DNA of 64,000 nt from a virus, in the IMG/VR virus record IMGVR_UViG_3300035183_001163, positions 1-64,000 of that record. One strand, 5' to 3'. The translations under genes and the position numbers were made by a program. Position 1 is the first letter of the stretch. Each line of letters opens with the position of its first letter. The notes beneath the pieces were generated by a model that saw only the letters and a list, made by a program, of their open reading frames with translations, had not been told where the DNA came from and did not search any database. Of this stretch, positions 1 to 64,000 are shown in pieces.

Positions 1-1
1 C

Positions 2-325
2 GGCGCGCTCAAGAAGGCCGAGCGGCGCGCGAAGCTGGAGGGGCTCTCGCTGTACGTGAACTTCGTCGCCTCCGCCGACGTGCTCTCCGACGCGCGCTCC
101 CTGCTCGACGAAGCGCGCGAGCGCGGCACCGTCGTCGGCGGCGAAGCGAACCCGGACGCCGGAGAGGCCGAGGCCGCCGCGCGTTCGGCCGCGTACGGCG
201 CCCGCAAGGCGGAGACGCTCGACGAGGCGCTCCACGCGTTCGTCGGCCAGATGGCGCTCGACGAGGACCTGGACCGGAAGGACGTGGAGAGCCGCGCGCG
301 CGGCTATCTCGGAGGTGGACGATGA
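2..325 (+). CDS. C-terminal part of an unidentified protein (5' end outside window)
   Basis: An open frame enters from the left edge and ends at TGA 323-325, giving the last 107 codons. A GTG at 56 is in frame, but the frame is open and codon use looks coding right to base 2, so this is read as a truncated gene. The visible part is charged, Ala/Glu/Arg-rich and probably helical. I do not recognise it. It overlaps the next gene by 4 bases (ATGA), so it belongs to the same transcription unit as the nucleotide-metabolism genes. Confidence 0.6.
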   Translation, partial: GALKKAERRAKLEGLSLYVNFVASADVLSDARSLLDEARERGTVVGGEANPDAGEAEAAARSAAYGARKAETLDEALHAFVGQMALDEDLDRKDVESRARGYLGGGR

Positions 326-972
326 CGCTGGCTCTCATCACGGTGAACGCTTCGGAGCACGCAGCCCTCATCGCGGAGCGAGACGCGCTCCGCGTCCAGG
401 TCACCGAGCTGCAAGCGGCGATGACGAAGATGGCCGACCGGACGCTGGCGCGGCGCGTGCGCGCGTTCCACCAGAAGTTCGGCCACCCCGTCCGCTGGAC
501 GCCGACGGTCCCGCCGGACGCCGAGGTGCGTTTCCGCCTGGCGCTCATCCTGGAGGAATTCGAGGAGCTGCTCCTCTCGACGCTCGCGGACCCCGAGGAC
601 CACGAGTGGGGAGACTTCGACGGCATCCACGAGGCTGTCGAGGCGGCGACGGCGGAGCTGCGCGAGCTGATTCGGCTGGCGCCGGTCGGCGTCGACCTTC
701 CCGAGGCGTACGACGCTCTCCTGGACCTCGGCTGGGTCGTCGAGGGAACGCACGCCGTCATCGGCACGAACGCTGACCCCGGCTTCGAGGAGGTGGGGCG
801 CGCGAACATGGACAAGGACCCGGTGTACGTCGCGCTCAAGGACGGCTTCCACGGCTCGAATGTCGAGGAGTGGAGCGAGCGCCCCGACCCGACGCAGAAG
901 CCGAGGAAGCCGCCGGGCTGGCGCGGCCCCGACATCGTCGGGGTGCTCCGCGCCCAGGGGTGGCGGCCGTGA
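322..972 (+). CDS. MazG/PRA-PH-like nucleotide pyrophosphohydrolase
   Basis: 216 residues. After a short N-terminal coiled coil, the segment RVRAFHQKFGHPV (about residues 50-62), the acidic helix RLALILEEFEELL (about 73-85) and DALLDLGWVVEGTHAVIG (about 132-149) match the all-alpha NTP pyrophosphohydrolase fold. The acidic E-E-F-E-E cluster and the later Asp are expected to bind the metals. The C-terminal KPPGWRGPDI is typical of the phage 'Cof-like' branch of this family. Such enzymes hydrolyse (d)NTPs to (d)NMP plus pyrophosphate and may shape the nucleotide pool for a modified genome. Its position beside dihydrofolate reductase (GTGA overlap) supports that role. The exact substrate is unknown. 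Confidence 0.7.
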   Translation: MTLALITVNASEHAALIAERDALRVQVTELQAAMTKMADRTLARRVRAFHQKFGHPVRWTPTVPPDAEVRFRLALILEEFEELLLSTLADPEDHEWGDFDGIHEAVEAATAELRELIRLAPVGVDLPEAYDALLDLGWVVEGTHAVIGTNADPGFEEVGRANMDKDPVYVALKDGFHGSNVEEWSERPDPTQKPRKPPGWRGPDIVGVLRAQGWRP

Positions 973-1475
973 CGGTCCACCTCATCGCGGCCGTCGCTGA
1001 GGACGGCACTATCGGGCTCGACGGAGGCATCCCGTGGAACATCCGCGCGGACCTGCGGCGCTTCCGCGAGCTGACGATGGGGCACGCGGTCGTCATGGGC
1101 CGCGCGACGTTCGCGTCCCTCCGCAAGCCCCTCGTTGGCCGCACCAACCTCGTCGTGACGCGCGAGCCGCGCTCCCTGGTCGACGCCGGCGTGGCGGCTT
1201 TCTCGACGCCCGACCGCGCGCTCGACTTCGCGCTCCGCGTCGACCACGAGCCGTTCGTCATCGGCGGCGCGGCCATCTACAACGCGCTGCTCGCGCGCGT
1301 GGACGTGATGCACCTCACCGAGGTCGGGCTGTCGTTCCCGGAGCCGGCCGCCGTCCGCTGCTCGTTTCCCACGGGCTCGTCGTGGGAGGAGGTCTTCCGT
1401 TCCGAGCAGATGGAGGAGAACGGCGTGCGCTTCCAGTACGTGACGCGGAAGCGCCGCGGAGAGCCGCCGCGGTGA
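969..1475 (+). CDS. folA: Dihydrofolate reductase
   Basis: 168 residues, the normal length of a bacterial DHFR. It opens with HLIAAVAEDGTIGLDGGIPW, followed by IRADLRRFRELTMGHAVVMGR, the GR(A)TF NADPH-binding turn and PFVIGGAAIYN, the conserved GG before the nicotinamide site. It reduces dihydrofolate to tetrahydrofolate with NADPH. Start GTG 969 overlaps the previous stop (GTGA) and places the first strand correctly; a longer frame beginning at 870 would add non-homologous sequence. No thymidylate synthase is visible in the window; folE, 3.4 kb downstream, draws on related pterin chemistry. Confidence 0.95.
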   Translation: MTVHLIAAVAEDGTIGLDGGIPWNIRADLRRFRELTMGHAVVMGRATFASLRKPLVGRTNLVVTREPRSLVDAGVAAFSTPDRALDFALRVDHEPFVIGGAAIYNALLARVDVMHLTEVGLSFPEPAAVRCSFPTGSSWEEVFRSEQMEENGVRFQYVTRKRRGEPPR

Positions 1476-1504
1476 ACGTGGCCGCGCTTAGGGAAGAGAA
1501 GACC

Positions 1505-2710
1505 ATGAAGGTCATTCTCGTGACGAGCTTCGAGGACTACTTCCTCGAACAGGACACCCTCCCCGCCCTCGCCGCTCGCGGCGTCGAGGTCGTCGTCCGC
1601 TTCGAGGCGCGGAACGTCGAAAACTACGACCTCGCGAAGTACAAGCGCGAGGGCGTGGAGATGATTCTCCATATGCACGAGGTCGGCCCGCACGCCGCGA
1701 GCTGGCGACTGACGGAGCGCGCGAAGGAGGCCGGGCTGCCCGTTCGCGCGCTGAGTCGGAAGAAGGCGAGCTGGACCTTCCTCCCTGCTCCGGCGACGCC
1801 CGACCCGCCCGCGCCGCCGTCCATCCCGGAGTCGGAGCGCGTGCTGAGACCCCGGAGCCGCGGCCACGACGGCGTCACGACCACGACGATGATGCTGGCC
1901 AACGGCGCGGCGTCCGAGGAGGAGAAGGAGCGGCCGTTCCCTGCCGGCGGCGCGATGCTCCACCCCGGTCTCCATCCGAAGGATGACGCGGCCATCCCCG
2001 ACCGCGTGCGCGACTTCATCACCGTCACGCGCTTCGACCGCAAGAGCGCGCGGCTGAGAGACGTCATCCGGCTCGTCATCGCGCACAACGTCACCGACTA
2101 CAAGAGCGTCCTCGAAGCCGTCACGCAGGGGCGCTCGCGCGGCGTCTTCCCATGTCTGCTCCGGCTCAAGCCCGAGCAGCTTCCGAAGCTCACCAAGAGC
2201 ATGCTCGCGCACGAGCTGAACGAGATGCGCGGCAAGGCGCACGCGGTGACGCTCTTCCACGAGGACCGCGCGCAGCTCGCGAGCCTCGGCCTGACCGCGC
2301 CGGAGGCCGGGTACACGGTCGACACCGAGGCGGCGCTGGCTGCGCTCAAGGACGACGACGAGCCCGCGGGGCCGGACAGCTTCGGCGGGAGTGACTTCCC
2401 GCCCATCGAAGAGGAGAAGACGGACATGAGCGCTTGGGAAGGCAGCGAGATGCAACGGCAGGCGGAGATGGAGCGCGAGCGCGCGGCGGCGAAAGCGAAG
2501 CAGGACGGGCTCCCCGCCGCGCTCTCCGCGCCGCTCCCGCGGCGCGCCCCCGACCCCGGCCCGGTCGCCGACGAGCTGACGCGGCTCCGCGCTCGCGTCG
2601 CGGAGCTGGAGAAGTTGGAGAAGGCGCACGCCGCGCTCAAGACGCTCGTGGGCCTCGGCGTCATGACCGCCCAGGAAGCGGCGGAAAAACTGTTCGGAGG
2701 CGCATCGTGA
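1505..2710 (+). CDS. Unknown protein with DUF2325-like N-terminus and C-terminal coiled coil
   Basis: 401 residues from ATG 1505, which follows a purine-rich GGGAAGAGAAG; GTG 1472 in the same frame (GTGA overlap with DHFR) is an alternative start. The N-terminus (MKVILVTSFEDYF) and about residues 50-90 (ILHMHEVGPHAASWRLTERA...GLPVRALS) resemble the small Rossmann-like DUF2325 pattern in which a conserved His follows a hydrophobic strand. The middle is polar and proline-rich, and the last 80 residues form a likely coiled coil. It directly precedes and overlaps the SbcC-like gene, so it may be a partner of that ATPase; this is inference. Confidence 0.55.
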   Translation: MKVILVTSFEDYFLEQDTLPALAARGVEVVVRFEARNVENYDLAKYKREGVEMILHMHEVGPHAASWRLTERAKEAGLPVRALSRKKASWTFLPAPATPDPPAPPSIPESERVLRPRSRGHDGVTTTTMMLANGAASEEEKERPFPAGGAMLHPGLHPKDDAAIPDRVRDFITVTRFDRKSARLRDVIRLVIAHNVTDYKSVLEAVTQGRSRGVFPCLLRLKPEQLPKLTKSMLAHELNEMRGKAHAVTLFHEDRAQLASLGLTAPEAGYTVDTEAALAALKDDDEPAGPDSFGGSDFPPIEEEKTDMSAWEGSEMQRQAEMERERAAAKAKQDGLPAALSAPLPRRAPDPGPVADELTRLRARVAELEKLEKAHAALKTLVGLGVMTAQEAAEKLFGGAS

Positions 2711-4482
2711 ACGTCGCGCAGCTCCGGCTCTCCGGCTTCATGAGCCACGCGGGGAGCGTCATCGACTTCCCCCGCCGCGGCGTCGTCGTCGTGACCGGCC
2801 CGAACGGAGCCGGCAAGAGCAGCATCCCCGAAGGCGTGTCCGTCGCCGGCTGGGGGCGAACGCTCCGCGGCACGAACCCGTGGAAGGGGGACGCGGGGGA
2901 GGCGCTGCTCGTGGACGCCAGCGGCCTCGTCGCCCGCCGCACGCACAAGAAGGGCAAGAAGGACCTCGACTGGTCGCTGCCGAACGCGGACCCGGTCCAG
3001 TACGAGACGACGACGAAGGCGCAGATGGCGCTGGAGGCGGTCATCGGCTCGTGGGACGTCTGGCGGCGCGCCGCCGTGTTCTCGTCGTCCGATGCGAGCC
3101 ACTTCACGCTCGCCACCGACGCGGAGCGCAAGCGGCTCCTGGAGGGCATCCTCGGGCTGGAGCGCTTCGACGTCGCGAGCGACCGCGCTCGCGGGGACAT
3201 GGCCATCGCCAACGTGACGGTGGCGCGGCTGACGCGAGAGGTGGCGGTGCTCGTGGAGCGGCTCGACGGCGCGCGCGCTCGTGTGCTCGACGCGGAGCGC
3301 GTCCTCGCGGAGCACGACGCGGAGGCGAGCGGCGACCCCGCCGCGCTCGCCGCCGACGAGCAGCGCATCCGCGCCGATATCGCGAAGCAGGAGGCGGAGT
3401 CGAAGCGCATCCAGGGGCTCCTCGCCGGCGTCCGCTCCGACCTCGCCGAAGCGGAGCGCGCGATGAGGGCCGCCCAGCGCGACGCTTCCAACGCGGAGCG
3501 AAGCGCGGCGCTGGCGCGTTCCGACGCGAAGCGCGCCGCGGAGTTGCTCACCGCGCTCAAAGACGAAGCGTGCCCGACGTGCGAGCAGCCCGTGGGAGCC
3601 GCCCAGCGCGCGCGGCTCCAGAAGGAGGCTGCGGCGAAGGAAGCGGCCGCCGAGGCTGCGGCGAAGGACGCCGAGGCGGCGAAGGCGCGCGCTGACGAGG
3701 AAGCCGCCGCGGCGTCGAGCACGCTGGAGGAGCTGGGGGAGGAGCGCGACGCCCTCACCGCGTCGTCGGCGAAGGTCGGGGAGCTGCTCGCGAAGCTTCG
3801 CGGGGAGCTGTCGCACACGACGGCGAACCTGGAGCGCGCGAAGAGCGCTGCGGCCCAGCGTGAGCGGCTCCGTGCGGCGCTCGCCGATGCGAAGGCGAAG
3901 CTGGTCGAGGTCGAGACGGCGCACGCGGACGCCGACGAGAAGCTCAAGGCCGCGGACAAGGAACACCGGACGCTGGAGGCCGTCGTCCGCGTGCTCGGGA
4001 CGAAGGGCGTGCGCGCCCACGTGCTCGGCTCCGCGCTCGCCGGCCTGGAGTACGTCGCCAACGCGTGGCTCGCGCGGCTCGGCACCGGCGTCGCCCTCAC
4101 CGTCTCCGCGTACACGGAGAAGAAAACCGGCGGGCAGAGCGACGCCATCTCCCTGAACCTCGTCGGCTCCGGTGGCGCGTACGGCGGAGGCGAAGGCTAC
4201 GCGGCCGCGAGCGGCGGAGAACGCCGGCGCGTCGACGTCGCGCTCCTTCTCGCGCTCGGGGAGGTCGCCGCCGCGGCCCACGGCGCGGAGCCGGGGACGC
4301 TCTTCATGGACGAGGTCTTCGACTCGCTCGACAAGGACGGCATCGAGCGGTGCTGCGCCGCGCTCGCGGAGCTGGGGCAGTCGCGGTGCGTCGTCGTCAT
4401 CACGCACAACGAGGACCTCGTGGCGGGGCTCCGCGCCGACCGTCACCTCATCGTCGAGGCCGGGAGCGTCCGCGCCGCATGA
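2707..4482 (+). CDS. SbcC/Rad50-like SMC-family ATPase
   Basis: 591 residues. Walker A GPNGAGKSS lies at about 31-39, a long coiled coil follows, and a zinc-hook CPTC motif sits near 289. The signature AASGGERRR is near 498-506 and Walker B LFMDEVFDSLD near 532. This is the order of Rad50/SbcC ATPases, here compact like phage gp46 proteins (bacterial SbcC is about 1,000 residues). Such proteins work with an SbcD/gp47 nuclease in end processing and recombination; the nuclease partner is not in view and may lie to the left. GTG 2707 overlaps the upstream stop by 4 bases. Confidence 0.88.
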   Translation: MNVAQLRLSGFMSHAGSVIDFPRRGVVVVTGPNGAGKSSIPEGVSVAGWGRTLRGTNPWKGDAGEALLVDASGLVARRTHKKGKKDLDWSLPNADPVQYETTTKAQMALEAVIGSWDVWRRAAVFSSSDASHFTLATDAERKRLLEGILGLERFDVASDRARGDMAIANVTVARLTREVAVLVERLDGARARVLDAERVLAEHDAEASGDPAALAADEQRIRADIAKQEAESKRIQGLLAGVRSDLAEAERAMRAAQRDASNAERSAALARSDAKRAAELLTALKDEACPTCEQPVGAAQRARLQKEAAAKEAAAEAAAKDAEAAKARADEEAAAASSTLEELGEERDALTASSAKVGELLAKLRGELSHTTANLERAKSAAAQRERLRAALADAKAKLVEVETAHADADEKLKAADKEHRTLEAVVRVLGTKGVRAHVLGSALAGLEYVANAWLARLGTGVALTVSAYTEKKTGGQSDAISLNLVGSGGAYGGGEGYAAASGGERRRVDVALLLALGEVAAAAHGAEPGTLFMDEVFDSLDKDGIERCCAALAELGQSRCVVVITHNEDLVAGLRADRHLIVEAGSVRAA

Positions 4483-4868
4483 GCGCCGAGGTCGTCGCGC
4501 TCGGGCTTCTGGATGAGCCGCCGGAGACGGTCGGCGAAGTCACCGGCGAGCGCGGAGCGCTGCTCGACGTCCTGCTCCTCCGCTGCCGCTTTCTCGCGGC
4601 CGTGGAGGACCGGCTCGTGGGCTTCCCGCCGGAGATAGTCCAGCACGCGACACGGATGGCCGGAGAGCACGGGGCGCAGGCCGTGCTCGACGCGCTCGAC
4701 TCCGTGGCCGGCATGTATGAGCTTGCGGCTGAGGAGCGCCGCGCCCTCACGCGGGAAGCTCGGATGGCTCGCGCGTACGGCCTCGGGAAGTTCCTCGGCA
4801 TGGATGAGCGCGACCCCAACATGCGCATCTGGAGCGGCGAGCCGGTCCAAAAGGTCTTCGGTCTGTAG
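4479..4868 (+). CDS. Unknown helical protein
   Basis: 129 residues, starting at ATG 4479 with an ATGA overlap to the SbcC-like gene. It looks all-helical, with an acidic first third (LLDEPPETVGEVTGERGALL) and a basic/aliphatic centre. No motif is recognised. It ends just before the putative folE promoter, so it is probably the last gene of the first transcription unit. Confidence 0.6.
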   Translation: MSAEVVALGLLDEPPETVGEVTGERGALLDVLLLRCRFLAAVEDRLVGFPPEIVQHATRMAGEHGAQAVLDALDSVAGMYELAAEERRALTREARMARAYGLGKFLGMDERDPNMRIWSGEPVQKVFGL

Positions 4869-4874
4869 CAATCC

Positions 4875-4903
4875 TTGTAAGGCTTCGTACACTCGCGTAG
4901 TGT
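4875..4903 (+). promoter_or_regulatory. Putative promoter for folE / deazaguanine operon
   Basis: TTGTAA (4875-4880), a 17-base spacer and TAGTGT (4898-4903) sit in the 45-base gap before folE. The -35 resembles the TTGCAA of the repeated class A promoters and the -10 fits TANNNT. The start codon follows 10 bases after the -10, so a very short leader is predicted. Confidence 0.5.
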
Positions 4904-4913
4904 CCAAGCCACC

Positions 4914-5477
4914 ATGTCTCGCGAGAAGACTGCCGGGCTGGCCGCCGCCTGGCGCACCGTCATCCGCGGCCTCGGCTACGACCCGCAGGACGCCCACCTC
5001 GTCGACTCTCCGTCCCGCGTGGCTCGGTTCATGACCGAGTGGCACACGATGGGCAAGAGCCCACCGAAGCTCACCACGTTCCCGAACAAGCCCAGGTGCG
5101 ACGAGCTGGTGGTGGTCAGCGGCATCCGCTTCCACTCGCTCTGCGCCCACCACGGGCTCCCGTTCGTCGGGACGGCGGCCATCGGCTACGTCCCCGGCGA
5201 CAAGGTCCTCGGGCTGTCGAAGTTCGCCCGGGTCGTCGACCACTACGCCAACCGCTTCCAGGTGCAGGAGAAGCTCACGACGGAGGTGGCCGACTACCTC
5301 TCCGGCGTCCTCCAGCCCGTCGCGCTCGGGGTCGTGCTCCGCGCCGAACACTTCTGCATGTCGATGCGCGGCGTCAAGAAGGGCGGCCACGCGACCACGA
5401 CCAGCGCCATGCGCGGCGACTTCCGCGACGAAGCCGCGGCGCGCGCGGAGCTGCTCGCCCTCATCCGGGAGAAGTGA
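4914..5477 (+). CDS. folE: GTP cyclohydrolase I
   Basis: 187 residues. The Zn ligands are visible: LCAHHG (Cys77, His80) and HFCMSMRGV (Cys148). The active-site segment GLSKFARVVDHYANRFQVQE and the tail KKGGHATTTSAMRG are standard for type IA enzymes. It converts GTP to dihydroneopterin triphosphate, the entry step of both folate and 7-deazaguanine synthesis. With queD, queE and queC downstream, its likely job here is supplying preQ0 for DNA modification. Confidence 0.96.
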   Translation: MSREKTAGLAAAWRTVIRGLGYDPQDAHLVDSPSRVARFMTEWHTMGKSPPKLTTFPNKPRCDELVVVSGIRFHSLCAHHGLPFVGTAAIGYVPGDKVLGLSKFARVVDHYANRFQVQEKLTTEVADYLSGVLQPVALGVVLRAEHFCMSMRGVKKGGHATTTSAMRGDFRDEAAARAELLALIREK

Positions 5478-5479
5478 CG

Positions 5480-6298
5480 ATGGCTGCCAAGAAGAAAGCA
5501 CCGGCCCCGACGACCGCGGCCGACCCGAACGACATCGCGAAGTGGGTGCCCGAGAGCGAGCTGGAGTTGTGGGAGGCGAACCCGCGCGACAACGACGCCG
5601 CCGTCCCGAAGGTCGCCGACTCCATCCGCCGCTACGGTTTCGTGGCCCCGGTGGTCGTCTGGACCTCGCGGCGTCAGCTCGTCGCCGGGCACACGCGTCT
5701 CAAGGCGCTCCGCGCCATCCTCGCCGCTGACGCGACGTTCGTGGCGAAGGGCGCGCCGGGGCCGGGCATGGTCCCCGTTCGCTTCCACGAATTCGAGAGC
5801 GAGGCGGAGGCGAGCGCGTACGCCATCGCGGACAACCGCCTCGGCTACGAGGCTGACTGGGATTACGAGAAGCTGGTCCCGCTCCTGGAGAGCATCAAGA
5901 CGGACGACGCCGCGCTCCTCTCCGTCACCGGCTTCCACGACGACGAGCTGAACGCGCTCATGCGCTCCGTCTACAGCGCGGAGTCGGCGAGCATCCCGCC
6001 GACGAACGCGGACGCCGAAGCCGCCGGCGAGGAGACGAAGCCGCACGCGTCGAAGCCCAAGGACGCGAAGGGCGGGACGCTGGAGCTGAGCGCGGGTGAG
6101 TGGGCCGTCCTCCGCAAGGTCGTGCTCGCGCGCACCGGCATGGTCTCCGACGACGCGAAGGCGCTCCGGGACGGTCTCATCGTGCTCCTCAACGAGCTGG
6201 CCGCGGAGGTCGACCTCGACGCCGCCGACGCGTCCTCCGACGCGGCGGAGAAGCGCGCCGCGCACGCCTCGCTGCTCCCCGCCGGCTCGGAGGCGTGA
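5480..6298 (+). CDS. ParB/sulfiredoxin-like domain protein, possible DpdB-like partner
   Basis: 272 residues. A Lys/Ala/Pro tail leads into a ParB N-terminal domain: ELELWEANPRDNDAAVPKVA, IRRYGFVAPVVVW, the hallmark LVAGHTRLKA and later ASAYAIADNRLG. The C-terminal third is acidic with no HTH that I can recognise, so it is not a classical partition ParB. It lies between folE and the first dpdA-like gene. From memory, bacterial deazaguanine-modification clusters carry a ParB-superfamily DpdB, so a role assisting transglycosylation is plausible. Start ATG 5480 follows the folE stop by 2 bases. Confidence 0.75.
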   Translation: MAAKKKAPAPTTAADPNDIAKWVPESELELWEANPRDNDAAVPKVADSIRRYGFVAPVVVWTSRRQLVAGHTRLKALRAILAADATFVAKGAPGPGMVPVRFHEFESEAEASAYAIADNRLGYEADWDYEKLVPLLESIKTDDAALLSVTGFHDDELNALMRSVYSAESASIPPTNADAEAAGEETKPHASKPKDAKGGTLELSAGEWAVLRKVVLARTGMVSDDAKALRDGLIVLLNELAAEVDLDAADASSDAAEKRAAHASLLPAGSEA

Positions 6299-6302
6299 CG
6301 CC

Positions 6303-7055
6303 GTGACCGTCGTACGCATGGCGGTGAACAACGCGATGGAGATGCTCACCCGTACGTTCTGCGGGCCGGAGTCTCCCGCGCTGCTCGTCTCCTACGTCAT
6401 CATCGATGACGTGCTGAAGGAGATGCCCAACCTCGTCTTCCGGGACTGGGTGCTCGACTCCGGCGCGTACAGCGCGTTCACGCTCGGCAAGGAGATTCGC
6501 CTCCAGGATTACATCGACTTCTGCAAGCGGATGCGCGGCATCGACCGGCCGCCCACCGAGGTCTTCGCGCTCGACGTCATCGGGGACTGGAAGGGCTCGC
6601 TCAAGAACACCGAGGAGATGTGGCGGCAGGGCGTCGAGGCGGTGCCCTGCTACCACGAGGGCGAGCCGTGGCACGTCCTCCAGACGATGGCGCGGGAGTA
6701 CCCGAAGATTGCGCTGGGTGGGATGGTCGGTGCCCCCGGCAACCGAAAGCTGAAGTGGGTGAAGGAGTGCTTCGCGCGCGTCTGGCCGAAGCGCATCCAC
6801 GGCTTCGGCGTCTTCAACCAGCAGATTCTCCACGCCGTGCCTTTCGAGAGCGTCGACAGCGCCAACTGGGCGTACCCCATGATTGGGGGCAACTGGATTG
6901 GCATCGGCCACGGGAAGTGGGTCGTCCTCCGCACGCGCAAGACGTACGACCTCCGCGCGGAGGTCCGCTACTACATGAAGCTGGAGCGCAAGCTCAAGTT
7001 CCTCTGGCGTCGCGAGCTGGCCGCCATCGGCTCTCCGGGGGTGAGCGCGGCGTGA
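6303..7055 (+). CDS. dpdA: DpdA-like DNA transglycosylase (first copy)
   Basis: 250 residues from GTG 6303 (ATG 6318 also possible). RDWVLDSGAYSAF recalls the DSGGFQ substrate pocket of tRNA-guanine transglycosylases. EVFALDVIGDW, VPCYHEGEPWHV, IALGGMVG and KRIHGFGVF line up as successive barrel strands. Phage TGT-like proteins of this size beside queC/D/E are DpdA enzymes, which exchange guanine in DNA for preQ0. It is about 35-45% alike by eye to the next gene, with the same motifs in order. It overlaps that gene by 4 bases. Confidence 0.8.
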   Translation: MTVVRMAVNNAMEMLTRTFCGPESPALLVSYVIIDDVLKEMPNLVFRDWVLDSGAYSAFTLGKEIRLQDYIDFCKRMRGIDRPPTEVFALDVIGDWKGSLKNTEEMWRQGVEAVPCYHEGEPWHVLQTMAREYPKIALGGMVGAPGNRKLKWVKECFARVWPKRIHGFGVFNQQILHAVPFESVDSANWAYPMIGGNWIGIGHGKWVVLRTRKTYDLRAEVRYYMKLERKLKFLWRRELAAIGSPGVSAA

Positions 7056-7813
7056 CGACCATCCGCCTCGCGCTCTTCGCCGGCGACTCCGTCGTGAAGG
7101 CGACGTTCGGCAACCCCGAGCTGCGGCCGGGGCTGCTCGTTTCGTACATGGTGCTCCGGCAATTCGAGCGCCTGGAAGCGTCGCTCTCGTACGAGGACTG
7201 GGTGCTCGACTCGGGCGCCTTCTCGGCGCACACGAAGGGTCGCGTCATCGAGCTGGATGAGTTCATCGCGACCGCGAAGCGGCTCCGCGCGCTCCCTGGC
7301 TCGCGGCTCTCCGAGGTCTTCGCGCTCGACGTCATCAACAACTGGCGCGCCTCGCACGCGAACACGAAGCGAATGTGGGCCGCCGGCGTCGACGCCATCC
7401 CCTGCTACCACCAGGGCGAGCCGTGGAACGTGCTCGTGGGGCTCGCTCGCGACTACCCCAAGATTGCCATCGGTGGGATGGTCGGCGTCAACCGTCGCGC
7501 GAAGCTCGCGTGGGTGAAGGCGTGCTTCGACAAGGTCTGGCCCAAGAAGATTCACGGCTTCGGCGTCTCCGACCTCGCCATCCTCCGCGCCGTGCCCTTC
7601 CACACCGTCGACGCGACCAACTGGGGGTACGCTCCGGCGGCGACCGGCGCGTGGCGCGGGCTCCAGCCGCCGACGCACGAAGGGCCGCGCCCCGTCGGCG
7701 CGCGCGCCCTGACCAACTTCCAGGCTGAGGTCCGCTTCTACCTCCGCGCGCAGAAGGAGATGCGCTTCCTCTGGCGCCGTGAACTCGCATCGTTGGAGGC
7801 CGCGCATGTGTAG
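7052..7813 (+). CDS. dpdA: DpdA-like DNA transglycosylase (second copy)
   Basis: 253 residues, a tandem paralogue of the upstream gene. It conserves EDWVLDSGAFSAHTKG, EVFALDVINNW, IPCYHQGEPWNV, IAIGGMVG and KKIHGFGVSDLA. It differs by a roughly 20-residue insertion around APAATGAWRGLQPPTHEGPR and a shorter N-terminus. All recognisable pocket motifs are intact in both copies, so neither looks decayed. Start GTG 7052 overlaps the previous stop. The two may form a heterodimer or act in different sequence contexts; both options are inference. Confidence 0.8.
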   Translation: MTTIRLALFAGDSVVKATFGNPELRPGLLVSYMVLRQFERLEASLSYEDWVLDSGAFSAHTKGRVIELDEFIATAKRLRALPGSRLSEVFALDVINNWRASHANTKRMWAAGVDAIPCYHQGEPWNVLVGLARDYPKIAIGGMVGVNRRAKLAWVKACFDKVWPKKIHGFGVSDLAILRAVPFHTVDATNWGYAPAATGAWRGLQPPTHEGPRPVGARALTNFQAEVRFYLRAQKEMRFLWRRELASLEAAHV

Positions 7814-9026
7814 CATCTTCGGGGCGCTGGGATACGTGGACGACGACGTCCTGGAGCGGCTGCGCCAGAAGGCGGGCGACCGGGGCCGCGATGGCGGACG
7901 CGTCGAGCGCTACGTCCTCGCCGGCGGGCTCCACGCCGCCCTCGGCAACTGGCGCGCGACGCCAACGCCGGAGGTCGAGCGCGCCCCGCTCCAGCCCTAT
8001 GACGGCGTCGTCCACAACGGCACCATCGCCAACGACAAGGAGCTGGGCGCGCTGCCCGGCGAGGTCGACTCGATGGTCCTGCCGCGCGTGCTGGACCGCT
8101 CGTCGCTCGCGGCCTTCGCGGTGTCGCTCTCGCGCGTCGTCGGCTCGTACGCGCTCGCGGTGAAGACCGAGGACAGCATCTTCCTCGCCTGCAACTACAA
8201 GCCGCTGTACTACTGGGCGAGCGTCGACGGCACCGCCTACTTCTCCTCGATGGAGCGCCACTTCGATGGGCTGCTCCCGTTCGGCGTCCGGCCCGCGAAG
8301 CTCCCGCCGTACAGCGCGATGGACCTCAAGACGGGCGAGCGCATCGAGCTGCCGCGGAAGGACGCGCGCCGCGCGCTCGTCATCGCGAGCGCCGGCCTCG
8401 ACTCCACCGCCGTCGCCGCGCGCCTCGTCCGCGAGGGCTATGACGTCCGGCTCCTCCACTTCCAGTACGGCTGCCGCGCGCAGACCCGCGAGAGCGAGCG
8501 CATCCCGCGCATCGCGCACGCCCTTGGCGCCTCGCACGTCGTGCTCACGCTCCCGATGCCGTGGACGGCGTCGTCCACGCTGCTCCGCGAGGACGCGACG
8601 CTCGCCGGCGCCACCGAGGGCGCCGAATACGCCCACGAGTGGGTGCCCGCGCGCAATCTCGTCATGCTCGCGTACGCGACCGCTTACGCGGAGGCGTTCG
8701 GCTTCCACGTGCTCGCGCTCGGGAACAACCTGGAGGAGAGCGGCGCCTACCCCGACAACGAGGAGGAGTTCACGCACCTCTTCGACGGCCTGCTCCCCTA
8801 CGCGACGCAGAACGGCTACCGCGTCCGCGTCGTCTCGCCCGTCGGCCACCTCATGAAGCATGAGATTGTGGCGATGGGTCTCGCCGACGGCGCGCCCTTC
8901 GCGGAGACGTGGTCCTGCTACCGCGGCGGCGCGCGTCATTGCGGCGAGTGCGGCCCGTGCTTCATGCGCCGCGAAGCCTTCCGGCGCAACGGCGCCATCG
9001 ACCCCGTCTTCACGGAGGGAGCATGA
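7806..9026 (+). CDS. queC: Glutamine amidotransferase-QueC fusion (Gat-QueC)
   Basis: 406 residues. The protein begins MCSIFGALG, so Cys2 is the catalytic nucleophile of a class II (Ntn) amidotransferase domain covering roughly 1-185, with VVHNGTIAN typical of that fold. A QueC domain follows: PP-loop SAGLDST at about 195-201 and the zinc cluster Cys371, Cys379, Cys382, Cys385. QueC converts carboxydeazaguanine to preQ0 using ATP and ammonia. In archaea and some phages the Gat-QueC fusion is linked to turning the nitrile into the formamidine of archaeosine. An archaeosine-like base in this phage's DNA is therefore predicted. Confidence 0.92.
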   Translation: MCSIFGALGYVDDDVLERLRQKAGDRGRDGGRVERYVLAGGLHAALGNWRATPTPEVERAPLQPYDGVVHNGTIANDKELGALPGEVDSMVLPRVLDRSSLAAFAVSLSRVVGSYALAVKTEDSIFLACNYKPLYYWASVDGTAYFSSMERHFDGLLPFGVRPAKLPPYSAMDLKTGERIELPRKDARRALVIASAGLDSTAVAARLVREGYDVRLLHFQYGCRAQTRESERIPRIAHALGASHVVLTLPMPWTASSTLLREDATLAGATEGAEYAHEWVPARNLVMLAYATAYAEAFGFHVLALGNNLEESGAYPDNEEEFTHLFDGLLPYATQNGYRVRVVSPVGHLMKHEIVAMGLADGAPFAETWSCYRGGARHCGECGPCFMRREAFRRNGAIDPVFTEGA

Positions 9027-9445
9027 ACCTCGTCACCTGTACGCGTCGCCTCGAAGCCGATACCGGCCACCGCCTCCTCAAGCACGAGGGGAAGTGCCGC
9101 AACTACCACGGGCACCGCTACGTGTTCGAGGTCACCGTCCAGGCTCCGGAGCTGGACGAGGTCGGCCGCGTGGTCGACTTCTCGTTCATCAAGGACAAGG
9201 TGGGCGCCTGGGTGGACGAGCACCTCGACCACGGCATGGTCCTCCAGGACGGAGACCCGCTCATCGCGCCGCTCGTCGCCCAAGGCTGCAAAGTACATGT
9301 GGTGAGCTTCTCGCCGACGAGCGAGAACCTCGCGCGCTACGTCTACGGCGTGGCGGTGTCGATGCTCCCCGCGCCGCTCCGCGTCACGCGCGTCCGGTGC
9401 TGGGAGACGCCCAACTGTTTCTCTGACTACGAGGTCGACCGATGA
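9023..9445 (+). CDS. queD: 6-carboxytetrahydropterin synthase
   Basis: 140 residues. Zinc-binding histidines are at His16 (TGHRLL), His29 and His31 (NYHGHRY), with the catalytic Cys25 in KCRNYHGH. DFSFIKDKV and LDHG in mid-protein and the late ENLARYVYG and VRCWET are all family hallmarks. It converts dihydroneopterin triphosphate to 6-carboxy-5,6,7,8-tetrahydropterin. Start ATG 9023 overlaps the queC stop. Confidence 0.95.
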   Translation: MNLVTCTRRLEADTGHRLLKHEGKCRNYHGHRYVFEVTVQAPELDEVGRVVDFSFIKDKVGAWVDEHLDHGMVLQDGDPLIAPLVAQGCKVHVVSFSPTSENLARYVYGVAVSMLPAPLRVTRVRCWETPNCFSDYEVDR

Positions 9446-10191
9446 CCGAGCGATACGGCGTGAAAGAGGTCTTCGACACGCTCCAGGGCGAGGGAAGCCG
9501 CGCCGGTGCGCGCTCCGTCTTCGTCCGCTTCTCGGGGTGCAACCTCTGGACGGGGTCGCCGCTCCACCGCGACGCGGGCAAGGGCGCGTGCGCGGCGTGG
9601 TGCGACACCGACTTCTTCAAGGGGGTGCCGCTCGACCTCATCGCGCTGCTCGCGATGATGGACAACGCGTGGCCGACCACCGCTGGAGCGGAGCGCTGGT
9701 GCGTGCTCTCCGGCGGAGAGCCCATGCTTCAGGTCAACGCCGCGCTCACCGACGCGCTCCACGCCGAGGGCTGGAAGATTGCGGTGGAGACGAACGGGAC
9801 GGTGGACTCGAAGGTCTGGGACCGCCTCGACCACGTCGCGTGCTCGCCCAAGGGCAACACCGCCCTCGTCGTCCCCGCGAGCCGCGTCGATGAGCTGAAG
9901 GTCGTGCTCCCCGGCTCGGGGCTGAACTTCGACGGCTGGAAGGACGACGACCTCGACGCGATGGCGGAGCACTACGCGCGTGCCGCGTTGTTCGTCCAGC
10001 CGCAGGACGTCCTTCCCGACCCGTCCATCGTCGGCACGTCGCTCCTCAAGGACGGCGTGGAGGACGAAGAAACCAACCAGCTCGCGAACATGGCCTTCCA
10101 ACAGAACCTCAACGGCGCCATCGCGTTCATCCGCCGGCGTCCGCGCTGGCGGCTGTCGCTGCAAACCCACAAGCTCATCGGGCTCCCGTAG
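9442..10191 (+). CDS. queE: 7-carboxy-7-deazaguanine synthase (radical SAM)
   Basis: 249 residues. EVFDTLQGEGSRAGARSVFVR at the N-terminus, the cluster cysteines Cys33 (GCNLW), Cys50 and Cys54 (CAAWCDTD), then LSGGEPMLQ and VETNGTV define QueE. The cluster loop is of the long GCNLW type, with 16 and 3 residues between the cysteines rather than the 14 and 2 I expect for this type, so cluster spacing is slightly unusual. It rearranges carboxytetrahydropterin to carboxydeazaguanine, the QueC substrate. Start overlaps the queD stop; this completes the pathway in one operon. Confidence 0.94.
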   Translation: MTERYGVKEVFDTLQGEGSRAGARSVFVRFSGCNLWTGSPLHRDAGKGACAAWCDTDFFKGVPLDLIALLAMMDNAWPTTAGAERWCVLSGGEPMLQVNAALTDALHAEGWKIAVETNGTVDSKVWDRLDHVACSPKGNTALVVPASRVDELKVVLPGSGLNFDGWKDDDLDAMAEHYARAALFVQPQDVLPDPSIVGTSLLKDGVEDEETNQLANMAFQQNLNGAIAFIRRRPRWRLSLQTHKLIGLP

Positions 10192-10200
10192 TGGTAAGCT
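10192..10200 (+). promoter_or_regulatory. Extended -10 element, leaderless start
   Basis: TGG-TAAGCT ends 7 bases before GTG 10208. The same TAAGCT is the -10 of two of the class A promoters, but no TTG-type -35 is seen here. Initiation would fall at or next to the start codon. Confidence 0.55.
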
Positions 10201-10207
10201 GCGGCTC

Positions 10208-10834
10208 GTGAGCCCCGAGAAGCACGCCCTCCTCCGTCGCGCGAAGGGTCCGATGGCCTCGCGCGTCTATGACTCGCTGTTCGTCGTCGCGCGCGCCCAC
10301 GCCGTCACCGTCGACGCGGTCGTGGCGGCGGCGCTCGGGCGCGGCGGGCCGTCCGCTGCCTACGAGGCGGCGCGGCGGCTGAGCGCGGACAACCCGACGT
10401 TCTTCTCGGGCCTGGAGAGCTGGCCCTGGACGTGCCAATTCTGCTCGCGCGAGGTCGCCGCCGTCGGCTCCTGCCACGAGTGCGGGACGCGGTCGTGCGC
10501 CGTCTGCCTGGGGCGTCACGGCTGTCCGCCGTGTACGAAGAAGGCCGAGGCCGCCGTCGAGCGCCGCCGGCTCATCTCCGCGGAGCAGGAAGGGCACCGG
10601 AAGTGGCTCCAGCGCCAGCTCGCGAAGCCGCTCCCCGCGCCGCCTCCGCCGGCCGCCCCGGACGAGATGCCGCCGCCCCCTCCCCCGCCGGTGATGCGGC
10701 CGGAGGACCCCGTCTACCCCGAGGAGCCGCCGCGGTACATCGCGACGCCCGGCGGGGTGCTGAGGCAAGACGTCTCGCACGCGGAGCAGCTTGACCAAAG
10801 CGCTACACCGCCCTCGACCGAAGCGGTAGGATGA
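10208..10834 (+). CDS. Zinc-ribbon protein of unknown function
   Basis: 208 residues from GTG 10208. The first 80 residues look helical and could bind nucleic acid. Then eight cysteines occur in CQFC, CHEC, CAVC and CPPC pairs (about residues 78-116), suggesting a double zinc ribbon or B-box-like fold. The remainder is a charged helix followed by a proline-rich tail. No Shine-Dalgarno precedes the start; an extended -10 lies 7 bases upstream. Function unknown. Confidence 0.6.
   Translation: MSPEKHALLRRAKGPMASRVYDSLFVVARAHAVTVDAVVAAALGRGGPSAAYEAARRLSADNPTFFSGLESWPWTCQFCSREVAAVGSCHECGTRSCAVCLGRHGCPPCTKKAEAAVERRRLISAEQEGHRKWLQRQLAKPLPAPPPPAAPDEMPPPPPPPVMRPEDPVYPEEPPRYIATPGGVLRQDVSHAEQLDQSATPPSTEAVG
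10827..10832 (+). promoter_or_regulatory. -10 element, leaderless start of the endolysin
   Basis: TAGGAT followed by 7 bases and ATG 10840. It overlaps the end of the zinc-ribbon gene. This spacing is the same as at other leaderless starts here and favours ATG 10840 over the in-frame ATG 10831. Confidence 0.45.
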
Positions 10835-10839
10835 GCACC

Positions 10840-11754
10840 ATGCCGACGTACACGGTCAAGCGCGGGGACTATCCGAGCAGCATCGCCAAGAAGTTCACCG
10901 GCAGCGAAGGCCGACACGCGGAGCTGCTCGACGCCAACCCCGACTTCCGCAAGGGCAACGGCCGGTGGAAGACGCTCAAGACGGGCGACGTCCTCCAGCT
11001 CCCCGCCGGGTGGGCGGACGGGGCCGACCGCGAGACGCAGCCCGCGCTCCCCGAGCCGGAGCCCGAGAGCGCGCCGGCGTACTGCGCGGTGTGCGAACAC
11101 GACCTCTGCATGTGCGCGAAGACGCCGGAGCCACCGCCCGGCTCGCGCTTCCCCGCGACGAAGACGAAGGAGACGCCGACGGCGGTATACGCCGCGCTCC
11201 AGCGCGCGTGGCTCAAGCTGTTCAACGACGTCCCGAGCCCCGAGTCCCTCTCCGTCCTCGTCGCCCACTGGGCGCTCGAAACGGGATGGGGGGACTCCTG
11301 CTGGAACTGGAATCTCGGGAACGTGAAGAGCCGCCCCGGCGACGGCCTGGACCACACCTACTACCCGTGTTGGGAGGTCCTGCCGAAGGCCGCGGCCTTC
11401 GCGCTCGCGAAGAACGCCGGCGTGCGCGCCGACGGCAAGCCCGGCCCCGACGTCGTCGTGGCGACGGAGCAGGACGACGGGACGGCCGTGGTCTGGTTCT
11501 ACCCGGACCACAACATGTGCCGCTTCCGGGCCTTCCGCTCTCTCGACGCCGGCGCGGAGGAGTACCTGAAGGTCCTCTTCCACCGCTTCAAGCGCGCGTG
11601 GGCATCCGTCACCACCGGCGACCCGAGCGGCTTCGCCGCGGCGCTCAAGGGAATGGATTACTTCACCGCGCCGCTCGACGGCCCGAAGGGGTATCGCACG
11701 GCCCTCGTCAGCGTCTTCAATCGCGTCGCGGCGCAGGTGAAGCGCGCCGCGTAA
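10840..11754 (+). CDS. LysM endolysin, glucosaminidase/lysozyme-like
   Basis: 304 residues from ATG 10840 (ATG 10831, which makes an ATGA overlap, would add three residues). An N-terminal LysM domain (PTYTVKRGDYPSSIAKKF ... GDVLQLP) binds peptidoglycan. A Cys-rich linker (CAVCEHDLCMC) follows. The catalytic part has HWALETGWGDSCWNWNLGN, where the Glu in ALETGWG is the likely acid, and a later FRAFRSLDAGAEEYLKVL, the layout of glucosaminidase/SLT-type phage lysins. It is predicted to cut glycan strands at lysis. It lies directly behind the DNA-modification operon, far from the second lysin at 48.5 kb. Confidence 0.82.
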   Translation: MPTYTVKRGDYPSSIAKKFTGSEGRHAELLDANPDFRKGNGRWKTLKTGDVLQLPAGWADGADRETQPALPEPEPESAPAYCAVCEHDLCMCAKTPEPPPGSRFPATKTKETPTAVYAALQRAWLKLFNDVPSPESLSVLVAHWALETGWGDSCWNWNLGNVKSRPGDGLDHTYYPCWEVLPKAAAFALAKNAGVRADGKPGPDVVVATEQDDGTAVVWFYPDHNMCRFRAFRSLDAGAEEYLKVLFHRFKRAWASVTTGDPSGFAAALKGMDYFTAPLDGPKGYRTALVSVFNRVAAQVKRAA

Positions 11755-11782
11755 TCGTCCGAGGCGACGGAAAGACGCGCGC

Positions 11783-12400
11783 GTGGCTCTTGTCCTCGAC
11801 CCACCGCCCGACCCTCTCGACGCGCTCAAGCGCGCCGGCGAAGCGCTGCTCAAGCCGCTCGCCTGCGAGCGGTGCGCGCTCCGTCGTCGTACGAGCTTCG
11901 GCTGGGTGCTCCAGCCGTGCGGCCTCTGCGAACGGGGGAGCGACGACCGCGCGCCGTTCGGGCTTCGCGCGCTACACGCGGTGCTCGCCGGCGGCTGGGA
12001 CTTCGTCCCGACGTGGGGCGTGCGCTACCTCACCGACGGCCCGAAGCCGGTCCCGTTCGTCGTGTTCGAGCAGCAAGGCGGCCAGAGCGCCGCGTGCCCC
12101 GCGTGGGCGGCGAAGCTGCTCGTCCTCGGCACGCCGATGAAGAGCTACACGAAGCGGGAGCGGCGCGTCGGCGTCGTCTGGCCGGCTGTCTTCGATGCGC
12201 TCGCCGGCGACCCGACGCTGCGGCGCGCGCTCGACGCGGTGCTCATGCTCCTCCCGCAGGAGCCGCGGAACGGCGCTGCCGTCTGGCAGCCACCGCCCGA
12301 AGCGGCGGAGCGCGTCTATGAGTTCCTCCTGGACCACTTGCCCGACGTCATCGGCGCGGCGAGCGCCGAGGGAACGAAGTACATGGCGAGGCGTTCGTGA
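11783..12400 (+). CDS. Unknown protein with CxxC pairs
   Basis: 205 residues, GTG start after GGAAAGA. CERC and CGLC pairs near residues 28 and 46 suggest one zinc site. The centre has GVRYLTDGPKPVPFVVFEQQ and a conserved-looking PAWAAKLLVLGTPMKSYTK. The C-terminal half is helical. Not recognised. It forms a GTGA-type overlap with the following gene. Confidence 0.6.
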   Translation: MALVLDPPPDPLDALKRAGEALLKPLACERCALRRRTSFGWVLQPCGLCERGSDDRAPFGLRALHAVLAGGWDFVPTWGVRYLTDGPKPVPFVVFEQQGGQSAACPAWAAKLLVLGTPMKSYTKRERRVGVVWPAVFDALAGDPTLRRALDAVLMLLPQEPRNGAAVWQPPPEAAERVYEFLLDHLPDVIGAASAEGTKYMARRS

Positions 12401-12801
12401 AGCTCCTCCCCGACGGCTTCACGCGCGGCTTCGCGATGGCTCCCGACCGCGACGTCCACGCCCGGCACAAGCTCGCGAGCGAGGGCTGGGCGCTCATCGA
12501 GCGTCCGGACGTCGGCGGCTGGTCGATGTGGATGCCGTGGCTCGCGAGCGTCGGCCACGACCTCTTCGCGCCGGAGTGGGTCCTGAACATCCGGGGCCGG
12601 TGCTGGTTCCTCTTCGGCCACGGCATCGAGGACGCCATCGTGCGCTTCCTCCAGAGCGGCGAGCGCGCCGAGGAGCAGGGCCGCGCGCTCGTCGCGGCCG
12701 CCGACCTGGCCGGCGACGACACGGTGGCGAAGAAGGCCGCGTGCTTCAAGCTGCTCGGGCTCGAATGGCCGCCGCGGCGTGGCCTCGGAGCCGGCCGATG
12801 A
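12397..12801 (+). CDS. Unknown protein
   Basis: 134 residues from GTG 12397, overlapping its neighbours by 4 bases on both sides. The first half is aromatic-rich (GGWSMWMPWLASVGHDLFAP, WVLNIRGRCWFLFGHG) and may be a small beta domain; the second half is a helix pair. No motif identified. Confidence 0.55.
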   Translation: MKLLPDGFTRGFAMAPDRDVHARHKLASEGWALIERPDVGGWSMWMPWLASVGHDLFAPEWVLNIRGRCWFLFGHGIEDAIVRFLQSGERAEEQGRALVAAADLAGDDTVAKKAACFKLLGLEWPPRRGLGAGR

Positions 12802-13133
12802 CCCCGGCGAAGATGCTCCGGAAGGGCTGGGTGGAGGCCGAGGGCTTCAACGAGCTGATGGCGCTCGCGCCCTTCGAGGTCGTCCCCGGCGCCACCACGC
12901 GCTTCGGCCATCGGCTGCTCGCGTGCCCGCTGCTCGCGGAGGTCTTCGAGGTCTACGGCGTCGAGCGGATGCGGGCGCAGAGCGCGCGGATGGTCGCGCA
13001 TCTCGTGGAGCACGGCCTCGTGGTAGGCTGTCGCTCTCTCATCGGCTACGCCCGAGTGGTCTCGGGCGCCGTGACCCAGGAGGAGCTGCTTGCCGCGAAA
13101 GAAGCCGCCGACGTTCGTGGAGGTCGCCAATGA
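12798..13133 (+). CDS. Unknown small protein
   Basis: 111 residues, ATG 12798 with ATGA overlap. Helical with FGHRLLACPLLAEVFEVYG and RMVAHLVEHGLVVG, a spacing that resembles the last helix and wing of a small winged-helix domain. Its 3' end overlaps the next gene by 44 bases, longer than is usual here. Confidence 0.5.
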   Translation: MTPAKMLRKGWVEAEGFNELMALAPFEVVPGATTRFGHRLLACPLLAEVFEVYGVERMRAQSARMVAHLVEHGLVVGCRSLIGYARVVSGAVTQEELLAAKEAADVRGGRQ

Positions 13134-13470
13134 AGTCGGCCTCTTGGTGGAGAAGAAAAACGCCGCTTACGGCAACAGCTTCGTCGCCTCGGAGCGCGTC
13201 CTCGCCGCGCTCTATCCGAACGGCGTGGGACCGGAGGGCTATGGCGACTTCCTCGCCATCACCCGCGTCGTGGACAAGCTCTTTCGCATCGCCACCGACC
13301 GCGACGCGTTCGGAGAGGACCCCTGGCGTGACATCGCTGGCTACGCTGTCCTCGCTGTTCGCCGGCGCCTCAGTACACGTGCAGCTTCGGCTGGTGCTGG
13401 AGAGTCTTCGCCGCGCCACGGAGCCGTTCCTCGCGGCCGTCCGCGGCGAGCGAAGCGCGCGGCGCGATGA
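13090..13470 (+). CDS. DUF1599/Nmad1-like protein
   Basis: 126 residues from TTG 13090, chosen because AGGAGG ends 6 bases upstream and the next codons give the family N-terminus. FVEVANEVGLLVEKKNAAYG, FLAITRVVDKLFRI and EDPWRDIAGYAVLAV match the DUF1599 pattern (KNxDYG ... D..GY), also called nucleotide modification-associated domain 1. Such proteins occur in phages with modified bases; the biochemical role is not established. The last 33 residues after AVLAV are basic and unlike the family, lying in the overlap with the next frame. Confidence 0.6.
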   Translation: MPRKKPPTFVEVANEVGLLVEKKNAAYGNSFVASERVLAALYPNGVGPEGYGDFLAITRVVDKLFRIATDRDAFGEDPWRDIAGYAVLAVRRRLSTRAASAGAGESSPRHGAVPRGRPRRAKRAAR

Positions 13471-13618
13471 CGGCGTCTCGCGCTCGATGTTCGACAGCAT
13501 CGTGGGCGAGTGGGCGAAGAGCATCGGCCTCGACGTGGACAACACGCTCTTCTGGCTCCACGACGCGCCGCCGGAGCAGCTCGGGGAGCGGCTTCGCGCG
13601 CTCGTCGCCACCTACTAG
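13379..13618 (+). CDS. Small protein apparently interrupted by an amber codon
   Basis: 79 residues from GTG 13379: helical, with RSMFDSIVGEWAKSIGLDVD. The frame stops at TAG 13616-13618, but the same frame continues with coding-like sequence (LDGLVGALALVYGPAREDLA) to TGA 13682-13684. That TGA overlaps the next ATG in the ATGA manner usual for this genome. The natural end may therefore be 13684, with an internal amber from mutation, sequencing error or read-through. The start overlaps the Nmad1-like frame by 92 bases and is uncertain. Confidence 0.5.
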   Translation: MQLRLVLESLRRATEPFLAAVRGERSARRDDGVSRSMFDSIVGEWAKSIGLDVDNTLFWLHDAPPEQLGERLRALVATY

Positions 13619-13680
13619 CTCGATGGGCTCGTGGGCGCGCTCGCGCTCGTCTACGGCCCGGCGCGCGAGGACCTTGCGTC

Positions 13681-14007
13681 ATGAGAGCGAGCGCGGTCCT
13701 GGAGCGGCTCGACTCCGGCGGCACGATGCACGTGGACGAGCTAATCGTCCACGTCCGCAGCGTCATGCGGCGATACGCCGACGAGGCGGGGCTCCTCCCC
13801 GTGTGGGCGGTGTACGCGCTGCTCGCGGCCCACTTCGCCCAGGAGAACCTCCAGGAGACGCTCGCGAGCATCGCGGCGTTCCCCGAGGAGCGGCGGCTGG
13901 AGCTGGCGGCGAGCGCCTTCGCCGTCGCGCAGCTCGCGCCCGACGGCCCCGACTTCAGCCGCACCTACCCCGTGCGCGAGCTGCTCCGCGCCGCGGAGCG
14001 CGCCTGA
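13681..14007 (+). CDS. Unknown helical protein
   Basis: 108 residues, ATG 13681. Predicted all-helical with VWAVYALLAAHFAQENLQET and several regular heptads. No known motif. It ends one base into the next gene's ATG (TGATG). Confidence 0.6.
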   Translation: MRASAVLERLDSGGTMHVDELIVHVRSVMRRYADEAGLLPVWAVYALLAAHFAQENLQETLASIAAFPEERRLELAASAFAVAQLAPDGPDFSRTYPVRELLRAAERA

Positions 14008-14456
14008 TGGCGAACGCGCGCTGGCGGCGGGAGTCGATGTCGTGGGAGCCGTGGAGCGCCCGGCACCTCCACTGGGCGCGCGCTATCGCGCGAGACGCCG
14101 GGCTCCCGGAGGACGCGTTCACCTCGTTCGTCCGCGCGCTCCCCGGCTCGCGGATGGGCCGCGAGAGCGTCCCCGAGCGCAACCTGTTCGCGCCGCTCTG
14201 GCTCCACGCGTTCTGGGACGTCGCGACGGAGGAACACTTCGACCGCGACGAAGCCGGACACGTTCGGAAGGTACCCATCACGACGAACATCGCTGACCGC
14301 GTCTTCGCGAAGCTGCTCGTGGAGCGGAAAGAGCTGCGGCGCGCGCTGGAGGTCGTCTACGACGAGACGCGCGACCCGAATCGTACAGCCGACTTCGTTG
14401 TAGCTGTTGCGTTGGGAGAATTGAAAGAGCAGGATGGGCGCTCTCCGGAGGGATGA
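14007..14456 (+). CDS. Unknown protein
   Basis: 149 residues. A Trp-rich N-terminus (SWEPWSARHLHWARAIARD) is followed by FTSFVRALPGSRMGRESVPERN and a charged C-terminal helix. It lies immediately upstream of the SAM decarboxylase gene and is probably co-transcribed with it. Not recognised. Confidence 0.6.
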   Translation: MANARWRRESMSWEPWSARHLHWARAIARDAGLPEDAFTSFVRALPGSRMGRESVPERNLFAPLWLHAFWDVATEEHFDRDEAGHVRKVPITTNIADRVFAKLLVERKELRRALEVVYDETRDPNRTADFVVAVALGELKEQDGRSPEG

Positions 14457-14457
14457 G

Positions 14458-14850
14458 ATGGGACACGGTCGGCACGTGAAGGTGGTGGGCTACGGAGCGG
14501 TCACGCTCGTCGGCGCGGTCGTCGTCGTGCGCGACTTCCTCAAGGAGCTGGTCTCGACGCTCGGGATGCGCGCCCTGGGAGAGCCCGTCATGCACGATGT
14601 CGAGCTGGACCTCTCCAAGCTCAACGTGGAGCCGTTCGAGGACGAGGGCGGCGTCACCGGCGTCGCGGTGCTCTCGACGTCGCACTGCGCCATCCACACC
14701 TGGCCGGCGCGGGACGGGTTCTTCGTCCTGGACGTGTACTCGTGCCGCGACTTCGACCCTACGGCCGTCGCCGAAGCGCTCACCACGAAGCTCGGGGTGC
14801 GGAAGCTGCGGATGACGGACGTGACGAGCGCGCTGGAGCCGCCTCCCTAG
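14458..14850 (+). CDS. speD: S-adenosylmethionine decarboxylase, pyruvoyl type
   Basis: 130 residues, the size of the short prokaryotic SpeD. The cleavage/active-site segment VLSTSHCAIHTWPARDGFFV (about 71-90) places the pyruvoyl-forming Ser at about 75, and Cys96 in VLDVYSCRDFDP is the catalytic cysteine. It decarboxylates SAM to the aminopropyl donor for spermidine. Start ATG 14458 follows a GGAGGG element; an in-frame ATG at 14434 is less likely. Its stop overlaps that of the convergent gene on the minus strand. The phage use may be polyamine supply for packaging; no spermidine synthase is visible. Confidence 0.9.
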   Translation: MGHGRHVKVVGYGAVTLVGAVVVVRDFLKELVSTLGMRALGEPVMHDVELDLSKLNVEPFEDEGGVTGVAVLSTSHCAIHTWPARDGFFVLDVYSCRDFDPTAVAEALTTKLGVRKLRMTDVTSALEPPP

Positions 14851-15005
14851 GCGGCGACCTTCCAGCCCCGGCGCGGCGCATCGAAGGCGCGCTGGAACGC
14901 TTCTCCCGGCGTGGCTCCCGTCACCGGCTCCGCGAGCCACGGAGCGGACGCGAACCACACACCATCGACTTCGACCAGTTCGATTGCGAGCGAGGCGACG
15001 ACCAT
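14847..15005 (-). CDS. Small protein, possibly HicB-like
   Basis: 52 residues from ATG at 15005: LAIELVEVDGVWFASAPWLA then GATPGEAFQRAFDA. The pattern of two strands followed by G-x-T-x-x-E-A recalls a HicB-type partial RNase H fold, but no HicA partner is adjacent, so this is only a resemblance. TACGCT lies exactly 7 bases upstream of its ATG, matching the leaderless promoters elsewhere and supporting the gene despite its length. Its TAG overlaps that of speD tail to tail. Confidence 0.55.
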   Translation of the reverse strand: MVVASLAIELVEVDGVWFASAPWLAEPVTGATPGEAFQRAFDAPRRGWKVAA

Positions 15006-15012
15006 CGCTTCA

Positions 15013-15018
15013 AGCGTA
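15013..15018 (-). promoter_or_regulatory. -10 element for the 52-residue minus-strand gene
   Basis: Reading on the minus strand, GG-TACGCT is followed by 7 bases and ATG, with the same sequence and spacing as at 48211 and 48506. Confidence 0.5.
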
Positions 15019-15047
15019 CCGCCGGGCGCCGGTGGGACGATAGGCGC

Positions 15048-15518
15048 TCAGCCGTCGTCGGTGAGCGTGCGGATGGTCGCGACGATGGCCGCGAGCTTCT
15101 CCGCCGCGGTGCTCAGCCCGACGTTCGCCGCGCGGAGCGCCTCCTTGAGCGAGCGCTCGCGGCGCTCGCCGGCGACGAGCAGCTCATGGAGCTTCGCCAC
15201 CTCGCGCTCCGCGGCGAAGACGCGCTCCAGCAGCGCGGCGCGCGTCGGGTCCGGCGGAGCGTCGCCGCTCTCGTCGTCCACGAGCACCGCGACCGGCTCT
15301 CCGGGGCGCACGGCTTTCATCGCCAGCACCGTCCGATGGGCGTGGATGCGCTTGTAGTAGTCCTCCGCGCCCTCGACGAGGTCGGGCGCCTCAATGACGA
15401 CGCCGAACGGCTCCGGGCGCGTCGGTGGCGGCGGCGGGATGTCGTCCTGCGCACCCTCTCCACCGACCGGCGGCGCGGGTGGGCGTCGCGTTGGTCGGCG
15501 CGGCGGCTTCGTCGTCAT
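15048..15518 (-). CDS. Unknown proline-rich / coiled-coil protein
   Basis: 156 residues. Residues 1-35 are Pro/Arg-rich, with RRPTRRPPAPP and IPPPPPTRP. Residues 70-90 contain KAVRPGEPVAVLVDDESGD, and the last 60 form a helix or coiled coil (LLERVFAAEREVAKLHELLV). It overlaps the 33-residue membrane gene upstream by one base (ATGA). Function unknown. Confidence 0.6.
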   Translation of the reverse strand: MTTKPPRRPTRRPPAPPVGGEGAQDDIPPPPPTRPEPFGVVIEAPDLVEGAEDYYKRIHAHRTVLAMKAVRPGEPVAVLVDDESGDAPPDPTRAALLERVFAAEREVAKLHELLVAGERRERSLKEALRAANVGLSTAAEKLAAIVATIRTLTDDG

Positions 15519-15619
15519 CAGTCCAGAAGATGTAGCAGACAGGCCGCGAATACGAACAGAGTTACAAGCGCCAGGAGCGCGTCGTCGGCGTCCGCGAGAG
15601 GATGTCGCACGGGCTTCAC
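15518..15619 (-). CDS. 33-residue single-span membrane protein
   Basis: Begins at GTG 15619, overlapping the preceding gene's stop by 4 bases, and ends with an ATGA overlap to the next gene. The last 20 residues (LLALVTLFVFAACLLHLLD) form one hydrophobic span; the first 13 are polar. The tight coupling on both sides supports it as a real small gene. A holin- or exclusion-type role is possible but unsupported. Confidence 0.55.
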   Translation of the reverse strand: MKPVRHPLADADDALLALVTLFVFAACLLHLLD

Positions 15620-15912
15620 GGCGCGGCGTTTCCGTTCGGTAACACGTGCTCGGGAATGCAGAAGTGGACCGCGTTGCCGGCGGAGACGTGGTGGTTGTTC
15701 ATCCGAAGGTCGACGCTCGCGACCCATCGGAGCCCGGCGCGGTCGGCGTAGAGGTGGGCGACCTGGCTGAGGGTCGTCGTCTTGTCGAAGGCGTCGTCCT
15801 TCGCCCAGAGTCGCCTCGACTCCGGCGAGCGGTAGACGCGGAGCATGAAGCGCTCGCCGTCGAGCGCGAAGAGCCCCAACCAGTAGCCCGTCCGCTTCAA
15901 ACGACGCGCCAC
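15616..15912 (-). CDS. Unknown small protein
   Basis: 98 residues from a GTG at 15912. Mixed alpha/beta: GYWLGLFALDGERFMLRVYR and GLRWVASVDLRMNNHHVSAG. A lone Cys near the end and a His pair do not make a recognisable metal site. It is part of the seven-gene minus-strand operon. Confidence 0.6.
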   Translation of the reverse strand: MARRLKRTGYWLGLFALDGERFMLRVYRSPESRRLWAKDDAFDKTTTLSQVAHLYADRAGLRWVASVDLRMNNHHVSAGNAVHFCIPEHVLPNGNAAP

Positions 15913-15915
15913 CGC

Positions 15916-16434
15916 TCAACCGCTCGTACGTCGAAGCACGTCCCGGAGCTGCTCGACAGCCTGCTTCACCTCGACGTCGTGGGAGACGACGTCGGGGAGC
16001 GCCGCTTCGGCGAAGGCGACGACCATCGGGACGGTGAGGTGGTTGATGCCGGCGCTCTCCACGAGCGCGCGCAGCGCCCTCTCCGTCGTCTCGTCCTCCT
16101 CGCAGCGCGCCACGAGCCGCTTCATGAGCGCGTGGTGCTCCGCGTGGCCGGGCGAGCGGAGGATGTCCGCGAGGTGGAGCGCCCACCGGGGCGTCCACGT
16201 CTCCAGCACCTGGCGCCCGCCGCTCTTCCTTCCCGTCCGCGCGCGCTCCAGCGGCGCCCCGAGCAGCTTCAGCCCTTCCAGCGTCCCGGAATACCACCCG
16301 ACGGTCACCCAGCCGCGCGCGGCGAAGGAGCGGCGCGCCGACTCGGCCTGGCACCCGAAGGTCTTTCGATGTCCGGAGAGGCCCTTGCGGCGGAGGCGCG
16401 CCCCGCATCCCGGGCACGTCGTGTCGAAGTCCAT
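15916..16434 (-). CDS. Zinc-finger protein (CxxC...HxxxxxC)
   Basis: 172 residues. The N-terminus TCPGCGARLRRKGLSGH followed by FGC makes one CxxC/H/C zinc knuckle; the rest is helical. A similar knuckle (CTGCGMP ... H ... C) occurs in the plus-strand gene at 43254, and a CxxC/HxxxxH version in the gene at 44596. The three therefore look like members of one phage family of zinc-knuckle proteins. Their target is unknown. Confidence 0.6.
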   Translation of the reverse strand: MDFDTTCPGCGARLRRKGLSGHRKTFGCQAESARRSFAARGWVTVGWYSGTLEGLKLLGAPLERARTGRKSGGRQVLETWTPRWALHLADILRSPGHAEHHALMKRLVARCEEDETTERALRALVESAGINHLTVPMVVAFAEAALPDVVSHDVEVKQAVEQLRDVLRRTSG

Positions 16435-16438
16435 CGCG

Positions 16439-16744
16439 CTATCTCTTCCCGTTCGCCCACCGCTTCAGCCGCTTCGCGTTCTCCAGCGCGCGGTGGAGTA
16501 GGGATAGGACGGTCGGCGCTCCGGCGCTCGTCGCGACGCGCTCCAGCCCTCGCGTCGTGAACGACGCCCCGAGCATCGATATCCGTTTCTGGAGGCAGAG
16601 GCAACAGGTGATATACCCATCTCGCCGCGTACCCTTCACGTGGACGCGGCCGTCGCATAGCGCCCGCGAGCCGCCGGGGACGAGCGCGTGGGTGACCTCG
16701 TTGGAGAGGTCGGGCTTGGGGCCTCCGAAGCGCTTACCGGGCAT
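16439..16744 (-). CDS. Small basic Cys-containing protein
   Basis: 101 residues: GRVHVKGTRRDGYITCCLCLQKRI contains a CCxC cluster with an earlier Cys at ALCDG, which could form one zinc site. The C-terminus is strongly basic (RALENAKRLKRWANGKR). It overlaps the upstream membrane protein gene by 11 bases. Confidence 0.55.
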   Translation of the reverse strand: MPGKRFGGPKPDLSNEVTHALVPGGSRALCDGRVHVKGTRRDGYITCCLCLQKRISMLGASFTTRGLERVATSAGAPTVLSLLHRALENAKRLKRWANGKR

Positions 16745-17585
16745 CGGGCTTCGGGGTGACGGGACCGTAGACGGCTTGGCACACCTCGCACGTCTCGGGG
16801 TCGTGGTCGGCGTCGCGCTTCGCGTGCGGCGGGACGGAGCCCGCCTCCAGCAGCTTTACCGAAGGCGGCGGCAGCTCCGGGCGCGAATCCCCGTCCTTCA
16901 CGGGGGGCTCGGCTTCGCGCTCCCGCACCCCACTCGCGAGCTTCCCCGGCGCAGCCGTCAGCGCCGCATCGCGCGGCATCGGCATGGGAGGGATAGGGGC
17001 ATCGGGGTCCACGGGCGGCGGCTCGCTCGGCCCGTCGTCGTGGAGGAAGCTCGTCGCGTCATCGGCCCACGACGCCAGCGCCCGAAGCGCGTCACCGGCC
17101 AGGGAGAGCGACTCGATGGCCCGACGGCTCGCTCCCGCCCCGGAATCACCCCGAGCGAGCGCCGACAGACGCTCCCGCCACCGAGCCGCCCGCCGATGCG
17201 CCGAGGCCCCTACGGCCCACGCTCCGGTCGCGACGAGCAGCCAGAGCCCCATCGGCCTCTCGGCGGCGTGGGCCATCGACGCGGCCCCGAGCGAGAACCA
17301 GAACAGCGCCCACGCCCCCAGCTCCACCGTCCTCGCCGTCGCCGCCTTCCGGGCGAGCGTCGTCGGAGAGAGAACAAGCGAAGAGGCCCCCTCCCCGAAG
17401 CGCGCGCCTTCCGCCGTACGCGGGACCGGCTCTTCGGGGAGCACGGACGCTCCGGAGCGTTCCGCGCCCCCGGTGTTCGTCTCGCGGGGGGAAGGAGCCG
17501 GCAGAGAGAGGGCCTCCTCGGCGTCCGTCTTTGCGGCTAGGGGAGCACGTTCGTAGGGAGCGCGCGCGTCGTGGGCGAGAGCCAT
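16734..17585 (-). CDS. Membrane protein with two transmembrane segments
   Basis: 283 residues. Two hydrophobic spans at about 88-107 (ELGAWALFWFSLGAASMAHA) and 112-130 (GLWLLVATGAWAVGASAH) form a hairpin. A polar, Pro/Ser-rich N-terminus and a long acidic/proline C-terminus carry a final CEVC pair. It is the first gene of the minus-strand operon. TAGACT lies 6 bases before its ATG, so its mRNA is probably leaderless. A role in host envelope or superinfection control is possible but not shown. Confidence 0.65.
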   Translation of the reverse strand: MALAHDARAPYERAPLAAKTDAEEALSLPAPSPRETNTGGAERSGASVLPEEPVPRTAEGARFGEGASSLVLSPTTLARKAATARTVELGAWALFWFSLGAASMAHAAERPMGLWLLVATGAWAVGASAHRRAARWRERLSALARGDSGAGASRRAIESLSLAGDALRALASWADDATSFLHDDGPSEPPPVDPDAPIPPMPMPRDAALTAAPGKLASGVREREAEPPVKDGDSRPELPPPSVKLLEAGSVPPHAKRDADHDPETCEVCQAVYGPVTPKPDAR

Positions 17586-17591
17586 GGCGAC

Positions 17592-17597
17592 AGTCTA
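17592..17597 (-). promoter_or_regulatory. -10 element of the minus-strand operon
   Basis: On the minus strand TAGACT is followed by GTCGCC and the ATG of the 283-residue gene (6-base gap). It is back to back with the plus-strand promoter at 17636, so this gap is a divergent control region. Confidence 0.5.
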
Positions 17598-17635
17598 CCT
17601 CAGTTTCCTCTCCGTTCTTCCAACTCTCTCTTGCG

Positions 17636-17663
17636 TTGCAACGGCCTCACCTGTCAGTATGTA
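17636..17663 (+). promoter_or_regulatory. Class A-like promoter for the 17.7 kb operon
   Basis: TTGCAA (17636-17641), a 16-base spacer and TATGTA (17658-17663). The -35 is identical to that of the four repeated leader promoters, but the leader hairpin and AAGGAG are absent. The start codon at 17689 follows 25 bases later, with GAAGGGA upstream. Confidence 0.5.
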
Positions 17664-17688
17664 GCCCATCCGAAGGGACTACGCAGTC

Positions 17689-18405
17689 ATGCCCTACCGC
17701 CCCCTGGACCGTGAGACGTACGACAAGCTCCTGGAATCGTTCCGCAACTACCCGGGCGAGATTGACCGCGCTGCGAAGTTCTCGGGCGTCGACTGGCGCA
17801 CGGCGAAGCGCGCTTGGGCCGGCCCGCCGCGCAAGAAGCTCGCATGGTTCCGCGTCATCAAAGACGTCCTCGCCGACGAGAAAGCAGAGGCCGAGCGGCT
17901 CCGCGCCCAGCAGGACGCCGCGCTCACCGCGGAGCGAGAGCGCATCGCGAAAGAGGCCGAAGACGCCCGCCGGCTGGAAGAGGAAGCGCGGATGGTCGAC
18001 GAGGCGAGCCTCCGAACGCTCCGCAAGGACGCCCTCGCGGGGCTCGTCGCGTGCGCGGCGCTCACCGACGGCATCGGAAAGCTCGCCAAGCGAATCGGCG
18101 ACCAGCTCTCCACCGGCGTCGACAAGAACGGCAAGCCGCTCGACATCGAGGTGGGCTCGACGCTCAAGATTCTCCGCGACTACTCGCTCACCGTCGGGCG
18201 CCTCGGCCACATCGTCGACACCATCGCGAGCATGCAGCGCGTGAAGGAAGGGCTCCCCACCGCCGTCATGGGCATCAACGTCGCGCACATCACGCTGGAG
18301 GACGCGGAGCGCGAGGTCGAATTCGCGAAGGGCGCCCTGGAGCGCGCGCGGGAGCTGGGCCTCGTCGTCCACTCCGGCGGCGCGGAGGCAAAGAAGCCGG
18401 CTTAG
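17689..18405 (+). CDS. HTH/coiled-coil protein, candidate small terminase subunit
   Basis: 238 residues. Residues 8-45 fit a helix-turn-helix (YPGEIDRAAKFSGVDWRTAK). Residues 60-105 are a charged coiled coil, followed by a helical core (LTDGIGKLAKRIGDQL) that could be an oligomerisation domain. This domain order occurs in phage small terminase subunits and in some transcription regulators. The large subunit lies 11.7 kb downstream, so assignment is only tentative. Driven by its own promoter. Confidence 0.5.
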   Translation: MPYRPLDRETYDKLLESFRNYPGEIDRAAKFSGVDWRTAKRAWAGPPRKKLAWFRVIKDVLADEKAEAERLRAQQDAALTAERERIAKEAEDARRLEEEARMVDEASLRTLRKDALAGLVACAALTDGIGKLAKRIGDQLSTGVDKNGKPLDIEVGSTLKILRDYSLTVGRLGHIVDTIASMQRVKEGLPTAVMGINVAHITLEDAEREVEFAKGALERARELGLVVHSGGAEAKKPA

Positions 18406-18414
18406 CTCTCGCCG

Positions 18415-18434
18415 CCCTGTCGCTCGCGACAGGG
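18415..18434 (+). terminator. Strong hairpin after the HTH protein gene
   Basis: CCCTGTCG-CTCG-CGACAGGG, a perfect 8-bp stem with a 4-base loop, 9 bases after the stop codon. No T-run follows, so it may act as an mRNA-stabilising or processing structure rather than an intrinsic terminator. Confidence 0.5.
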
Positions 18435-18470
18435 TAGCACGTCACGCAACCTCAGCACAAGGACCGAACG

Positions 18471-18797
18471 ATGAGCACCCCCAAGAAGACCCACGACCCC
18501 GCCCAGCCCGGCTACTCGGGCGCCACGCCCGTCGCGCTCTCAGGAGCATCCATCCCCGAGGCCGCGAGCAGCGAGGCGCGCCCCAAGCAGCGGCGCGGCT
18601 TCGCGTGCATCGACCCCGAGCGCCGCCGCGAGATTGCTCGCAAGGGCGGACGTGCCGCGCACGCCGCCGGCACCGCCCACCAGTTCACGAGCGACGAGGC
18701 GCGCGCGGCCGGCAAGAAGGGCGGGACCGCCCCGCACGTCCGGCGCGGACGCGGTCCCGGCGACAAGCCCGCCGCGAACACGGAGACGGCCCAGTGA
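18471..18797 (+). CDS. KGG-motif (general stress-type) protein
   Basis: 108 residues. RRGFACIDPERRREIARKGG and AHAAGTAHQFTSDEARAAGKKGG are two copies of the KGG repeat (PF10685-type) found in bacterial stress-induced proteins such as GsiB/YciG. The N-terminal 40 residues are disordered. A small, Lys/Gly-rich protein of this kind may bind DNA or protect against desiccation; its purpose in a phage is unknown. Confidence 0.75.
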   Translation: MSTPKKTHDPAQPGYSGATPVALSGASIPEAASSEARPKQRRGFACIDPERRREIARKGGRAAHAAGTAHQFTSDEARAAGKKGGTAPHVRRGRGPGDKPAANTETAQ

Positions 18798-18976
18798 AGC
18801 GCGTCGCCAAGAAGGACCTCCCGCCGCTCCCGCGCGCGGTCTGGTTCCTCCGGTGTCGCGGGGGAATCCTGATGCTGACGCCGTTCTTCACGCGGAAGGA
18901 AGCCCGCGCGAAGGCGCGCAAGGGCGAGACCCCGGTGGGGCCGTTCGTCCTCGCGGAGCGCCGCGGGCAGGAGTGA
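18794..18976 (+). CDS. Small basic protein
   Basis: 60 residues from GTG 18794 (GTGA overlap). VWFLRCRGGILMLTPFFTRKEARAKARKG suggests a beta hairpin and a basic helix. Not recognised. Confidence 0.5.
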   Translation: MKRVAKKDLPPLPRAVWFLRCRGGILMLTPFFTRKEARAKARKGETPVGPFVLAERRGQE

Positions 18977-18982
18977 CCGACA

Positions 18983-19171
18983 ATGGGATACCCCACGCCT
19001 GACTTCTGCCAGTTCGTCTGGTGCTTCGCGTTCCTCACGGCCGTGAAGCGCCTCGACGTCGGCCAGGCGTGGGCTGTCGCCGACGAGCAGCGCGCGCGGT
19101 ACCATGAGCGCGTGACGCGCGGCCAGCTACGGGAGCGGAGCGACGTCAAGAAACGGAAGAAGGCGAAGTGA
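18983..19171 (+). CDS. Small protein with aromatic N-terminus and basic tail
   Basis: 62 residues, ATG after an AGGAG at about 10-bp distance. YPTPDFCQFVWCFAFLTAVK precedes a lysine-rich tail (KKRKKAK). The aromatic helix is amphipathic rather than a clear membrane span. Confidence 0.45.
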   Translation: MGYPTPDFCQFVWCFAFLTAVKRLDVGQAWAVADEQRARYHERVTRGQLRERSDVKKRKKAK

Positions 19172-19419
19172 GCACGTTTCGTCCCCCGCCCCAGTGCCCG
19201 CCCGACTCCGAACCGACGCTCCCGAGCACCCCGTCCCCGGCGCTCCCCTACCGCGCCGCCGTCCCGGTGCTCGACGCGGAGCCTGACCCCTTCCCGCCGC
19301 CCCATCGGTATACGTCGACGGCGTGCGTCCACGGGGAGCACGCGGCCTGTCGCGGGACGTGTAAGTTCTGCGCCGATGCGTGCCGGTGCCCCTGCCACGT
19401 CGCTCCGACGGTGCCGTGA
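19168..19419 (+). CDS. Cysteine/histidine-rich small protein
   Basis: 83 residues from GTG 19168. The first 45 are Pro-rich and probably disordered. The C-terminal 38 contain CVHGEHAACRGTCKFCADAC then CRCPCH, which has the ligands for one or two zinc ions. It is the first of four adjacent Cys-rich small ORFs. Confidence 0.5.
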   Translation: MSTFRPPPQCPPDSEPTLPSTPSPALPYRAAVPVLDAEPDPFPPPHRYTSTACVHGEHAACRGTCKFCADACRCPCHVAPTVP

Positions 19420-19595
19420 TGAATCACCCGAGCGAGAGCGGAGAGCCCTTCTGCCGGTCGGCGTGGAAGCCGGTTCAGTCGTCCGGGATGCGTCCGGGCT
19501 ATGACTGCCGTTGCTCGGGCTGCATGCAGTCCCTCGGGCAGGCGATGGACCCCGCGGTGCTCCGCGAGATGGCGCGCCAGGCGAGGTCCGCGTGA
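19419..19595 (+). CDS. Cysteine-containing small protein
   Basis: 58 residues, ATG 19419. Four cysteines (FCRS, YDCRCSGC) could bind one zinc; the rest is helical. Overlaps both neighbours by 1-4 bases. Confidence 0.45.
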   Translation: MNHPSESGEPFCRSAWKPVQSSGMRPGYDCRCSGCMQSLGQAMDPAVLREMARQARSA

Positions 19596-19840
19596 GCCTC
19601 AAGACGACCTGCGAGTGTTCGCACGACCGTGACACCCACTTCAAGAACCTCTCGACGGGCAAGCGCGAGAGCTGCCTGGCGCGGGACTGCGGCTGCGTGG
19701 AGTACATCCCGGCCGCCGACCCGTCGCGCCCGAAGGGGTGCCCGCCTAAGCCGGAGCCCAGCGCGTCCAGCTTCATCGCGTACGTGGACGACGACGAGGA
19801 CAACCCGCACTGGTGGGAGGAGATGTATGGGGCCGACTAA
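19592..19840 (+). CDS. Cysteine-rich small protein
   Basis: 82 residues. TTCECSHDRDTHFKNLSTG and CLARDCGCVEYIP supply five cysteines and two histidines in a C-x-C-x-H arrangement. The tail is acidic (YVDDDEDNPHWWEEMYG). Function unknown. Confidence 0.5.
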   Translation: MSLKTTCECSHDRDTHFKNLSTGKRESCLARDCGCVEYIPAADPSRPKGCPPKPEPSASSFIAYVDDDEDNPHWWEEMYGAD

Positions 19841-20162
19841 GAAGCCCGACCCGAAGACGCCGCTGACGGAGACGCTCGACGACTGGACATTCAAGTACGA
19901 GCTGACGCCGGCGGAGCGCGAGGTCCTCTTCGCGACCGCGACGGGCTCCGCCACGCACGCGGAGCTGGCGCGGATGCGCGAGACGACCCCGGACACCGTC
20001 AAGGCCCAGTCCTCGGACGTGTGCAAGAAGGTCGGCGCGCGCTCCCTGCTCGACGCGTCGCTCCGCCTCTTCCGGGAGGCGTACGCGCTCGCGGAGAGCG
20101 ACCGCGAGATGCGGGACGCGAAGCGGGAGAAGCTCGGGGAAGACGAGGACGACCATGGCTGA
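19827..20162 (+). CDS. LuxR-type helix-turn-helix DNA-binding protein
   Basis: 111 residues from ATG 19827. LTPAEREVLFATATGSATHA and LARMRETTPDTVKAQSSDVC then KKVGARSLLDA follow the four-helix GerE/LuxR pattern (LTxxExxVL ... S..TVK.....I..KL...). No sensor domain is present, so it is a stand-alone DNA binder. It could control the operons around it; the operator is not identifiable. Confidence 0.65.
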   Translation: MGPTKKPDPKTPLTETLDDWTFKYELTPAEREVLFATATGSATHAELARMRETTPDTVKAQSSDVCKKVGARSLLDASLRLFREAYALAESDREMRDAKREKLGEDEDDHG

Positions 20163-20526
20163 GCCGAAGACGCGCGAGGAGTACGACACCGCCTACAGGG
20201 CGAACACGAAGGTCTCGGGGTTCGGGCTCGGTACGAGCGTCCACTACCCCTGTCCGTTCTGCGCCGCGCCCGATTGGGTCGTGACGCGCATCCTCGACAT
20301 GGAGCAGACCTTCCAGCGCCCGCACGCGTGCTCGACGTGTAGCCGCGCCGCTCGCCTCGTCATCAAGCGCCCCGCGCCCGCCGACGCCATCACGTTCCAC
20401 CTCGTCCAGACCGCTGGCCCCGACCCCGCGCCGTACCTCGCCGGGCTCTGCGTCCGGGAGGGCGACGGGAAGCAGGCGCCGGTCATCGGCGCTCTCGCGA
20501 AGCCGGAGCGCCCGCGCGGGAACTAG
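20155..20526 (+). CDS. Zinc-ribbon small protein
   Basis: 123 residues. YPCPFCAAPDW and HACSTCSRAARLVIK form a classic four-cysteine ribbon; the following 40 residues are a beta-rich extension. No known partner. Confidence 0.6.
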   Translation: MAEPKTREEYDTAYRANTKVSGFGLGTSVHYPCPFCAAPDWVVTRILDMEQTFQRPHACSTCSRAARLVIKRPAPADAITFHLVQTAGPDPAPYLAGLCVREGDGKQAPVIGALAKPERPRGN

Positions 20527-20534
20527 GTGCCCGG

Positions 20535-20550
20535 CCCGGGAAGAACCGGG
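20535..20550 (+). promoter_or_regulatory. Hairpin presenting the ribosome binding site
   Basis: CCCGG-GAAGAA-CCGGG: a 5-bp stem whose loop holds the purine-rich GGAAGA ribosome-binding element, ending 1 base before ATG 20552. Initiation could depend on opening this stem. Confidence 0.4.
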
Positions 20551-20551
20551 T

Positions 20552-20767
20552 ATGGGTATCTCCGCCGAAGACTTCCCCCGCGAGCACCGCGGCGCCACGC
20601 TGCTCGACGCCCGCGAGACGCACGATGGCTTCGCGGCCCGCTACCGTCTCCCCGACGGCGAAACGTTTCCCGTCCGCATCCCGCGCGACCTCGCCCCGTG
20701 CTTCACGCGCGGGGACATGCTCTGCACCCTGGACGCGTTCCTCGACGCCGCGGAGCGGACGCTATGA
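20552..20767 (+). CDS. Unknown small protein
   Basis: 71 residues beginning MGISAEDFPREHRG. Beta-rich middle (GFAARYRLPDGETFPVRIPR) with a C-terminal helix. The opening MGI...DFPR is echoed in the gene at 21752. Confidence 0.5.
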   Translation: MGISAEDFPREHRGATLLDARETHDGFAARYRLPDGETFPVRIPRDLAPCFTRGDMLCTLDAFLDAAERTL

Positions 20768-20880
20768 AGCCGGACGTCTGGCAGCTCCGCGGCTCGCGCT
20801 CGATGGGCGAGGGCGTGCTGGCCGACGGGCTCAGCGAGGGCGGCTGGGTCCAGCTCGCGCGCGCGTACCGGGGCCGATGA
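20764..20880 (+). CDS. 38-residue small protein
   Basis: ATG 20764 and TGA 20880 make 4-base overlaps with both neighbours, and codon use is coding-like. The short sequence (MKPDVWQLRGSRSMGEGVLA...) has no motif. Confidence 0.4.
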   Translation: MKPDVWQLRGSRSMGEGVLADGLSEGGWVQLARAYRGR

Positions 20881-21191
20881 GCACGTCCTCGCCCGCCGGT
20901 CGCCTCGAAGCGCTCGCGGAGAGGGCCGTCCTCTCCGTCGCCACCCACGGCCACGTCGGGGAGCGCGCGCTGTTCGCGGCCATCATGGGCGCGGAGCTAG
21001 GCCCGGACGAAGACGAGGCGCGCGCGGTCGTCACGTTCGCGGTGCTCCGCGGCTTCATCGAGCCGGTGGAGGTCGAGCGCGTCGTCCCGACACCGAAGGG
21101 CTCGTGGCGCATCACGCTGCTCCAGTACCGGCTCACGAAGAACGAGGAGCGGCTCCGCGAGGCGTTCGGTGTCATCGGGCGGCCGCGGTGA
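20877..21191 (+). CDS. Winged-helix-like small protein (array member)
   Basis: 104 residues. Helices RAVLSVATHGHVGERALFAA and DEARAVVTFAVLRGFIEPVE are followed by a two-strand segment ending WRITLLQYRLTKNEERLREA. The 'recognition helix, RGF/RGL, then Y-x-L-T-x-x-G' order is shared with many ORFs up to 28.8 kb. First member of the array. Confidence 0.5.
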   Translation: MSTSSPAGRLEALAERAVLSVATHGHVGERALFAAIMGAELGPDEDEARAVVTFAVLRGFIEPVEVERVVPTPKGSWRITLLQYRLTKNEERLREAFGVIGRPR

Positions 21192-21457
21192 GCGACGACT
21201 TCGACGACATCGTGTGGTGCGTCGTCACCGTCGTCCGGAAGAACGGCGGCCGCATCGGGCTCACCGCGGACGAGGTCCTCGCGGGGTGGGAGCGGGTCAC
21301 CGCCGGCTCGCGCCCGAAGCCCGACCGCGAGACGGTGAAGGCCGCCGCGGTCGTCGCTGTCGAGCAGGGCGACCTTCGCTGGAGCGCGGTGAGCGCTCCG
21401 GACGGCGAGCCGCGCGCCTTCCACCCCCACGCGGCGCTCCTCCGGGGCTACCCGTGA
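21188..21457 (+). CDS. Small array protein
   Basis: 89 residues from GTG 21188. VWCVVTVVRKNGGRIGLTAD then ETVKAAAVVAVEQGDLRWSA: helix-turn-helix-like followed by a short wing. Resembles the gene at 21973 in its VxxAxxVAxExGxLxWS segment. Confidence 0.5.
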   Translation: MSDDFDDIVWCVVTVVRKNGGRIGLTADEVLAGWERVTAGSRPKPDRETVKAAAVVAVEQGDLRWSAVSAPDGEPRAFHPHAALLRGYP

Positions 21458-21774
21458 ACCCGTTGGTCCTGGAGGAGATGGCGTGGACGGTGGCGATGAC
21501 CGTCGCGCGGAGCGGCGTCATCATCGATGATGGGCTGGAGCTGAGGCTCACGCCGCTGCTCCCGCGCGGAGAGGACCGGCGCGCCGCCGTCGCGCTCGCG
21601 CTGCTCCGCGGCTGGATAGCGCTGGAGGACTACGGCCACCGGACGTACGGGCGGGACTTCTACGTCGTCGGGGACCGCTTCCATCGCGACAAGCGCGCGC
21701 GGTACGAGAAGCTCCACGGAATCGGCACCTACCCGCGGGAAGATTGGGAGGATGGGTATCGTCGCTCCCGCTGA
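21454..21774 (+). CDS. Small array protein
   Basis: 106 residues. VLEEMAWTVAMTVARSGVII, RAAVALALLRGWIALEDYGH and RTYGRDFYVVGDRFHRD give the same helix, RGW, wing order. Overlaps the next gene by 23 bases. Confidence 0.5.
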   Translation: MNPLVLEEMAWTVAMTVARSGVIIDDGLELRLTPLLPRGEDRRAAVALALLRGWIALEDYGHRTYGRDFYVVGDRFHRDKRARYEKLHGIGTYPREDWEDGYRRSR

Positions 21775-21976
21775 GTTCCATCCCGGACGCGAGCAGCTCC
21801 GGGAGGGCTACGACCCCGCCGACTTCCCGCGCGACTTCGCCGCGGACGAGAAGGCGCTCCGGACCATGTACCCCGGCAAGCCTCCGAAGCTCGGGGACAT
21901 CCACCGCTGGCTCGACGGACGCGACCGCACGGAGTCCCGCGGCCGTGCCGCTCTCATCCGGCGGGCTGGCGTATGA
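21752..21976 (+). CDS. Unknown small protein
   Basis: 74 residues, MGIVAPAEFHPGREQLREGY... ; shares the MGI and DFPRDF features of the gene at 20552. Highly charged, no fold assignment. Start is preceded by GGGAGG. Confidence 0.5.
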   Translation: MGIVAPAEFHPGREQLREGYDPADFPRDFAADEKALRTMYPGKPPKLGDIHRWLDGRDRTESRGRAALIRRAGV

Positions 21977-22287
21977 CCATCGACCACGCGGAGCTGCGCT
22001 TCAACGAGCGCGCCAACTACCTCTACAGCGCGTGCGTCGACCTGCTCCGCCGCCACGGCATCGGCGTCGAGATGACCGTGCCGAAGGTGCTCGCGCTGCT
22101 CCCATCGCTCGGGCGCTTCTACCCCGGCTTCGCGCCGCCGTCAGTGGACGAGGTCCGGGCGGCGCTCGTCGTCGCGACGGAGCGCGGAGAGCTGGAGTGG
22201 ACCGTCGGCGCGGACGGTGAGCAGCGCGTGCGCCTCTCGCGTGAGCGGGCGTACGGCGGCAGCCCGGTGTACGACTATGACGACTGA
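21973..22287 (+). CDS. Winged-helix-like small protein (array member)
   Basis: 104 residues. LYSACVDLLRRHGIGVEMTV and DEVRAALVVATERGELEWTV then GEQRVRLSRERAYGG. The VVATERGELEWTVG segment parallels VVAVEQGDLRWSAVS at 21188, so the two are probably duplicates. Confidence 0.5.
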   Translation: MTIDHAELRFNERANYLYSACVDLLRRHGIGVEMTVPKVLALLPSLGRFYPGFAPPSVDEVRAALVVATERGELEWTVGADGEQRVRLSRERAYGGSPVYDYDD

Positions 22288-22525
22288 GATGACCTGCACC
22301 CAGCGGACAGCGTGCGGTCATCTCTGCGGCCGCCCGCACCACGCGACGATGCGGTGGCCCGGCGCGGAGCCGCTCCCCATCTGCTACGCGCACGCCATCC
22401 GCGGGGCGGGCATCGCGGAGCACCTCGGCTTCACGCTCGACCTCCAGTGGACGCCGGAGGGCGACGAATACCGGCGCGCGCTCGACGCCATCGAGCGCCT
22501 CAAGAATGAGGCGTTGGAGCGGTAA
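22277..22525 (+). CDS. Cys/His-containing small protein
   Basis: 82 residues. CTQRTACGHLCGRPHHA and a later ICYAHAI supply a possible C-C-C-H/C zinc site, then a helical tail. Function unknown. Confidence 0.5.
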   Translation: MTTEMTCTQRTACGHLCGRPHHATMRWPGAEPLPICYAHAIRGAGIAEHLGFTLDLQWTPEGDEYRRALDAIERLKNEALER

Positions 22526-22535
22526 GAGAACGCTC

Positions 22536-22943
22536 GTGAACCAGAAGCCGCCCCGCGTCTCGCGCGCCGTCGCGAGCCTCATCCATCTGCTCTCGTCCCA
22601 CCGAACGTCGCCCTGGTACCAGTTCCAGCGCGTGAAGCGCGGTCGGGTGAACCACCGGCCGGCCTGGGCGCAGGGCCTCGGCGGCCGCTCCGGCGTGTAC
22701 GAGATTCCCGAGTGGGACTTCAAGCGCGCGCTCTCGCTCGGGGTCGTCGAGGCCATCGGCGCGACCGCGAATGAGGTCGAGCAGCTCCCCGTGGGCACGC
22801 GCATCAAGGTCCGCGTGACCGACCTCGGGCGCGCCGCGCTCGTCGTCGCGGACGCGCGCGAGCAGCGCACGCCGCAACCGGGCATCGTCGCGGGCGTGCC
22901 TTTCGGGCCGCTGCCGCGGTACATCGCGCCGGGGTCGACGTGA
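22536..22943 (+). CDS. Winged-helix-like small protein (array member)
   Basis: 135 residues from GTG 22536 (ATG 22506 in frame is an alternative, but lacks a good ribosome site). AVASLIHLLSSHRTSPWYQF begins a helix-turn-helix; FKRALSLGVVEAIG is followed by RIKVRVTDLGRAALVVADAR, a clear wing and helix. The tail is Pro/Gly-rich. Confidence 0.5.
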   Translation: MNQKPPRVSRAVASLIHLLSSHRTSPWYQFQRVKRGRVNHRPAWAQGLGGRSGVYEIPEWDFKRALSLGVVEAIGATANEVEQLPVGTRIKVRVTDLGRAALVVADAREQRTPQPGIVAGVPFGPLPRYIAPGST

Positions 22944-23461
22944 GCCGGCGTCGCGTCCAGCAGCGCTCGAAGGCGTCGCCACTCCACGACTATCGCCGGA
23001 CGTGGCCCATCGACCGCGTCGCGCGGAACATGACCCCGACGATGTGGAAGGAGCTGGAGTTCATCGCGGAGGGCGAAGACGGTCGGAGGAACGCCGACCG
23101 CTACCGCGTGAGCTGGGGCACCGTCACGAGCCTCGAACGGCGCGCGCTCGTGGAGACGGTGCGCGACTTCCGCTCTGAGGGCGACCTCGGCCCGCTCGTC
23201 TCGGTGACCATCACGGAGCGCGGCCGCGCGTGCTTGTCCATCAAGGGCCTGACCTTCCCGAGCTGGTGGAAGGTCCCCGAAGACGCGAGGGCCACGCTCA
23301 TCTCCGGAGTCGGTGGGGGAGGCGGTGGCGGCGCGTCGAACATGCTCGTCTTCCCTCCGGGGCCGTCGCCGACCACCGCGCATATCCCGGTCACGCCCGG
23401 TCAGCAGCTCGACATTACGATTGGCCGCGGCGGCGCGGGAAGAAAGCGGCGTGGGAAGTAG
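22940..23461 (+). CDS. Winged-helix-like domain fused to a glycine-rich virion-type tail
   Basis: 173 residues. The first 105 follow the array pattern (TPTMWKELEFIAEGEDG, VTSLERRALVETV, SVTITERGRACLSIKG). The C-terminal 60 are different: VPEDARATLISGVGGGGGGG and IPVTPGQQLDITIGRGGAG. That resembles the Gly-rich domain seen in phage tail fibres (valine-proline entry, poly-Gly, 'VTPGQ...VTVGxGG'). It is the only array member with such an extension. Confidence 0.5.
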   Translation: MSRRRVQQRSKASPLHDYRRTWPIDRVARNMTPTMWKELEFIAEGEDGRRNADRYRVSWGTVTSLERRALVETVRDFRSEGDLGPLVSVTITERGRACLSIKGLTFPSWWKVPEDARATLISGVGGGGGGGASNMLVFPPGPSPTTAHIPVTPGQQLDITIGRGGAGRKRRGK

Positions 23462-23807
23462 GGTTCCGGTCCCGAAGCTGACGCGCGCGGAGGGCTACGC
23501 GCTCGAATCGCTCGAATCGACCGCGCGCGAGGTCGGCGACACCGCGTTCCATCTCTGCCGCGCCGCCGACCGCTCCGTGTACTACCGGAGGAACGGCGGC
23601 CATGTCGAGGCAGAGTACGTCGACGGCTTCATCCGGCGCGCGATGGTCGCGCTCCACGAACACCGCGTGTTCCAAGACGGCGTGGAGCTGGACCATCCGT
23701 TCTACCGCGTGGAGCTGCTCCCTCGGGGTGCGGCCGCGCTGCTAGTCTGGCAAGAGGGAGGCCGGTCCCCGCGACACGGCCGCCGACGACCGAGGAGGGC
23801 AGGATGA
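23451..23807 (+). CDS. Winged-helix-like small protein (array member)
   Basis: 118 residues from GTG 23451, after GGAAGAAAG. TRAEGYALESLESTAREVGD and FIRRAMVALHEHRVFQDGVE are followed by FYRVELLPRGAAALLVW, the wing/last-helix pattern. Basic C-terminus. Confidence 0.45.
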   Translation: MGSRVPVPKLTRAEGYALESLESTAREVGDTAFHLCRAADRSVYYRRNGGHVEAEYVDGFIRRAMVALHEHRVFQDGVELDHPFYRVELLPRGAAALLVWQEGGRSPRHGRRRPRRAG

Positions 23808-24250
23808 CCGGGGCGGAGTGGCGACGGGTACGGCGCGGCGAGCAGCTCTCCCACCCGCTCGCGTCGCGCGACATCGCGGAGACCCACGCCGACCTCTCCG
23901 TGCCGCTCGTCAACGTGCTCAAGGCCATCGCGAGGCGCGTCGACTCCGGCGTCCCCGTCGACGGGTACCGGCTCGCCGCGATGGTCGTGCCGCAGGCTGC
24001 GACGCACAACGTCCAGCTCCAGCAGGTCGAGGCGCTCTGGAAGCGCGGCCTCCTCGACGTCCGGTGGGCGCGCGTCCCGAAGAACGCCCCGATGACCGTC
24101 CGCGTCGCCGGCGTCGAGGTGACGGAGCGCGGGCGCGCGGTGCTCGCCGTCGAGCGGCTCCTGTACCCTGATGGCCGCCCGACGCCCGAACAGCACGTGG
24201 TCTCGCGGGCGTGGCTCGCGTCGGCCAACTTCGGGACGCCGGGGCCGTGA
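23804..24250 (+). CDS. Winged-helix-like small protein (array member)
   Basis: 148 residues, ATG 23804 after GAGGAGGGCAGG, one of the best ribosome sites in the array. VPLVNVLKAIARRVDSGVPV and NVQLQQVEALWKRGLLDVRW lead into VAGVEVTERGRAVLAVERLL. VTERGRA is almost identical to ITERGRA at 22940, indicating common descent. Confidence 0.55.
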   Translation: MTGAEWRRVRRGEQLSHPLASRDIAETHADLSVPLVNVLKAIARRVDSGVPVDGYRLAAMVVPQAATHNVQLQQVEALWKRGLLDVRWARVPKNAPMTVRVAGVEVTERGRAVLAVERLLYPDGRPTPEQHVVSRAWLASANFGTPGP

Positions 24251-24529
24251 AGCAGCAGGCGGCGCCCGCGTCGAGCCGCTACCCCGGCGTGGTCTTCGAC
24301 CTCCGCCAGAAGCGGCGCCCTCGCGCGCGTCGGAACGGGCACGACCGGGGCCGCCATCCGACGGCTCCGGCGGCTGGGCACTCGCGTCACCGACGAAGAA
24401 TGGCTGCGGCTCTGCGCGGCGCTCGCGTCCCTAGTCGACCTTGCCGACGGGAAGAGTCGAGCAGAGCTGGATGCCCAGGTTCGGGACTTCCTCCAGCAGC
24501 TCGGGAGCGACGACGACGATGCCCCATAA
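24247..24529 (+). pseudogene. Small gene with an apparent +1 frameshift
   Basis: GTG 24247 (GTGA overlap) opens VKQQAAPASSRYPGVVFDLR in frame 1, after which that frame becomes Arg/His-rich and non-coding in character. From about 24315 frame 2 looks coding: AAIRRLRRLGTRVTDEEWLR then LCAALASLVDLADGKSRAEL, ending at TAA 24527-24529, 11 bases inside the next gene. Frame 2 has no ATG/GTG/TTG start. A one-base shift near 24310-24325 joins both parts. This is either a broken gene, a sequencing indel or a programmed shift. Confidence 0.5.
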
Positions 24530-24917
24530 CCCCGCGTTCGATGACGACATCTCAGAGGTCGTGAAGGAGGCCACCGACTCCGTTGACCGGAGCACGGCGC
24601 GCATGCTCCGAACGGTGTCGCATCTCGCGCGCTCCGTGTACGGCACCATCGCGACGTGCGAGCATCGGACGCCGTTGCCCATCCGCGCGCTCCAGGCGCG
24701 CATCTGCGTGCTCGATGACGAGCTGCGGGCGGCGCTCGTGGAGCTGCACACCTACGGGCTCGTGTCGTTCCGCGACAACGACACGGTGGACCGCTACGGC
24801 GCGTGGGCCGCGGAGGTCTCGCGCGTGCTCGGCGGCGAGCAGGGCGGCCCCGAGTGGCCGTGGTGGCGACTCCCGCTCAAGTACATCCTCGTCTCCTCGT
24901 CGTCGGAGCTGGCGTGA
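24519..24917 (+). CDS. Small array protein
   Basis: 132 residues from ATG 24519; the in-frame upstream ATG at 24441 would overlap the preceding gene far more. TARMLRTVSHLARSVYGTIA and DELRAALVELHTYGLVSFRD form a helix-turn-helix-like core, followed by a Trp-rich wing (PEWPWWRLPLKYILV). Confidence 0.5.
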   Translation: MPHNPAFDDDISEVVKEATDSVDRSTARMLRTVSHLARSVYGTIATCEHRTPLPIRALQARICVLDDELRAALVELHTYGLVSFRDNDTVDRYGAWAAEVSRVLGGEQGGPEWPWWRLPLKYILVSSSSELA

Positions 24918-25171
24918 GCGTCGACCCGGCGGACATCTTCCCCGGCCGCGCGCCGAAGACGGAGGCCGGCCCGCGCATCACGCGCGACGTGCCGAAGCTC
25001 GGGAAGGTCCGGACGCCGTTCCTGGACATGGTGCTCTCGTGGGCCGCGGCGGGCGGCGAGCACGCAGAGACGCGCGCGAAGGCCATCGCCGCCGTCATCG
25101 CGCTCGCGCGGGACCGGCAAGACGTCGAGCCGCGCGTGGACCACTTCATCAACGAATACGACGGACCCTAG
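24914..25171 (+). CDS. Unknown small protein
   Basis: 85 residues from GTG 24914. VSVDPADIFPGRAPKTEAGP then two helices, ending FINEYDGP. No motif. Confidence 0.5.
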   Translation: MSVDPADIFPGRAPKTEAGPRITRDVPKLGKVRTPFLDMVLSWAAAGGEHAETRAKAIAAVIALARDRQDVEPRVDHFINEYDGP

Positions 25172-25185
25172 GGAAGAACCCGAGC

Positions 25186-25674
25186 ATGGGAACGGACGAG
25201 CTGCGGGAGAACGCAGTATGGGACATCGCGACGGCGGAGCGCGAGGGACGGCTGGAGGCGTGGGCGAAGACGCTCACCGACGACGCGCGGCTGGTGCTCC
25301 GGCTCTTACCGTTCGGCGGGCACGTCCGCGTGCTCAAGGAGGCGGAAGAGGCCGAAGCGCGAGCAGCGGCCCAGCCCGGCGGCCTCGGCGCAAACGGCGG
25401 CCTGGTCATCGGCGGCTCCGGCCTCGGCTCGCTCTTCGGCCCGATGCCCGACGACGCGGTGGAGCCGCTCACCGTCCGCGAAGACCAGCTCACGCAGTTC
25501 TTCCGCGCGAGCGGGTGCGGGCGGCTGGAGTCGAAGTCCAAGAGCGCCGGCGCGCTCGCGGAGCTGATGCTGCGCGGGCTCGTCCGCTCCTTCCAGGACG
25601 ACGGGGAGCTGGCGCGCTACGCGCTCACCGTCGAGGGCGCCCGCATCAAGGCCGTGCTCTTCCCGGATGGCTAG
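25186..25674 (+). CDS. Winged-helix-like protein with Gly-rich linker (array member)
   Basis: 162 residues. An N-terminal helical half (AWAKTLTDDARLVLRLL) is joined by a Gly-rich linker (GGLGANGGLVIGGSGLG) to a C-terminal half with ALAELMLRGLVRSFQDDGEL and ARYALTVEGARIKAVLF, the array's wing pattern. Preceded by GGGAAGAA. Confidence 0.5.
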   Translation: MGTDELRENAVWDIATAEREGRLEAWAKTLTDDARLVLRLLPFGGHVRVLKEAEEAEARAAAQPGGLGANGGLVIGGSGLGSLFGPMPDDAVEPLTVREDQLTQFFRASGCGRLESKSKSAGALAELMLRGLVRSFQDDGELARYALTVEGARIKAVLFPDG

Positions 25675-25999
25675 TCGCGCCGCGCGCGTCTACGCGGAGC
25701 AGGGACGCGGCGTCCTCGCCGGGGACCACATTGACCTCCTCACGAGTGTGCTCGAATCGCTGGAGCCGTGGGAGCGGCGAACGCTCGACGCGGTCGCGGC
25801 GTCGAGCGGCTTCGCGCCGGTGACCGAGGAGGAACGGGCCGGCGTCGTCGCGTTGCTCGCGCGCGGGCTCATCCGGCCGCTCGGGCTCGTCCCGGAGGTG
25901 TACGGGGTCTCGGGCGATGGCCGCCTGGCGTTGTCGACCGAGGCTTTCCGCAAGAAAACCGCCCGATTGCAACAATCGGAGAAAAAAGAGACTCGGTAG
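25667..25999 (+). CDS. Winged-helix-like small protein (array member)
   Basis: 110 residues. LLTSVLESLEPWERRTLDAV, AGVVALLARGLIRPLGLVPE and VYGVSGDGRLALSTEAF. Its 3' end carries the A-rich upstream part of the next promoter, so the KKTARLQQSEKKETR tail is encoded by regulatory DNA. Confidence 0.5.
   Translation: MASRAARVYAEQGRGVLAGDHIDLLTSVLESLEPWERRTLDAVAASSGFAPVTEEERAGVVALLARGLIRPLGLVPEVYGVSGDGRLALSTEAFRKKTARLQQSEKKETR
25963..25979 (+). repeat. Perfect palindrome upstream of class A promoter 1
   Basis: CCGATTG-CAA-CAATCGG, a 7-bp inverted repeat lying 23 bases before the -35. It is inside the end of the preceding ORF. It may be an operator; it is not repeated at the other three leader copies. 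Confidence 0.35.
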
Positions 26000-26071
26000 A
26001 CTTGCAAGAGTACGAAGCCGGCCGTAAGCTCTCTTTACCGGCGCAACGACGCCGCCAAGGAGAAGACGACG
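25981..26071 (+). promoter_or_regulatory. Class A promoter/leader, copy 1
   Basis: An A-rich tract (25982-25987), TTGCAA (26002-26007), 17-base spacer and TAAGCT (26025-26030). The leader has hairpin CGGCG-CAACGA-CGCCG (26039-26054), then AAGGAG and ATG 26072. It is nearly identical over about 90 bases to copy 2 at 41.5 kb. Confidence 0.8.
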
Positions 26072-26293
26072 ATGACGAAGGCCCAGGCAGAGAAGCTCGT
26101 GAAGATGCTCGAAACGTCGAAGGGCGTCCCCGACCACGTGGTGGCGTTCGTGGACGACGAGGGCGAGAACATCGTGTTCGCCTCCGACCTCACCGGCTCG
26201 CACTCGCTCTCGCTCGCCGTCTCCGACCGCGCCCGCGTGCTCGCGCACTGGGCCGGCTTCGTCGCCAACAACGTCGCGCGGGTGTCGCAGTGA
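26072..26293 (+). CDS. Small protein, first gene behind class A promoter 1
   Basis: 73 residues. AQAEKLVKMLETSKGVPDHV then VAFVDDEGENIVFASDLTG and LAVSDRARVLAHW: a small alpha/beta fold with an acidic hairpin. The strong promoter and AAGGAG suggest high expression. Function unknown. Confidence 0.65.
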   Translation: MTKAQAEKLVKMLETSKGVPDHVVAFVDDEGENIVFASDLTGSHSLSLAVSDRARVLAHWAGFVANNVARVSQ

Positions 26294-26547
26294 GCGCGCG
26301 CGAGCGAGCCCGCGACTTCATCGCGGAGAACATCGACTGGAACGCGGACGCCGCGACGGAGCTGGAGCAGCTCGCGGAGGCGCTCCTCGCGTTCCAGGAG
26401 CGCATCGAGAAGGTGGCCGACGGCGTCGTCCCCGCGTCGTACAGCGCGCGCGTCTCCCGCGCCGCGGCGTCGCTCGCGGTGGCGCGTCGCGCGCTCGCCG
26501 ACGTCTCCAACGACATCCGCGCCTCCGCGGACGAGGACGACTCGTGA
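26290..26547 (+). CDS. Small helical protein
   Basis: 85 residues from GTG 26290; almost entirely helical and acidic (TELEQLAEALLAFQERIEKV). Likely a helical bundle or coiled coil. Co-transcribed with the preceding gene. Confidence 0.55.
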   Translation: MSARERARDFIAENIDWNADAATELEQLAEALLAFQERIEKVADGVVPASYSARVSRAAASLAVARRALADVSNDIRASADEDDS

Positions 26548-26732
26548 CCGCACCGCTCATCCTCCGGGACCTCCTCGACGTCTCGCGGGCGATGGCCGAG
26601 GTCCACGCGCTCCGCGCGGCCGGGCGCGCCGACTCCGCCGACCGGCTGGAGCAGCGCATCCGCGCCGCGTGGGCGGAGACCCAGCGCAAGCGCCGCGGAG
26701 CAGCGCTCGCGCGTCGCCGGCGCGCCGCATGA
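26544..26732 (+). CDS. Small helical protein with basic tail
   Basis: 62 residues: ILRDLLDVSRAMAEVHALRA followed by a lysine/arginine tail (RKRRGAALARRRRAA). GTGA/ATGA overlaps at both ends. Confidence 0.5.
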   Translation: MTAPLILRDLLDVSRAMAEVHALRAAGRADSADRLEQRIRAAWAETQRKRRGAALARRRRAA

Positions 26733-27157
26733 AGCCGCTCCCGCAGCTCCGCGCGCTCGGGCTCTCCCCGGAGCAGGCCCGAGCCGCGACGTCGGCGGCC
26801 GCCACCGCGCTCTCCGCGGCTGGCGAAGCCGCCGCTGCGCGTGTGCTCGACGCGGTCGTGAGTCGGCGCGTCGTCTGGCGCGCGGACATCCGCGACGTCG
26901 TGGCCGACCCCGAGTGGCAGGCGCTCCGCGCGAGCTTCCTCGGGACGTGGAAGCGGACGCCGGCGGAGAACGTGCGCGTCCTCCGCGCGTACGTCGGCCC
27001 GATGACCGACTCTGCGCGCGTTCGTCGCGTGCTCAACTACCTCACCGGCTCCGGCTTCCGCCACGGAGCCATCCGACACCCCGACATCGACGCGCTCCTG
27101 TACGAGGTGCGCGAAGCCGCCGACCGGCTCCGGGAAGAGGAGCGCCGGCATGGGTGA
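26729..27157 (+). CDS. Unknown helical protein
   Basis: 142 residues, Ala-rich N-terminal half, then SRRVVWRADIRDVVADPEWQ and VRRVLNYLTGSGFRHGAIRH. The last part could be a small helix-turn-helix. No firm assignment. Confidence 0.5.
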   Translation: MKPLPQLRALGLSPEQARAATSAAATALSAAGEAAAARVLDAVVSRRVVWRADIRDVVADPEWQALRASFLGTWKRTPAENVRVLRAYVGPMTDSARVRRVLNYLTGSGFRHGAIRHPDIDALLYEVREAADRLREEERRHG

Positions 27158-27662
27158 CCGGACGACGTTCACCGAGCGCAAGCGCGTGCTCGGGCTGCTC
27201 TCCGCCGACGCGCGAGCGCTGCTCCTCTCGCTGTACGAGCCGGGCGTCCGAGCGCGCGGCCTCGGCGAGATGTGCGTGTCGCTGGAGCCGACGCTCCCCG
27301 GCGTCCCCGTCGAGCCGAACGGACCCACCAGCGCGCCGTTCTTCCGCGGCTCGCGGACGACGCCGCGCCTCATCGACGAGGACCGCGCGCTCGCGGAGCG
27401 GATGAAGGCGTACGCGCGGAGCCTCCGCCCGACGAAGATGGCCCAGCGCTACGGCGAGGGCGGAGCGGTGCTCCCCGAGCTGGTCGAGCGCCCCGAGTGG
27501 GCCGCGGTCATCCAGCGCGTCCGCGCCGCGCTCGCGGAGCTGCTCACCCACGACGTCGTCCTCCAGCTTGAGGTCCGTTCCGGCCCCGAGCGGTGGACGC
27601 TCTCCGACAAGGGCCGGGACGTCGCGTTCTACCTGCGAGACGAGCGCCGCGATGACGACTGA
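27150..27662 (+). CDS. Winged-helix-like protein (array member)
   Basis: 170 residues. LLSADARALLLSLYEPGVRA begins the first helix; IQRVRAALAELLTHDVVLQL precedes the wing ERWTLSDKGRDVAFYL. Between them is a 90-residue insertion with two basic helices. Confidence 0.55.
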   Translation: MGDRTTFTERKRVLGLLSADARALLLSLYEPGVRARGLGEMCVSLEPTLPGVPVEPNGPTSAPFFRGSRTTPRLIDEDRALAERMKAYARSLRPTKMAQRYGEGGAVLPELVERPEWAAVIQRVRAALAELLTHDVVLQLEVRSGPERWTLSDKGRDVAFYLRDERRDDD

Positions 27663-28008
27663 GCTGCTACGCGACGCCTACGCGCGCCTCACGCCGGACG
27701 CCGCCGACATCCTTCGCGCGTGGAGTCTCCGCGGGCGTCGGACGCGCCACGGGCTCTCGACCTTCGACGTCTGGTTGGACGCGCGGCTCGCCGTCCAGCC
27801 CCACGAGGGCTTCCCGTACGGCGCGCTGCCGGCGAACGCGACGCCGCGAGAGCGCTGGGACGCCATTCACGCCCAGGTCCGCCCGCGCGTGCTCGCCGCG
27901 CTCGCGGTCCTCCAGACGCTCGACCTCGTCGTCCCCTGCTACCCCGGCTCGTGGACGGACCACTACGAACTCACCGACCTCGGCCACACCGTCGCGAGGA
28001 TGACGTGA
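27652..28008 (+). CDS. Winged-helix-like protein (array member)
   Basis: 118 residues. LTPDAADILRAWSLRGRRTR, LAALAVLQTLDLVVPCYPG and DHYELTDLGHTVARM. The final element is the clearest match to the wing and C-terminal helix of PadR/MarR-type domains. Confidence 0.6.
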   Translation: MTTELLRDAYARLTPDAADILRAWSLRGRRTRHGLSTFDVWLDARLAVQPHEGFPYGALPANATPRERWDAIHAQVRPRVLAALAVLQTLDLVVPCYPGSWTDHYELTDLGHTVARMT

Positions 28009-28439
28009 CGCCGGACGGCTCAGGCTTCGCGCTCATGCTGCTCCTTCACGGCGGGTGGCCGCTGACCGAGCAGCAGGCGCGCGACATCGTTCTCCGGTAC
28101 CTCATCGGCCCCGGCGTGCCCGTCGACGGCTCGCGCTTCTCCGTCGAGCGGATGCGCGCCGGACAGCGACACCGCATCATGCTCCGCAAGAAGCTCGGGG
28201 TTACCATGCTCACGGTCGGGGAGCTTCAGGAGCACGCGACGACGCTGACGCGCGCGGCGCTCGCGGAGCTGCTCCTCCTCGGCTACGCGACCGCGGAGGA
28301 ACACCGCTCTCGTCGCGAGCCCGACGCCTACGCACCCTGGTTCTTGTACAAGAAGACGGACGCCGGACGGCGCGCGACCGCGGACATCGGGCCGTCGGCG
28401 GCGCTCTCGCGGCGCATGGCGGAGGAGGGATGGCCGTGA
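28005..28439 (+). CDS. Winged-helix-like protein (array member)
   Basis: 144 residues. LTVGELQEHATTLTRAALAE then LLLLGYATAEEHRSRRE and FLYKKTDAGRRATADIG follow the array order; the N-terminal 60 residues are an extra helical segment. Confidence 0.55.
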   Translation: MTPDGSGFALMLLLHGGWPLTEQQARDIVLRYLIGPGVPVDGSRFSVERMRAGQRHRIMLRKKLGVTMLTVGELQEHATTLTRAALAELLLLGYATAEEHRSRREPDAYAPWFLYKKTDAGRRATADIGPSAALSRRMAEEGWP

Positions 28440-28771
28440 CGACCGAATTCGACCTGGACGTGGAGCAGCTCGTTCAAGTCGTGCGGACGACGAAGCACTG
28501 GCGACGGGTGTACGTGCGCGACCTGGCCGACTGGGCGCGGCGACACTCGCGCTCGACGGAGGCGAGCGCCGACCCGGAGGCGTATGCCCGCGCTCTCGTC
28601 GCGGCCGCGATGCTCTCCGGGCGCTTGCGACAGCGCGAGGACGGCTCGCTGGCGGCAACCCCTCACGACTCGATACGGCTGGCCATCGACCCCGCGGTCC
28701 CGAAGGACCACGTGTACGTGTACGACGCGGGGACGTTGGAGCGCGCGCTCGCCGGCGCGAAGTTCAAGTGA
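28436..28771 (+). CDS. Winged-helix-like protein (array member)
   Basis: 111 residues from GTG 28436. VEQLVQVVRTTKHWRRVYVR, YARALVAAAMLSGRLRQRED and SLAATPHDSIRLAIDP give the helix, gap, helix, wing arrangement in a diverged form. Confidence 0.5.
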   Translation: MTTEFDLDVEQLVQVVRTTKHWRRVYVRDLADWARRHSRSTEASADPEAYARALVAAAMLSGRLRQREDGSLAATPHDSIRLAIDPAVPKDHVYVYDAGTLERALAGAKFK

Positions 28772-28802
28772 CCGCGACGAAAAAGCGCGGCCCGCGACGA
28801 AC

Positions 28803-28850
28803 GGCCGCCCGCGGCCAAAAAGAGACGTCTCTGCCGGCCCCGTGGGCCGG
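28803..28850 (+). repeat. Cluster of three inverted repeats in a leader region
   Basis: In the 94-base gap before ATG 28866: GGCCG-CCCG-CGGCC (28803-28816), the palindrome AGAGACGTCTCT (28821-28832) and CCGGCCC-CGT-GGGCCGG (28834-28850). The AAAAAGAGAC preceding the second resembles the A-tract of the class A promoters, but no TTGCAA is present. It could act as terminator plus leader; no T-run follows. Confidence 0.4.
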
Positions 28851-28865
28851 TAAGAGGGGCGAAGA

Positions 28866-29258
28866 ATGGAAGAGACGACGAAGGAAGGACTGGCGGCCGT
28901 GGTTGACGCGCTCGTGTGGAGCGACGTGACCTACATCCCGATGATGCTGGAGGAGCTTCCCTGGGAGGGTCTCGCGGTCGCGCGCGTGCCCACGTTCGGG
29001 CTCCGCGCGTGGGCGCTCTCGCTCGCGACGGTGTTCGCCGACGTGCTCGGGCGCGCGTTCGTCGCGAGCGACATCGAGCTGTACGCGGCGTGGTGCTGTC
29101 GCCAGCCCGACCCCGGCGAGGCTGCTCGCGCGCTCGCGTGTATCGCGCTGCTCGCCCCGACCGGGGCCGCGGAGCTGGCGCTGGTCGAGCACGTCGGTGG
29201 CCGGGACGCGCTGCTCGCTCCGTACACGAGCAGCTTCACCCCGCTCGCGTTGCAGTGA
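28866..29258 (+). CDS. Unknown helical protein
   Basis: 130 residues. VPTFGLRAWALSLATVFADV, LYAAWCCRQPDPGEAARALA and a C-terminal LLAPYTSSFTPLAL. Ala/Leu-rich helices that seem soluble rather than membrane-spanning. Preceded by GGGGCGAAGA. Confidence 0.55.
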   Translation: MEETTKEGLAAVVDALVWSDVTYIPMMLEELPWEGLAVARVPTFGLRAWALSLATVFADVLGRAFVASDIELYAAWCCRQPDPGEAARALACIALLAPTGAAELALVEHVGGRDALLAPYTSSFTPLALQ

Positions 29259-29821
29259 AGGCGTGGGGGCGCGCGCCGAACACGGGCTGGCCGTCGAAGC
29301 TGCTCGACGGCCCGTGGCTCCAGCCGTCGGGCGAAGAGGCCGTCCTCTTCGCGTACATGACGTGGCTGCGCGACCACCAGCTCAACCAGTTCGCGCAAGT
29401 CGCGCCCCCGCACCGGCAACCGAAGGGCGCGCGCCGCCGCTACGCGCGCGAGCGCTCGCGCGTGCTCTTCGTCCCGCTTTGGCTCGTCGGCGTCATGAAG
29501 GCGGCGCTCGACCTGCCGCGGGACCGCGCGTACGGGAACCTCGGGACGCGCGTGCGCTCCGTCGGACACGTCATCCATCGGCTCCGGGCGCTTCGTCCGG
29601 GGCGGCAGCGCGTCGACCTCGCCCGCGCCGCCATCAGCATCATCGGAATGGGGGCGTACGGCGAGGGCGACCCGATGGGGAAGGCCGATGACTTCATCCG
29701 CGCGCTGCGAGGGGACACCGGAACGGATTATGTGGGAGATGACCCCACGAAGCTGGCTCGGGCCGACCGCGCCTCCGGTGGAGGCCGGTGCGGACCGTGG
29801 TTTGATACCCTGGAGGAGTGA
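29255..29821 (+). CDS. Unknown basic protein
   Basis: 188 residues from GTG 29255. Basic middle (RQPKGARRRYARERSRVLFV) and VRSVGHVIHRLRALRPGRQR suggest nucleic-acid binding. Its last 30 codons overlap the next gene by 92 bases, so one of the two boundaries may be wrong. Confidence 0.5.
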   Translation: MKAWGRAPNTGWPSKLLDGPWLQPSGEEAVLFAYMTWLRDHQLNQFAQVAPPHRQPKGARRRYARERSRVLFVPLWLVGVMKAALDLPRDRAYGNLGTRVRSVGHVIHRLRALRPGRQRVDLARAAISIIGMGAYGEGDPMGKADDFIRALRGDTGTDYVGDDPTKLARADRASGGGRCGPWFDTLEE

Positions 29822-30161
29822 CGCTCTCGTCTGGGCCGCGGGCTTCATACCCGGCGGGGCCCGGCCGTGGTTCGTCGGGACGCACATCGAGAGCCGCGCG
29901 GCTCTCTGTCCGGCGTGGGTAATGGCGTGCGCCGAGGCGCTCTGGCGGACGGCTCCGGTAAACGCCACGGAGCGCGTGGTGCGGTGGGCGATGGGACAGC
30001 CCGACCCGCCGGTGGCTGCTCGCGCCGTCGTTGCGGCGTACCAGCTTCGGCTACCCGAGAAGTGGGACGCCGTCGATGCCCTTCGCCTTCTCGACGTACT
30101 CATGGCAGACTTGGGAGACGCGCAAGGCAACTGCGCTCCCAATGCGTCTCGTAAGCACTGA
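29730..30161 (+). CDS. Unknown protein upstream of terminase
   Basis: 143 residues from ATG 29730. The segment from about residue 29 (DALVWAAGFIPGGARPWFVG...) is clearly coding; the first 28 overlap the previous gene and are less certain. TTG 29802 is an alternative. Overlaps the terminase gene by 20 bases. No motif recognised. Confidence 0.5.
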   Translation: MWEMTPRSWLGPTAPPVEAGADRGLIPWRSDALVWAAGFIPGGARPWFVGTHIESRAALCPAWVMACAEALWRTAPVNATERVVRWAMGQPDPPVAARAVVAAYQLRLPEKWDAVDALRLLDVLMADLGDAQGNCAPNASRKH

Positions 30162-31683
30162 ACATCACATCCAGGCCCAGCGTTCCTACATCAGCGCCCG
30201 CATCGCGGCGCGCGCCGTCGCGAGAGAGGACGCGGCTACGTTCGCCGCGATGGTGCTCCGCGACGAGCAGACGAACAGGCGCATCACGCTCGCGCCCGTC
30301 CACAAGCGCTGGCATGAGCTATGGACGGAGCACGACCGGACGGTGTTCTGGGCGCACTACGAGGCCGGCAAGACCCAGCACGCCATCGCGCGCGTCCTCT
30401 GGGAGTTGGGCCGCAACCCGAACCTCCGCGTGGCCATCGTCTCCAAGACGGCGAGGCAGGCGCAGAAGATAATGCGCGCGCTCGCCCAGTACATCACGAA
30501 GAGCGAGGACCTGAAGGAGGTCTTCCCGCGGCTGAAGCCGGCGAAGGACCTCCCGTGGAATACGGAACAGATTAGCGTCGAGCGCGAGGTCATCTCGAAG
30601 GACCCGAGCGTCCAGGCCCTCGGAATCATGAAGGGCGCCGTCATGGGCTCGCGTATCGACATCGCCATCGTGGACGACGCGCTCGACTTGGAGAACACGT
30701 CGAGCGACGACAAGCGCAACGCGACCATCGCGTGGCTCCGCGCGCAGCTCTTCACGCGTATGACCGAGGACTCCAAGATGTGGTTCGTCGGCAACGCGTG
30801 GCACCCGAAGGACGCCATGCACCAGTTCGCGCGCGAGCCGCGGTTCATGGGCTTCCGCTTCCCCGTCTACGACGACACGAGCGGGGAGCGCGTCTACTCG
30901 TGGCCGGAGCGTTGGTCGCCGGAGCGCATCGCGCGCGAGCTGGAGACGCTCGGGCCGCTCGAAGGCCCGCGCCAGCTCTTCTGCAAGGCGTACGACGACA
31001 GCACCGCGCGTTTCCAGAAGGCGTGGCTGGACAAGTGCCTGGAGAACGGGCGCGGCTACCGCATGGTCCACTCCGTCGACGTGCTTCCCGAGGGCTACGC
31101 CATCTTCACCGGCGTCGACCTCTCGATGGGCGAGCACCCCGAGCGCGGGGACCTCACGAGCTTCTTCACGCTCATGCTCCACCCCGACGGTCGGCGGCAG
31201 CTCTTGAACATCGAGAGCGGACGCTGGCAGGGACCAGAGATTCTGGCGCGCATCGACGACCACGCGCGGCGCTACGGCGGCATCATCATCATCGAGAACA
31301 ACCACGCGCAGCAGTACATCGTCCAGTTCGCCCAGCGCGCGCCGCGCGGGACCATCCGCGCGTTCCGCACGGGCAAGAACAAGGCTGACCCGCTCTTCGG
31401 CGTGGAGAGCCTCGCCATCGAGATGCAAGCGGGGAAGTGGATTATCCCGTCGAAGGGCGGCAAGCCCCTCAACCCCGAGGTCGACGCCTGGCTCCAGGAC
31501 ATGCTGTACTACGACCCGCGCTCCCACACCGGCGACCGGCTCATGGCGTGCTGGTTCGCGCGCGAGGGCGCCGCGTCCATCGAGCGCTCGCGCGCTCCGG
31601 GCGGCGGGGTCGGCGTGCGCGTGCTCGGCAAGGAGCGTCAGCAGCTCCCGACCGCCATCCCGGGCGCCGAACACGTCCACTGA
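30142..31683 (+). CDS. terL: Terminase large subunit
   Basis: 513 residues, typical length. A divergent Walker A occurs in FWAHYEAGKTQHAIARVL and Walker B in SRIDIAIVDDALDLENTSSD. The C-terminal nuclease domain has FTGVDLSMGEHPERGDLT (first acidic residue), GGIIIIENNHAQQYI and a late GDRLMACWFAREG. It packages DNA into the prohead by ATP hydrolysis and cuts concatemers. Start ATG 30142 chosen because upstream sequence belongs to the previous gene. It is separated from the portal gene by 17.6 kb. Confidence 0.92.
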   Translation: MRLVSTEHHIQAQRSYISARIAARAVAREDAATFAAMVLRDEQTNRRITLAPVHKRWHELWTEHDRTVFWAHYEAGKTQHAIARVLWELGRNPNLRVAIVSKTARQAQKIMRALAQYITKSEDLKEVFPRLKPAKDLPWNTEQISVEREVISKDPSVQALGIMKGAVMGSRIDIAIVDDALDLENTSSDDKRNATIAWLRAQLFTRMTEDSKMWFVGNAWHPKDAMHQFAREPRFMGFRFPVYDDTSGERVYSWPERWSPERIARELETLGPLEGPRQLFCKAYDDSTARFQKAWLDKCLENGRGYRMVHSVDVLPEGYAIFTGVDLSMGEHPERGDLTSFFTLMLHPDGRRQLLNIESGRWQGPEILARIDDHARRYGGIIIIENNHAQQYIVQFAQRAPRGTIRAFRTGKNKADPLFGVESLAIEMQAGKWIIPSKGGKPLNPEVDAWLQDMLYYDPRSHTGDRLMACWFAREGAASIERSRAPGGGVGVRVLGKERQQLPTAIPGAEHVH

Positions 31684-31700
31684 GGCGGGAAGAGAGCGGC

Positions 31701-32108
31701 GTGAAGACTGTCTACGCCGACCGCAAGCGCTCCGCGTTCCTCGACGCCTACTCCGACGAGGAGCTGGCCGCGCAGGGACTTTTCCTCTCCAAGACTGCGA
31801 TGGTGGACCGGCTCCTCCGCCCGCGGTGCGTCGCCGGCCTCGCGCCGGCGTGGGCCGCGACGCTCGTGGACCGGCTCACGCGCGTGTTCTTCGACCATCG
31901 CTCCCACAAGAACCTCTACGCGCTTGCGGTGCGGCTTCTCTCGCGCGAAGCGCTCGCGCTCGCCGCGCACGTCGTGCTGAACACCGTGCTCCCCGAGCTG
32001 GCCGACGGCCTCGGCTACGAAACGGACCTGGATTCGAGGCTCGAATACGCGCGCCGCCGCGACCGCGCGTGGGACGCGCTGGAGCAGCTTGCGTGGTCCA
32101 ACGCGTGA
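31701..32108 (+). CDS. Unknown helical protein
   Basis: 135 residues from GTG 31701 after GGGAAGAGAG. TLVDRLTRVFFDHRSHKNLY and LLSREALALAAHVVLNTVLP are regular helices; ends in an acidic/basic alternating helix. Not recognised. Confidence 0.55.
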   Translation: MKTVYADRKRSAFLDAYSDEELAAQGLFLSKTAMVDRLLRPRCVAGLAPAWAATLVDRLTRVFFDHRSHKNLYALAVRLLSREALALAAHVVLNTVLPELADGLGYETDLDSRLEYARRRDRAWDALEQLAWSNA

Positions 32109-32455
32109 GCCCGCGGCTGCTCTCGCCGAACGCGCGGGCGCTCGCCGCCCACCTCGCGCGCTTCGCGATGACGAAGGGTCTCACGCTCTCCGAGGCCGCG
32201 AACGTGCTCCTCCCCGCGGACCAGCAGGCGCGCGGCTACCGTCGCCCGACGCCGGAGGAGGCGGAGCGCGCCAAGGCGGCGCTCGCGGAGCTACTCGTGT
32301 TCGAGGTCGTCGTGGCGTGGCTCGGGACGCCGAAGGCGCCGCGCTCGACGGAGAACGCCATCTACAGGCTCGCGCCCGGATGGGGCGATATCGACTTTGC
32401 CGTTGACAGCGACGACGAAGCGGAGCACCCTGAGGGCATGACGTCGCGGCCATAG
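32105..32455 (+). CDS. Winged-helix-like small protein
   Basis: 116 residues. NARALAAHLARFAMTKGLTL, EEAERAKAALAELLVFEVVV and TENAIYRLAPGWGD reproduce the pattern of the 20.9-28.8 kb array. The end ...EGMTSRP may be relevant to the next gene, whose start is missing. Confidence 0.55.
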   Translation: MSPRLLSPNARALAAHLARFAMTKGLTLSEAANVLLPADQQARGYRRPTPEEAERAKAALAELLVFEVVVAWLGTPKAPRSTENAIYRLAPGWGDIDFAVDSDDEAEHPEGMTSRP

Positions 32456-32486
32456 CACCGGAGAGCACCTCACCCACTACGTCGTC

Positions 32487-32774
32487 GTGCGAGCAGACCT
32501 GCCGCGCGGCATCCAGGCGGCGAACATCGTTCACGCCGCAGGTGAGAGCAGCCCCGGTGGCTTGCCGAGCGGGACGCATGCCGTCGTGCTGACCGTGCCC
32601 GACGAGCTGACGCTTCAGCGCGTCGCCGCGAAGCTCGCGGCGGCCAACGTCGCGTTCGTACGCATCGAGGAACCGGACGCGCCGTGGGACGGCGCGCTCA
32701 TGGCGCTCGGGCTCGTCCCCGCGAGGAAGGAGGACGTGCGGCGGCTCTTGTCGTCGCTCCCGCTCCTGCGGTAG
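32487..32774 (+). CDS. Peptidyl-tRNA hydrolase II-like protein, start unclear
   Basis: 95 residues as written. VRADLPRGIQAANIVHAAGE, GTHAVVLTVPDELTLQRVAA, EEPDAPWDGALMALGL and RRLLSSLPLLR match the PTH2-like family. The expected extra N-terminal residues (THYVVV) are encoded directly upstream in frame, but no ATG, GTG or TTG lies there before a stop at 32439-32441. ATG 32438, in the adjacent frame, would supply a start if one base were shifted near 32450. PTH2 releases stalled peptidyl-tRNA; here it sits just before two tRNA-like genes. Confidence 0.6.
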   Translation: MRADLPRGIQAANIVHAAGESSPGGLPSGTHAVVLTVPDELTLQRVAAKLAAANVAFVRIEEPDAPWDGALMALGLVPARKEDVRRLLSSLPLLR

Positions 32775-32780
32775 AAGTTC

Positions 32781-32860
32781 GCGGGCCTAGCTCAGTAGCA
32801 GAGCACTCCTCGGCGCTTGCGCTTCGGAGAGGTCGGGCGGTGCAATTCCCCCGGTCCGCA
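32781..32860 (+). tRNA. tRNA-like gene with abnormal anticodon arm (possible pseudo-tRNA)
   Basis: Acceptor GCGGGCC/GGTCCGC (one G-U), TA, D-arm GCTC-AGTAGCA-GAGC and a T-arm GGCGG-TGCAATT-CCCCC (one C-C mismatch; T55 replaced by G). Where a 17-base anticodon arm is expected, CTCC...GGAG encloses 16 bases containing a second hairpin GCGC-TT-GCGC. No normal 7-base loop or anticodon can be assigned. No CCA is encoded. Outer arms are intact, so it is probably folded but not a standard decoder. Confidence 0.5.
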
Positions 32861-32864
32861 CTAC

Positions 32865-32942
32865 GCGCCCCTAGCTCAGTTGGCAGAGCACCCGGTGTAT
32901 GGAATCGGGAGGTCGCAGGTTCAAACCCTGCGGGGCGCGCCA
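32865..32942 (+). tRNA. tRNA gene with enlarged anticodon arm, CCA encoded
   Basis: Acceptor GCGCCCC/GGGGCGC, TA, D-arm GCTC-AGTTGGCA-GAGC, variable AGGTC, T-arm GCAGG-TTCAAAC-CCTGC, discriminator G and encoded CCA. The anticodon arm is 19 bases instead of 17: either a 6-bp stem CCCGGT/ATCGGG with loop GTATGGA, or a 5-bp stem with a 9-base loop. The first folding would give anticodon ATG, but A34 and base 73 do not fit histidine identity, so the specificity is left open. Confidence 0.7.
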
Positions 32943-32950
32943 CTCTCGTC

Positions 32951-32959
32951 TGGTACAGT
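32951..32959 (+). promoter_or_regulatory. Extended -10 element, leaderless start
   Basis: TGG-TACAGT ends 7 bases before GTG 32967, immediately behind the tRNA CCA end. The identical TGG-TACAGT recurs before the tail sheath gene. Confidence 0.55.
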
Positions 32960-32966
32960 CCCGGTC

Positions 32967-33122
32967 GTGGAGCCGGACCAGTTCGCGATGCTCTGCGTCA
33001 TCGGGCTCGCCGTCTTCGGCGCGGTGGCGCTCATCCTGCTCGCGTACGTCGCGCTGGTGCTCGTCCGCGCGTTCGTGGACTGGGTCCGCTCGGGGCGCTG
33101 GCGGCGGGACCTCTGGCCGTGA
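32967..33122 (+). CDS. 51-residue single-span membrane protein
   Basis: FAMLCVIGLAVFGAVALILL followed by AYVALVLVRAFVDWV forms one long hydrophobic helix, with a short acidic N-terminus and a basic C-terminus (RSGRWRRDLWP). Size and charge pattern suit a small holin or inner-membrane accessory, but no lysin is adjacent. GTG 32967 is supported by the -10 element at the leaderless spacing. Confidence 0.55.
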   Translation: MEPDQFAMLCVIGLAVFGAVALILLAYVALVLVRAFVDWVRSGRWRRDLWP

Positions 33123-33325
33123 GCGACCGCGACACGCTCCCGCCGTCGGAGCCGCGCGTCCAGTTCAGCGGCCTCGTCGAGGTCCGGCTCCGCTGCTCCG
33201 CGTGCGACGCGGTGCAGGTCTGGGCGCTGCCCGAGGACGTCGTGTTCGCACACGTCCGATATGGCCTTGCCTGCTACGCGTGTCGCTCTCCGGATATGCT
33301 GTTCTTCGACCAGAAGATGGTGTAG
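33119..33325 (+). CDS. Zinc-ribbon small protein
   Basis: 68 residues. VRLRCSACDAVQVW and GLACYACRSPDMLFF supply a four-cysteine ribbon. GTGA overlap with the membrane protein gene. Confidence 0.55.
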   Translation: MSDRDTLPPSEPRVQFSGLVEVRLRCSACDAVQVWALPEDVVFAHVRYGLACYACRSPDMLFFDQKMV

Positions 33326-33366
33326 CCTAGCGGTGCGCGCGCTCGCGCTCCCCGGAGGTCTCTCGA

Positions 33367-33768
33367 ATGGCTCTCAACTCCAAGACTCGCGTGGCCTCGC
33401 GCAATGCAGCGCTGGACGCGGCTCTCGACGTGCTCAACGGCGGCAAGCTGCGCATCTACGACGGCACCCAGCCGACGGATGCGGACACGGCCATCAGCTC
33501 TCAGGTCATGCTCGCGGAGCTGGCGCTGAGCGCCACCGCCTTCGCGGCGGCCTCGGGCGGGTCCAAGACGGCGAACGCCATCACCGCCGACTCCTCCGCC
33601 GACGCGACGGGGACGGCCACGTGGTTCTCGCTCCTCACGTCCGGCAACGTCCGCGTCATCGACGGCTCGGTGGGCACCGCGACCTCGAACCTCATCCTCA
33701 ACTCCGTCGCCATCAGCGCGGGCGCGAACGTCTCGGTGACGTCGCTCTCCGTCTCGATGGCGGCCTGA
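33367..33768 (+). CDS. Putative virion structural protein
   Basis: 133 residues, ATG after CCGGAGG. Ala/Thr/Ser-rich beta protein with GGKLRIYDGTQPTDADTAIS and repeated SADATGTATWFSLLTSGNV. Small beta proteins of this composition are common decoration or baseplate components in phages. It starts a run of surface-protein genes that extends to 41.5 kb. Confidence 0.6.
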   Translation: MALNSKTRVASRNAALDAALDVLNGGKLRIYDGTQPTDADTAISSQVMLAELALSATAFAAASGGSKTANAITADSSADATGTATWFSLLTSGNVRVIDGSVGTATSNLILNSVAISAGANVSVTSLSVSMAA

Positions 33769-33785
33769 ACCGGAGCATCGCACCC

Positions 33786-34124
33786 ATGGCGCTCAAGAAG
33801 GTCTACATCATCCGTCACCAGGCCGGCGGTGTCCTCATGGACAAGGTCTACGCTTCGCCGCCGACCGCGCTTGACCTGGAGAAGGTCCTCGCGGAGCAGG
33901 CGAAGCTCCACGGCCCCGTCTTCAAGAAGACCAACGAGCCGTGGTGGGCGAAGGTCCAGGAGGCGACCATCGACATCCCCGACGGCTTCGAGGTCTCCGA
34001 CTTCGAGGACGCGCCCCCGCCTCCCGCGCCGGCGGAGAACGGCCTGGGCGGGGACAACGCCGCCGCGCTCCCGAAGCTCACGGTCAGCGGCACGGGCACC
34101 GTGACGCCGCCGGAGGGCGCGTGA
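33786..34124 (+). CDS. Unknown, probably structural
   Basis: 112 residues. N-terminal VYIIRHQAGGVLMDKVYASP and a central WWAKVQEATIDIPDG form a small beta/alpha domain; the C-terminus is Pro/Gly-rich and flexible (APPPPAPAENGLGGD). Confidence 0.55.
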   Translation: MALKKVYIIRHQAGGVLMDKVYASPPTALDLEKVLAEQAKLHGPVFKKTNEPWWAKVQEATIDIPDGFEVSDFEDAPPPPAPAENGLGGDNAAALPKLTVSGTGTVTPPEGA

Positions 34125-34333
34125 GCTGCGTGCGGACGCCGCGCGAAGCCGCCACGGGGCTCGGCATCCTGCTCGTCCTCGCGGGGCTCGCGGTCATCGT
34201 CAACGCGCTGCTCTCGTCGGGCTGCTACCGCGATTGCGACCCCATCAAGGAGCCGAACACGTGCCCGTGCCCGCCGGGCGTGTGCGGCGACTACCCCCAA
34301 GCGAAGCCGAAGGACGCCGGCGCGGACGGCTGA
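34121..34333 (+). CDS. Small membrane or exported Cys-containing protein
   Basis: 70 residues from GTG 34121. LGILLVLAGLAVIVNALLSS is a membrane span or signal; then GCYRDCDPIKEPNTCPCPPG supplies five cysteines outside it. The position after LLSSG is lipobox-like but does not match the usual consensus. A spanin-like or envelope role is possible. Confidence 0.5.
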   Translation: MSCVRTPREAATGLGILLVLAGLAVIVNALLSSGCYRDCDPIKEPNTCPCPPGVCGDYPQAKPKDAGADG

Positions 34334-34349
34334 ACGCGCGGCGACGAGC

Positions 34350-34847
34350 ATGAACGCCGCGACCAAGCACGCCATCGAGTGCGCGAGGCCGCTCCTGAAG
34401 AAGAGCGGCGCGACGGATGCGGAGGCCGACCTCCTTATCCGCTCGGCCCTCGAATGCCCGCCGCGCGGCGCTCGTCCCGACGAGGCCGTGAAGGCCATCT
34501 CGCTCGCGCTCTCGATGAACCCTCACATCAAGGAGCACCTCATCGACCTCGCGCACCTCCCGAAGGAGGACCGCGAGCGCGTCCAAGAGCTGGCCGCGTG
34601 GGAGCGCGAGAACATGCCGCGGTTCAACGTCGGCTTTCCGTTCTGCGTCGGGGAGCTGCGCGAGGCGCTCGACGTCCTGCTCCGCGCCCTCTGGCCCGAC
34701 GCGCACCAGAGCTGCTTGGCCGGCGCGGTCATCGTCGGCGTCGTCACGCTTCGGGACCGCTGGGTGCTCAACCCGTTCGCCGTCGTGAAGTGCATGCGCG
34801 AGACGGCCGAGGCCGACCGCACGATGAGGTTGGGCCATGGCCGGTGA
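34350..34847 (+). CDS. Unknown helical protein
   Basis: 165 residues from ATG 34350. Largely helical, with FPFCVGELREALDVLLRALW and AVIVGVVTLRDRWVL. Overlaps the next structural gene by 11 bases. Confidence 0.55.
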   Translation: MNAATKHAIECARPLLKKSGATDAEADLLIRSALECPPRGARPDEAVKAISLALSMNPHIKEHLIDLAHLPKEDRERVQELAAWERENMPRFNVGFPFCVGELREALDVLLRALWPDAHQSCLAGAVIVGVVTLRDRWVLNPFAVVKCMRETAEADRTMRLGHGR

Positions 34848-35694
34848 GGCGATTACCGACTACTCCAACCTCATCAACCTCGCGACGTCGTCTACGGCGG
34901 AGGTGCTGAACTTCTACAAGTCGGCACGCGTCGCGGGCGCGGCTCCGGGTACGCTCGTGGCGGGGCGCTGGGTCTCGCTCTGGCAGTACGACGGCAGCCC
35001 CGGCGCGGCCGCCTCGGCCGCTCCCGGAGCGAGCGCCGCGGTCACGAACGCGACGGCGGGCGCGCTCGCCCAAGCCGCTCCCGCGAGCGGCGCCAAGAAG
35101 CGGCTCGTGAGCTTCACGCTCTCGTCGCTCGTCGTCGGCACGTACGTCATCGCCGACCGCTACAACCAGCAGGGCAACCTGTCGGGAACGGTCATCACCG
35201 CGCAGACGGTGAACACGCCGGCGCTTCCCTCGCGCGCCCCGAGCGACGGCAAGGGCGTCGAGGCGGCCGCCGAGGTGTACACCCAGATTGGCGCGACGAC
35301 GACGACCATCAAGCTGTCCTCGTACACCGACGACGCCGGCAACACGGCGCAGGTCGGCCCGCTCGTCGTCTTCGGGAACACCGGCTTCCGAGAGGCGCAG
35401 CGGCTCATCCCGCTCCCGGTACTCTCCGGGGACAAGGGGCTCCGCGCCATCGCCTCCGTCCAGGTCACCGCGACGACGGGCACCGCGGGCGCGTTCGGGC
35501 CGACGATGTTCAAGCGCATCGCGACGCTGCCGCTTTCGACCATCGGGGCCGGAGAGCAGTGGAATTGCATGTTGAAGGCCGGTGGCCCCGTCGACCTCGG
35601 CACGAACAGCGACGCGTGCCTGTTCATGATGCTGTACCCGAACACGACCACCGCGCCCGAGGTCTACGGCCAGGCGCTCTTCGTGGAGAAGTGA
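34837..35694 (+). CDS. Virion structural protein, paralogue 1
   Basis: 285 residues. After an Ala-rich N-terminal region (GAAASAAPGASAAVTNATA) it has YVIADRYNQQGNLSGTVITA, AAAEVYTQIGATTTTIKLSS, TDDAGNTAQVGPLVVFGNTG and MMLYPNTTTAPEVYGQ. The gene at 35949 has the same length and the same motif series, so the two are duplicated surface or baseplate proteins. Exact virion location unknown. Confidence 0.65.
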   Translation: MAGEAITDYSNLINLATSSTAEVLNFYKSARVAGAAPGTLVAGRWVSLWQYDGSPGAAASAAPGASAAVTNATAGALAQAAPASGAKKRLVSFTLSSLVVGTYVIADRYNQQGNLSGTVITAQTVNTPALPSRAPSDGKGVEAAAEVYTQIGATTTTIKLSSYTDDAGNTAQVGPLVVFGNTGFREAQRLIPLPVLSGDKGLRAIASVQVTATTGTAGAFGPTMFKRIATLPLSTIGAGEQWNCMLKAGGPVDLGTNSDACLFMMLYPNTTTAPEVYGQALFVEK

Positions 35695-35696
35695 CG

Positions 35697-35945
35697 ATGG
35701 CGGCGCTGACGGACCTGGAGCTGGGCGTCCTCGAAGTCCTCCGCGACGGCGGAGCGGCGAACATCTCCGACCTCCCGTCCCTGCTCGCCGCGGTCCCGAA
35801 GGACACCGGCCAGTCGTCGTGGCGCGGCGTGAGTGAGGCAGACGCGCTGGAGGTCGTGACCGCGCTCGTCTCCTCCGGCTTCGCCGTGCTCATCGCTCCG
35901 GGCGTCGTCGGGTGGACGGGCATCGTGCCACCGGAGTGGGAGTGA
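35697..35945 (+). CDS. Small protein between structural paralogues
   Basis: 82 residues: LTDLELGVLEVLRDGGAANI then ADALEVVTALVSSGFAVLIA and VVGWTGIVP. The layout resembles a minimal winged helix like those in the 21-29 kb array. Start ATG 35697 is 2 bases after the upstream stop. Confidence 0.5.
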   Translation: MAALTDLELGVLEVLRDGGAANISDLPSLLAAVPKDTGQSSWRGVSEADALEVVTALVSSGFAVLIAPGVVGWTGIVPPEWE

Positions 35946-35948
35946 CCC

Positions 35949-36806
35949 GTGCCGTTCGTCTCCTACGCGGCGTACAAGGACGCGCGCGACTCCGCGTGGC
36001 AGCGTAACCCCTTCTCCAAGGCGTCGCTGACGACGGTGGCGGGGCGCCTCTACTCGTCCTGGCGGACCGCCGGCGACCCCGCGCAGGGCGGCCTCCCTGG
36101 CGCGACGGCCATCGCATACACGTCGGCGACGGCGGGCGCGCTCCAGGACCTCAACGGCAACCAGATGCGCGACAGCACGGGCGTCGCGCGCATCGTGAAG
36201 CTCGCGGTCCAGTTCGCCACCACGCCGGGCGCGGGGATGGTGCAGGTCTGCGACCGCATCAGCGGCATCAGCTCGCTCTCGGGCCTCACCACCGGCGTCA
36301 TCACGACGAACACCGTCGCGCCGTCGCGGTACGCCGCTGGCGCGGAGAGCCGCGGCATCCTCGCCGCCGTCGAGATTTACACGGCCCTCGGCGCGACCGC
36401 GGGGACCGTGAACCTCAACAGCTACACCGACTCCGAAGGGACGACGGCGCAGGCCGGCCCCGCGGGCGGCGTCGTCATCGGCGGGACCGGCTTCACCGAG
36501 GTCGGGCGTCTCATTCTGCTCCCGCTCGCGGCGAACACGACGACGGCGCGCGGCGTGCGCTCCGTCGAGAGCATCAACCGCGTGACCGCGATGGCGAGCG
36601 CTGGCGACTACGGCGTCACCGTCTTCAAGCCGCTCGTGACCATCCCCGTCCACTCGCTTGGCCCGGCGAACACCGAGGAAGAGGGCGAGGGGATGGGCTA
36701 TATCTTCCCGAAGGTTGTGGCGGGCGCTTGCCTGTTCTTCACCATCATGACGACGGCGACGAGCACGGGCATCATGCACGGCGAGGTCACGCAAGGCGAG
36801 GAGTAG
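35949..36806 (+). CDS. Virion structural protein, paralogue 2
   Basis: 285 residues from GTG 35949. MVQVCDRISGISSLSGLTTG, AAVEIYTALGATAGTVNLNS, TDSEGTTAQAGPAGGVVIGG and FTIMTTATSTGIMHGEV match paralogue 1 segment by segment. It lies directly before the large repeat protein, suggesting all three form one appendage or surface structure. Confidence 0.65.
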   Translation: MPFVSYAAYKDARDSAWQRNPFSKASLTTVAGRLYSSWRTAGDPAQGGLPGATAIAYTSATAGALQDLNGNQMRDSTGVARIVKLAVQFATTPGAGMVQVCDRISGISSLSGLTTGVITTNTVAPSRYAAGAESRGILAAVEIYTALGATAGTVNLNSYTDSEGTTAQAGPAGGVVIGGTGFTEVGRLILLPLAANTTTARGVRSVESINRVTAMASAGDYGVTVFKPLVTIPVHSLGPANTEEEGEGMGYIFPKVVAGACLFFTIMTTATSTGIMHGEVTQGEE

Positions 36807-36812
36807 CGGCCC

Positions 36813-39800
36813 ATGTTCGGCATCGACGCGGGGAACCTGGGCTGGGACAACGGGGAGCGCGAATTCGGCCACGCGCCCGTCGAGCGTCCGGCATGGGAGG
36901 ACGACCCGTCGCTGTACCCCATCAAGAGCGCTGGGATGGGCTTCGCGGCCATCCTCGACGCGAACGACAGCGCCCGCATCACCATCAACGGGGGCACCGT
37001 CCGAAAGTGGGAGTCCTCGGTCATCTCGCCGTGGAAGCCGTACGGGGACGCCGTGCCGCTGCGCTGGACGTTCCGCGGTTTCGTCTCCGAGGTCGCGTGC
37101 CCGACGATGGGCGGCGACACGACGCCGGCGGGCTCGTCCTACGTCTACTTCGGCGGCTCGCACCGGATGCGCTCCGGCATCTCCGCGGCCATCACCGAGG
37201 TCTACAACGCGGGTGCGTACGCCATCGGGGGTGGCATCGCGACGTGGCCGGCAACGAACACGACGCCGGGGTGGGACTTCACCCAGGGCACCGCGGGCAA
37301 CCAGCCCACCGACGTCGGCGGCGCTCCGCGCGGCGACGGCGTGGACGACTACCTGGACGCGGCGGGCATCACCGTCGATGACCTCATGCAGACCACGGGC
37401 GTGGCCGGCACCGCCACGTTCCTCGTCTACCCGCTCGCGGCGCTCCCCGCGGTGCTCGGCACGAACACGGCGCAGTCGCCCTACTCCAATCCAGCCGTCT
37501 TCTCCGACGGGCTCGGGTACGTCGGCGTCCACGTCCACGACGCGGGCGTGACGTTCGGCGCGTACGACGGCGTGGGCCGCGACCTCGGTGGAGGCCCCAA
37601 CGACGGCTGGCAGATGGTCACGGTGATGCCGCCGTCGTCCGTCATCGTGAACAACTACCTGCTCATCCAGATTCGATGGGACGGGACGGCGGGGACGATG
37701 GAGCTGCGCGTCGGGGACGCGGCGAGTGGAACGATGAGCGCGTGGTCGTCGGCGGCCTTCGGCGGCGTCCAGGTCACGACCGGCGTGCCGCGTCTCTTCG
37801 GCAATTACGCGCTCAGCGCGATGTTCGAGGGGTACATCTACGCCCACGAATACTACGCGGGCGTCCTCGAAGACGAGCGCGCTGACGAGCAGCTCCGCGA
37901 CGTCCAGGCGCGCGTGGGCGTGAACTGCGGCGCGCCCTCGCTCGGCATCGCCGACGCGGAGAAGGCGCTGGCCCCCGACGGCTCCGGCTCGGTGGAAGGA
38001 ACCATCGTCTGGACGGTGTCGCGGCTCGACACGTGGACGGTCGGCTCCACCCTCGGCTACGACGCGAAGGGCGTCTGGTCCACGAGCGCCTATTGGCTCG
38101 GCTTGAACGCGGTCCAGCAGAGCGGCGTCCCGAAGCACGCCTCCGCGTTCTTCGACGCCGGCGGCGCGGACGGGCGCGCGCTCTTCGTCAACACCGGCTT
38201 CAGCGAGTGGCACCTCACGACGCAGCGCCAGGACCGCGGCCGCCACAAGCTGCACAAGGACGGGGACCTCACGACGCTCCAGCAGTCGGCGGCGAACCTC
38301 GACGGGAACCCCAACGCCGGCGGCCAGTACATCTTTTTCGGCTACGGCGCGGGCGGCGCGGACTACATGCAGGGCGGCGTAGCGCTCTGGATGGTGGCCG
38401 CCACGACGGGCTGGGAGGACGCGCGCATCCGCGACGTGGACCGCTGGGCCATGGCGGAATTCGTCACGGCCGCCGCGGTCAACATCACGGGCACTGGCTC
38501 GCTCGCGCTCTCGCCGCTCTCGCTCTCCGCGAGCGGCCAGGTCCGCTTCATCGGCACCGCCACGCACACGCTCTCGTCACTCTCGTCGTCGGCGAACGGG
38601 GTCGAGACGTTCACCGGGACCGCGACGTGCGCGCTCCAGCCCCTCAGCGGCGCGGCCAGCGGGGCCGAGACGTTCACGGGCACCGCGACGCTCGCCGCCT
38701 CGCCGCTCAGCAGCTCCGCGACCGGCAGCGAGACGTTCTCCGGGACGTGCTCGCTCTCGCTCTCGTCGCTCTCGTCGTCGGGCTCCGGGCAGCTCCGCTT
38801 CACGGGTACGGGGACGTGCGCGCTCTCCCCGCTCAGCAGCTCCGCGACCGGCGCGGAGACGTTCTCGGGCTCGGCCACCCACGCGCTCCAGCCGTTCTCG
38901 TCGTCGGCCTCCGGCGTGAACACGCCGCCCCCGGTGACCGGGACGTGCTCGCTCGCCCTCTCGCCGCTCTCGTCCTCGGGGACCGCGCTCGAAACCTTCA
39001 CCGGCACGTGTGCGCTGGCCCTCTCGTCCTTGTCGGGGACGGGCTCGGGCGCCGAGACCTTCTCCGGCTCCGCGACGCTCGCCGCCTCTCCGCTCGCGAG
39101 CAGCGCGAGCGGCAACGTGGCCAACCCGGTGACGGGAACGGCCACGCTCGCGTGCTCGCCGCTCTCGTCGTCCGCGAGCGGCATCGAGACCTTCTCCGGC
39201 TCCGCGACGCTCGCCGCGTCGTCGCTGTCTGCCGCCGCGACGGGCGCGGAGACGTTCTCGGGTACGTGCTCGCTCGACCTCCAACCGCTCGCGTCGACGG
39301 GCTCCGGCGTCGTCGCCAACCCGGTCACCGGGACCGCGTCGCTCACGTGCTCGCCGCTGTCCGCGAGCGCGGTCGCCATCGAGACGTTCACGGGAACGGC
39401 GTCGCTCGCGCTCTCGCCGCTCTCGTCCCAGGGCACCGGCGCGGAGACGTTCACCGGCACGGCGTCGCTCGCGCTGGCGCCGCTGCTCGGGGACGCGAGC
39501 GGCAACGTGGCCAATCCGGTGACCGGCACCGCGACCCTGGACCTCAAGTCCCTCGGCCTCGACGCGGTCGGGGCGTGGGGCGTGTCCGGCACCGCGACGT
39601 TGGCGCTCCAGGCGCTCTCGTCGTCCGGTGCGGGTGCCGAGACCTTCGCCGGGGCCGCTGCGCTCGACCTCCGGCCGCTCGACGCGAGCGCCACGGGCGC
39701 CGAGACGTTCACCGGAGCAGCCACCCTGGCGCTCTCGCCGCTCTCCGCCGAAGGCGCCGGCGGTCAGGGCGTCTTCTTCACGGGCACCGGCTCGCTCGCG

Positions 39801-40496
39801 CTCTCGCCGCTCGCGGCGACGGCTGCGGGAGAAGAAACCTTCTCTGGCGCGGCCAACTTGGCCCTCGCGCCCCTCAATTCCACGGCGGCCGCAGAGCAGC
39901 GCTTCACGGGCTCCGCGACCCTTGCGCTCCAGTCCCTCGCCGGCGAGGCGAGCGGCAACGCGCTCAACCCGGTCACGGGCACGGCCTCGCTTGCGCTCCA
40001 GCCGCTCGCGAGCACCGCGGCGGGCGCGGAGACGTTCTCGGGCGCGGCGGCGTTGTCGCTCTCGTCGCTCTCGCCGGCGGGTGTCGGAGGAAGCGCGGTC
40101 ACCGGCACGGCCATCCTGGCGCTGTCGCCGCTCGACGTCTCCGGCTCGGGCGTGTACGTCCCGCCGCCGGTCACGGGCACCGCGACGCTCGCCCTCAGCC
40201 CGTTCGCCGGCCTCGCGTTCGCCCAGCAGCGCTTCACCGGCTCCGCGCAGCTCGCGCTCTCGTCGCTCGTCATCGACGGTGCGGCGTTCTACTTCACTGA
40301 GCCGCCGCCTCCGAAGCCGGGCGTGGCGCGCATCTTCGTCCAGCCCAAGGCGCGCGCTCGCGTCGTCCTCGGCGCGGTGGCGCTCGCGTCCGTCCTCGAA
40401 GCCGCGTCGAAGGCGCGCGCGAGCAGCGTCCTCGGCCCGACGGCGAAGGCGACGACGGCTCCGACTCCGAAGGGACGCGCGAAGCCCAAGGCGTGA
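36813..40496 (+). CDS. Large repeat-containing virion surface / fibre protein
   Basis: 1,227 residues. Residues 1-550 form a globular part with a lectin/LamG-like beta sandwich (AGNQPTDVGGAPRGDGVDDY, LIQIRWDGTAGTMELRVGDA, LFGNYALSAMFEGYIYAHEY). From about residue 558 there are roughly 28 tandem 21-residue units of consensus F[TS]GTATLALSPLSSSATGAE. The C-terminal tail is Lys/Arg-rich (PKGRAKPKA). It is most likely a fibre or capsid-surface adhesin, the globular part binding host or environmental glycans. No chaperone gene is evident. Confidence 0.75.
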   Translation: MFGIDAGNLGWDNGEREFGHAPVERPAWEDDPSLYPIKSAGMGFAAILDANDSARITINGGTVRKWESSVISPWKPYGDAVPLRWTFRGFVSEVACPTMGGDTTPAGSSYVYFGGSHRMRSGISAAITEVYNAGAYAIGGGIATWPATNTTPGWDFTQGTAGNQPTDVGGAPRGDGVDDYLDAAGITVDDLMQTTGVAGTATFLVYPLAALPAVLGTNTAQSPYSNPAVFSDGLGYVGVHVHDAGVTFGAYDGVGRDLGGGPNDGWQMVTVMPPSSVIVNNYLLIQIRWDGTAGTMELRVGDAASGTMSAWSSAAFGGVQVTTGVPRLFGNYALSAMFEGYIYAHEYYAGVLEDERADEQLRDVQARVGVNCGAPSLGIADAEKALAPDGSGSVEGTIVWTVSRLDTWTVGSTLGYDAKGVWSTSAYWLGLNAVQQSGVPKHASAFFDAGGADGRALFVNTGFSEWHLTTQRQDRGRHKLHKDGDLTTLQQSAANLDGNPNAGGQYIFFGYGAGGADYMQGGVALWMVAATTGWEDARIRDVDRWAMAEFVTAAAVNITGTGSLALSPLSLSASGQVRFIGTATHTLSSLSSSANGVETFTGTATCALQPLSGAASGAETFTGTATLAASPLSSSATGSETFSGTCSLSLSSLSSSGSGQLRFTGTGTCALSPLSSSATGAETFSGSATHALQPFSSSASGVNTPPPVTGTCSLALSPLSSSGTALETFTGTCALALSSLSGTGSGAETFSGSATLAASPLASSASGNVANPVTGTATLACSPLSSSASGIETFSGSATLAASSLSAAATGAETFSGTCSLDLQPLASTGSGVVANPVTGTASLTCSPLSASAVAIETFTGTASLALSPLSSQGTGAETFTGTASLALAPLLGDASGNVANPVTGTATLDLKSLGLDAVGAWGVSGTATLALQALSSSGAGAETFAGAAALDLRPLDASATGAETFTGAATLALSPLSAEGAGGQGVFFTGTGSLALSPLAATAAGEETFSGAANLALAPLNSTAAAEQRFTGSATLALQSLAGEASGNALNPVTGTASLALQPLASTAAGAETFSGAAALSLSSLSPAGVGGSAVTGTAILALSPLDVSGSGVYVPPPVTGTATLALSPFAGLAFAQQRFTGSAQLALSSLVIDGAAFYFTEPPPPKPGVARIFVQPKARARVVLGAVALASVLEAASKARASSVLGPTAKATTAPTPKGRAKPKA
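38484..40299 (+). repeat. About 28 tandem 63-bp repeats inside the surface protein gene
   Basis: Each unit encodes about 21 residues, x[TS]G(T/S)ATLALSPLSSSASG.. . Units are joined by three connector types: -GAET/F, -GNVANP/V and -PPP/V. Near-identical DNA blocks recur, such as those encoding ASGNVANPVTG at about 39111 and 39499, indicating recent recombination or slippage. Confidence 0.85.
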
Positions 40497-40502
40497 TACC
40501 AT
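40494..40502 (+). promoter_or_regulatory. Extended -10 element, leaderless start
   Basis: TGA-TACCAT overlaps the stop codon of the repeat protein and ends 6 bases before ATG 40509. Confidence 0.55.
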
Positions 40503-40508
40503 CGGCCC

Positions 40509-40841
40509 ATGGCCGACTTCTCCATCAAGCGCAACGACCGGCGGCCGTACATCCGCATGTCGCTCGGCTACGACGACGGGAGCGCGGCCAACCTCGCGTT
40601 CGCGACCGGCGTGCGCTTTCTCATGCGCGAGTGCAAGACGGGGAAGCTCAAGGTCAGCGCGGCGGCCATCGTGGTCGACGCCGAGACCGGCCTCGTGGAG
40701 TACCAGTGGGCCGTCGGCGACACGAACACCCCCGGCAAGTACGACGTGGAGTGGGAAGTGACGTGGGGGGACGGCAAGCCCCAGACCTTCCCCGGCGAGG
40801 GGTACAACACCGTCGAGGTCACCGCCGACCTCGGCCCGTAG
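40509..40841 (+). CDS. BppU-like baseplate/fibre Ig-type protein
   Basis: 110 residues. ADFSIKRNDRRPYIRMSLGY, VRFLMRECKTGKLKVSAAAI, GLVEYQWAVGDTNTPGKYDV and WEVTWGDGKPQTFPGEGYNT match the small beta-sandwich found at the N-terminus of phage baseplate upper proteins. It probably attaches or caps fibres. No ribosome binding site is present; an extended -10 lies at the leaderless spacing. Confidence 0.75.
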   Translation: MADFSIKRNDRRPYIRMSLGYDDGSAANLAFATGVRFLMRECKTGKLKVSAAAIVVDAETGLVEYQWAVGDTNTPGKYDVEWEVTWGDGKPQTFPGEGYNTVEVTADLGP

Positions 40842-40848
40842 GTGTACC

Positions 40849-41247
40849 GTGGACGCCCCACCTATCTTCCGTCCGTCGGATTGGGTTCTGGCCGACGGAG
40901 GCCGCGGGCTCGCGAGCGACATCGTGGTCATCACGAGCGCGGCGGCGCACGAGCTGCGCGTGTTCGGCTTCCACCCCGACCCCGCGACGGAGGCCCACGG
41001 CTTCTCTGGCGCGTACCTCGCGCCGCGCTGGCTGCTCGAATTCGTCGGCGCCACCGTCCTACACGCGAACGTACGCCCGTACGGCCCGAGCGACCCCGTG
41101 GCGACCGCGCTCGCCGACGCGCTCGTGGAGCGCGCGGAGCGCGTCATCCAGCGGGGGCTCGACGACCCGGCGTGGGCGGCCGCGATGCTCGTCGCGCTCC
41201 AGGTCGGCGGGCTCCCCGCGGTCGCGCCGATGCTCGGGGGCCGATAG
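40849..41247 (+). CDS. Unknown protein
   Basis: 132 residues from GTG 40849. FRPSDWVLADGGRGLASDIV, HELRVFGFHPDPATEAHGFS and a C-terminal helix pair ending PAVAPMLGGR. Could be an adaptor of the preceding BppU-like protein. Not recognised. Confidence 0.55.
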   Translation: MDAPPIFRPSDWVLADGGRGLASDIVVITSAAAHELRVFGFHPDPATEAHGFSGAYLAPRWLLEFVGATVLHANVRPYGPSDPVATALADALVERAERVIQRGLDDPAWAAAMLVALQVGGLPAVAPMLGGR

Positions 41248-41477
41248 TGCCGCGCCGGTACTCCACCGTCCACGTCGCACGCGGAGCGACGGCACCCGAG
41301 GCGCTCTCCGCGCTGCTCGCCGACCTCGCCGCGACGGTCCCCGACGCGGACCCGGACACCGTGCTCGTCATCCAGGCGCGCGCGGAGCACGACGGCTCCG
41401 GCTTCGTCGCGACCGCGACGCTCTGGCGGTACGACCGGCTGCCGCCGGAGCTGGCGGAGACGGTACGGCCCCGCTAG
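41247..41477 (+). CDS. Unknown small protein
   Basis: 76 residues from GTG 41247. RRYSTVHVARGATAPEALSA and DTVLVIQARAEHDGSGFVAT suggest a ferredoxin-like alpha/beta fold. Last gene of the surface-protein run. Confidence 0.5.
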   Translation: MPRRYSTVHVARGATAPEALSALLADLAATVPDADPDTVLVIQARAEHDGSGFVATATLWRYDRLPPELAETVRPR

Positions 41478-41505
41478 CCCGGTACTGGGCTGAGCTTTTT
41501 CGCGC

Positions 41506-41538
41506 CGGATTCCTCAAGGAATCCGACCCCGTTGGGGT
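41506..41538 (+). terminator. Two adjacent hairpins before class A promoter 2
   Basis: CGGATTCC-TCAA-GGAATCCG (perfect 8-bp stem) followed directly by ACCCC-GTT-GGGGT. They separate the surface-protein operon from the promoter at 41567. A TTTTT lies just before rather than after the stem, so termination on the plus strand would be non-canonical. Confidence 0.5.
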
Positions 41539-41545
41539 GTGAATA

Positions 41546-41637
41546 GAAAAAAGAGACTCGGAAGACTTGCAAGAGTACGAAGCCGGCCGTAAGCTCTCTG
41601 AACCGGCGCAAAGAACGCCGCGAAGGAGAAGACGACG
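41546..41637 (+). promoter_or_regulatory. Class A promoter/leader, copy 2
   Basis: A-tract (GAAAAAAGAGACTCGG), TTGCAA (41567-41572), 17-base spacer, TAAGCT (41590-41595). Leader hairpin CGGCG-CAAAGAA-CGCCG (41604-41620), then AAGGAGAAGACGACG and ATG 41638. Nearly identical to copy 1 from A-tract to start codon. Confidence 0.8.
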
Positions 41638-41850
41638 ATGGCCAAGCAGCGCACTCTGAAGAGCATCCAGTGGGGCGAGACGTTCCGCGTGGTGGGGTCC
41701 ACCGACTCCCGCTGGCACGTCGCGAAGCACGGCGCGCTCAAGTGCGGCCAGGGCTACGTCCGCATCACGACGACGTCGACGGCGCGCGAGATTGGCCAGC
41801 CGGAGCACGTCGTCAACATGCACGGCTCGACGCCGGTGGAGGTCCAGTGA
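41638..41850 (+). CDS. Small protein behind class A promoter 2
   Basis: 70 residues. SIQWGETFRVVGSTDSRWHV, GQGYVRITTTSTAREIG: a small all-beta protein. Strong promoter and ribosome site imply high expression. It shares its leader but not its sequence with the gene at 26072. Confidence 0.65.
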   Translation: MAKQRTLKSIQWGETFRVVGSTDSRWHVAKHGALKCGQGYVRITTTSTAREIGQPEHVVNMHGSTPVEVQ

Positions 41851-42107
41851 GCGCCGCAGTCAAGGCAGCGTTCCGCGCGTGGTGCGCGCGGATGGGGTAC
41901 AAGCCCGTGCTCTCCGTCCACGCGCTCTCGCCCGTCGGCGTCGCGGCGCTCCGCTGCCGCAAGGGCTCCTACTCCGTCGAGGTGTCGACGGAGTTGGCGC
42001 CGTCGCAGGAGGCCGTCCGCGCGTCCGGCGCCACGCACGGCTACGCGTACCCGCTCCTCAACAAGCCCGAAGCGGCCGCGCTCGCGTTCTTCGGAGGTGC
42101 GTCGTGA
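41847..42107 (+). CDS. Unknown small protein
   Basis: 86 residues from GTG 41847. FRAWCARMGYKPVLSVHALS, VAALRCRKGSYSVEVSTELA: mixed alpha/beta. GTGA overlaps both sides. Confidence 0.55.
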   Translation: MSAAVKAAFRAWCARMGYKPVLSVHALSPVGVAALRCRKGSYSVEVSTELAPSQEAVRASGATHGYAYPLLNKPEAAALAFFGGAS

Positions 42108-42337
42108 AGCCGAAACTGCGCGCCTTCGTCGTCTGCGCGGAGTGGAACGGCAACCCGTTCACGCGGGAGCTGCTCGACGTCGACGCCGCGAACGAAGCCG
42201 AAGCCCGCCGCATCGCGCAGCGCACGATGGACGACGACTACGAACCCGGCGGCGTCATCGTCGGCGTCGAGGAGCGTCGCCCCGACGGTGGCTGGAACGT
42301 CTCGTCCTTCACGTTCCCGGTGGACTCCCATGGGTGA
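42104..42337 (+). CDS. Unknown small protein
   Basis: 77 residues. LRAFVVCAEWNGNPFTRELL, VDAANEAEARRIAQRTMDDD and GVIVGVEERRPDGGWNV follow a beta-alpha-beta layout like small DUF-type phage proteins with a 'DVDAxxEAEARxIA' helix. Confidence 0.55.
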   Translation: MKPKLRAFVVCAEWNGNPFTRELLDVDAANEAEARRIAQRTMDDDYEPGGVIVGVEERRPDGGWNVSSFTFPVDSHG

Positions 42338-42755
42338 CACCGACCGGCCGCCGTGCTTGCCGCACGTCTGCGCCTGCGGCGCGACGTACACGGCTGAAGA
42401 GTGGTGGGCGCTCCCGTTCCCCGCGAGCGGCATCGACCTCTGGGATGACGGCGTCGTCGCGCTCCGGCTCCGCAACTGCCGGAAGTGCGGGACGACGTTC
42501 GCGCAGGTGCTCCCGGAGAGCGCCGCGGCGCTCGTCGTCCAGGCCGTAGCAGCCTCGCCGTTCAGGCACCTGGGCGTCGAGGAGCCGGCGCTCGTGTCCC
42601 GTCTCCGGGACATCTACGGGCTGGAGCCGCGCGACGTCCGCGCTGGGCTCGCGCTCGCGGTGCTCGACGGCCGGCTCAGCCCGACGACTCCGCGCCGCGC
42701 GGACGTTCCGCCGAACGTGCTGGCGTACGTCTTCGTGCGGCAGAATCCCCGCTAG
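42330..42755 (+). CDS. Zinc-ribbon plus winged-helix-like protein
   Basis: 141 residues. CLPHVCACGATYTAEEWWAL and LRNCRKCGTTFAQVL provide a four- or five-cysteine ribbon. The C-terminal part (ALVSRLRDIYGLEPRDVRAG, LALAVLDGRLSPTT) resembles the helical core of the array proteins. Confidence 0.55.
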   Translation: MGDTDRPPCLPHVCACGATYTAEEWWALPFPASGIDLWDDGVVALRLRNCRKCGTTFAQVLPESAAALVVQAVAASPFRHLGVEEPALVSRLRDIYGLEPRDVRAGLALAVLDGRLSPTTPRRADVPPNVLAYVFVRQNPR

Positions 42756-42780
42756 TTTCGACCAATTACCAAGAATCGAC

Positions 42781-42858
42781 CGCGGAAGACTTGCAAGAGT
42801 CGGAAGAATCCGTATGCTCTATTGGGTCGGCGCGAAGACGCCGCAAAGGAGCCCAACG
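42781..42858 (+). promoter_or_regulatory. Class A promoter/leader, copy 3 (most diverged)
   Basis: TTGCAA (42791-42796), 16-base spacer, TATGCT (42813-42818). Leader hairpin CGGCG-CGAAGA-CGCCG (42828-42843), CAAAGGAG and ATG 42859. The A-tract is replaced by CCAATTACCAAGAATCGACC, yet GGAAGACTTGCAAGAGT and the hairpin are kept. Confidence 0.75.
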
Positions 42859-43257
42859 ATGAAGACCCGCGAGCAGCTCATCCAGGAAGCCAACGACGCC
42901 GTCTCCGCGTTCCCGCAGTACCGCGGCCGCTTCGACGGCATGCAGGTCGGCGTCGCGAAGCGCGATGTCACGACGAAGCTCGGGCTGGCGGTCGCCAAGG
43001 GCGAGCGCGTCCTGTTCGAGCGCAATGAGCGCGACGGGGACACGTTCTGGAGCGCGCGCAACGCGTGCCTCACCGGCGTCCCCCGCGGCTACATCGTCGA
43101 GGCGTTCGACGCCGTCGAGGTCGCGTACCGCGTTCCCGGCAAGGCGCCGCGCCGCCGCGTGCTCAAGACGCAGCGCGCGATGGACGCGTTCCTCGCGAAG
43201 CTCTCCGACGACGGCGGCGAGGTGCTCGCGTACGCGAAGCCGGAGGGCTCGTCGTGA
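42859..43257 (+). CDS. Unknown protein behind class A promoter 3
   Basis: 132 residues. TREQLIQEANDAVSAFPQYR, VAKRDVTTKLGLAVAKGERV, FWSARNACLTGVPRGYIVEA: alpha/beta, no motif identified. First gene of a four-gene operon (42859-45291). Confidence 0.6.
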   Translation: MKTREQLIQEANDAVSAFPQYRGRFDGMQVGVAKRDVTTKLGLAVAKGERVLFERNERDGDTFWSARNACLTGVPRGYIVEAFDAVEVAYRVPGKAPRRRVLKTQRAMDAFLAKLSDDGGEVLAYAKPEGSS

Positions 43258-43907
43258 GCGACATCGTCGGGCCGGCGGCGCGCATCGTCGCGCAGATGCT
43301 CGCGGCGCTCCGCGCTCGTCCGGAGTACCACTTCACGCGGCGCGAATGCACCGGGTGCGGGATGCCCGTCGAGCGCGGGCGCTTCGCCGACCACGTGAAG
43401 ACGAAGCGGTGCCAGCAGGCAACGGCCGTCAAGCGGCTCAAGGCTGCTCGGTGGTCGTCGTCGTGGAGCGCGCGGTCGAAGCTGCGGGCGCTCGGCCTCC
43501 CGTTCATCGACTGGCCGACGGTGAAGGACTCGCGCGGCTCGCTCACCGACGACGGATGGGCGCCCGAGTGGGCGGCGTGGTTCGCGCGCGAGTGGCCGAT
43601 GGTGAAGCCGGACCTGGCCGACGTCCGCGCGGGCCGCTGCGACAGCTCGGAGGTCCCGAAGGACCAGGCGTCGATGCGGCTCTTCCTGGAGCGCGCGATG
43701 GCCGACGTGACGACGATGAAGGCGCTGCTCGCCGTCTTCGACATGTACCCCGTCGACGAGGATGAATCGTGTAGCGTCCGGCGCGACGCGAACAAGCGCC
43801 GCGTCGACGCCATCGCGCTGCTCGCGCGCGAAGTCTTCGCGCCGCCGACTCCGCCGGAGCAGGAGTGGCAGCTCACCGTCCTCTCGCGCTTCGACGAGGT
43901 GCGGTGA
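43254..43907 (+). CDS. Zinc-knuckle protein
   Basis: 217 residues. HFTRRECTGCGMPVERGRFA then DHVKTKRC forms a CxxC-H-C knuckle similar to the minus-strand gene at 15916. The following 150 residues are helical with several Trp. Possibly a nucleic-acid-binding early protein. Confidence 0.6.
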   Translation: MSDIVGPAARIVAQMLAALRARPEYHFTRRECTGCGMPVERGRFADHVKTKRCQQATAVKRLKAARWSSSWSARSKLRALGLPFIDWPTVKDSRGSLTDDGWAPEWAAWFAREWPMVKPDLADVRAGRCDSSEVPKDQASMRLFLERAMADVTTMKALLAVFDMYPVDEDESCSVRRDANKRRVDAIALLAREVFAPPTPPEQEWQLTVLSRFDEVR

Positions 43908-44599
43908 TGGCCGTCCCCACCGTCAAGAAGCCGCCGGCGGCGCTGTCGGATGCCGAGGTCGAAGCGTCGCTCCCCGAGGGCGTGCGCTCCGACCACAACA
44001 GCCCTCCGCCGGGCTGGAAGCCGTTTCCGTACCCCATCCCGAAGACGGCCGCGGAGGCCGAGGCCGCCGGATGGCGCGTCGCGGGTCCGCTGCTCTCCGG
44101 CCCGAACAGCGGCATCAGCTCCGCCGTCGAGCACATATGGACCGCGCTCGTGTGCGCGCCGCCGTTCTCGGACACGCTCCCGCTCCGCATCGTCTGGTTC
44201 CGGGCGCCGGGCTGGTACGAGAAGGACCTGGGCCGCGACGCGCGCGGACGACGCCGGACGCGCAAGTACAAGGTCAGCGCGGAGAGCGTCTGCCGGCTCG
44301 TGAAGCGGCGCTACGGGGACCGGCTCCTCTGGGCGCAGCGCGCGTTCGGGCTCCGGCGCTTCGGCGACGCACGCACGAGCGTCCACTATCGGCTCCCGCC
44401 GCACGTCTACGACGCATGGAGCTTCGTCGTGCGCTTTCTCCGCGTCGGCAGCGCGGAGCAGCGCGCGCTGGGCGCGGAGGCGGCGCTGTACGCGCACACG
44501 TACGGCCCCGACGCGCTCCGGACGCTCCAGAGCACGATGGACCTCGAAGGCCCCGGCGGCGTCCGTACGCTGCTCCTCACGTGGTGGAGGTTCACGTGA
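43907..44599 (+). CDS. Unknown protein
   Basis: 230 residues. A Pro-rich acidic N-terminus; PPPGWKPFPYPIPKTAAEAE; IVWFRAPGWYEKDLGRDARG; basic KRRYGDRLLWAQRAFGLRRF; ends in a Trp-Arg-Phe tail. No family recognised. Confidence 0.55.
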   Translation: MAVPTVKKPPAALSDAEVEASLPEGVRSDHNSPPPGWKPFPYPIPKTAAEAEAAGWRVAGPLLSGPNSGISSAVEHIWTALVCAPPFSDTLPLRIVWFRAPGWYEKDLGRDARGRRRTRKYKVSAESVCRLVKRRYGDRLLWAQRAFGLRRFGDARTSVHYRLPPHVYDAWSFVVRFLRVGSAEQRALGAEAALYAHTYGPDALRTLQSTMDLEGPGGVRTLLLTWWRFT

Positions 44600-45291
44600 A
44601 CGTCGTCACTCCCCGAGGGCTCCGGCGCGGCGTCATGCAGCCGTGGAGCGAGCCGCACGACGTCCCCTTCACGAAGGACGCCGTGTACCCCTTCCCCGCC
44701 GACTACTACGCGCGCCGGACGCCGCGCGGAGAGCGCCAGTTGAAGTGCCTCGTGTGCGACCGCGTCCTCCTCGAACGCGGATGGGAGGCGCACGTCGAGA
44801 CGTACCACCACCGCGCCGGCGTCTTCGCGCGAGACGCGCGCCGCCGCGGGCTTCGGCTTCTCGGGCCGTTCGCGCCGGAGTCGTCGCGGTACGAGGAGTG
44901 GCGCGTCGAGGCGTGGATGGACTTGCTGCTCCGCGGCCGCGTGCGCATCGAGCTGCTCCCGACGCGGACGGCCTTTGGCCGCCGACGCCCGGGGAAGGCG
45001 CCCGACCGGCGCGCGGTCTGGGTCCCGTTCTGGGCCTACAAGCTGCTCGACGGCTCCGGGTACGAGCGCGAAGAGCGCCCGGACATGGTCGGCGGGCCGC
45101 TCGTGACGCTGCTCCGGTGGGGGTCGCGCGACGACGAGACGGGCGCGGCGCTTCTCGCGCTCGCGAAGCTCGTGAACGGGCCGGATGAGTACCGCCAGAA
45201 GGTGGTTGAACTCTACGAATCCATACACCTAATTCCGGCTGGCCGAAAAAAGAGATTCGGAAGACTTGCAAGAGTACGAAGCCGGAATTAG
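44596..45291 (+). CDS. C2H2-type zinc-finger protein
   Basis: 231 residues from GTG 44596. LKCLVCDRVLLERGWEAHVE then TYHH is a C-x2-C-x12-H-x4-H finger. The rest (RRGLRLLGPFAPESSRYEEW, FGRRRPGKAPDRRAVWVPFW) is basic and aromatic. Its last 17 codons run through the A-tract and -35 of class A promoter 4, and its TAG lies in that -10. Confidence 0.6.
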   Translation: MNVVTPRGLRRGVMQPWSEPHDVPFTKDAVYPFPADYYARRTPRGERQLKCLVCDRVLLERGWEAHVETYHHRAGVFARDARRRGLRLLGPFAPESSRYEEWRVEAWMDLLLRGRVRIELLPTRTAFGRRRPGKAPDRRAVWVPFWAYKLLDGSGYEREERPDMVGGPLVTLLRWGSRDDETGAALLALAKLVNGPDEYRQKVVELYESIHLIPAGRKKRFGRLARVRSRN

Positions 45292-45332
45292 GCTTCTCTG
45301 TACGGCCCGAAGCGGCCGCAAAGGAGAGCCCG
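45245..45332 (+). promoter_or_regulatory. Class A promoter/leader, copy 4
   Basis: A-tract GAAAAAAGAGATTCGG, TTGCAA (45266-45271), 17-base spacer, TAGGCT (45289-45294). Leader hairpin CGGCC-CGAAGC-GGCCG (45303-45318), CAAAGGAG and ATG 45333. Relative to the other copies the loop-closing pair is C-G instead of G-C, a compensatory change. Confidence 0.8.
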
Positions 45333-45542
45333 ATGCCCGTTCCCGTCAGCCACGTTCGCGTCTCGACCAGCCAGTATCGCGCCGCCCACGGCCGCGAGCC
45401 CCGCGGCGAGGGGCTCTGGGTCTTCCAGTTCGCCGGCGAGAGCGTCACCCGCAGCTTCTACGGCTCCTTCCCCGAGGCGCGCCGCGAGGCGACCCGCGCC
45501 GCTGCCCGCTACGGCGTCCGCTCGGTGGAGGTGTGCTCGTGA
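45333..45542 (+). CDS. Small protein behind class A promoter 4
   Basis: 69 residues: VRVSTSQYRAAHGREPRGEG, WVFQFAGESVTRSFYGSFPE, ARREATRAAARYGVRSVEV. The order looks like a small beta-beta-alpha fold with a basic helix. Function unknown. Confidence 0.6.
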   Translation: MPVPVSHVRVSTSQYRAAHGREPRGEGLWVFQFAGESVTRSFYGSFPEARREATRAAARYGVRSVEVCS

Positions 45543-46168
45543 GCGGCGGGTACGAGAACGCGCCCGCGACGAAGCTCGTCGCGACGTTCTGCGCTTGCTG
45601 CTCGCGGCCGCTGGTCGACGCGCTCTCCGTCGAGACGGGCGTTGGCCCCGAGTGCCGCAAGAAGCACGGCTTCACCCAGCCCGACGTCGCGGTGGACGTC
45701 GTCGCGGTCGTCTCGGCGCTCGCCGCGACGCTCCCCGTCGACGTCTACATGGAGCTGACCGCGAAGGCGGCGCTCAGCACGGAGGCGCGCGCTTGCGCGA
45801 ACGTGCTCGTGTACCGCATCGCGTGCGAGCAGGACGGGCCGCTCGTCGCCGCGTACGTCGCCGCGCTCGACAAGCTGGGCTTCAAGAAGCTCGCGGAGCG
45901 CATCGCGCGCCGCATCGGCAAGGTCGAGGTCTTCGAGGACGGCTCCGGCTTCTGGGTCGTGAAGACGCCGTTCAACGAGACGTTCGTGTCGCTCGTGCGC
46001 GGGCTCCCCGGCCGCCGCTACGACGCGGAGAAGAAGGCCAACCGCATCCCCGTCCCGCAGCTCCCGAGCGAGAAGACGCGCGTGCGCCAGATGCTCTGGG
46101 GCGCGCTCAAGCGCTCCTTCCGCGCCGGCACGGTCGTCTACGGGGACCGCGGCGTCGCGGTGCTCTGA
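45539..46168 (+). CDS. Zinc-site protein with HARP-like C-terminal domain
   Basis: 209 residues from GTG 45539. FCACCSRPLVDALSVETGVG then PECRKKHGF is the compact four-cysteine element found in phage/bacterial DUF6011-type proteins. The C-terminal VVKTPFNETFVSLVRGLPGR then RYDAEKKANRIPVPQ resembles the HARP domain that precedes helicase cores in SMARCAL1-like proteins. No helicase domain follows. May bind forked DNA or modulate a host helicase; inference. Confidence 0.6.
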   Translation: MSGGYENAPATKLVATFCACCSRPLVDALSVETGVGPECRKKHGFTQPDVAVDVVAVVSALAATLPVDVYMELTAKAALSTEARACANVLVYRIACEQDGPLVAAYVAALDKLGFKKLAERIARRIGKVEVFEDGSGFWVVKTPFNETFVSLVRGLPGRRYDAEKKANRIPVPQLPSEKTRVRQMLWGALKRSFRAGTVVYGDRGVAVL

Positions 46169-46189
46169 CCGCGCTGCTCGCCGCTCCGG

Positions 46190-46213
46190 CCCACCGTGCT
46201 TCGGCGCGGTGGG
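46190..46213 (+). terminator. 10-bp hairpin with TTCG tetraloop
   Basis: CCCACCGTGC-TTCG-GCGCGGTGGG: 10 pairs (one G-T) closed by a stable TTCG loop, 22 bases after the stop of the HARP-like gene. No T-run, but stem strength makes it the best terminator candidate in the window. Confidence 0.6.
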
Positions 46214-46238
46214 CATTCGGCGTCAGAGGACCCCACGA

Positions 46239-46730
46239 ATGCCTACCTATGCCGACCGCCTGAACGCCATCGCCGACGAGCTGGAGACGCTCGCGGCCGG
46301 CCTGAACACCCATTCGACGGAGTGCGGGAGCTGCGGCTCGCATCGCTTCGACGCGTACGAGGAGGAGCTGGCCGCGAGGAAGCTGCTCGGCTACGCCGAC
46401 TCCCTCCGCGGGCTCCGCGACACGCGCACCGGCCGCAAGAAGGACGGGCCGCTCGCGGCGTTCCTCTCGCGCGAGGCGCCCACCGACCGCGCGAACGCGA
46501 AGTGGGACGCGCTCTGGGCGCGGCTCGACGCCGGGGACGACATGCTCGCCGTGGCGGAGGACGTCGAGGGGCTCATCCTGAACAACGAGCACACCGCGCC
46601 GCGCGCTGCTCGCGTGCTCGCGCGCATCAATCCGTGGCTCCGGGAGCAGGGCATCGCGCCGGGCCGCCGGACGCTCCAGGACGTGCGCCGGTCGCGCTCG
46701 ACGTCGCCGGCTCCTCCGTCCAGGGAATAA
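46239..46730 (+). CDS. Unknown protein
   Basis: 163 residues from ATG 46239 (AGAGGA upstream). [20 protein letters not shown] has one CxxC; the rest is helical and acidic. Ser/Pro-rich C-terminus. Confidence 0.55.
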
Positions 46731-46743
46731 CGGCTCAGCCGTT
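46729..46743 (+). terminator. Short hairpin after the 46.2 kb gene
   Basis: AACGGC-TCA-GCCGTT, overlapping the end of the stop codon region. It separates this gene from the lipoprotein gene. Weak evidence for termination. Confidence 0.35.
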
Positions 46744-46768
46744 GCCGTCCATCGGTCGGAGGACACCT

Positions 46769-47398
46769 ATGCGCACCTACATCGCCATCGCTCTCGCCGC
46801 CGCGCTCGTCGCGTGCGGCTCGGACAAGACGGGCTCCACGGGCTCCGCGACGACGCTCGCGGCTCCGACGTGCGAGCCGCAGAACACGCCGCCGGGTGCC
46901 GTCGCGAGCGGCCCGGCCGGCCCCGAGGGGCCGATGGGACCGCCAGGCCCTCCGGGACCGCCAGGCCCTCCGGGAAAGGACGGCGCGGCCGCAGAGAAGG
47001 GAGACCCCGGAGACCCGGGACCGGCCGGCCCGATGGGTCCGGTGGGGCCGATGGGTCCTCCCGGTCCGCCCGGTGCTCCGGGACCGATGGGTCCGGCGGG
47101 CGCCGACGGCACGCAGGTGACTCGCGCGACGGTGTACACCGTCAACTCGCCGTCTCCGGCGTTCACGCAGGCCGGCTTCGCCGACGTCTACGCGACGTGC
47201 CTCAGCAACAAGGACGTCCTGCTCGCCGGCTCGTGCGCGACGAGCAATCCCTTCACACTCCCGGTCACGTCGGGCACGTTCTACAACGACGGCGTGAACA
47301 TGGGCGTCCGCCAGGCATTCCGCTGCCAGGCGCAGCACACCGCGGCGGGGGACTCGGTCATCCTCACCGCCATCGCGCGCTGCCTCCAAGTCCCGTAA
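46769..47398 (+). CDS. Collagen-like lipoprotein
   Basis: 209 residues. [20 protein letters not shown] is a signal peptide with lipobox LVAC, so the mature N-terminus should be a lipid-anchored Cys16. After a Ser/Thr linker, about 22 Gly-X-Y triplets with Gly-Pro-Pro dominance and one interruption (AEK) form a collagen-like stalk. A C-terminal 85-residue Cys-containing beta domain follows ([20 protein letters not shown]). It would be displayed on the envelope of the infected cell. Superinfection exclusion or adhesion are possible roles. GGAGGA precedes the start. Confidence 0.8.
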
Positions 47399-47428
47399 AG
47401 CGCGAGCAGCGCGCGGGAAGAGACTCGC

Positions 47429-47845
47429 ATGAGCGACATCCCGGACATCACCGTCGAGCAGCTCCGCGCGCGCTTCGACTGGAAGAAGGTCGAGGCGCCC
47501 AAGACGCGGCGCCCGAAGTTCAACGGGGAGGAGCTGCTCGGCTACTACGGCGGCCGGACGCTCCGCAACGGCCGCTTCGGCCAGTACGAGGTCGCGCTCA
47601 TCCACGTCCCGAAGCGCGGCTCCTTCATGCTCTCCGGCGTCCGCCTGATGCAGCTCATCGACGCGGCGCTCATCAGCGAAGGACACCCCATCCGCGTCGT
47701 CTGGGGCGGGACGGTGCCCATTCGCGGCTCCGACCCGGAGGACAAGAAGTACATGAAGATGTACGAGGTGTACGTGGCCGACGGCGAGGTCCTTGAGCAG
47801 GCGTTCGTCTCCGCGGCGACACGGCTCGCGGAGCGCGGCCAGTAA
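47429..47845 (+). CDS. Unknown beta-rich protein
   Basis: 138 residues. YGGRTLRNGRFGQYEVALIH, VPKRGSFMLSGVRLMQLIDA, PIRVVWGGTVPIRGSD and MYEVYVADGEVLEQAF suggest an OB-like or beta-barrel fold; a single-strand-binding or baseplate role could be considered but no hallmark is present. Confidence 0.55.
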   Translation: MSDIPDITVEQLRARFDWKKVEAPKTRRPKFNGEELLGYYGGRTLRNGRFGQYEVALIHVPKRGSFMLSGVRLMQLIDAALISEGHPIRVVWGGTVPIRGSDPEDKKYMKMYEVYVADGEVLEQAFVSAATRLAERGQ

Positions 47846-48183
47846 TGCCCTGGCCGCTGCTCCGGGGAATCGACGCGACCGCCATCCGACAGAGCGCGAA
47901 GCAGGAGGCCGCGACGACGGAGATGGACCGCCTCGTCGGCGTCGTCGGCGGGGACGCGCGCCTGAACCAGCTCGCCACCGCGCTGCTCCGCCGCATCATC
48001 GCGAAGCAGAACGGCGTGACCGCGGAGTACCTCGCCAAGCGCTTCGCTCGCGACGCGAGCGGCGACGAGGTGCGCGCGGCGCTCTTCGTCCTCCAGTCGG
48101 CGGGGTCCGTCGCGACGTTCCAGGACGCCGGTGAGACGTGGTACGTCGGCGGGCCTATCGCGAAGCGGCTCGGGTTCCTCTAG
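47845..48183 (+). CDS. Winged-helix-like small protein
   Basis: 112 residues, ATG 47845 (TAATG). LNQLATALLRRIIAKQNGVT, AEYLAKRFARDASGDEVRAA, LFVLQSAGSVATFQDAGETW: a clear helix-turn-helix with short wing. Similar in plan to the 21-29 kb array. Confidence 0.55.
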   Translation: MPWPLLRGIDATAIRQSAKQEAATTEMDRLVGVVGGDARLNQLATALLRRIIAKQNGVTAEYLAKRFARDASGDEVRAALFVLQSAGSVATFQDAGETWYVGGPIAKRLGFL

Positions 48184-48210
48184 CGCTCGCGGAGCCCGCC
48201 GGGCGCGCGG

Positions 48211-48216
48211 TACGCT
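48211..48216 (+). promoter_or_regulatory. -10 element, leaderless TTG start
   Basis: TACGCT is followed by 7 bases and TTG 48224, the only plausible start of the next ORF at the correct distance. Same hexamer as at 48506 and 15013. Confidence 0.5.
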
Positions 48217-48223
48217 TCGAGGC

Positions 48224-48505
48224 TTGAAGCGCATCTACACGACGTGCCGCGACCTCGCCCTCAAGCTCCAGGATGCCGGCGTCCCCGTCGAGCATCGGCG
48301 CGAAGGCCGCGTCCTCCAGTTCTGGTACCCCGCGTGGGCCGGTCGCGCCCAGCAGCTCATCAAAGCCGCCGGCATCCCTGCTCCGTCGCGCCGCGCGGTG
48401 CTCGCGGCGCTCGCCCACGACGCCGACCGGCGCGCGGCGCTGGAGGCGCTCGACGCCGCCGGCGCGGCCGACCGCGTGCGGCTCTTCCTGCTCTCGCTCG
48501 CGTGA
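48224..48505 (+). CDS. Unknown small protein with TTG start
   Basis: 93 residues. KRIYTTCRDLALKLQDAGVP, REGRVLQFWYPAWAGRAQQL, then helical tail ALEALDAAGAADRVRLFLL. The upstream in-frame region looks non-coding, so TTG 48224 is chosen. Function unknown. Confidence 0.5.
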   Translation: MKRIYTTCRDLALKLQDAGVPVEHRREGRVLQFWYPAWAGRAQQLIKAAGIPAPSRRAVLAALAHDADRRAALEALDAAGAADRVRLFLLSLA

Positions 48506-48511
48506 TACGCT
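48503..48511 (+). promoter_or_regulatory. Extended -10 element, leaderless start of amidase
   Basis: TGA-TACGCT overlaps the preceding stop codon and ends 7 bases before ATG 48519. Confidence 0.55.
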
Positions 48512-48518
48512 GGCGGCC

Positions 48519-49079
48519 ATGTCCGCCACGTACGACTTCATCCAGGCCCGCAACTTCACGCCGGCGGCGCGCCAGCGCATCGACCTCATCGTTATCCACA
48601 CGATGGAGGCGCCGGAGAAACCGGGGACGGCGCGGAACGTCGCGCGGTGGTTCGCCGGCAAGGACGCGCCGCGCGCGAGCGCCCACTACTGCATCGACGA
48701 CCGCGAGGTCATCCAGTGCGTGAAGGACACCGACGTCGCGTGGCACGCGCCCGGCGCGAACAGCAACGGCATCGGCCTCGAACACGCGGGCTACGCGCGG
48801 CAAAAGCCGGAGGACTGGCTCGACGCGTACTCCCTCGCGGTGCTGGAGCACTCGGCGGTCATCGCCGCGCAGCTCGTCCTGAAGTGGGACATCCCCGTGT
48901 GCAAGCTCACGCCGGAGCAGCTCCAGATGGGCCAGCGCGGCTTCTGCGGGCACAAGGACGTGACCGACGCCTTCAACAAGGGGCACGGCCACTGGGACCC
49001 CGGCCCGCACTTCCCGTGGGAGCGGTACCTCACGCGCGTCGGTGAACTGACGATGGCTTCGGAGTCTCTCTCCAGGTAG
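48519..49079 (+). CDS. N-acetylmuramoyl-L-alanine amidase (endolysin)
   Basis: 186 residues, a stand-alone Amidase_2/PGRP fold. RIDLIVIHTMEAPEKPGTAR (first zinc His), RASAHYCIDDREVIQCV, VAWHAPGANSNGIGLEHAGY (second His region), FCGHKDVTDAFNKGHGHWDP (third ligand/catalytic residues). It cleaves the lactoyl-alanine bond of peptidoglycan. No signal peptide, so a holin is needed. It is the second lysin of the window; its substrate bond differs from the LysM lysin at 10.8 kb. Confidence 0.9.
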   Translation: MSATYDFIQARNFTPAARQRIDLIVIHTMEAPEKPGTARNVARWFAGKDAPRASAHYCIDDREVIQCVKDTDVAWHAPGANSNGIGLEHAGYARQKPEDWLDAYSLAVLEHSAVIAAQLVLKWDIPVCKLTPEQLQMGQRGFCGHKDVTDAFNKGHGHWDPGPHFPWERYLTRVGELTMASESLSR

Positions 49080-49082
49080 AGT
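49077..49082 (+). promoter_or_regulatory. -10 element, leaderless start
   Basis: TAGAGT overlaps the amidase stop codon (TAG) and is followed by GCGCTC and ATG 49089. Confidence 0.5.
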
Positions 49083-49088
49083 GCGCTC

Positions 49089-49325
49089 ATGCACCGCGTC
49101 CGCCTCTTCGTCCTCCCGTACGGCGCAGCCCCGAACGTCGCGGCCGTCGAGGAGCCCGGCTTCGACATCCCGACGATGGGAGACGACGAAGCGCGCGCGG
49201 AGATTCGCTCGCGGCTCGTCGCGCGCGGCTTCACCGTCCGCGCCGTCTCCGCGAGCGCCGGAGACGCGGGCGCCGCCCAGCCCTACGTCGCCACCGTCGT
49301 CGCGCCGAAGCCGGAGGCGTCGTGA
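49089..49325 (+). CDS. Unknown small protein before portal
   Basis: 78 residues. HRVRLFVLPYGAAPNVAAVE, EARAEIRSRLVARGFTVRAV: a small alpha/beta domain. GTGA overlap with the portal gene means it is translated with the head module. Confidence 0.55.
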   Translation: MHRVRLFVLPYGAAPNVAAVEEPGFDIPTMGDDEARAEIRSRLVARGFTVRAVSASAGDAGAAQPYVATVVAPKPEAS

Positions 49326-51709
49326 CCGCGGCCGCGCTCCCCGGAGACGCGCTCCTCCAGCCCGAGGAGTTGCGGAAGCGCATCGAGCAGATGACCGAGG
49401 GCCGCGAGGCCATCGTGAAGCTCCACGTCCTCGGCCGCGACGCCGACCGCGCCGGCGTGATGAAGGACGCCGGCCCCGACGGCATCATGGAGTCCAACGC
49501 GCTCCCGACCGTCGACGACGTGGAAAAGCGCTTCGCCAACGCCGGAGCGCTGGAGCCGCCGTACAACCCGAGCACGCTCACCGCGCTCGTGGAGCATTCC
49601 AGCGCGCTGCGCCCGAACGTCGACGCGTACGTGACGAACATCGACGGCTTCGGCCACCGTTTCGAGCCCATCATTGACCTCGACGCGCCCGACGCGCGGC
49701 TCCGTGTCGCTCGCGTCATCGAGCTGGAGCGGGAGGCCGCGCTCGCCGACCCGACGGTCACCGCCGAGCAGGCCGCCACGCTCGTCACGATGGTCGACCC
49801 GAACGGGGACGAGGTCACCGCTCGGATGCAGGAGATGGCGGAGTCGATGCGCGCGGAGAAGGCGCGCGTGGAACAGTTCTTCAACTTCTGTTGCGAGGAC
49901 CTCTCCTTCGTCGCGCTCCGTCGCCGGCTCCGCCAGGACCTCGAAGTCATCGGCAACGGCTACCTCGAAGTCCTCCGCAACGGGCTCGGGGAGGTCGCGG
50001 AGTTCACCTACCTGCCGGCGTTCACGATGCGGCTCATGCCGCAGGACACGAGCCCGACGGAAGTGACGCTCAAGGTGAAGGCCACCGAGGTTACCTACGT
50101 CAAGAAGCCCAAGCGCAAGAAGTTTCGCCGCTTCGTCCAGGTGTTCGAGCAGTCCACCGTGTTCTTCAAGGAGTATGGGGACCCGCGCGTCATCTCGTCC
50201 AAGACGGGCAAGGTGTACGAGAGCGTCGACGTCCTCAAGGCGGCGGAGGAAGGCGTCTCGCCGGCCACCGAGGTGCTCCACTTCAAGGTCCACTCGCCGC
50301 GCTCGTCGTACGGCGTGCCGCGCTGGATTGGCGTGCTCCTCGCGGTGCTCGGCTCGCGCCAGGCCGAAGAGGTCAACTACCTGTACTTTGAGAACAAGAG
50401 CGTCCCGCCGCTCGCGTGTCTCGTCTCCGGCGGCCGGATGACCGAAGAGTCGGTGAAGCGGCTGGAGAGCTACATCGAGACGGAAATCAAGGGGAAGAAA
50501 AACTTTCACAAGATGCTCATCATCGAGGCGGTGAGCGACGGAGCGGCGAACGCGCTCACGGGCGCCGCCGCGCAGGCGAAGGTGGAGCTGAAGCCGCTCA
50601 CGGAGGCCCAGAACAAGGACGGCCTCTTCATGGACTACGACGAGCGGAACACGGACAAGGTCGGCATGGCCTTCCGGATGCCGCGCCTGCTCCGCGGAGA
50701 CATCCGCGACTTCAACCGTGCGACGGCGGAGGCCGCTCTCGAATTCGCGGAGCAGCAGGTGTTCAGCCCCGAGCGCGAGGACTTCGACTTCCTCATCAAC
50801 CGCAAGCTCTTCTCCGACCTCGGCATCCGTTACTGGAAGTTCGTCTCCAACGCTCCGTCGATGACGGACCCGCAGCAGCTCGCGACCATCATCCAGCTCC
50901 TCGCCGACGCGAGCGTCATCACGCCCGAGGAGGCGCGACAGATTGCCGAAAAGGTCTTCAACAAGGAGCTGAAGACGCTCGACGCCGCGTGGGTGAAGCA
51001 GCCCGTTCAGCTCACGCTCGCCGGCATCCCGGTCGAGGAGAACGGGGAGCTGCGCGGCCCGTGGGTCGGCGGCGAAGCGGACGAGCTGGTCCCCGACGAC
51101 GCCGCGGCGCAGAGCATCCTCACGCCGACCGCGATGGGCAACGTCGTCACGGTCAACGAGGCGCGCGCGGCGGCCGGCCTCGGCCCGAAGCTGCTCCCGG
51201 ACGGCTCGCCGGACCCGACCGGCGAGATGACCGTGTCGCAGTACATGTACAGCGGTGGCTTCGGCGGCTTCCCGCCGCCGGCCGGGGGCCTCCCGCCGAC
51301 CGCGGGGATGGCTGGCGCCATCGCGGCGCGCCACCCCTACGCGACCGCCGCGCAGCCCGTCGCGACGCCGAAGAGCGACGACGGCGGCCCGAACCTCGGC
51401 GCGAACAACGTCCCCGACGTCGGTGGGACGCTCGCCGGGGCCGACCTCGCCCAGGCCGGCGGCCTCCAGCCCGCGCAGGGCAAGCGCCCGAAGTTCAGGC
51501 GCCTCCGTCCGTCGCTCGCCGACAAGGCGCGCGCGCTGCTCCAGGTCCGTAACGCGCTGCTCGCGGAGGAGTCGAAGCAGGCTCGCGCGGAGTTCATGGC
51601 CGCGAAGCGCGCGGAGATGAGCCCCGAGGCGCGCGTGCGCGCGGCGAAGAGCCTCCTGGCCGACCCCGGCGTCCTCGCGGCCATCTCCGATGACGAGCCC
51701 CGCGGCTGA
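49322..51709 (+). CDS. Portal protein
   Basis: 795 residues from GTG 49322, longer than the usual 400-600. The portal core is visible: YNPSTLTALVEHSSALRPNV, CEDLSFVALRRRLRQDLEVI, GNGYLEVLRNGLGEVAEFTY, VLHFKVHSPRSSYGVPRWIG, AVLGSRQAEEVNYLYFENKS and FRMPRLLRGDIRDFNRATAE, matching PBSX/HK97-type portals. The C-terminal 220 residues are Gly/Pro-rich plus helical and may extend into the head. The dodecameric ring forms the DNA entry vertex and binds the terminase. Confidence 0.92.
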   Translation: MTAAALPGDALLQPEELRKRIEQMTEGREAIVKLHVLGRDADRAGVMKDAGPDGIMESNALPTVDDVEKRFANAGALEPPYNPSTLTALVEHSSALRPNVDAYVTNIDGFGHRFEPIIDLDAPDARLRVARVIELEREAALADPTVTAEQAATLVTMVDPNGDEVTARMQEMAESMRAEKARVEQFFNFCCEDLSFVALRRRLRQDLEVIGNGYLEVLRNGLGEVAEFTYLPAFTMRLMPQDTSPTEVTLKVKATEVTYVKKPKRKKFRRFVQVFEQSTVFFKEYGDPRVISSKTGKVYESVDVLKAAEEGVSPATEVLHFKVHSPRSSYGVPRWIGVLLAVLGSRQAEEVNYLYFENKSVPPLACLVSGGRMTEESVKRLESYIETEIKGKKNFHKMLIIEAVSDGAANALTGAAAQAKVELKPLTEAQNKDGLFMDYDERNTDKVGMAFRMPRLLRGDIRDFNRATAEAALEFAEQQVFSPEREDFDFLINRKLFSDLGIRYWKFVSNAPSMTDPQQLATIIQLLADASVITPEEARQIAEKVFNKELKTLDAAWVKQPVQLTLAGIPVEENGELRGPWVGGEADELVPDDAAAQSILTPTAMGNVVTVNEARAAAGLGPKLLPDGSPDPTGEMTVSQYMYSGGFGGFPPPAGGLPPTAGMAGAIAARHPYATAAQPVATPKSDDGGPNLGANNVPDVGGTLAGADLAQAGGLQPAQGKRPKFRRLRPSLADKARALLQVRNALLAEESKQARAEFMAAKRAEMSPEARVRAAKSLLADPGVLAAISDDEPRG

Positions 51710-52760
51710 CCTCTACGTCGCGGGCGCCGAAGCGGCGGAGGACGTGCTCAAGCGCGTCTTCCTCGTCGACGTCCGCAAGGCGCTCGACCCGCTCGACCCC
51801 GGCGACTTCCTCGTCATCATCAAGCGGCTCCAGGACGCGCTGCTCGGGCTCACCGGCCCCGCCGAAGCCGCTGCGATGGCGCGCGCTCTCGACGCGCTCG
51901 ACATCGACTGGACGACGGCATCGGCAGAGAAGCAGGAAGCGGTCATGCGCGCGGCCAACCGCGCGCTCCAAGACACTCCCAAGGCGGTGCTCCCCGCCAT
52001 CCAGACCACGTTCAAGGGCGCGTACACGCGCGTGGCCGGCGGCGCGCGCACGAGCGCCAAGGCGACGTTCGGGCTCGACGTGAACGCGAGCCTCACCGTC
52101 ACGGACAAGAAGGTGGCCGCGCACGCCGCGAAGGCCCAGGCGCACTACGTCCGCGACGAATACGGGGCGCGCGCGGACAAGGCGAGCGAGCTGGCTCGGA
52201 AAGTCGTGGCCGAGGGTCTCAAGAACGGCCTCGGCCGCGTCGAGATTGGCGGCGAGATTGAAGCCGCGCTCGTGAAGATGAACGTGAACCGCTCGCGGGC
52301 CTACTACAACATGGTCAGCAGCGTGTACGCGGGGCGCGCGCGGCAGTTCGGCTCTCTCCGCGCGTACGAGGACGCGGGCATCGAGCGGTACATGTTCGAG
52401 GCCGTGTTGGATGAGGTCACGAGCCTCCAGTGCCGCTTCATGCACGGCCGCACGTTCGACGTCGTGAACGACCTGAAGCGGTACAAGAAGGTGGCCGCGT
52501 CGAGCGACCCCGAGGACGTCCGCTTCATCCAGCCGTGGGTGAACGTCGGCAAGGACGAGAACGGCGTGGAGTACCTCTACACGAAGAACCGGGACGGCTC
52601 GCGCGACCGCCTCGCCGACGTCGTGGATAACGCGGTCGGCAATCTCGACGACACCGGCTCGTTCAACACGCGCCTCTCCGACGCGCAGCTCCAGGCGAAG
52701 GGCTGCACCTGCCCACCGCTGCACGGCAACTGCCGCTCGACCATCCTCCCGCTCGTGTGA
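51690..52760 (+). CDS. Head morphogenesis protein (Mu F / SPP1 gp7-like)
   Basis: 356 residues. The C-terminal domain carries the family signature: YMFEAVLDEVTSLQCRFMHG, RTFDVVNDLKRYKKVA, and KGCTCPPLHGNCRSTILPLV with its Cys/His cluster. Minor head proteins of this type sit next to the portal and help DNA exit. It overlaps the portal gene by 20 bases. Confidence 0.88.
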   Translation: MTSPAADLYVAGAEAAEDVLKRVFLVDVRKALDPLDPGDFLVIIKRLQDALLGLTGPAEAAAMARALDALDIDWTTASAEKQEAVMRAANRALQDTPKAVLPAIQTTFKGAYTRVAGGARTSAKATFGLDVNASLTVTDKKVAAHAAKAQAHYVRDEYGARADKASELARKVVAEGLKNGLGRVEIGGEIEAALVKMNVNRSRAYYNMVSSVYAGRARQFGSLRAYEDAGIERYMFEAVLDEVTSLQCRFMHGRTFDVVNDLKRYKKVAASSDPEDVRFIQPWVNVGKDENGVEYLYTKNRDGSRDRLADVVDNAVGNLDDTGSFNTRLSDAQLQAKGCTCPPLHGNCRSTILPLV

Positions 52761-52786
52761 AGGGGATACCGATTCTCTCACGCACG

Positions 52787-52795
52787 TGATACCGT
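52787..52795 (+). promoter_or_regulatory. Extended -10 element, leaderless start
   Basis: TGA-TACCGT ends 7 bases before ATG 52803. A second GGATACCG sits 25 bases upstream at 52764. Confidence 0.55.
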
Positions 52796-52802
52796 GCGCA
52801 GC

Positions 52803-53135
52803 ATGCACGAACGCGGTGAGGTCGTCCGCTCGCTCGTCTCCGGTCCCGACTTCGGGCGCATCGTCGTCGCGGTCGTCGCGAGCGTGGAGCTGTCGTTCCT
52901 CGACGGCGCGCGCACGACGCGGAGCGAGATTCGGCGGCGCACGGACATGTGCTGGGACCTCGTGAAGCGCCTCCGCGGTGACCTGAAGTGGTCCGTGCCG
53001 AAGATTCTCGACCACCTCACCGCGTATCTCCGATGCGAGCTGGACGGCATCCCGTACAACCCCGAGGCTACGGGGAACGTCTGGACGCCGGACACGCTCG
53101 CGGAGAACGCCGCGGCTTTGACCGGGCGCGGCTGA
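52803..53135 (+). CDS. Small HTH-like protein within the head module
   Basis: 110 residues from ATG 52803 (GTG 52794 lies inside the -10 and is rejected). FGRIVVAVVASVELSFLDGA, TTRSEIRRRTDMCWDLVKRL, RGDLKWSVPKILDHLTAYLR: helix-turn-helix-like. Having its own promoter inside the head module suggests separate timing. Confidence 0.5.
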   Translation: MHERGEVVRSLVSGPDFGRIVVAVVASVELSFLDGARTTRSEIRRRTDMCWDLVKRLRGDLKWSVPKILDHLTAYLRCELDGIPYNPEATGNVWTPDTLAENAAALTGRG

Positions 53136-53169
53136 GCCTGTACCTTCACCGACGAACAGGAGAACCGAC

Positions 53170-54291
53170 ATGACCATGGCCGCCCCCACCGCTCACGCTG
53201 CTCCGCCTCCGCCCGCCGCTGGCGGTGCTCCGCCTCCGGCCGCGCCGCCCGCTCCCGGAGCCGCGACGGGCGCCGGGCCGGTGGCCGCGCTCCAGCAGGC
53301 CGCGACCAAGCTCCAGGCCCTCATCCAGGCCGCGACCGCGAACGGCGGCGCGCTCCCGCCGACGGCCGCGACGGAGGTGCCCGCCATCATCGCCGCGCTC
53401 CAGGGCGCGGTCCCCGCTGGCGCCGGCGCTCCGGCGCCCGCTGCTCCGCCGGCCGGCGCCGCTCCGGGCGGCCCGCTGAAGCCGCCCCCGCCGGGCGTCG
53501 GCAAGGCCGAGGGCGAGGTCCAGAAGATGGAGCTGGACGAGTTCACCGCCATCAAGGTGACGCTCGACGCCGCGCGCGAGCGGCTCTGGGGCGTGTCCGA
53601 CGCGCTCCGCGAGGGTGACACCGACAAGGCCAAGACGGAGCTGAAGGGCGTCGTGTCGATGCTCTCCGGCCTCAAGGGAGACGCGATGAAGAGCACGGAA
53701 GTGAAGATGGACAAGGCGCTCTTCGCGTCCTGGACGGCCTCCCAGTTCGAGGCCATCAAGGCGGACGACGAGGAGACGGCGAAGGCTCGCCTCGCGTGCG
53801 TCAAGCGCGTGACCGCCATCGCGAAGGCGTCGTGGGAGGCCCAGAAGGAGGGCACCGCGCCGTTCACCGTCGAGATGGAGGCTGCGTTCGCGCCGCTCCC
53901 GGAGAAGACGATGGGCGACCTCACCGCGACGAAGGACCAGAGCGAGAAGGAGACCCCCGCGGCCAAGGACAAGGTCGACGGCCAGGGCTCCTTCGCGCAG
54001 AACCTCGGCGAGGTCATCAAGGACGTCCAGTCGGCGCTCTCGCTGACCGAGCAGCCCGGCCCGAACGCCGCGAACATGGCGTTCAGCAACCCGCCGGCTC
54101 CCGCGAAGGACCCGACGGCGAAGAGCGACACGACCAAGACGGAGAAGGCCGACCCCAACGCGCCCTTCGTCTGGCCGATGGACATGAACGACCCCGAGCC
54201 CGGCCTCCCGTTCGAGGAGAAGGCCGAGCCGGCGAAGCGCCCCGCGGACGCCGACGACGGCTGGGGGCGCGACCCCTGGGCGACGAAGTGA
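53170..54291 (+). CDS. Scaffold-like prohead protein
   Basis: 373 residues. Residues 1-105 are low-complexity Ala/Pro; 110-260 are charged helices (MELDEFTAIKVTLDAARERL); the rest is Lys/Glu/Pro-rich ending FVWPMDMNDPEPGLPFEEK. The composition (helical, no hydrophobic core, highly charged) is scaffold-like. The WPMDMNDP motif recurs as WPLDMNEP at the end of the gene at 55940. Leader with AGGAG. Confidence 0.6.
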   Translation: MTMAAPTAHAAPPPPAAGGAPPPAAPPAPGAATGAGPVAALQQAATKLQALIQAATANGGALPPTAATEVPAIIAALQGAVPAGAGAPAPAAPPAGAAPGGPLKPPPPGVGKAEGEVQKMELDEFTAIKVTLDAARERLWGVSDALREGDTDKAKTELKGVVSMLSGLKGDAMKSTEVKMDKALFASWTASQFEAIKADDEETAKARLACVKRVTAIAKASWEAQKEGTAPFTVEMEAAFAPLPEKTMGDLTATKDQSEKETPAAKDKVDGQGSFAQNLGEVIKDVQSALSLTEQPGPNAANMAFSNPPAPAKDPTAKSDTTKTEKADPNAPFVWPMDMNDPEPGLPFEEKAEPAKRPADADDGWGRDPWATK

Positions 54292-54318
54292 CGTGACCCC
54301 GAGCCGAGGAGCTTCCCG

Positions 54319-55899
54319 ATGACGACGAAGCGCACGAAGACGAAGAAGGCCGCCGCGGGCACGACCACGTCGCCCGCGACGAAGCCGTCCACCCTCGTCC
54401 CGGCTCCCTACTCCGGCTTCGCGCCGGAGGCGGGGACGAAGCCGTGCGGCCCGCTCGTCGCGTCGAAGCTCCTCGGCAACGAGGTCTGGGAATTCGACCT
54501 CACCGGCATCCCGAAGGGGCTCGCGAAGACGCTGCCCATCGCGGTGTCGCTCGGCACGCGCGCCTACCCGGTGCGCCAGACGGAGCGCCTCCACACGGAG
54601 AAGTTCCAGGCGACGGTCACGCCGGGCATCGCCACCGCCGACTTCCGTGAGTTCTTCCTCGCGAAGGGCTCCGAATGTAACGGCACCCTCCAGCTCAAGC
54701 GGCGCGCCGACGGCTGGGTGGCCTCGATGGCCAAGAGCCTCGTGCCCTACGTGCTCACGAAGCAGGCCGTGGACGCCGGCGTCATGCCGCCCGAGGGCTG
54801 CTCCGCGCTCCCGCCGTCGCTGGAAGCCGTCGTCCCCTACGCGCTCCGATACTGGACGCTCAAGGGCGACGACGCGCGCCGCGTCCGGGACGCGCTCGTC
54901 TCCATGGAGCTGTTCGCGGAGCCGCTCGTGAAGATGGTCGACGGTGAGCACCGCCTCTGCGTGTCGAAGCTGTACCTGTACGAGCCGACCGAGGAGGAGC
55001 TGGCCAAGACGGAATTCGGGCTCCCCGACCCCGGGCCGACGTTCCCGGGCTACGCGTTCAAGTGCGAGCGGTGCGACGAGCCCGCGAGCCGCGCGCTGGA
55101 GCTGCTCGCCGACGCGGTCACGAAGCGCGTCGAGCGCGAGCTGGTCTGCGGCGACTGCGCGACGAAGGCGCTCGTGTCCGCCGACGAGCCTCTCCCCGTC
55201 GTGAAGGCGACGAGCGTGGAGGAAGCGTTCGCGGCGAACGAGGACAGCATCATCGGCCGGACGGTCACCGTCACCGCCGACACCGGGGAGAGCGCGGTCG
55301 GCAAGGTCCTCGCGGAGGCGATGGGCAACGCGCTCGTCCTCTTCGAGGATGGCGAGCGCCGGATGGTCGCGCGCCACCGCTGCTCCGACCCGCGCGACAC
55401 CGCGACGAAGGGGCTCCTGCCCGTCTCGCTCCGCGGCATCCCGACGGAGAAGGCCGAGAAGCCCGCCGACCCGCTCCAGAAGTTCCTCGGGCGCACCGTC
55501 CGCTTCGCGAAGGCGAAGGCCGGCGACGAGAAGGCGACGACGGAGGAGCGCTTCGTCTACGGCATCGTCCTGGAGCCCGAGACGGTGGACGCCCAGCAGG
55601 ACATCTACTCCGCGGACGAGATTCGGAATGCCGCTCACGCGTTCATGGAGAAATTCCGGACGATGGGCTTCATGCACAAGGGCGCCATCAACGACAAGGT
55701 GAAGATTCTGGAGTCCTTCATCGCACCCGTCGACTTCGAGGTGGACGGCGCGCCGGTCAAGAAGGGCACGTGGGTCATGGCCGTGAAGGTCGTGGACGAC
55801 GAGCTTTGGACCGCGGTGAAGGGCGGCGACATCACCGGATTCTCTATCGGGGGCTCCGCCATTCGGAAACCCGATACCGGAGCCACGCAGGCGGCTTGA
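54319..55899 (+). CDS. XkdF-like prohead serine protease with long N-terminal extension
   Basis: 526 residues. The C-terminal 130 residues match XkdF/S78-2 proteases: VYGIVLEPETVDAQQDIYSA, AHAFMEKFRTMGFMHKGAIN, VKILESFIAPVDFEVDGAPV, WTAVKGGDITGFSIGGSAIR. The N-terminal 380 residues are unrelated: AVSLGTRAYPVRQTERLHTE, TADFREFFLAKGSECNGTLQ, a four-cysteine site (FKCERCDEP ... VCGDCA) and a DGERRMVARHRC segment. The protease should clip scaffold and capsid during prohead maturation. The role of the extension is unknown. Confidence 0.8.
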   Translation: MTTKRTKTKKAAAGTTTSPATKPSTLVPAPYSGFAPEAGTKPCGPLVASKLLGNEVWEFDLTGIPKGLAKTLPIAVSLGTRAYPVRQTERLHTEKFQATVTPGIATADFREFFLAKGSECNGTLQLKRRADGWVASMAKSLVPYVLTKQAVDAGVMPPEGCSALPPSLEAVVPYALRYWTLKGDDARRVRDALVSMELFAEPLVKMVDGEHRLCVSKLYLYEPTEEELAKTEFGLPDPGPTFPGYAFKCERCDEPASRALELLADAVTKRVERELVCGDCATKALVSADEPLPVVKATSVEEAFAANEDSIIGRTVTVTADTGESAVGKVLAEAMGNALVLFEDGERRMVARHRCSDPRDTATKGLLPVSLRGIPTEKAEKPADPLQKFLGRTVRFAKAKAGDEKATTEERFVYGIVLEPETVDAQQDIYSADEIRNAAHAFMEKFRTMGFMHKGAINDKVKILESFIAPVDFEVDGAPVKKGTWVMAVKVVDDELWTAVKGGDITGFSIGGSAIRKPDTGATQAA

Positions 55900-55904
55900 C
55901 GAGA

Positions 55905-55910
55905 TAGGCT
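55905..55910 (+). promoter_or_regulatory. Possible -10 before the second scaffold-like gene
   Basis: TAGGCT, identical to the -10 of class A promoter 4, begins 5 bases after the protease stop codon and is followed by a 29-base leader with GGAG to GTG 55940. No good -35 is seen. Confidence 0.3.
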
Positions 55911-55939
55911 GTTCCGTAACACACTGGAGCCCGTAAACC

Positions 55940-56947
55940 GTGAGCGACGCGAAGCAGGACCCGAAGCAGGTACACCGCCTCACCGACATGACGGTGGAGG
56001 AGGTATCGGTCGTGGACCGCGCCGCGAATCGCCGCAAGTTCCTCTTGGTCAAGCGCGAGGGTGATATGGCAATCGGCTCCGAGGTCGTGCAGAACGCGGA
56101 TGGCAGCTTCACGACCAAGCCGGCGGCCGCCGCTCCCGCGAGCGGTGCTCCGGCGGCGACGGAGACGACCGCGCCCGACGCGACCACGAAGACAGCGGCG
56201 AAGATGCCGGCCGAGGCCGCGACGACCTTCCAGGAGGTCGTGGACGGCGCGCTCGACGGTCTGACGAAGGCGAAGAGCCTCCTCACGTCCGGCGGCGAGA
56301 CGGAGAGCATCATCGACCAGCTCGTGACGACCGCGGACGACATCGCGGACGCCGTCCTCGCGTTCCTCGGCATCGAGGACCCGGGCAACAACAACGGCGT
56401 CGTCCCCGCGACGGAGCCGGCGGCGCCCGCGGGCATGGGCAAGCGCCTCGAAGTGCGCCGCGCGAAGCGCATCGTGGCGAAGGCCGAGGGCGAGAAGGCC
56501 GGCCACGCGCTCGTCCAGAAGGTCGGCGCGAAGATGGCGAAGGACCGCCTCGACCGGCTTCAGGCCGCGTACGCGGCGCTGGGCGACATCCTCGCCGAGG
56601 TCCTCCCGAAGGTCGTCGACGACACGCAGAAGGCGAAGGGTGCTCCCTCCGCCGGCGTCGCGGAGCAGGGCGCGGGCGAGAAGCCGGCCACCCAGCCTAC
56701 CGTCCCCGAAAAGAAGGGGACCAAGAAGAGCGTGGAGCTTCCCGCCGAGGTCCAGAAGGCCCTCGACGACGCGGCGAAGACCATCAAGAAGCAGGCGGAG
56801 CAGCTCGGGGCGCTCCGCAACGCGACCCAGGCGTCCAACGGCGCGCAGGTCGACGTGCAGAAGTCTCGCGGCGAGGAAGTCTCCTGGCCGCTCGACATGA
56901 ACGAACCCGTCACCGCAGAGACCGCAGGAAAGGAATTCTTCGGCTGA
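55940..56947 (+). CDS. Scaffold / prohead protease-tail protein
   Basis: 335 residues from GTG 55940. The N-terminus HRLTDMTVEEVSVVDRAANR then RKFLLVKREG is the segment that usually follows the protease core within XkdF proteins ('DEISLVDRPANKRKFL'), so protease and tail appear split into two genes here. The remainder is charged and helical with Ala/Pro linkers and ends SWPLDMNEPVTAETAGKEF, sharing the WPxDMNxP motif with the gene at 53170. Confidence 0.65.
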   Translation: MSDAKQDPKQVHRLTDMTVEEVSVVDRAANRRKFLLVKREGDMAIGSEVVQNADGSFTTKPAAAAPASGAPAATETTAPDATTKTAAKMPAEAATTFQEVVDGALDGLTKAKSLLTSGGETESIIDQLVTTADDIADAVLAFLGIEDPGNNNGVVPATEPAAPAGMGKRLEVRRAKRIVAKAEGEKAGHALVQKVGAKMAKDRLDRLQAAYAALGDILAEVLPKVVDDTQKAKGAPSAGVAEQGAGEKPATQPTVPEKKGTKKSVELPAEVQKALDDAAKTIKKQAEQLGALRNATQASNGAQVDVQKSRGEEVSWPLDMNEPVTAETAGKEFFG

Positions 56948-56980
56948 CCGGGCCACGGCGGCGAAGACAGGAGAACCACC

Positions 56981-57928
56981 ATGACCATGGCAGCCCCCGT
57001 CACGGACAACCGCAGCATCCTCGCGAAGGCCGACATGGCGCTCGCGGACCTCACGACCTCCGGCGGCCTCCTCCAGCCCGCCCAGGCGGCGAAGTTCATG
57101 CGCATCATGATCAAGTCGTCGCGCGTGCTCGGCATGAGCACGGTCGTCCCGATGCGCAGCCCCAAGCAGCTCATCGAGAAAATCAAGTTCGGCTCGCGCA
57201 TCCTCCGCGCGGGCACGGAGGCGACGGCTCTCGCCGCGGGTGACCGCGCCAAGCCCGACCTCTCGAAGGTCGAGCTGAACGCGCAGCTCTTCAAGGCCGA
57301 GGTCCGCCTGGACAACGAGGTCCTGGAGGACAACATCGAGCGCGCGGAGCTGCGCCAGACCATCATGCAGATGATGGCCGAGCGCATCGCCCTCGACACC
57401 GAGGAGGTCGTCGTCAACGGCGACACGACGAGCGCGGACCCGTTCCTCGCGAAGTTCGACGGCATCATCAAGCAGGCGACGAGCCACGTCGTCGCGGCCG
57501 GCGGCGCCATCTCCACGACGGTCCTCCGGAACATGCTTCGCGCGATGCCGAGCGAGTTCCTCCGCGACAAGCGCGCGCTCAAGTTTCTCACGTCCGTCAA
57601 CGCGGAAATCAAGTGGCGCGACGCGCTCACGAGCCGCCAGACGGTCGGGGGCGACAAGTACATCGAGCAGGACGTGCCGTCGATGTACAACGGCATCGGC
57701 ATCGTCGACGTCCCGCTGTTCCCCGAGAACCTCGGTGGCGCGGACACGACGAACATCATCCTCACGGACCCGAAGAACGTGAACATCGGCATCTGGCGGA
57801 ACATCCGCGTCGAGACGGACAAGCTCGTCTCCGAGGGCGTTCTCATCATCGTCGCGACCCTGCGCATGGACTGCAAGTACGCGCACGAGGACGCGGTCGT
57901 GAAGGCCACGGGCGTCACCACGGTCTGA
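56981..57928 (+). CDS. Major capsid protein (HK97 fold)
   Basis: 315 residues. [80 protein letters not shown] and a C-terminal [20 protein letters not shown] fit XkdG/HK97-type capsid proteins, with E-loop and P-domain strands in order. It lies two genes behind the protease. AGGAG and the MTMAA start match the gene at 53170. Confidence 0.88.
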
Positions 57929-57976
57929 CCTCCGGTCTGACCTCAACCTCGAACCGGAAGAAAGCGAGAACAGACC

Positions 57977-58291
57977 ATGGCACTCGGAAACCTCACCATC
58001 GTGGAGCGCGTCGACGCCGTCGGCCCCGTCTTCCACTTCCGCTGCACCCTCGTCGGGGACGGCGCGTACCCCGCGGGCGGCTCGACGGGCCTCCTCGCGA
58101 AGCTGCGCGCCGCGACGGGGATGCCGAACCTCAACATCATCTCCGTCAAGGACGAGGGCATCCTGGCGGATGCGGCGGAGTACGACCACGCCAACGAAAA
58201 GCTCTTCATCCGCGTCAAGGCGACCGGCGTGGAGAGCGCGGTGGCGAACCAGTCCGGCGTCACGTACGGGCTGTACATCGTCGCGAGCTGA
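57977..58291 (+). CDS. Probable capsid decoration protein
   Basis: 104 residues, beta-rich: NLTIVERVDAVGPVFHFRCT, GDGAYPAGGSTGLLAKLRAA, EKLFIRVKATGVESAVANQS. Position right after the capsid gene suggests a decoration or head-stabilising protein. GGAAGAAAG precedes the start. Confidence 0.6.
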   Translation: MALGNLTIVERVDAVGPVFHFRCTLVGDGAYPAGGSTGLLAKLRAATGMPNLNIISVKDEGILADAAEYDHANEKLFIRVKATGVESAVANQSGVTYGLYIVAS

Positions 58292-58330
58292 ACGGCGCAC
58301 GAGAGGCTTCCTAGTCTCTCAGTTCTGTCG

Positions 58331-58336
58331 TAGTGT
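58331..58336 (+). promoter_or_regulatory. Possible -10 before the neck gene block
   Basis: TAGTGT, the same hexamer as the folE -10, sits 40 bases past the decoration gene; a TTCCTA 17 bases upstream is a poor -35. It lies directly before the terminator-like hairpin, so any transcript would start with that structure. Confidence 0.3.
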
Positions 58337-58382
58337 ACGGGGCGACTCCGCTGTCACGCGCGGGGCGCCCCGTTTCGCTTTT
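58337..58382 (+). terminator. Hairpin with T-rich tail after the capsid genes
   Basis: ACGGGGCG (58337-58344) pairs perfectly with CGCCCCGT (58366-58373) and is followed by TTCGCTTTT. It is the most terminator-like element of the head module and may limit read-through from the highly expressed capsid genes. Confidence 0.55.
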
Positions 58383-58398
58383 CCCCAGGAGACCACCC

Positions 58399-58986
58399 AT
58401 GGCCAAGACCCCCGACACGCTGCTCGTCCGCCTCAAGCCCTTCAACCCGCGCCGCGGCTACGTCATGAAGACGTACGTGGACGGCCAGACGGGCGCCGTG
58501 TTCAAGGAGGACCGCGGCTGGTACGAAGTGGACGCCGCGTACGGCGAGAGGCTGCGCGAGGTCCGGAGCGAGCCGCTCAACGAGGAGAGCCCGCCGGCTT
58601 TCGACGTCTGCACGAAGGCCGAAGCCATCGAGCTGGAGCGCCGCCAGAAGCAGGCGGCCGCGGAGCGCGCGACCGCGCTCGACCCGCGCTCCGTCGAGGG
58701 CGCGAGCCGCGACCACCTCGGCGGCCGTGTTCCGCGTCAGCGCGATGCGAAGACGAACGCCATCACGACCGCGGACCTGCCGGAGAACCAGCCGCCGCTC
58801 CGCGGCCCGCTGCTCGACGAACCCGCCGACGAGAGCGACCTGGACTCCGAGGACCTCGCCGCCGACGTCGCGGCGTCCGCTCCGGTCCCCGGCACGCCCG
58901 ACGCGCCGGCGAGCAACCCGCCGAAGACGAAGCCGCGCAACCGCACGAACAAGCCGCCGACTGTCCCCGGCGCTCCCGACGCGTGA
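58399..58986 (+). CDS. Head/neck-region protein of unknown function
   Basis: 195 residues. N-terminal 60 residues are a small domain (LVRLKPFNPRRGYVMKTYVD); the rest is charged, Pro-rich and probably disordered, ending in basic KPRNRTNKPPTVPG. Similar layouts occur in phage head accessory proteins. AGGAG upstream. Confidence 0.55.
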   Translation: MAKTPDTLLVRLKPFNPRRGYVMKTYVDGQTGAVFKEDRGWYEVDAAYGERLREVRSEPLNEESPPAFDVCTKAEAIELERRQKQAAAERATALDPRSVEGASRDHLGGRVPRQRDAKTNAITTADLPENQPPLRGPLLDEPADESDLDSEDLAADVAASAPVPGTPDAPASNPPKTKPRNRTNKPPTVPGAPDA

Positions 58987-59348
58987 GCGGCTCCCCGCGC
59001 CTCCCCGTGGAGCTGACCGTCTCCGAGGTCGCGGCGCTCGCCCGGCTTCGGAGCGCGGTCGCGGAGGACTACGCGCTCCGGCTCCCCCACGCCCTCCGTC
59101 AGAGCCTCGCCGCGCGCGGGGCCGACGGGACGCTGCGTCAACGGGTGCGCGAGCTGCTCAAGACGACCGAGGCCGACGGGCTCACCGGAGAGGACCAGCT
59201 CGTCGCGGTCGTCGGGCTCGCGCTGCTCGACGAGGCGGAGCAGGTCGCGACCGCGCTCCGGGACGAGGCGAAGAACCAGCGCGGGCTCGCGCGCTCCGCC
59301 GACGACGCGGCCATCATGGTCGGCGCGGCGGGGCCGAACCCCGGCTAG
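58983..59348 (+). CDS. Unknown helical protein in neck block
   Basis: 121 residues from GTG 58983. VELTVSEVAALARLRSAVAE, LRQRVRELLKTTEADGLTGE, VVGLALLDEAEQVATALRDE: a helical bundle. Not recognised. Confidence 0.55.
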   Translation: MSGSPRLPVELTVSEVAALARLRSAVAEDYALRLPHALRQSLAARGADGTLRQRVRELLKTTEADGLTGEDQLVAVVGLALLDEAEQVATALRDEAKNQRGLARSADDAAIMVGAAGPNPG

Positions 59349-59366
59349 GACAACGCGCGCGCGGCG

Positions 59367-59375
59367 TGCGATACT
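59367..59375 (+). promoter_or_regulatory. Extended -10 element, leaderless start
   Basis: TGC-GATACT ends 6 bases before ATG 59382. Confidence 0.45.
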
Positions 59376-59381
59376 GCCGCC

Positions 59382-60461
59382 ATGCGAACGCTCGCGACCG
59401 GACAGGCGCTCGTCGTCGGCAACCAGCAGCTCGTGTTCCACCACGCGCTGAACGGCCACCTCGTCGACCCGGTGGACCTCGCGTTCCAGGTCTTCCGCAC
59501 CGCCACCGAGGAGGAGCAGCTCGCCCCGGTGCAGGTCTTCCCTGCGCTCGCGGGGACGGAGATGCCGGTGAACCTCGTGACCGACAAGCTCGGCACGGGG
59601 CGCTTCTCCGCCGTCGGCTGGACGCCGGCCGACAAGGGCTCCCACTTCATCCGGTGGTACTGGACGAGCGAGGCCGGCGGCGTCGAGCAGCACGTGGACG
59701 TCCCCTTCGACGTCCAGGGCTTCGCCATCGACCCGTCGGTGCCGTTCTACGCGTCGGTGAGCATGGCGCGCGAAGCCGGCGTGGCCGCCTGCGACGCGAG
59801 CGACGCGCGCGTGGTCGCCGCGCTCCGCCGCGCCAGCCAGTTCATCGACTCCATCACGGGCCGCTTTTTCGAGCCCCGCTACATCAGCTCCTTCTACGAC
59901 GGGCGGGGCTCCACCGCGCTGCTCTTCACGCACCCCATCATCGCCGTCGACGAGGTGAAGGTGACGACGCGGCCGGTGCGCCCGAGCGACCAGGCCATCG
60001 ACAAGGAATTCCTCCGTGTCTACAACCGCCACCTCTCGGGGATGACGAGCCCCGACGACCGGAACAACCCCCGCGTGGAGCTGTTCTCGATGACCGAGGA
60101 CTGGATTGGCGTCCGGCCGTTCAGCTTCTCGCGCCTCGTCTTCCCGAAGGCCCAGCAAAACGTCTCCGTCAGCGGCGTCTTCGGCTACACCGACCCCGAC
60201 GGCTCGCCCTTCGGGCGCACGCCGCACGACATCGAACACGTCGCGCTGCTCCTGATGCTGCGGAACATCCCCGGGCTGCTCTCGCAGGAGCGCCAGGACG
60301 CGATTCTCCAGGGCCGGCTCAAGAGCGAGAGCACGCGGGACCAGTCGTACGAGCTGCTCACCGCGAAGGACCTCGGGCTCGCGGCGAACATCACCGGCGA
60401 CCCCGAGATTGACCAGGTCCTCGCGCGGTACATGCGGCCGCCGACGTTCGGGAGCGCGTGA
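59382..60461 (+). CDS. Head-tail connector protein with N-terminal Ig-like domain
   Basis: 359 residues. Residues 1-115 form a beta domain (FHHALNGHLVDPVDLAFQVF, FIRWYWTSEAGGVEQHVDVP). Then a gp6/gp15-like connector core: VVAALRRASQFIDSITGRFF, EPRYISSFYDGRGSTALLFT, HPIIAVDEVKVTT, and a C-terminal helical part (HVALLLMLRNIPGLLSQERQ). It should form the ring under the portal. Leaderless start supported by the -10 element. Confidence 0.75.
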   Translation: MRTLATGQALVVGNQQLVFHHALNGHLVDPVDLAFQVFRTATEEEQLAPVQVFPALAGTEMPVNLVTDKLGTGRFSAVGWTPADKGSHFIRWYWTSEAGGVEQHVDVPFDVQGFAIDPSVPFYASVSMAREAGVAACDASDARVVAALRRASQFIDSITGRFFEPRYISSFYDGRGSTALLFTHPIIAVDEVKVTTRPVRPSDQAIDKEFLRVYNRHLSGMTSPDDRNNPRVELFSMTEDWIGVRPFSFSRLVFPKAQQNVSVSGVFGYTDPDGSPFGRTPHDIEHVALLLMLRNIPGLLSQERQDAILQGRLKSESTRDQSYELLTAKDLGLAANITGDPEIDQVLARYMRPPTFGSA

Positions 60462-60967
60462 TGGGCTACCGCGGCCGCCTCATCCAGCCGTTCCTTGCGG
60501 ACATCCGCCGTCTCGACACGGAGGCGACGGCCGCGGCGAAGAGCGGCGCGGGCTACGACACCGACTTCAAGGAGCCCGCGCGGCTCCCTCCGTCGAGCGG
60601 CGAGGGCGCGGGCGCGTCGGCGCGGCGAGAGAAGGGTGAGCTGTTGCTCCCTTGCCAGGTCGAGATGGGCTCCGCGGAGAAGCTGCGCCAGTTCTTCTCC
60701 GGCGCGAACCCGTCGAGCGACCTCGTCCTGGTGCTCCACTTCCGCGACCTGGAGCGCTCGGGCCTCGTCGACGCCGACGGGAACGCGACGCTGCGCGTGG
60801 GGGACCGGCTGCATTCCATTCGCGATTCGCGAACCAAGAACGTGGTCTGGACGCCGCGCGAGGAGCTGTACTGCGTCGAGGTGCAGCCCAACGCGTTCGG
60901 CATCGGGCGCGGCCGCAACCTGCTCTTCCTGTTCTTCCAGTACCGCGACAACGCGGCCTCGGGGTGA
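60458..60967 (+). CDS. Neck / head completion protein
   Basis: 169 residues (GTG 60458 or ATG 60461). LLLPCQVEMGSAEKLRQFFS, LVLVLHFRDLERSGLVDADG, LRVGDRLHSIRDSRTKNVVW and YCVEVQPNAF: beta-barrel pattern of small head-tail joining proteins. Position between connector and tail-completion genes agrees. Confidence 0.6.
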   Translation: MMGYRGRLIQPFLADIRRLDTEATAAAKSGAGYDTDFKEPARLPPSSGEGAGASARREKGELLLPCQVEMGSAEKLRQFFSGANPSSDLVLVLHFRDLERSGLVDADGNATLRVGDRLHSIRDSRTKNVVWTPREELYCVEVQPNAFGIGRGRNLLFLFFQYRDNAASG

Positions 60968-60970
60968 GCC

Positions 60971-61678
60971 GTGGCCGGGCAACGGGGAGCCGGCGGCCGC
61001 TTCGTTGGCGGCGGAGGCGGTGGGGGTGGCGCGAAACCGAAGCTCAGCACCAAGTTTGACCTCATCGGTGACTGGGAGAAGGCGCTACGGGTCACGCGCT
61101 CGCTCTCGCTCGACACCGCCATCAACCGCGCGGTGAAGCAGGAGGCCGCGCTCGCCGTCCGCATCATCAAGCAGAATCTCCAGCGCGGCGGCGCGCCGGC
61201 CGGTGCTCCGTTCGCGGCGCTGTCGCTGTGGACCGTCGCGTCGCGCCGACTCGCCAAGCCGCCCATCCGCGGGTCGAAGCCGCTCATGGCGCGCGCCGAC
61301 CTCTACGACGCCATCACGTACGTCGTGATGGAGGACAATAAGCGCGAGACGACGGCCTTCGTCGGGGTGCTGAAGCAGGCGAAGAGCAGCTCCCCCGGCG
61401 GCGCGCCGCTCGTGAACATCGGCATGGTCCAGGAATTCGGTAAGACCATCGTGGTGCGCATCACGCCCAAGATGCAACGCTTCCTGGGCGTGCTCGCCAA
61501 GCAGCTCGGGAAGGGGCCGAAGCCCGGCGGCAGCAAGGGCGGCAAGCGCTTCCTCGTCATCCGCATCCCGCCGCGCCCGTTCATCCGACCGGCGTACGAC
61601 GTCTGGGTGAAGGACGCCCAGCAGCGCATGGCGAAGCGCATCGCGATGCTGACGGGCGGGAAGCTCGGCACGCCCTAG
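60971..61678 (+). CDS. Tail completion / neck protein (HK97 gp10-like)
   Basis: 235 residues from GTG 60971. A Gly-rich start (GAGGRFVGGGGGGGGAKPK), AVRIIKQNLQRGGAPAGAPF, MARADLYDAITYVVMEDNKR, ETTAFVGVLKQA and RIPPRPFIRPAYDVW are typical of gp10/gp22-type proteins. It links connector and tail terminator. Confidence 0.65.
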   Translation: MAGQRGAGGRFVGGGGGGGGAKPKLSTKFDLIGDWEKALRVTRSLSLDTAINRAVKQEAALAVRIIKQNLQRGGAPAGAPFAALSLWTVASRRLAKPPIRGSKPLMARADLYDAITYVVMEDNKRETTAFVGVLKQAKSSSPGGAPLVNIGMVQEFGKTIVVRITPKMQRFLGVLAKQLGKGPKPGGSKGGKRFLVIRIPPRPFIRPAYDVWVKDAQQRMAKRIAMLTGGKLGTP

Positions 61679-61684
61679 TTCTCG

Positions 61685-61693
61685 TGTTAGGCT
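61685..61693 (+). promoter_or_regulatory. Extended -10 element, leaderless start
   Basis: TGT-TAGGCT ends 6 bases before GTG 61700. Confidence 0.5.
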
Positions 61694-61699
61694 GCGCTC

Positions 61700-62779
61700 G
61701 TGGCGGTCCCCACCATCTCGTCGCTCTCCCCGACGTCGGGCGTGACCGGCGGCCGCTTTCTCGTCGTCGTCCAGGGGTCCAACTTCCAGCTCCCCGCCGC
61801 GCCGCCGGCGACCGGCCCCGCTCCGAAGCCCCCGGCGAGCGTTCGCGCGTGGCTCGTCGCCGCGGGCGGCGCGCTCACCGAGGTCGAGCGCGTCGACGTC
61901 GTCTCCGCGACCCAGCTCCACGTGCTCGTCCCGTCGCACGACCCGGGCGTGGTGGGCCTCCGCGTCGACAACGTCGACGCCGGCGGCGCGACCATCCCCG
62001 GCGAGACGGTCACGCTGCCCGCCGCGCTCACGCTTCGGCGCCCGATGCTCTCCGGCGAGAGCCTCAGCGCGGAGCGCATCCTCGCTCGCGTCGTCCGAAC
62101 GTTGCTCCGCGCGCTCAAGCGCGAGGTCATGGAGAACGTCTCCGTGACCGTGCACACCGACTTCGACGCGACGCCTGCGGATGGGTTGAACACCATCGAG
62201 ATTGCGGAGCTGCCGTCGCTCGTCCTCGTCGGCCCGCAGCTCACGCTCAACCGCTTCTACAGCTCCAACGTGCCGCGCCAGGTCACCGTCCCCGGCGGCT
62301 TCGCGACGCTGCGGCCGGCGCGGTGTGTCGACGTCGGCTTCAACCTGCTCGGGGCGTCGGAGAGCGTCATCGAGCTGCTCAACATCGAGCAGGAGGTGGC
62401 GGCGTTTTTCGAGCGCAACCCCTACCTGTACGTACAGCGGGACCCCGCCGACGCGAGCGCGGGGCGCGTCCGGTACGAGCTGGCCCTCACGAGCGACCCC
62501 CAGACGGGCAACACGCCGAACGAATCGAACGTGCGGCAGTTCTCCGGCGCCATCGTCGTCCGCGGTGTCGACCTCGACGACCCTGACATGGTCGTGCGCC
62601 GGACGGCTCCCATCGAGGAGGTCGTGCTGACCCCGGGAACGGCTACGCCGGGCACCGGAGCTGGTGGCGATGTGCTCGTGGGTGATGGTACAACGGACCC
62701 TGTCACGGGCGGGCCGCTCCCCTGGCCGGTGTATCTCTCGCCGGGCATCTACCAGCTCGCTCTCGCCGAGGAGGCATAG
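61700..62779 (+). CDS. Tail-terminator-region protein with IPT/TIG domain
   Basis: 359 residues from GTG 61700. Residues 1-105 are an Ig-like IPT/TIG domain (VPTISSLSPTSGVTGGRFLV then VVQGSNF). The following part (RRPMLSGESLSAERILARVV, GLNTIEIAELPSLVLVGPQL, NRFYSSNVPR, INIE-type strands and VRYELALTSDPQTGNTPN) fits a tail terminator or tube-associated protein. An Ig domain at this position suggests virion surface exposure. Confidence 0.6.
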   Translation: MAVPTISSLSPTSGVTGGRFLVVVQGSNFQLPAAPPATGPAPKPPASVRAWLVAAGGALTEVERVDVVSATQLHVLVPSHDPGVVGLRVDNVDAGGATIPGETVTLPAALTLRRPMLSGESLSAERILARVVRTLLRALKREVMENVSVTVHTDFDATPADGLNTIEIAELPSLVLVGPQLTLNRFYSSNVPRQVTVPGGFATLRPARCVDVGFNLLGASESVIELLNIEQEVAAFFERNPYLYVQRDPADASAGRVRYELALTSDPQTGNTPNESNVRQFSGAIVVRGVDLDDPDMVVRRTAPIEEVVLTPGTATPGTGAGGDVLVGDGTTDPVTGGPLPWPVYLSPGIYQLALAEEA

Positions 62780-62782
62780 GCC

Positions 62783-63070
62783 ATGTCGCTCACCGTCAAG
62801 AACAAGTCGCGCACCCTCTTCACGCTCAACCTGCCCGCCGGCCTCGACTACGAGGAGCGGCCGGACTGCGCGCCGAAGGAGGCGACGTACGCGCTCCTGG
62901 CGACGACGCCGGATGGCGACGTCGGCGTGAAGGAGGTCGTGAAGACGCTCCCCGCCGCGCTGACGTGGCTCGCCGGCGAGACGAAGGTGAAGCTGCCCGT
63001 CGCGCTCGGGCTCATCCCCGAGTTCAAGCGAGCATGTGACGCTGGCATCTTGGTTGTGGTACAGTCCTGA
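62783..63070 (+). CDS. Unknown small protein between terminator and sheath
   Basis: 95 residues. SLTVKNKSRTLFTLNLPAGL, VKEVVKTLPAALTWLAGETK, ALGLIPEFKRACDAGILVVV: a small beta/alpha protein. Many myoviruses carry a gene of this size here. Confidence 0.6.
   Translation: MSLTVKNKSRTLFTLNLPAGLDYEERPDCAPKEATYALLATTPDGDVGVKEVVKTLPAALTWLAGETKVKLPVALGLIPEFKRACDAGILVVVQS
63057..63065 (+). promoter_or_regulatory. Extended -10 element for the tail sheath gene
   Basis: TGG-TACAGT, identical to the element before the 32967 gene, here followed by a 55-base leader with CCGAGGAACC before ATG 63121. It overlaps the end of the preceding gene. Confidence 0.5.
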
Positions 63071-63120
63071 CCGCAACCTACGACCAATAGGGACTCTCTC
63101 ACCGCCCCGAGGAACCGAAC

Positions 63121-64000
63121 ATGGCTCAGACCCTTCTCTCGTCCAAGGTCGTCATCCAGGAAGAGGAGCCGCAGCTCAGGCAGATTGCCGGGGTGCCGAC
63201 CGCCATCACGGCCTTCGCGGGCGTGACGGAGAAGGGACCCATCGGCACCGCGAAGCTGGTCCAGTCGCCGGCGGAGTACAAGCGCCTCTACGGCGGGTAC
63301 ACCGCGAACGGTGAGGTGGCCCAGGCGGTGGACGGGTTCTTCCAGAACGGCGGCAAGCAGGCGTACATCTCCCGCGTCGTCCACCTGACCGACCCGTCGC
63401 TCCTCTCCTCGAAGACGAGCGCCGCCGCTCTCGCGACCCTGCTCACCGCGCTCACGGCGGCGAGCGCGGGTTACAGCGAGGGCTCGCTGGCCCAGCCCTT
63501 CGACCTGGAGCCCGGGGACACGCTCGTCGTCGCCATCGACGGCGGCGCGCCGGCCACCGCGACGTTCAACGCCACCGCGCCGTCGCGCGAGAGCGCCGCG
63601 GAAAACTTCGCGCTGGTGAACGGTGACACGCTGCTCATCAGCATCAACGGCGGCCCGGTCCAGACCATCACCTTCACCACGAGCATGTTCGCCGCCATCG
63701 GCGCGGCGACGGCGGAGGAGGTCGCGGCGGCCATCAACGGCCAGCTCCAGGGTGGCAAGGCCACCGTGACGAGCGCCGGAACGAAGGTCACCATCGCCAC
63801 CGACAAGCGCGGCACCGGCGCGACCATCAACATCAGCGGCGGCACGGCGAACGCGGGCAAGCTCGCGTTCACCACCGGCGCGCTCGCGGGGACGGGCAAC
63901 GTCGCGGACATCGACGCCGTGACCGTCTCCGAGGTCGAGGCCGTCGTGGAGGCCGCCGTCGCCGGCTGCGCCGTCACGAGCGTCTCCGGCAAGGTCCGCA
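63121..64000 (+). CDS. Contractile tail sheath protein (3' end outside window)
   Basis: 293 residues visible. SSKVVIQEEEPQLRQIAGVP, ITAFAGVTEKGPIGTAKLVQ, SPAEYKRLYGGYTANGEVAQ and AVDGFFQNGGKQAYISRVVH form the N-terminal sheath domain. From about residue 120 there is an inserted beta-rich domain containing two GDTLxxxIDGG-type units (PGDTLVVAIDGGAPATATFN and NGDTLLISINGGPVQTITFT). The protein contracts around the tube during infection and identifies the phage as a myovirus. Confidence 0.9.
   Translation, partial: MAQTLLSSKVVIQEEEPQLRQIAGVPTAITAFAGVTEKGPIGTAKLVQSPAEYKRLYGGYTANGEVAQAVDGFFQNGGKQAYISRVVHLTDPSLLSSKTSAAALATLLTALTAASAGYSEGSLAQPFDLEPGDTLVVAIDGGAPATATFNATAPSRESAAENFALVNGDTLLISINGGPVQTITFTTSMFAAIGAATAEEVAAAINGQLQGGKATVTSAGTKVTIATDKRGTGATINISGGTANAGKLAFTTGALAGTGNVADIDAVTVSEVEAVVEAAVAGCAVTSVSGKVR

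Follow-up and report, generated by a model that had tools for sequence, protein, structure and literature searches.

A phage operon predicted to modify DNA with a 7-deazaguanine encodes a Gat-QueC fusion and two tandem DpdA-like proteins

The seven-gene operon described here probably makes a 7-deazaguanine, likely that of deoxyarchaeosine (dG+), which DpdA, with a ParB-domain protein, would insert into the phage's own DNA, and it encodes two diverged DpdAs. The operon lies in the window, the first 64,000 bases of a 72,636-base IMG/VR virus record. The record encodes terminase, portal, head, head-tail adaptor and tape-measure proteins and is therefore assigned to an uncultivated tailed phage. 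Guanine modification of own DNA is a known way to evade host defences, and the pathway, the Gat-QueC fusion and the adjacency of ParB and DpdA are also known already, the window phage being a further example. The one unusual feature of the operon, as read from sequence, is a pair of apparently intact DpdAs side by side, and a doubled DpdA is already visible in the public annotation of Microbacterium phage Megan. The features of the region are as follows.

4881-4910, plus strand: inverted repeat upstream of folE, with core ACACT-CGCGT-AGTGT at 4889-4903
4914-5477, plus strand: folE, GTP cyclohydrolase I, 187 aa (PF01227, 4.5e-56; phrog_2197, 5.5e-58)
5480-6298, plus strand: ParB-domain protein, 272 aa (phrog_498, 5e-30; phrog_620, 7e-29)
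6303-7055, plus strand: dpdA-a, DNA guanine transglycosylase-like, 250 aa, GTG start (phrog_887, 4e-38)
7052-7813, plus strand: dpdA-b, DNA guanine transglycosylase-like, 253 aa, GTG start (phrog_887, 3e-35)
7806-9026, plus strand: gat-queC, 406 aa (PF06508, 6e-51; phrog_10428, 4e-106)
9023-9445, plus strand: queD, 6-carboxytetrahydropterin synthase, 140 aa (PF01242, 9e-30; phrog_2389, 4e-38)
9442-10191, plus strand: queE, 7-carboxy-7-deazaguanine synthase, radical SAM, 249 aa (TIGR04508, 5e-50; phrog_2076, 4e-25)

The operon runs from 4914 to 10191 on the plus strand in the order folE, ParB-like gene, dpdA-a, dpdA-b, gat-queC, queD and queE. The original prediction had named these seven genes as a 7-deazaguanine set, and all are present with family matches far above chance. 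It had also described them as following one another with almost no gaps; the tight packing stands, but the wording is imprecise, since gaps of 2 and 4 bp are followed by overlaps of 4, 8, 4 and 4 bp and most junctions thus overlap. G+C at the third codon position is 0.91-0.96 in every one of the seven genes. The inverted repeat ahead of folE is a weak candidate for a possible operator or 5' hairpin; its RNA fold is weak (z = -1.98), and neither a second exact copy nor a second good copy occurs within the window. Directly upstream of the operon, at 322-4482 on the plus strand, are MazG-like pyrophosphohydrolase, dihydrofolate reductase (960-1475) and SbcC-like genes, and a phage S-adenosylmethionine decarboxylase (SpeD) gene is found at 14434-14850 on the plus strand (PF02675, 1e-17). 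A tRNA gene at 32865-32942 on the plus strand was assigned as tRNA-His (anticodon AUG, A34); its anticodon arm is odd, with either a 6-bp stem or a 9-nt loop. Bacterial tRNA-His usually has the anticodon GUG and is a natural target of queuosine modification. An Rfam scan at gathering thresholds returned nothing beyond this tRNA.

FolE, QueD, QueE and QueC convert GTP to preQ0 in an established pathway (PMC6884629). In the window phage, FolE would perform the first step, from GTP to 7,8-dihydroneopterin triphosphate, and QueD, QueE and the QueC half of Gat-QueC would complete the route to preQ0. The zinc-binding Cys and His positions of FolE are kept across a 45-member alignment that includes the window protein; FolE also gives a weak QueF match, which we attribute to the fold common to the FolE and QueF families. 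The Cys, HGH and DH residues of QueD are kept in 43-44 of the 44 aligned sequences. QueE matches TIGR04508 at 5e-50, yet this falls under the curated cut-off of that model, and its [4Fe-4S] cysteines show the unusual spacing C-x16-C-x3-C (encoded at 9535-9600, plus strand). The usual QueE iron-sulphur motif is CxxxCxxC or Cx14CxxC; the CxxxC end of the window motif is common to the relatives L020, L023 and L039. The zinc and PP-loop motifs originally reported for FolE, QueD, QueE and QueC were upheld, as the catalytic and metal-binding residues checked are kept, and a check of the alignments for lost catalytic residues found none at these positions. Self-synthesis of preQ0, which had also been put forward, is likewise predicted by the complete GTP-to-preQ0 enzyme set with these residues in place.

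Gat-QueC comprises a class II glutamine amidotransferase domain (residues ~1-170) and a QueC domain (~188-395), and shares 41-65% identity with the Gat-QueC proteins of other phages. In the amidotransferase domain Cys2, Arg50, Asn71-Gly72 and Asp88 are kept across 19-22 homologues, and the QueC half keeps the SxGLDS PP-loop together with the zinc cysteines C371, C379 and C382. Pfam GATase matches to the protein were below cut-off; PDB profile matches linked the N-terminal domain to PRPP amidotransferase. An AlphaFold2 model (pLDDT 85.7) was used for the comparison with class II amidotransferase structures that the original prediction had proposed, and the best PDB match was asparagine synthetase, which combines an Ntn glutaminase with a PP-loop domain. 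Asparagine synthetases of human and E. coli match the model over the full length (Foldseek E ~1e-14), with low whole-chain TM-scores of 0.3-0.36 that suggest the domains are set differently; for the QueC portion, B. subtilis QueC (3bl5) was matched with a TMt of 0.77. The assignment of the amidotransferase domain is confirmed by the PDB profile matches and the predicted fold, and the claim of an Ntn amidotransferase with Cys2 at the QueC N-terminus agrees with both the conserved residues and the AsnB-like model. The Gat half would release ammonia from glutamine, as asparagine synthetase does, for the nitrile step, the amidine step, or both.

By analogy with published systems, the end product is most likely the archaeosine base, present in DNA as dG+, rather than dPreQ0 or dADG. 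Gat-QueC and DpdA of Enterobacteria phage 9g place dG+ into E. coli DNA even in a queC deletion (PMC6884629), and LC-MS detected dG+ in the DNA of phage Vid5, which has Gat-QueC (PMC8306585). These precedents, and the 72.6-kb record having no QueF above cut-off, no match anywhere to PF01702 (the Pfam TGT family) and no PF03883 match indicative of DpdC, lead us to expect dG+. Insertion of another 7-deazaguanine (dPreQ0, dADG or a mixture), with the Gat domain merely feeding ammonia to QueC, is in our estimation unlikely. It would fit the observations that 9g DpdA alone inserts preQ0 and that phage nt-1, which has ArcS, contains mostly dPreQ0 (PMC6884629), and that phages with ParB and DpdA often have a standalone QueC with no amidotransferase seen. 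However, mainly dG+ was found in the published Gat-QueC cases consulted, 9g (genes in E. coli) and Vid5 (PMC6884629, PMC8306585), and contig L021, a close DpdA relative, has an ArcS-like gene and a separate QueC where Gat-QueC would sit, as though the G+ step had been retained. That the operon serves to increase queuosine in host tRNA, or folate, with no DNA modification, is very improbable. FolE also serves folate synthesis, a dihydrofolate reductase gene lies upstream, and preQ0 genes occur in the absence of DpdA in some phages (PMC6884629), but two DpdAs are encoded in an operon whose parent record has neither TGT nor QueF above cut-off. With dG+ as the preferred product, DpdA would exchange guanine of already replicated DNA for the 7-deazaguanine base, and we infer that the modified base is made in vivo and protects against restriction.

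DpdA-a and DpdA-b are 47% identical by BLASTP, and the GTG start of dpdA-a is matched by its L021 homologue. Neither protein was detected with Pfam and NCBIfam alone. Residues D52, D91, H166 and D185 (DpdA-a numbering) are near-invariant over 63 DpdA-like sequences and are kept by both window copies; in the LDVIGD motif DpdA-b has N-N in place of the G-D found in most family members. The window DpdA family profile aligned with 9g DpdA in hhalign (probability 99.8, E 2e-27, 33% identity, 171 columns), with H166 of both window proteins opposite 9g H196. Since DpdA2 of the Vibrio phage nt-1 type is without an H196 equivalent (PMC6884629), the presence of H166 in both copies identifies them as 9g-type (DpdA1), and a DpdA2 identity was rejected. 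Against E. coli Tgt the family profile gave nothing significant, only a 15-residue DSG match at probability 0.7, and no solved structure was matched by sequence when DpdA was searched against PDB profiles. The DpdA-b model is barrel-type (pLDDT 87); the PDB entries it resembles most are generic TIM barrels rather than TGT, and annotated queuine tRNA-ribosyltransferases are among its structural matches in viral models. A search of IMG/VR with DpdA-b alone returned no relatives. A pseudogene or dead paralogue was considered for DpdA-b and rejected at the sequence level, as the protein is full length with the four residues kept. The two tandem paralogues are probably both active, and diverged.

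The ParB-domain protein upstream of dpdA-a matches PF02195 only weakly, below cut-off, and an IMG/VR search with it alone found no relatives. Among 46 distinct related loci, 41 have a ParB domain no more than 2.5 kb from DpdA and 2 more are truncated at contig edges; on this basis the protein is probably a working partner of DpdA. In a wider set of 151 distinct loci, biased because it was gathered with DpdA and Gat-QueC queries, 64 of 76 ParB matches have a DpdA domain at most 600 bp away, and the strand is the same in all 64; ParB is not universal in this biased set, being present at 44 of the 111 non-edge loci. We propose that the ParB-domain protein would assist DpdA as a partner, either DNA-targeting or driven by NTP. 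For the ParB gene of mycobacteriophage CRB2, a DpdB-like role had been put forward earlier (PMC6392294), and phage cytosine-modifying enzymes are also accompanied by ParB domains (PMC12783734). One account describes bacterial DpdB as a ParB-like ATPase that insertion requires, though some clusters can do without it, and the bacterial Dpd restriction-modification cluster as pairing a transglycosylase with a ParB-superfamily partner (PMC12839542), as in the window. A ParB-superfamily protein linked to dpdA, a DpdB trait, is thus present here, whereas the record has no DpdC, which converts dPreQ0 to dADG, no restriction genes were seen within the phage operon, and the phage operon makes its own preQ0. 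PADLOC gave no DpdB model match to the ParB protein, only a methyltransferase model; its library may hold no DpdB.

Phage 9g has the same enzyme set as the window (DpdA, Gat-QueC, FolE, QueD, QueE). Its Gat-QueC is 45% identical to that of the window, and its DpdA is homologous, with the same conserved residues and ~25% identity over the aligned length. It differs in having one DpdA, no adjoining ParB and another gene order, beside DNA polymerase and clamp genes. A 9g-type DpdA works without ParB. The cultured phage Megan has, like the window, a ParB-domain protein (gp1), two tandem DpdAs, Gat-QueC, QueD, QueE and FolE, but with folE last rather than first; Microbacterium phage Nicole72, also cultured and close to Megan, has two DpdA places. 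In the Megan locus (L066, 1-6307), gp1 is annotated as hypothetical and matches the ParB profile, and gp4, annotated as QueC-like, includes a Gat domain. Arthrobacter phage Sonali and mycobacteriophages Quesadilla and CRB2 resemble the window in having ParB directly upstream of DpdA and preQ0 genes, but their operons encode a single DpdA together with a standalone QueC, for which dPreQ0 would be expected. A second, very distant DpdA-like gene of Sonali (gp81; L061, 2002-2619) lies outside the preQ0 operon and has retained the D, D, H and D positions. The window-type DpdA is single in the uncultivated IMG/VR viral contigs L027/L028, L149 and L021; ParB is upstream in L027/L028 and L021, and Gat-QueC is found in L027/L028 and L149, whereas L021 has ArcS-like and QueC genes instead. 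The ArcS-like gene of L021 (7763-8695), with the motif TSCSADKPYPADVHR read by eye, adjoins the standalone QueC.

Two DpdAs were found at 7 of the 151 distinct DpdA loci sampled, a proportion that is not a population rate given the query-based sampling. These are the window, L056, Megan, L070 (near copy L071), L077, L078 (with L082) and L089, the last with one truncated copy; the full-length copies at all of them keep the four residues. On the tree, the two-DpdA label needs 9 changes, at least 4 of which are forced by well-supported branches, and by this analysis the doubled DpdA arose several times in phages, independently. The Megan proteins are 41% identical to each other, 22-25% identical to those of the window and placed apart from them on the tree, pointing to an independent doubling. 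The L082 pair groups as sisters with support of 100/100 and the Megan pair more weakly (91/62), and the tree fixes no pairing for the copies of the window, L056, L070 and L077. DpdA-b of the window falls nearer L050 and copy 2 of L056 with modest support, and an ancestral DpdA pair common to the window and L056 is suggested (82/39); a sister relationship of DpdA-a and DpdA-b was not rejected by the AU test (p 0.38-0.40). In L070/L071 and L078/L082, two DpdA and ParB units occur in one preQ0 cluster, each DpdA with its own ParB. Our literature search, which lacked some key Dpd papers, found no paper discussing the doubled pattern.

The leading explanations for the two diverged DpdAs are that they would act on different short sequence motifs or form an obligate heterodimer. 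A tentative proposal is that two co-expressed DpdAs and ParB specificity partners constitute a modular system of multi-motif base swapping, in which each DpdA or unit would act on different motifs. It is also conceivable, and we hold it just as tentatively, that the two DpdAs have no separate sequence targets and form an obligate heterodimer like eukaryotic QTRT1/QTRT2. TGT enzymes are dimers (noted in PMC6884629), dpdA-a and dpdA-b are adjacent, overlapping and 47% identical, and the window, L056 and Megan each have a single ParB for two DpdAs. In QTRT1/QTRT2, QTRT2 is the non-catalytic subunit; unlike it, both window DpdAs keep D52, D91, H166 and D185. The own ParB of each DpdA in L070/L071 and L078/L082 fits separate modules better, and single-DpdA relatives are common. 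That the second DpdA is merely redundant or drifting, with no function of its own, seems rather improbable. The rarity of doubled DpdAs among the loci sampled (7 of 151, from biased queries) and the truncated copy of L089 would agree with it, but both window copies are full length with the four near-invariant residues at 47% identity, and the independent recurrence of doubling argues for selection.

The recurrence of apparently intact doubled DpdAs in unrelated phages, the doubled DpdA and ParB units of two lineages, and the layout shared with the cultured Megan could prove important. Cultured phages with the doubled layout make the role of the ParB partner and the sequence specificity of guanine replacement directly testable. 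If the multi-motif reading is true, DpdA doubling would broaden protection, much as multiple methyltransferase specificities do.
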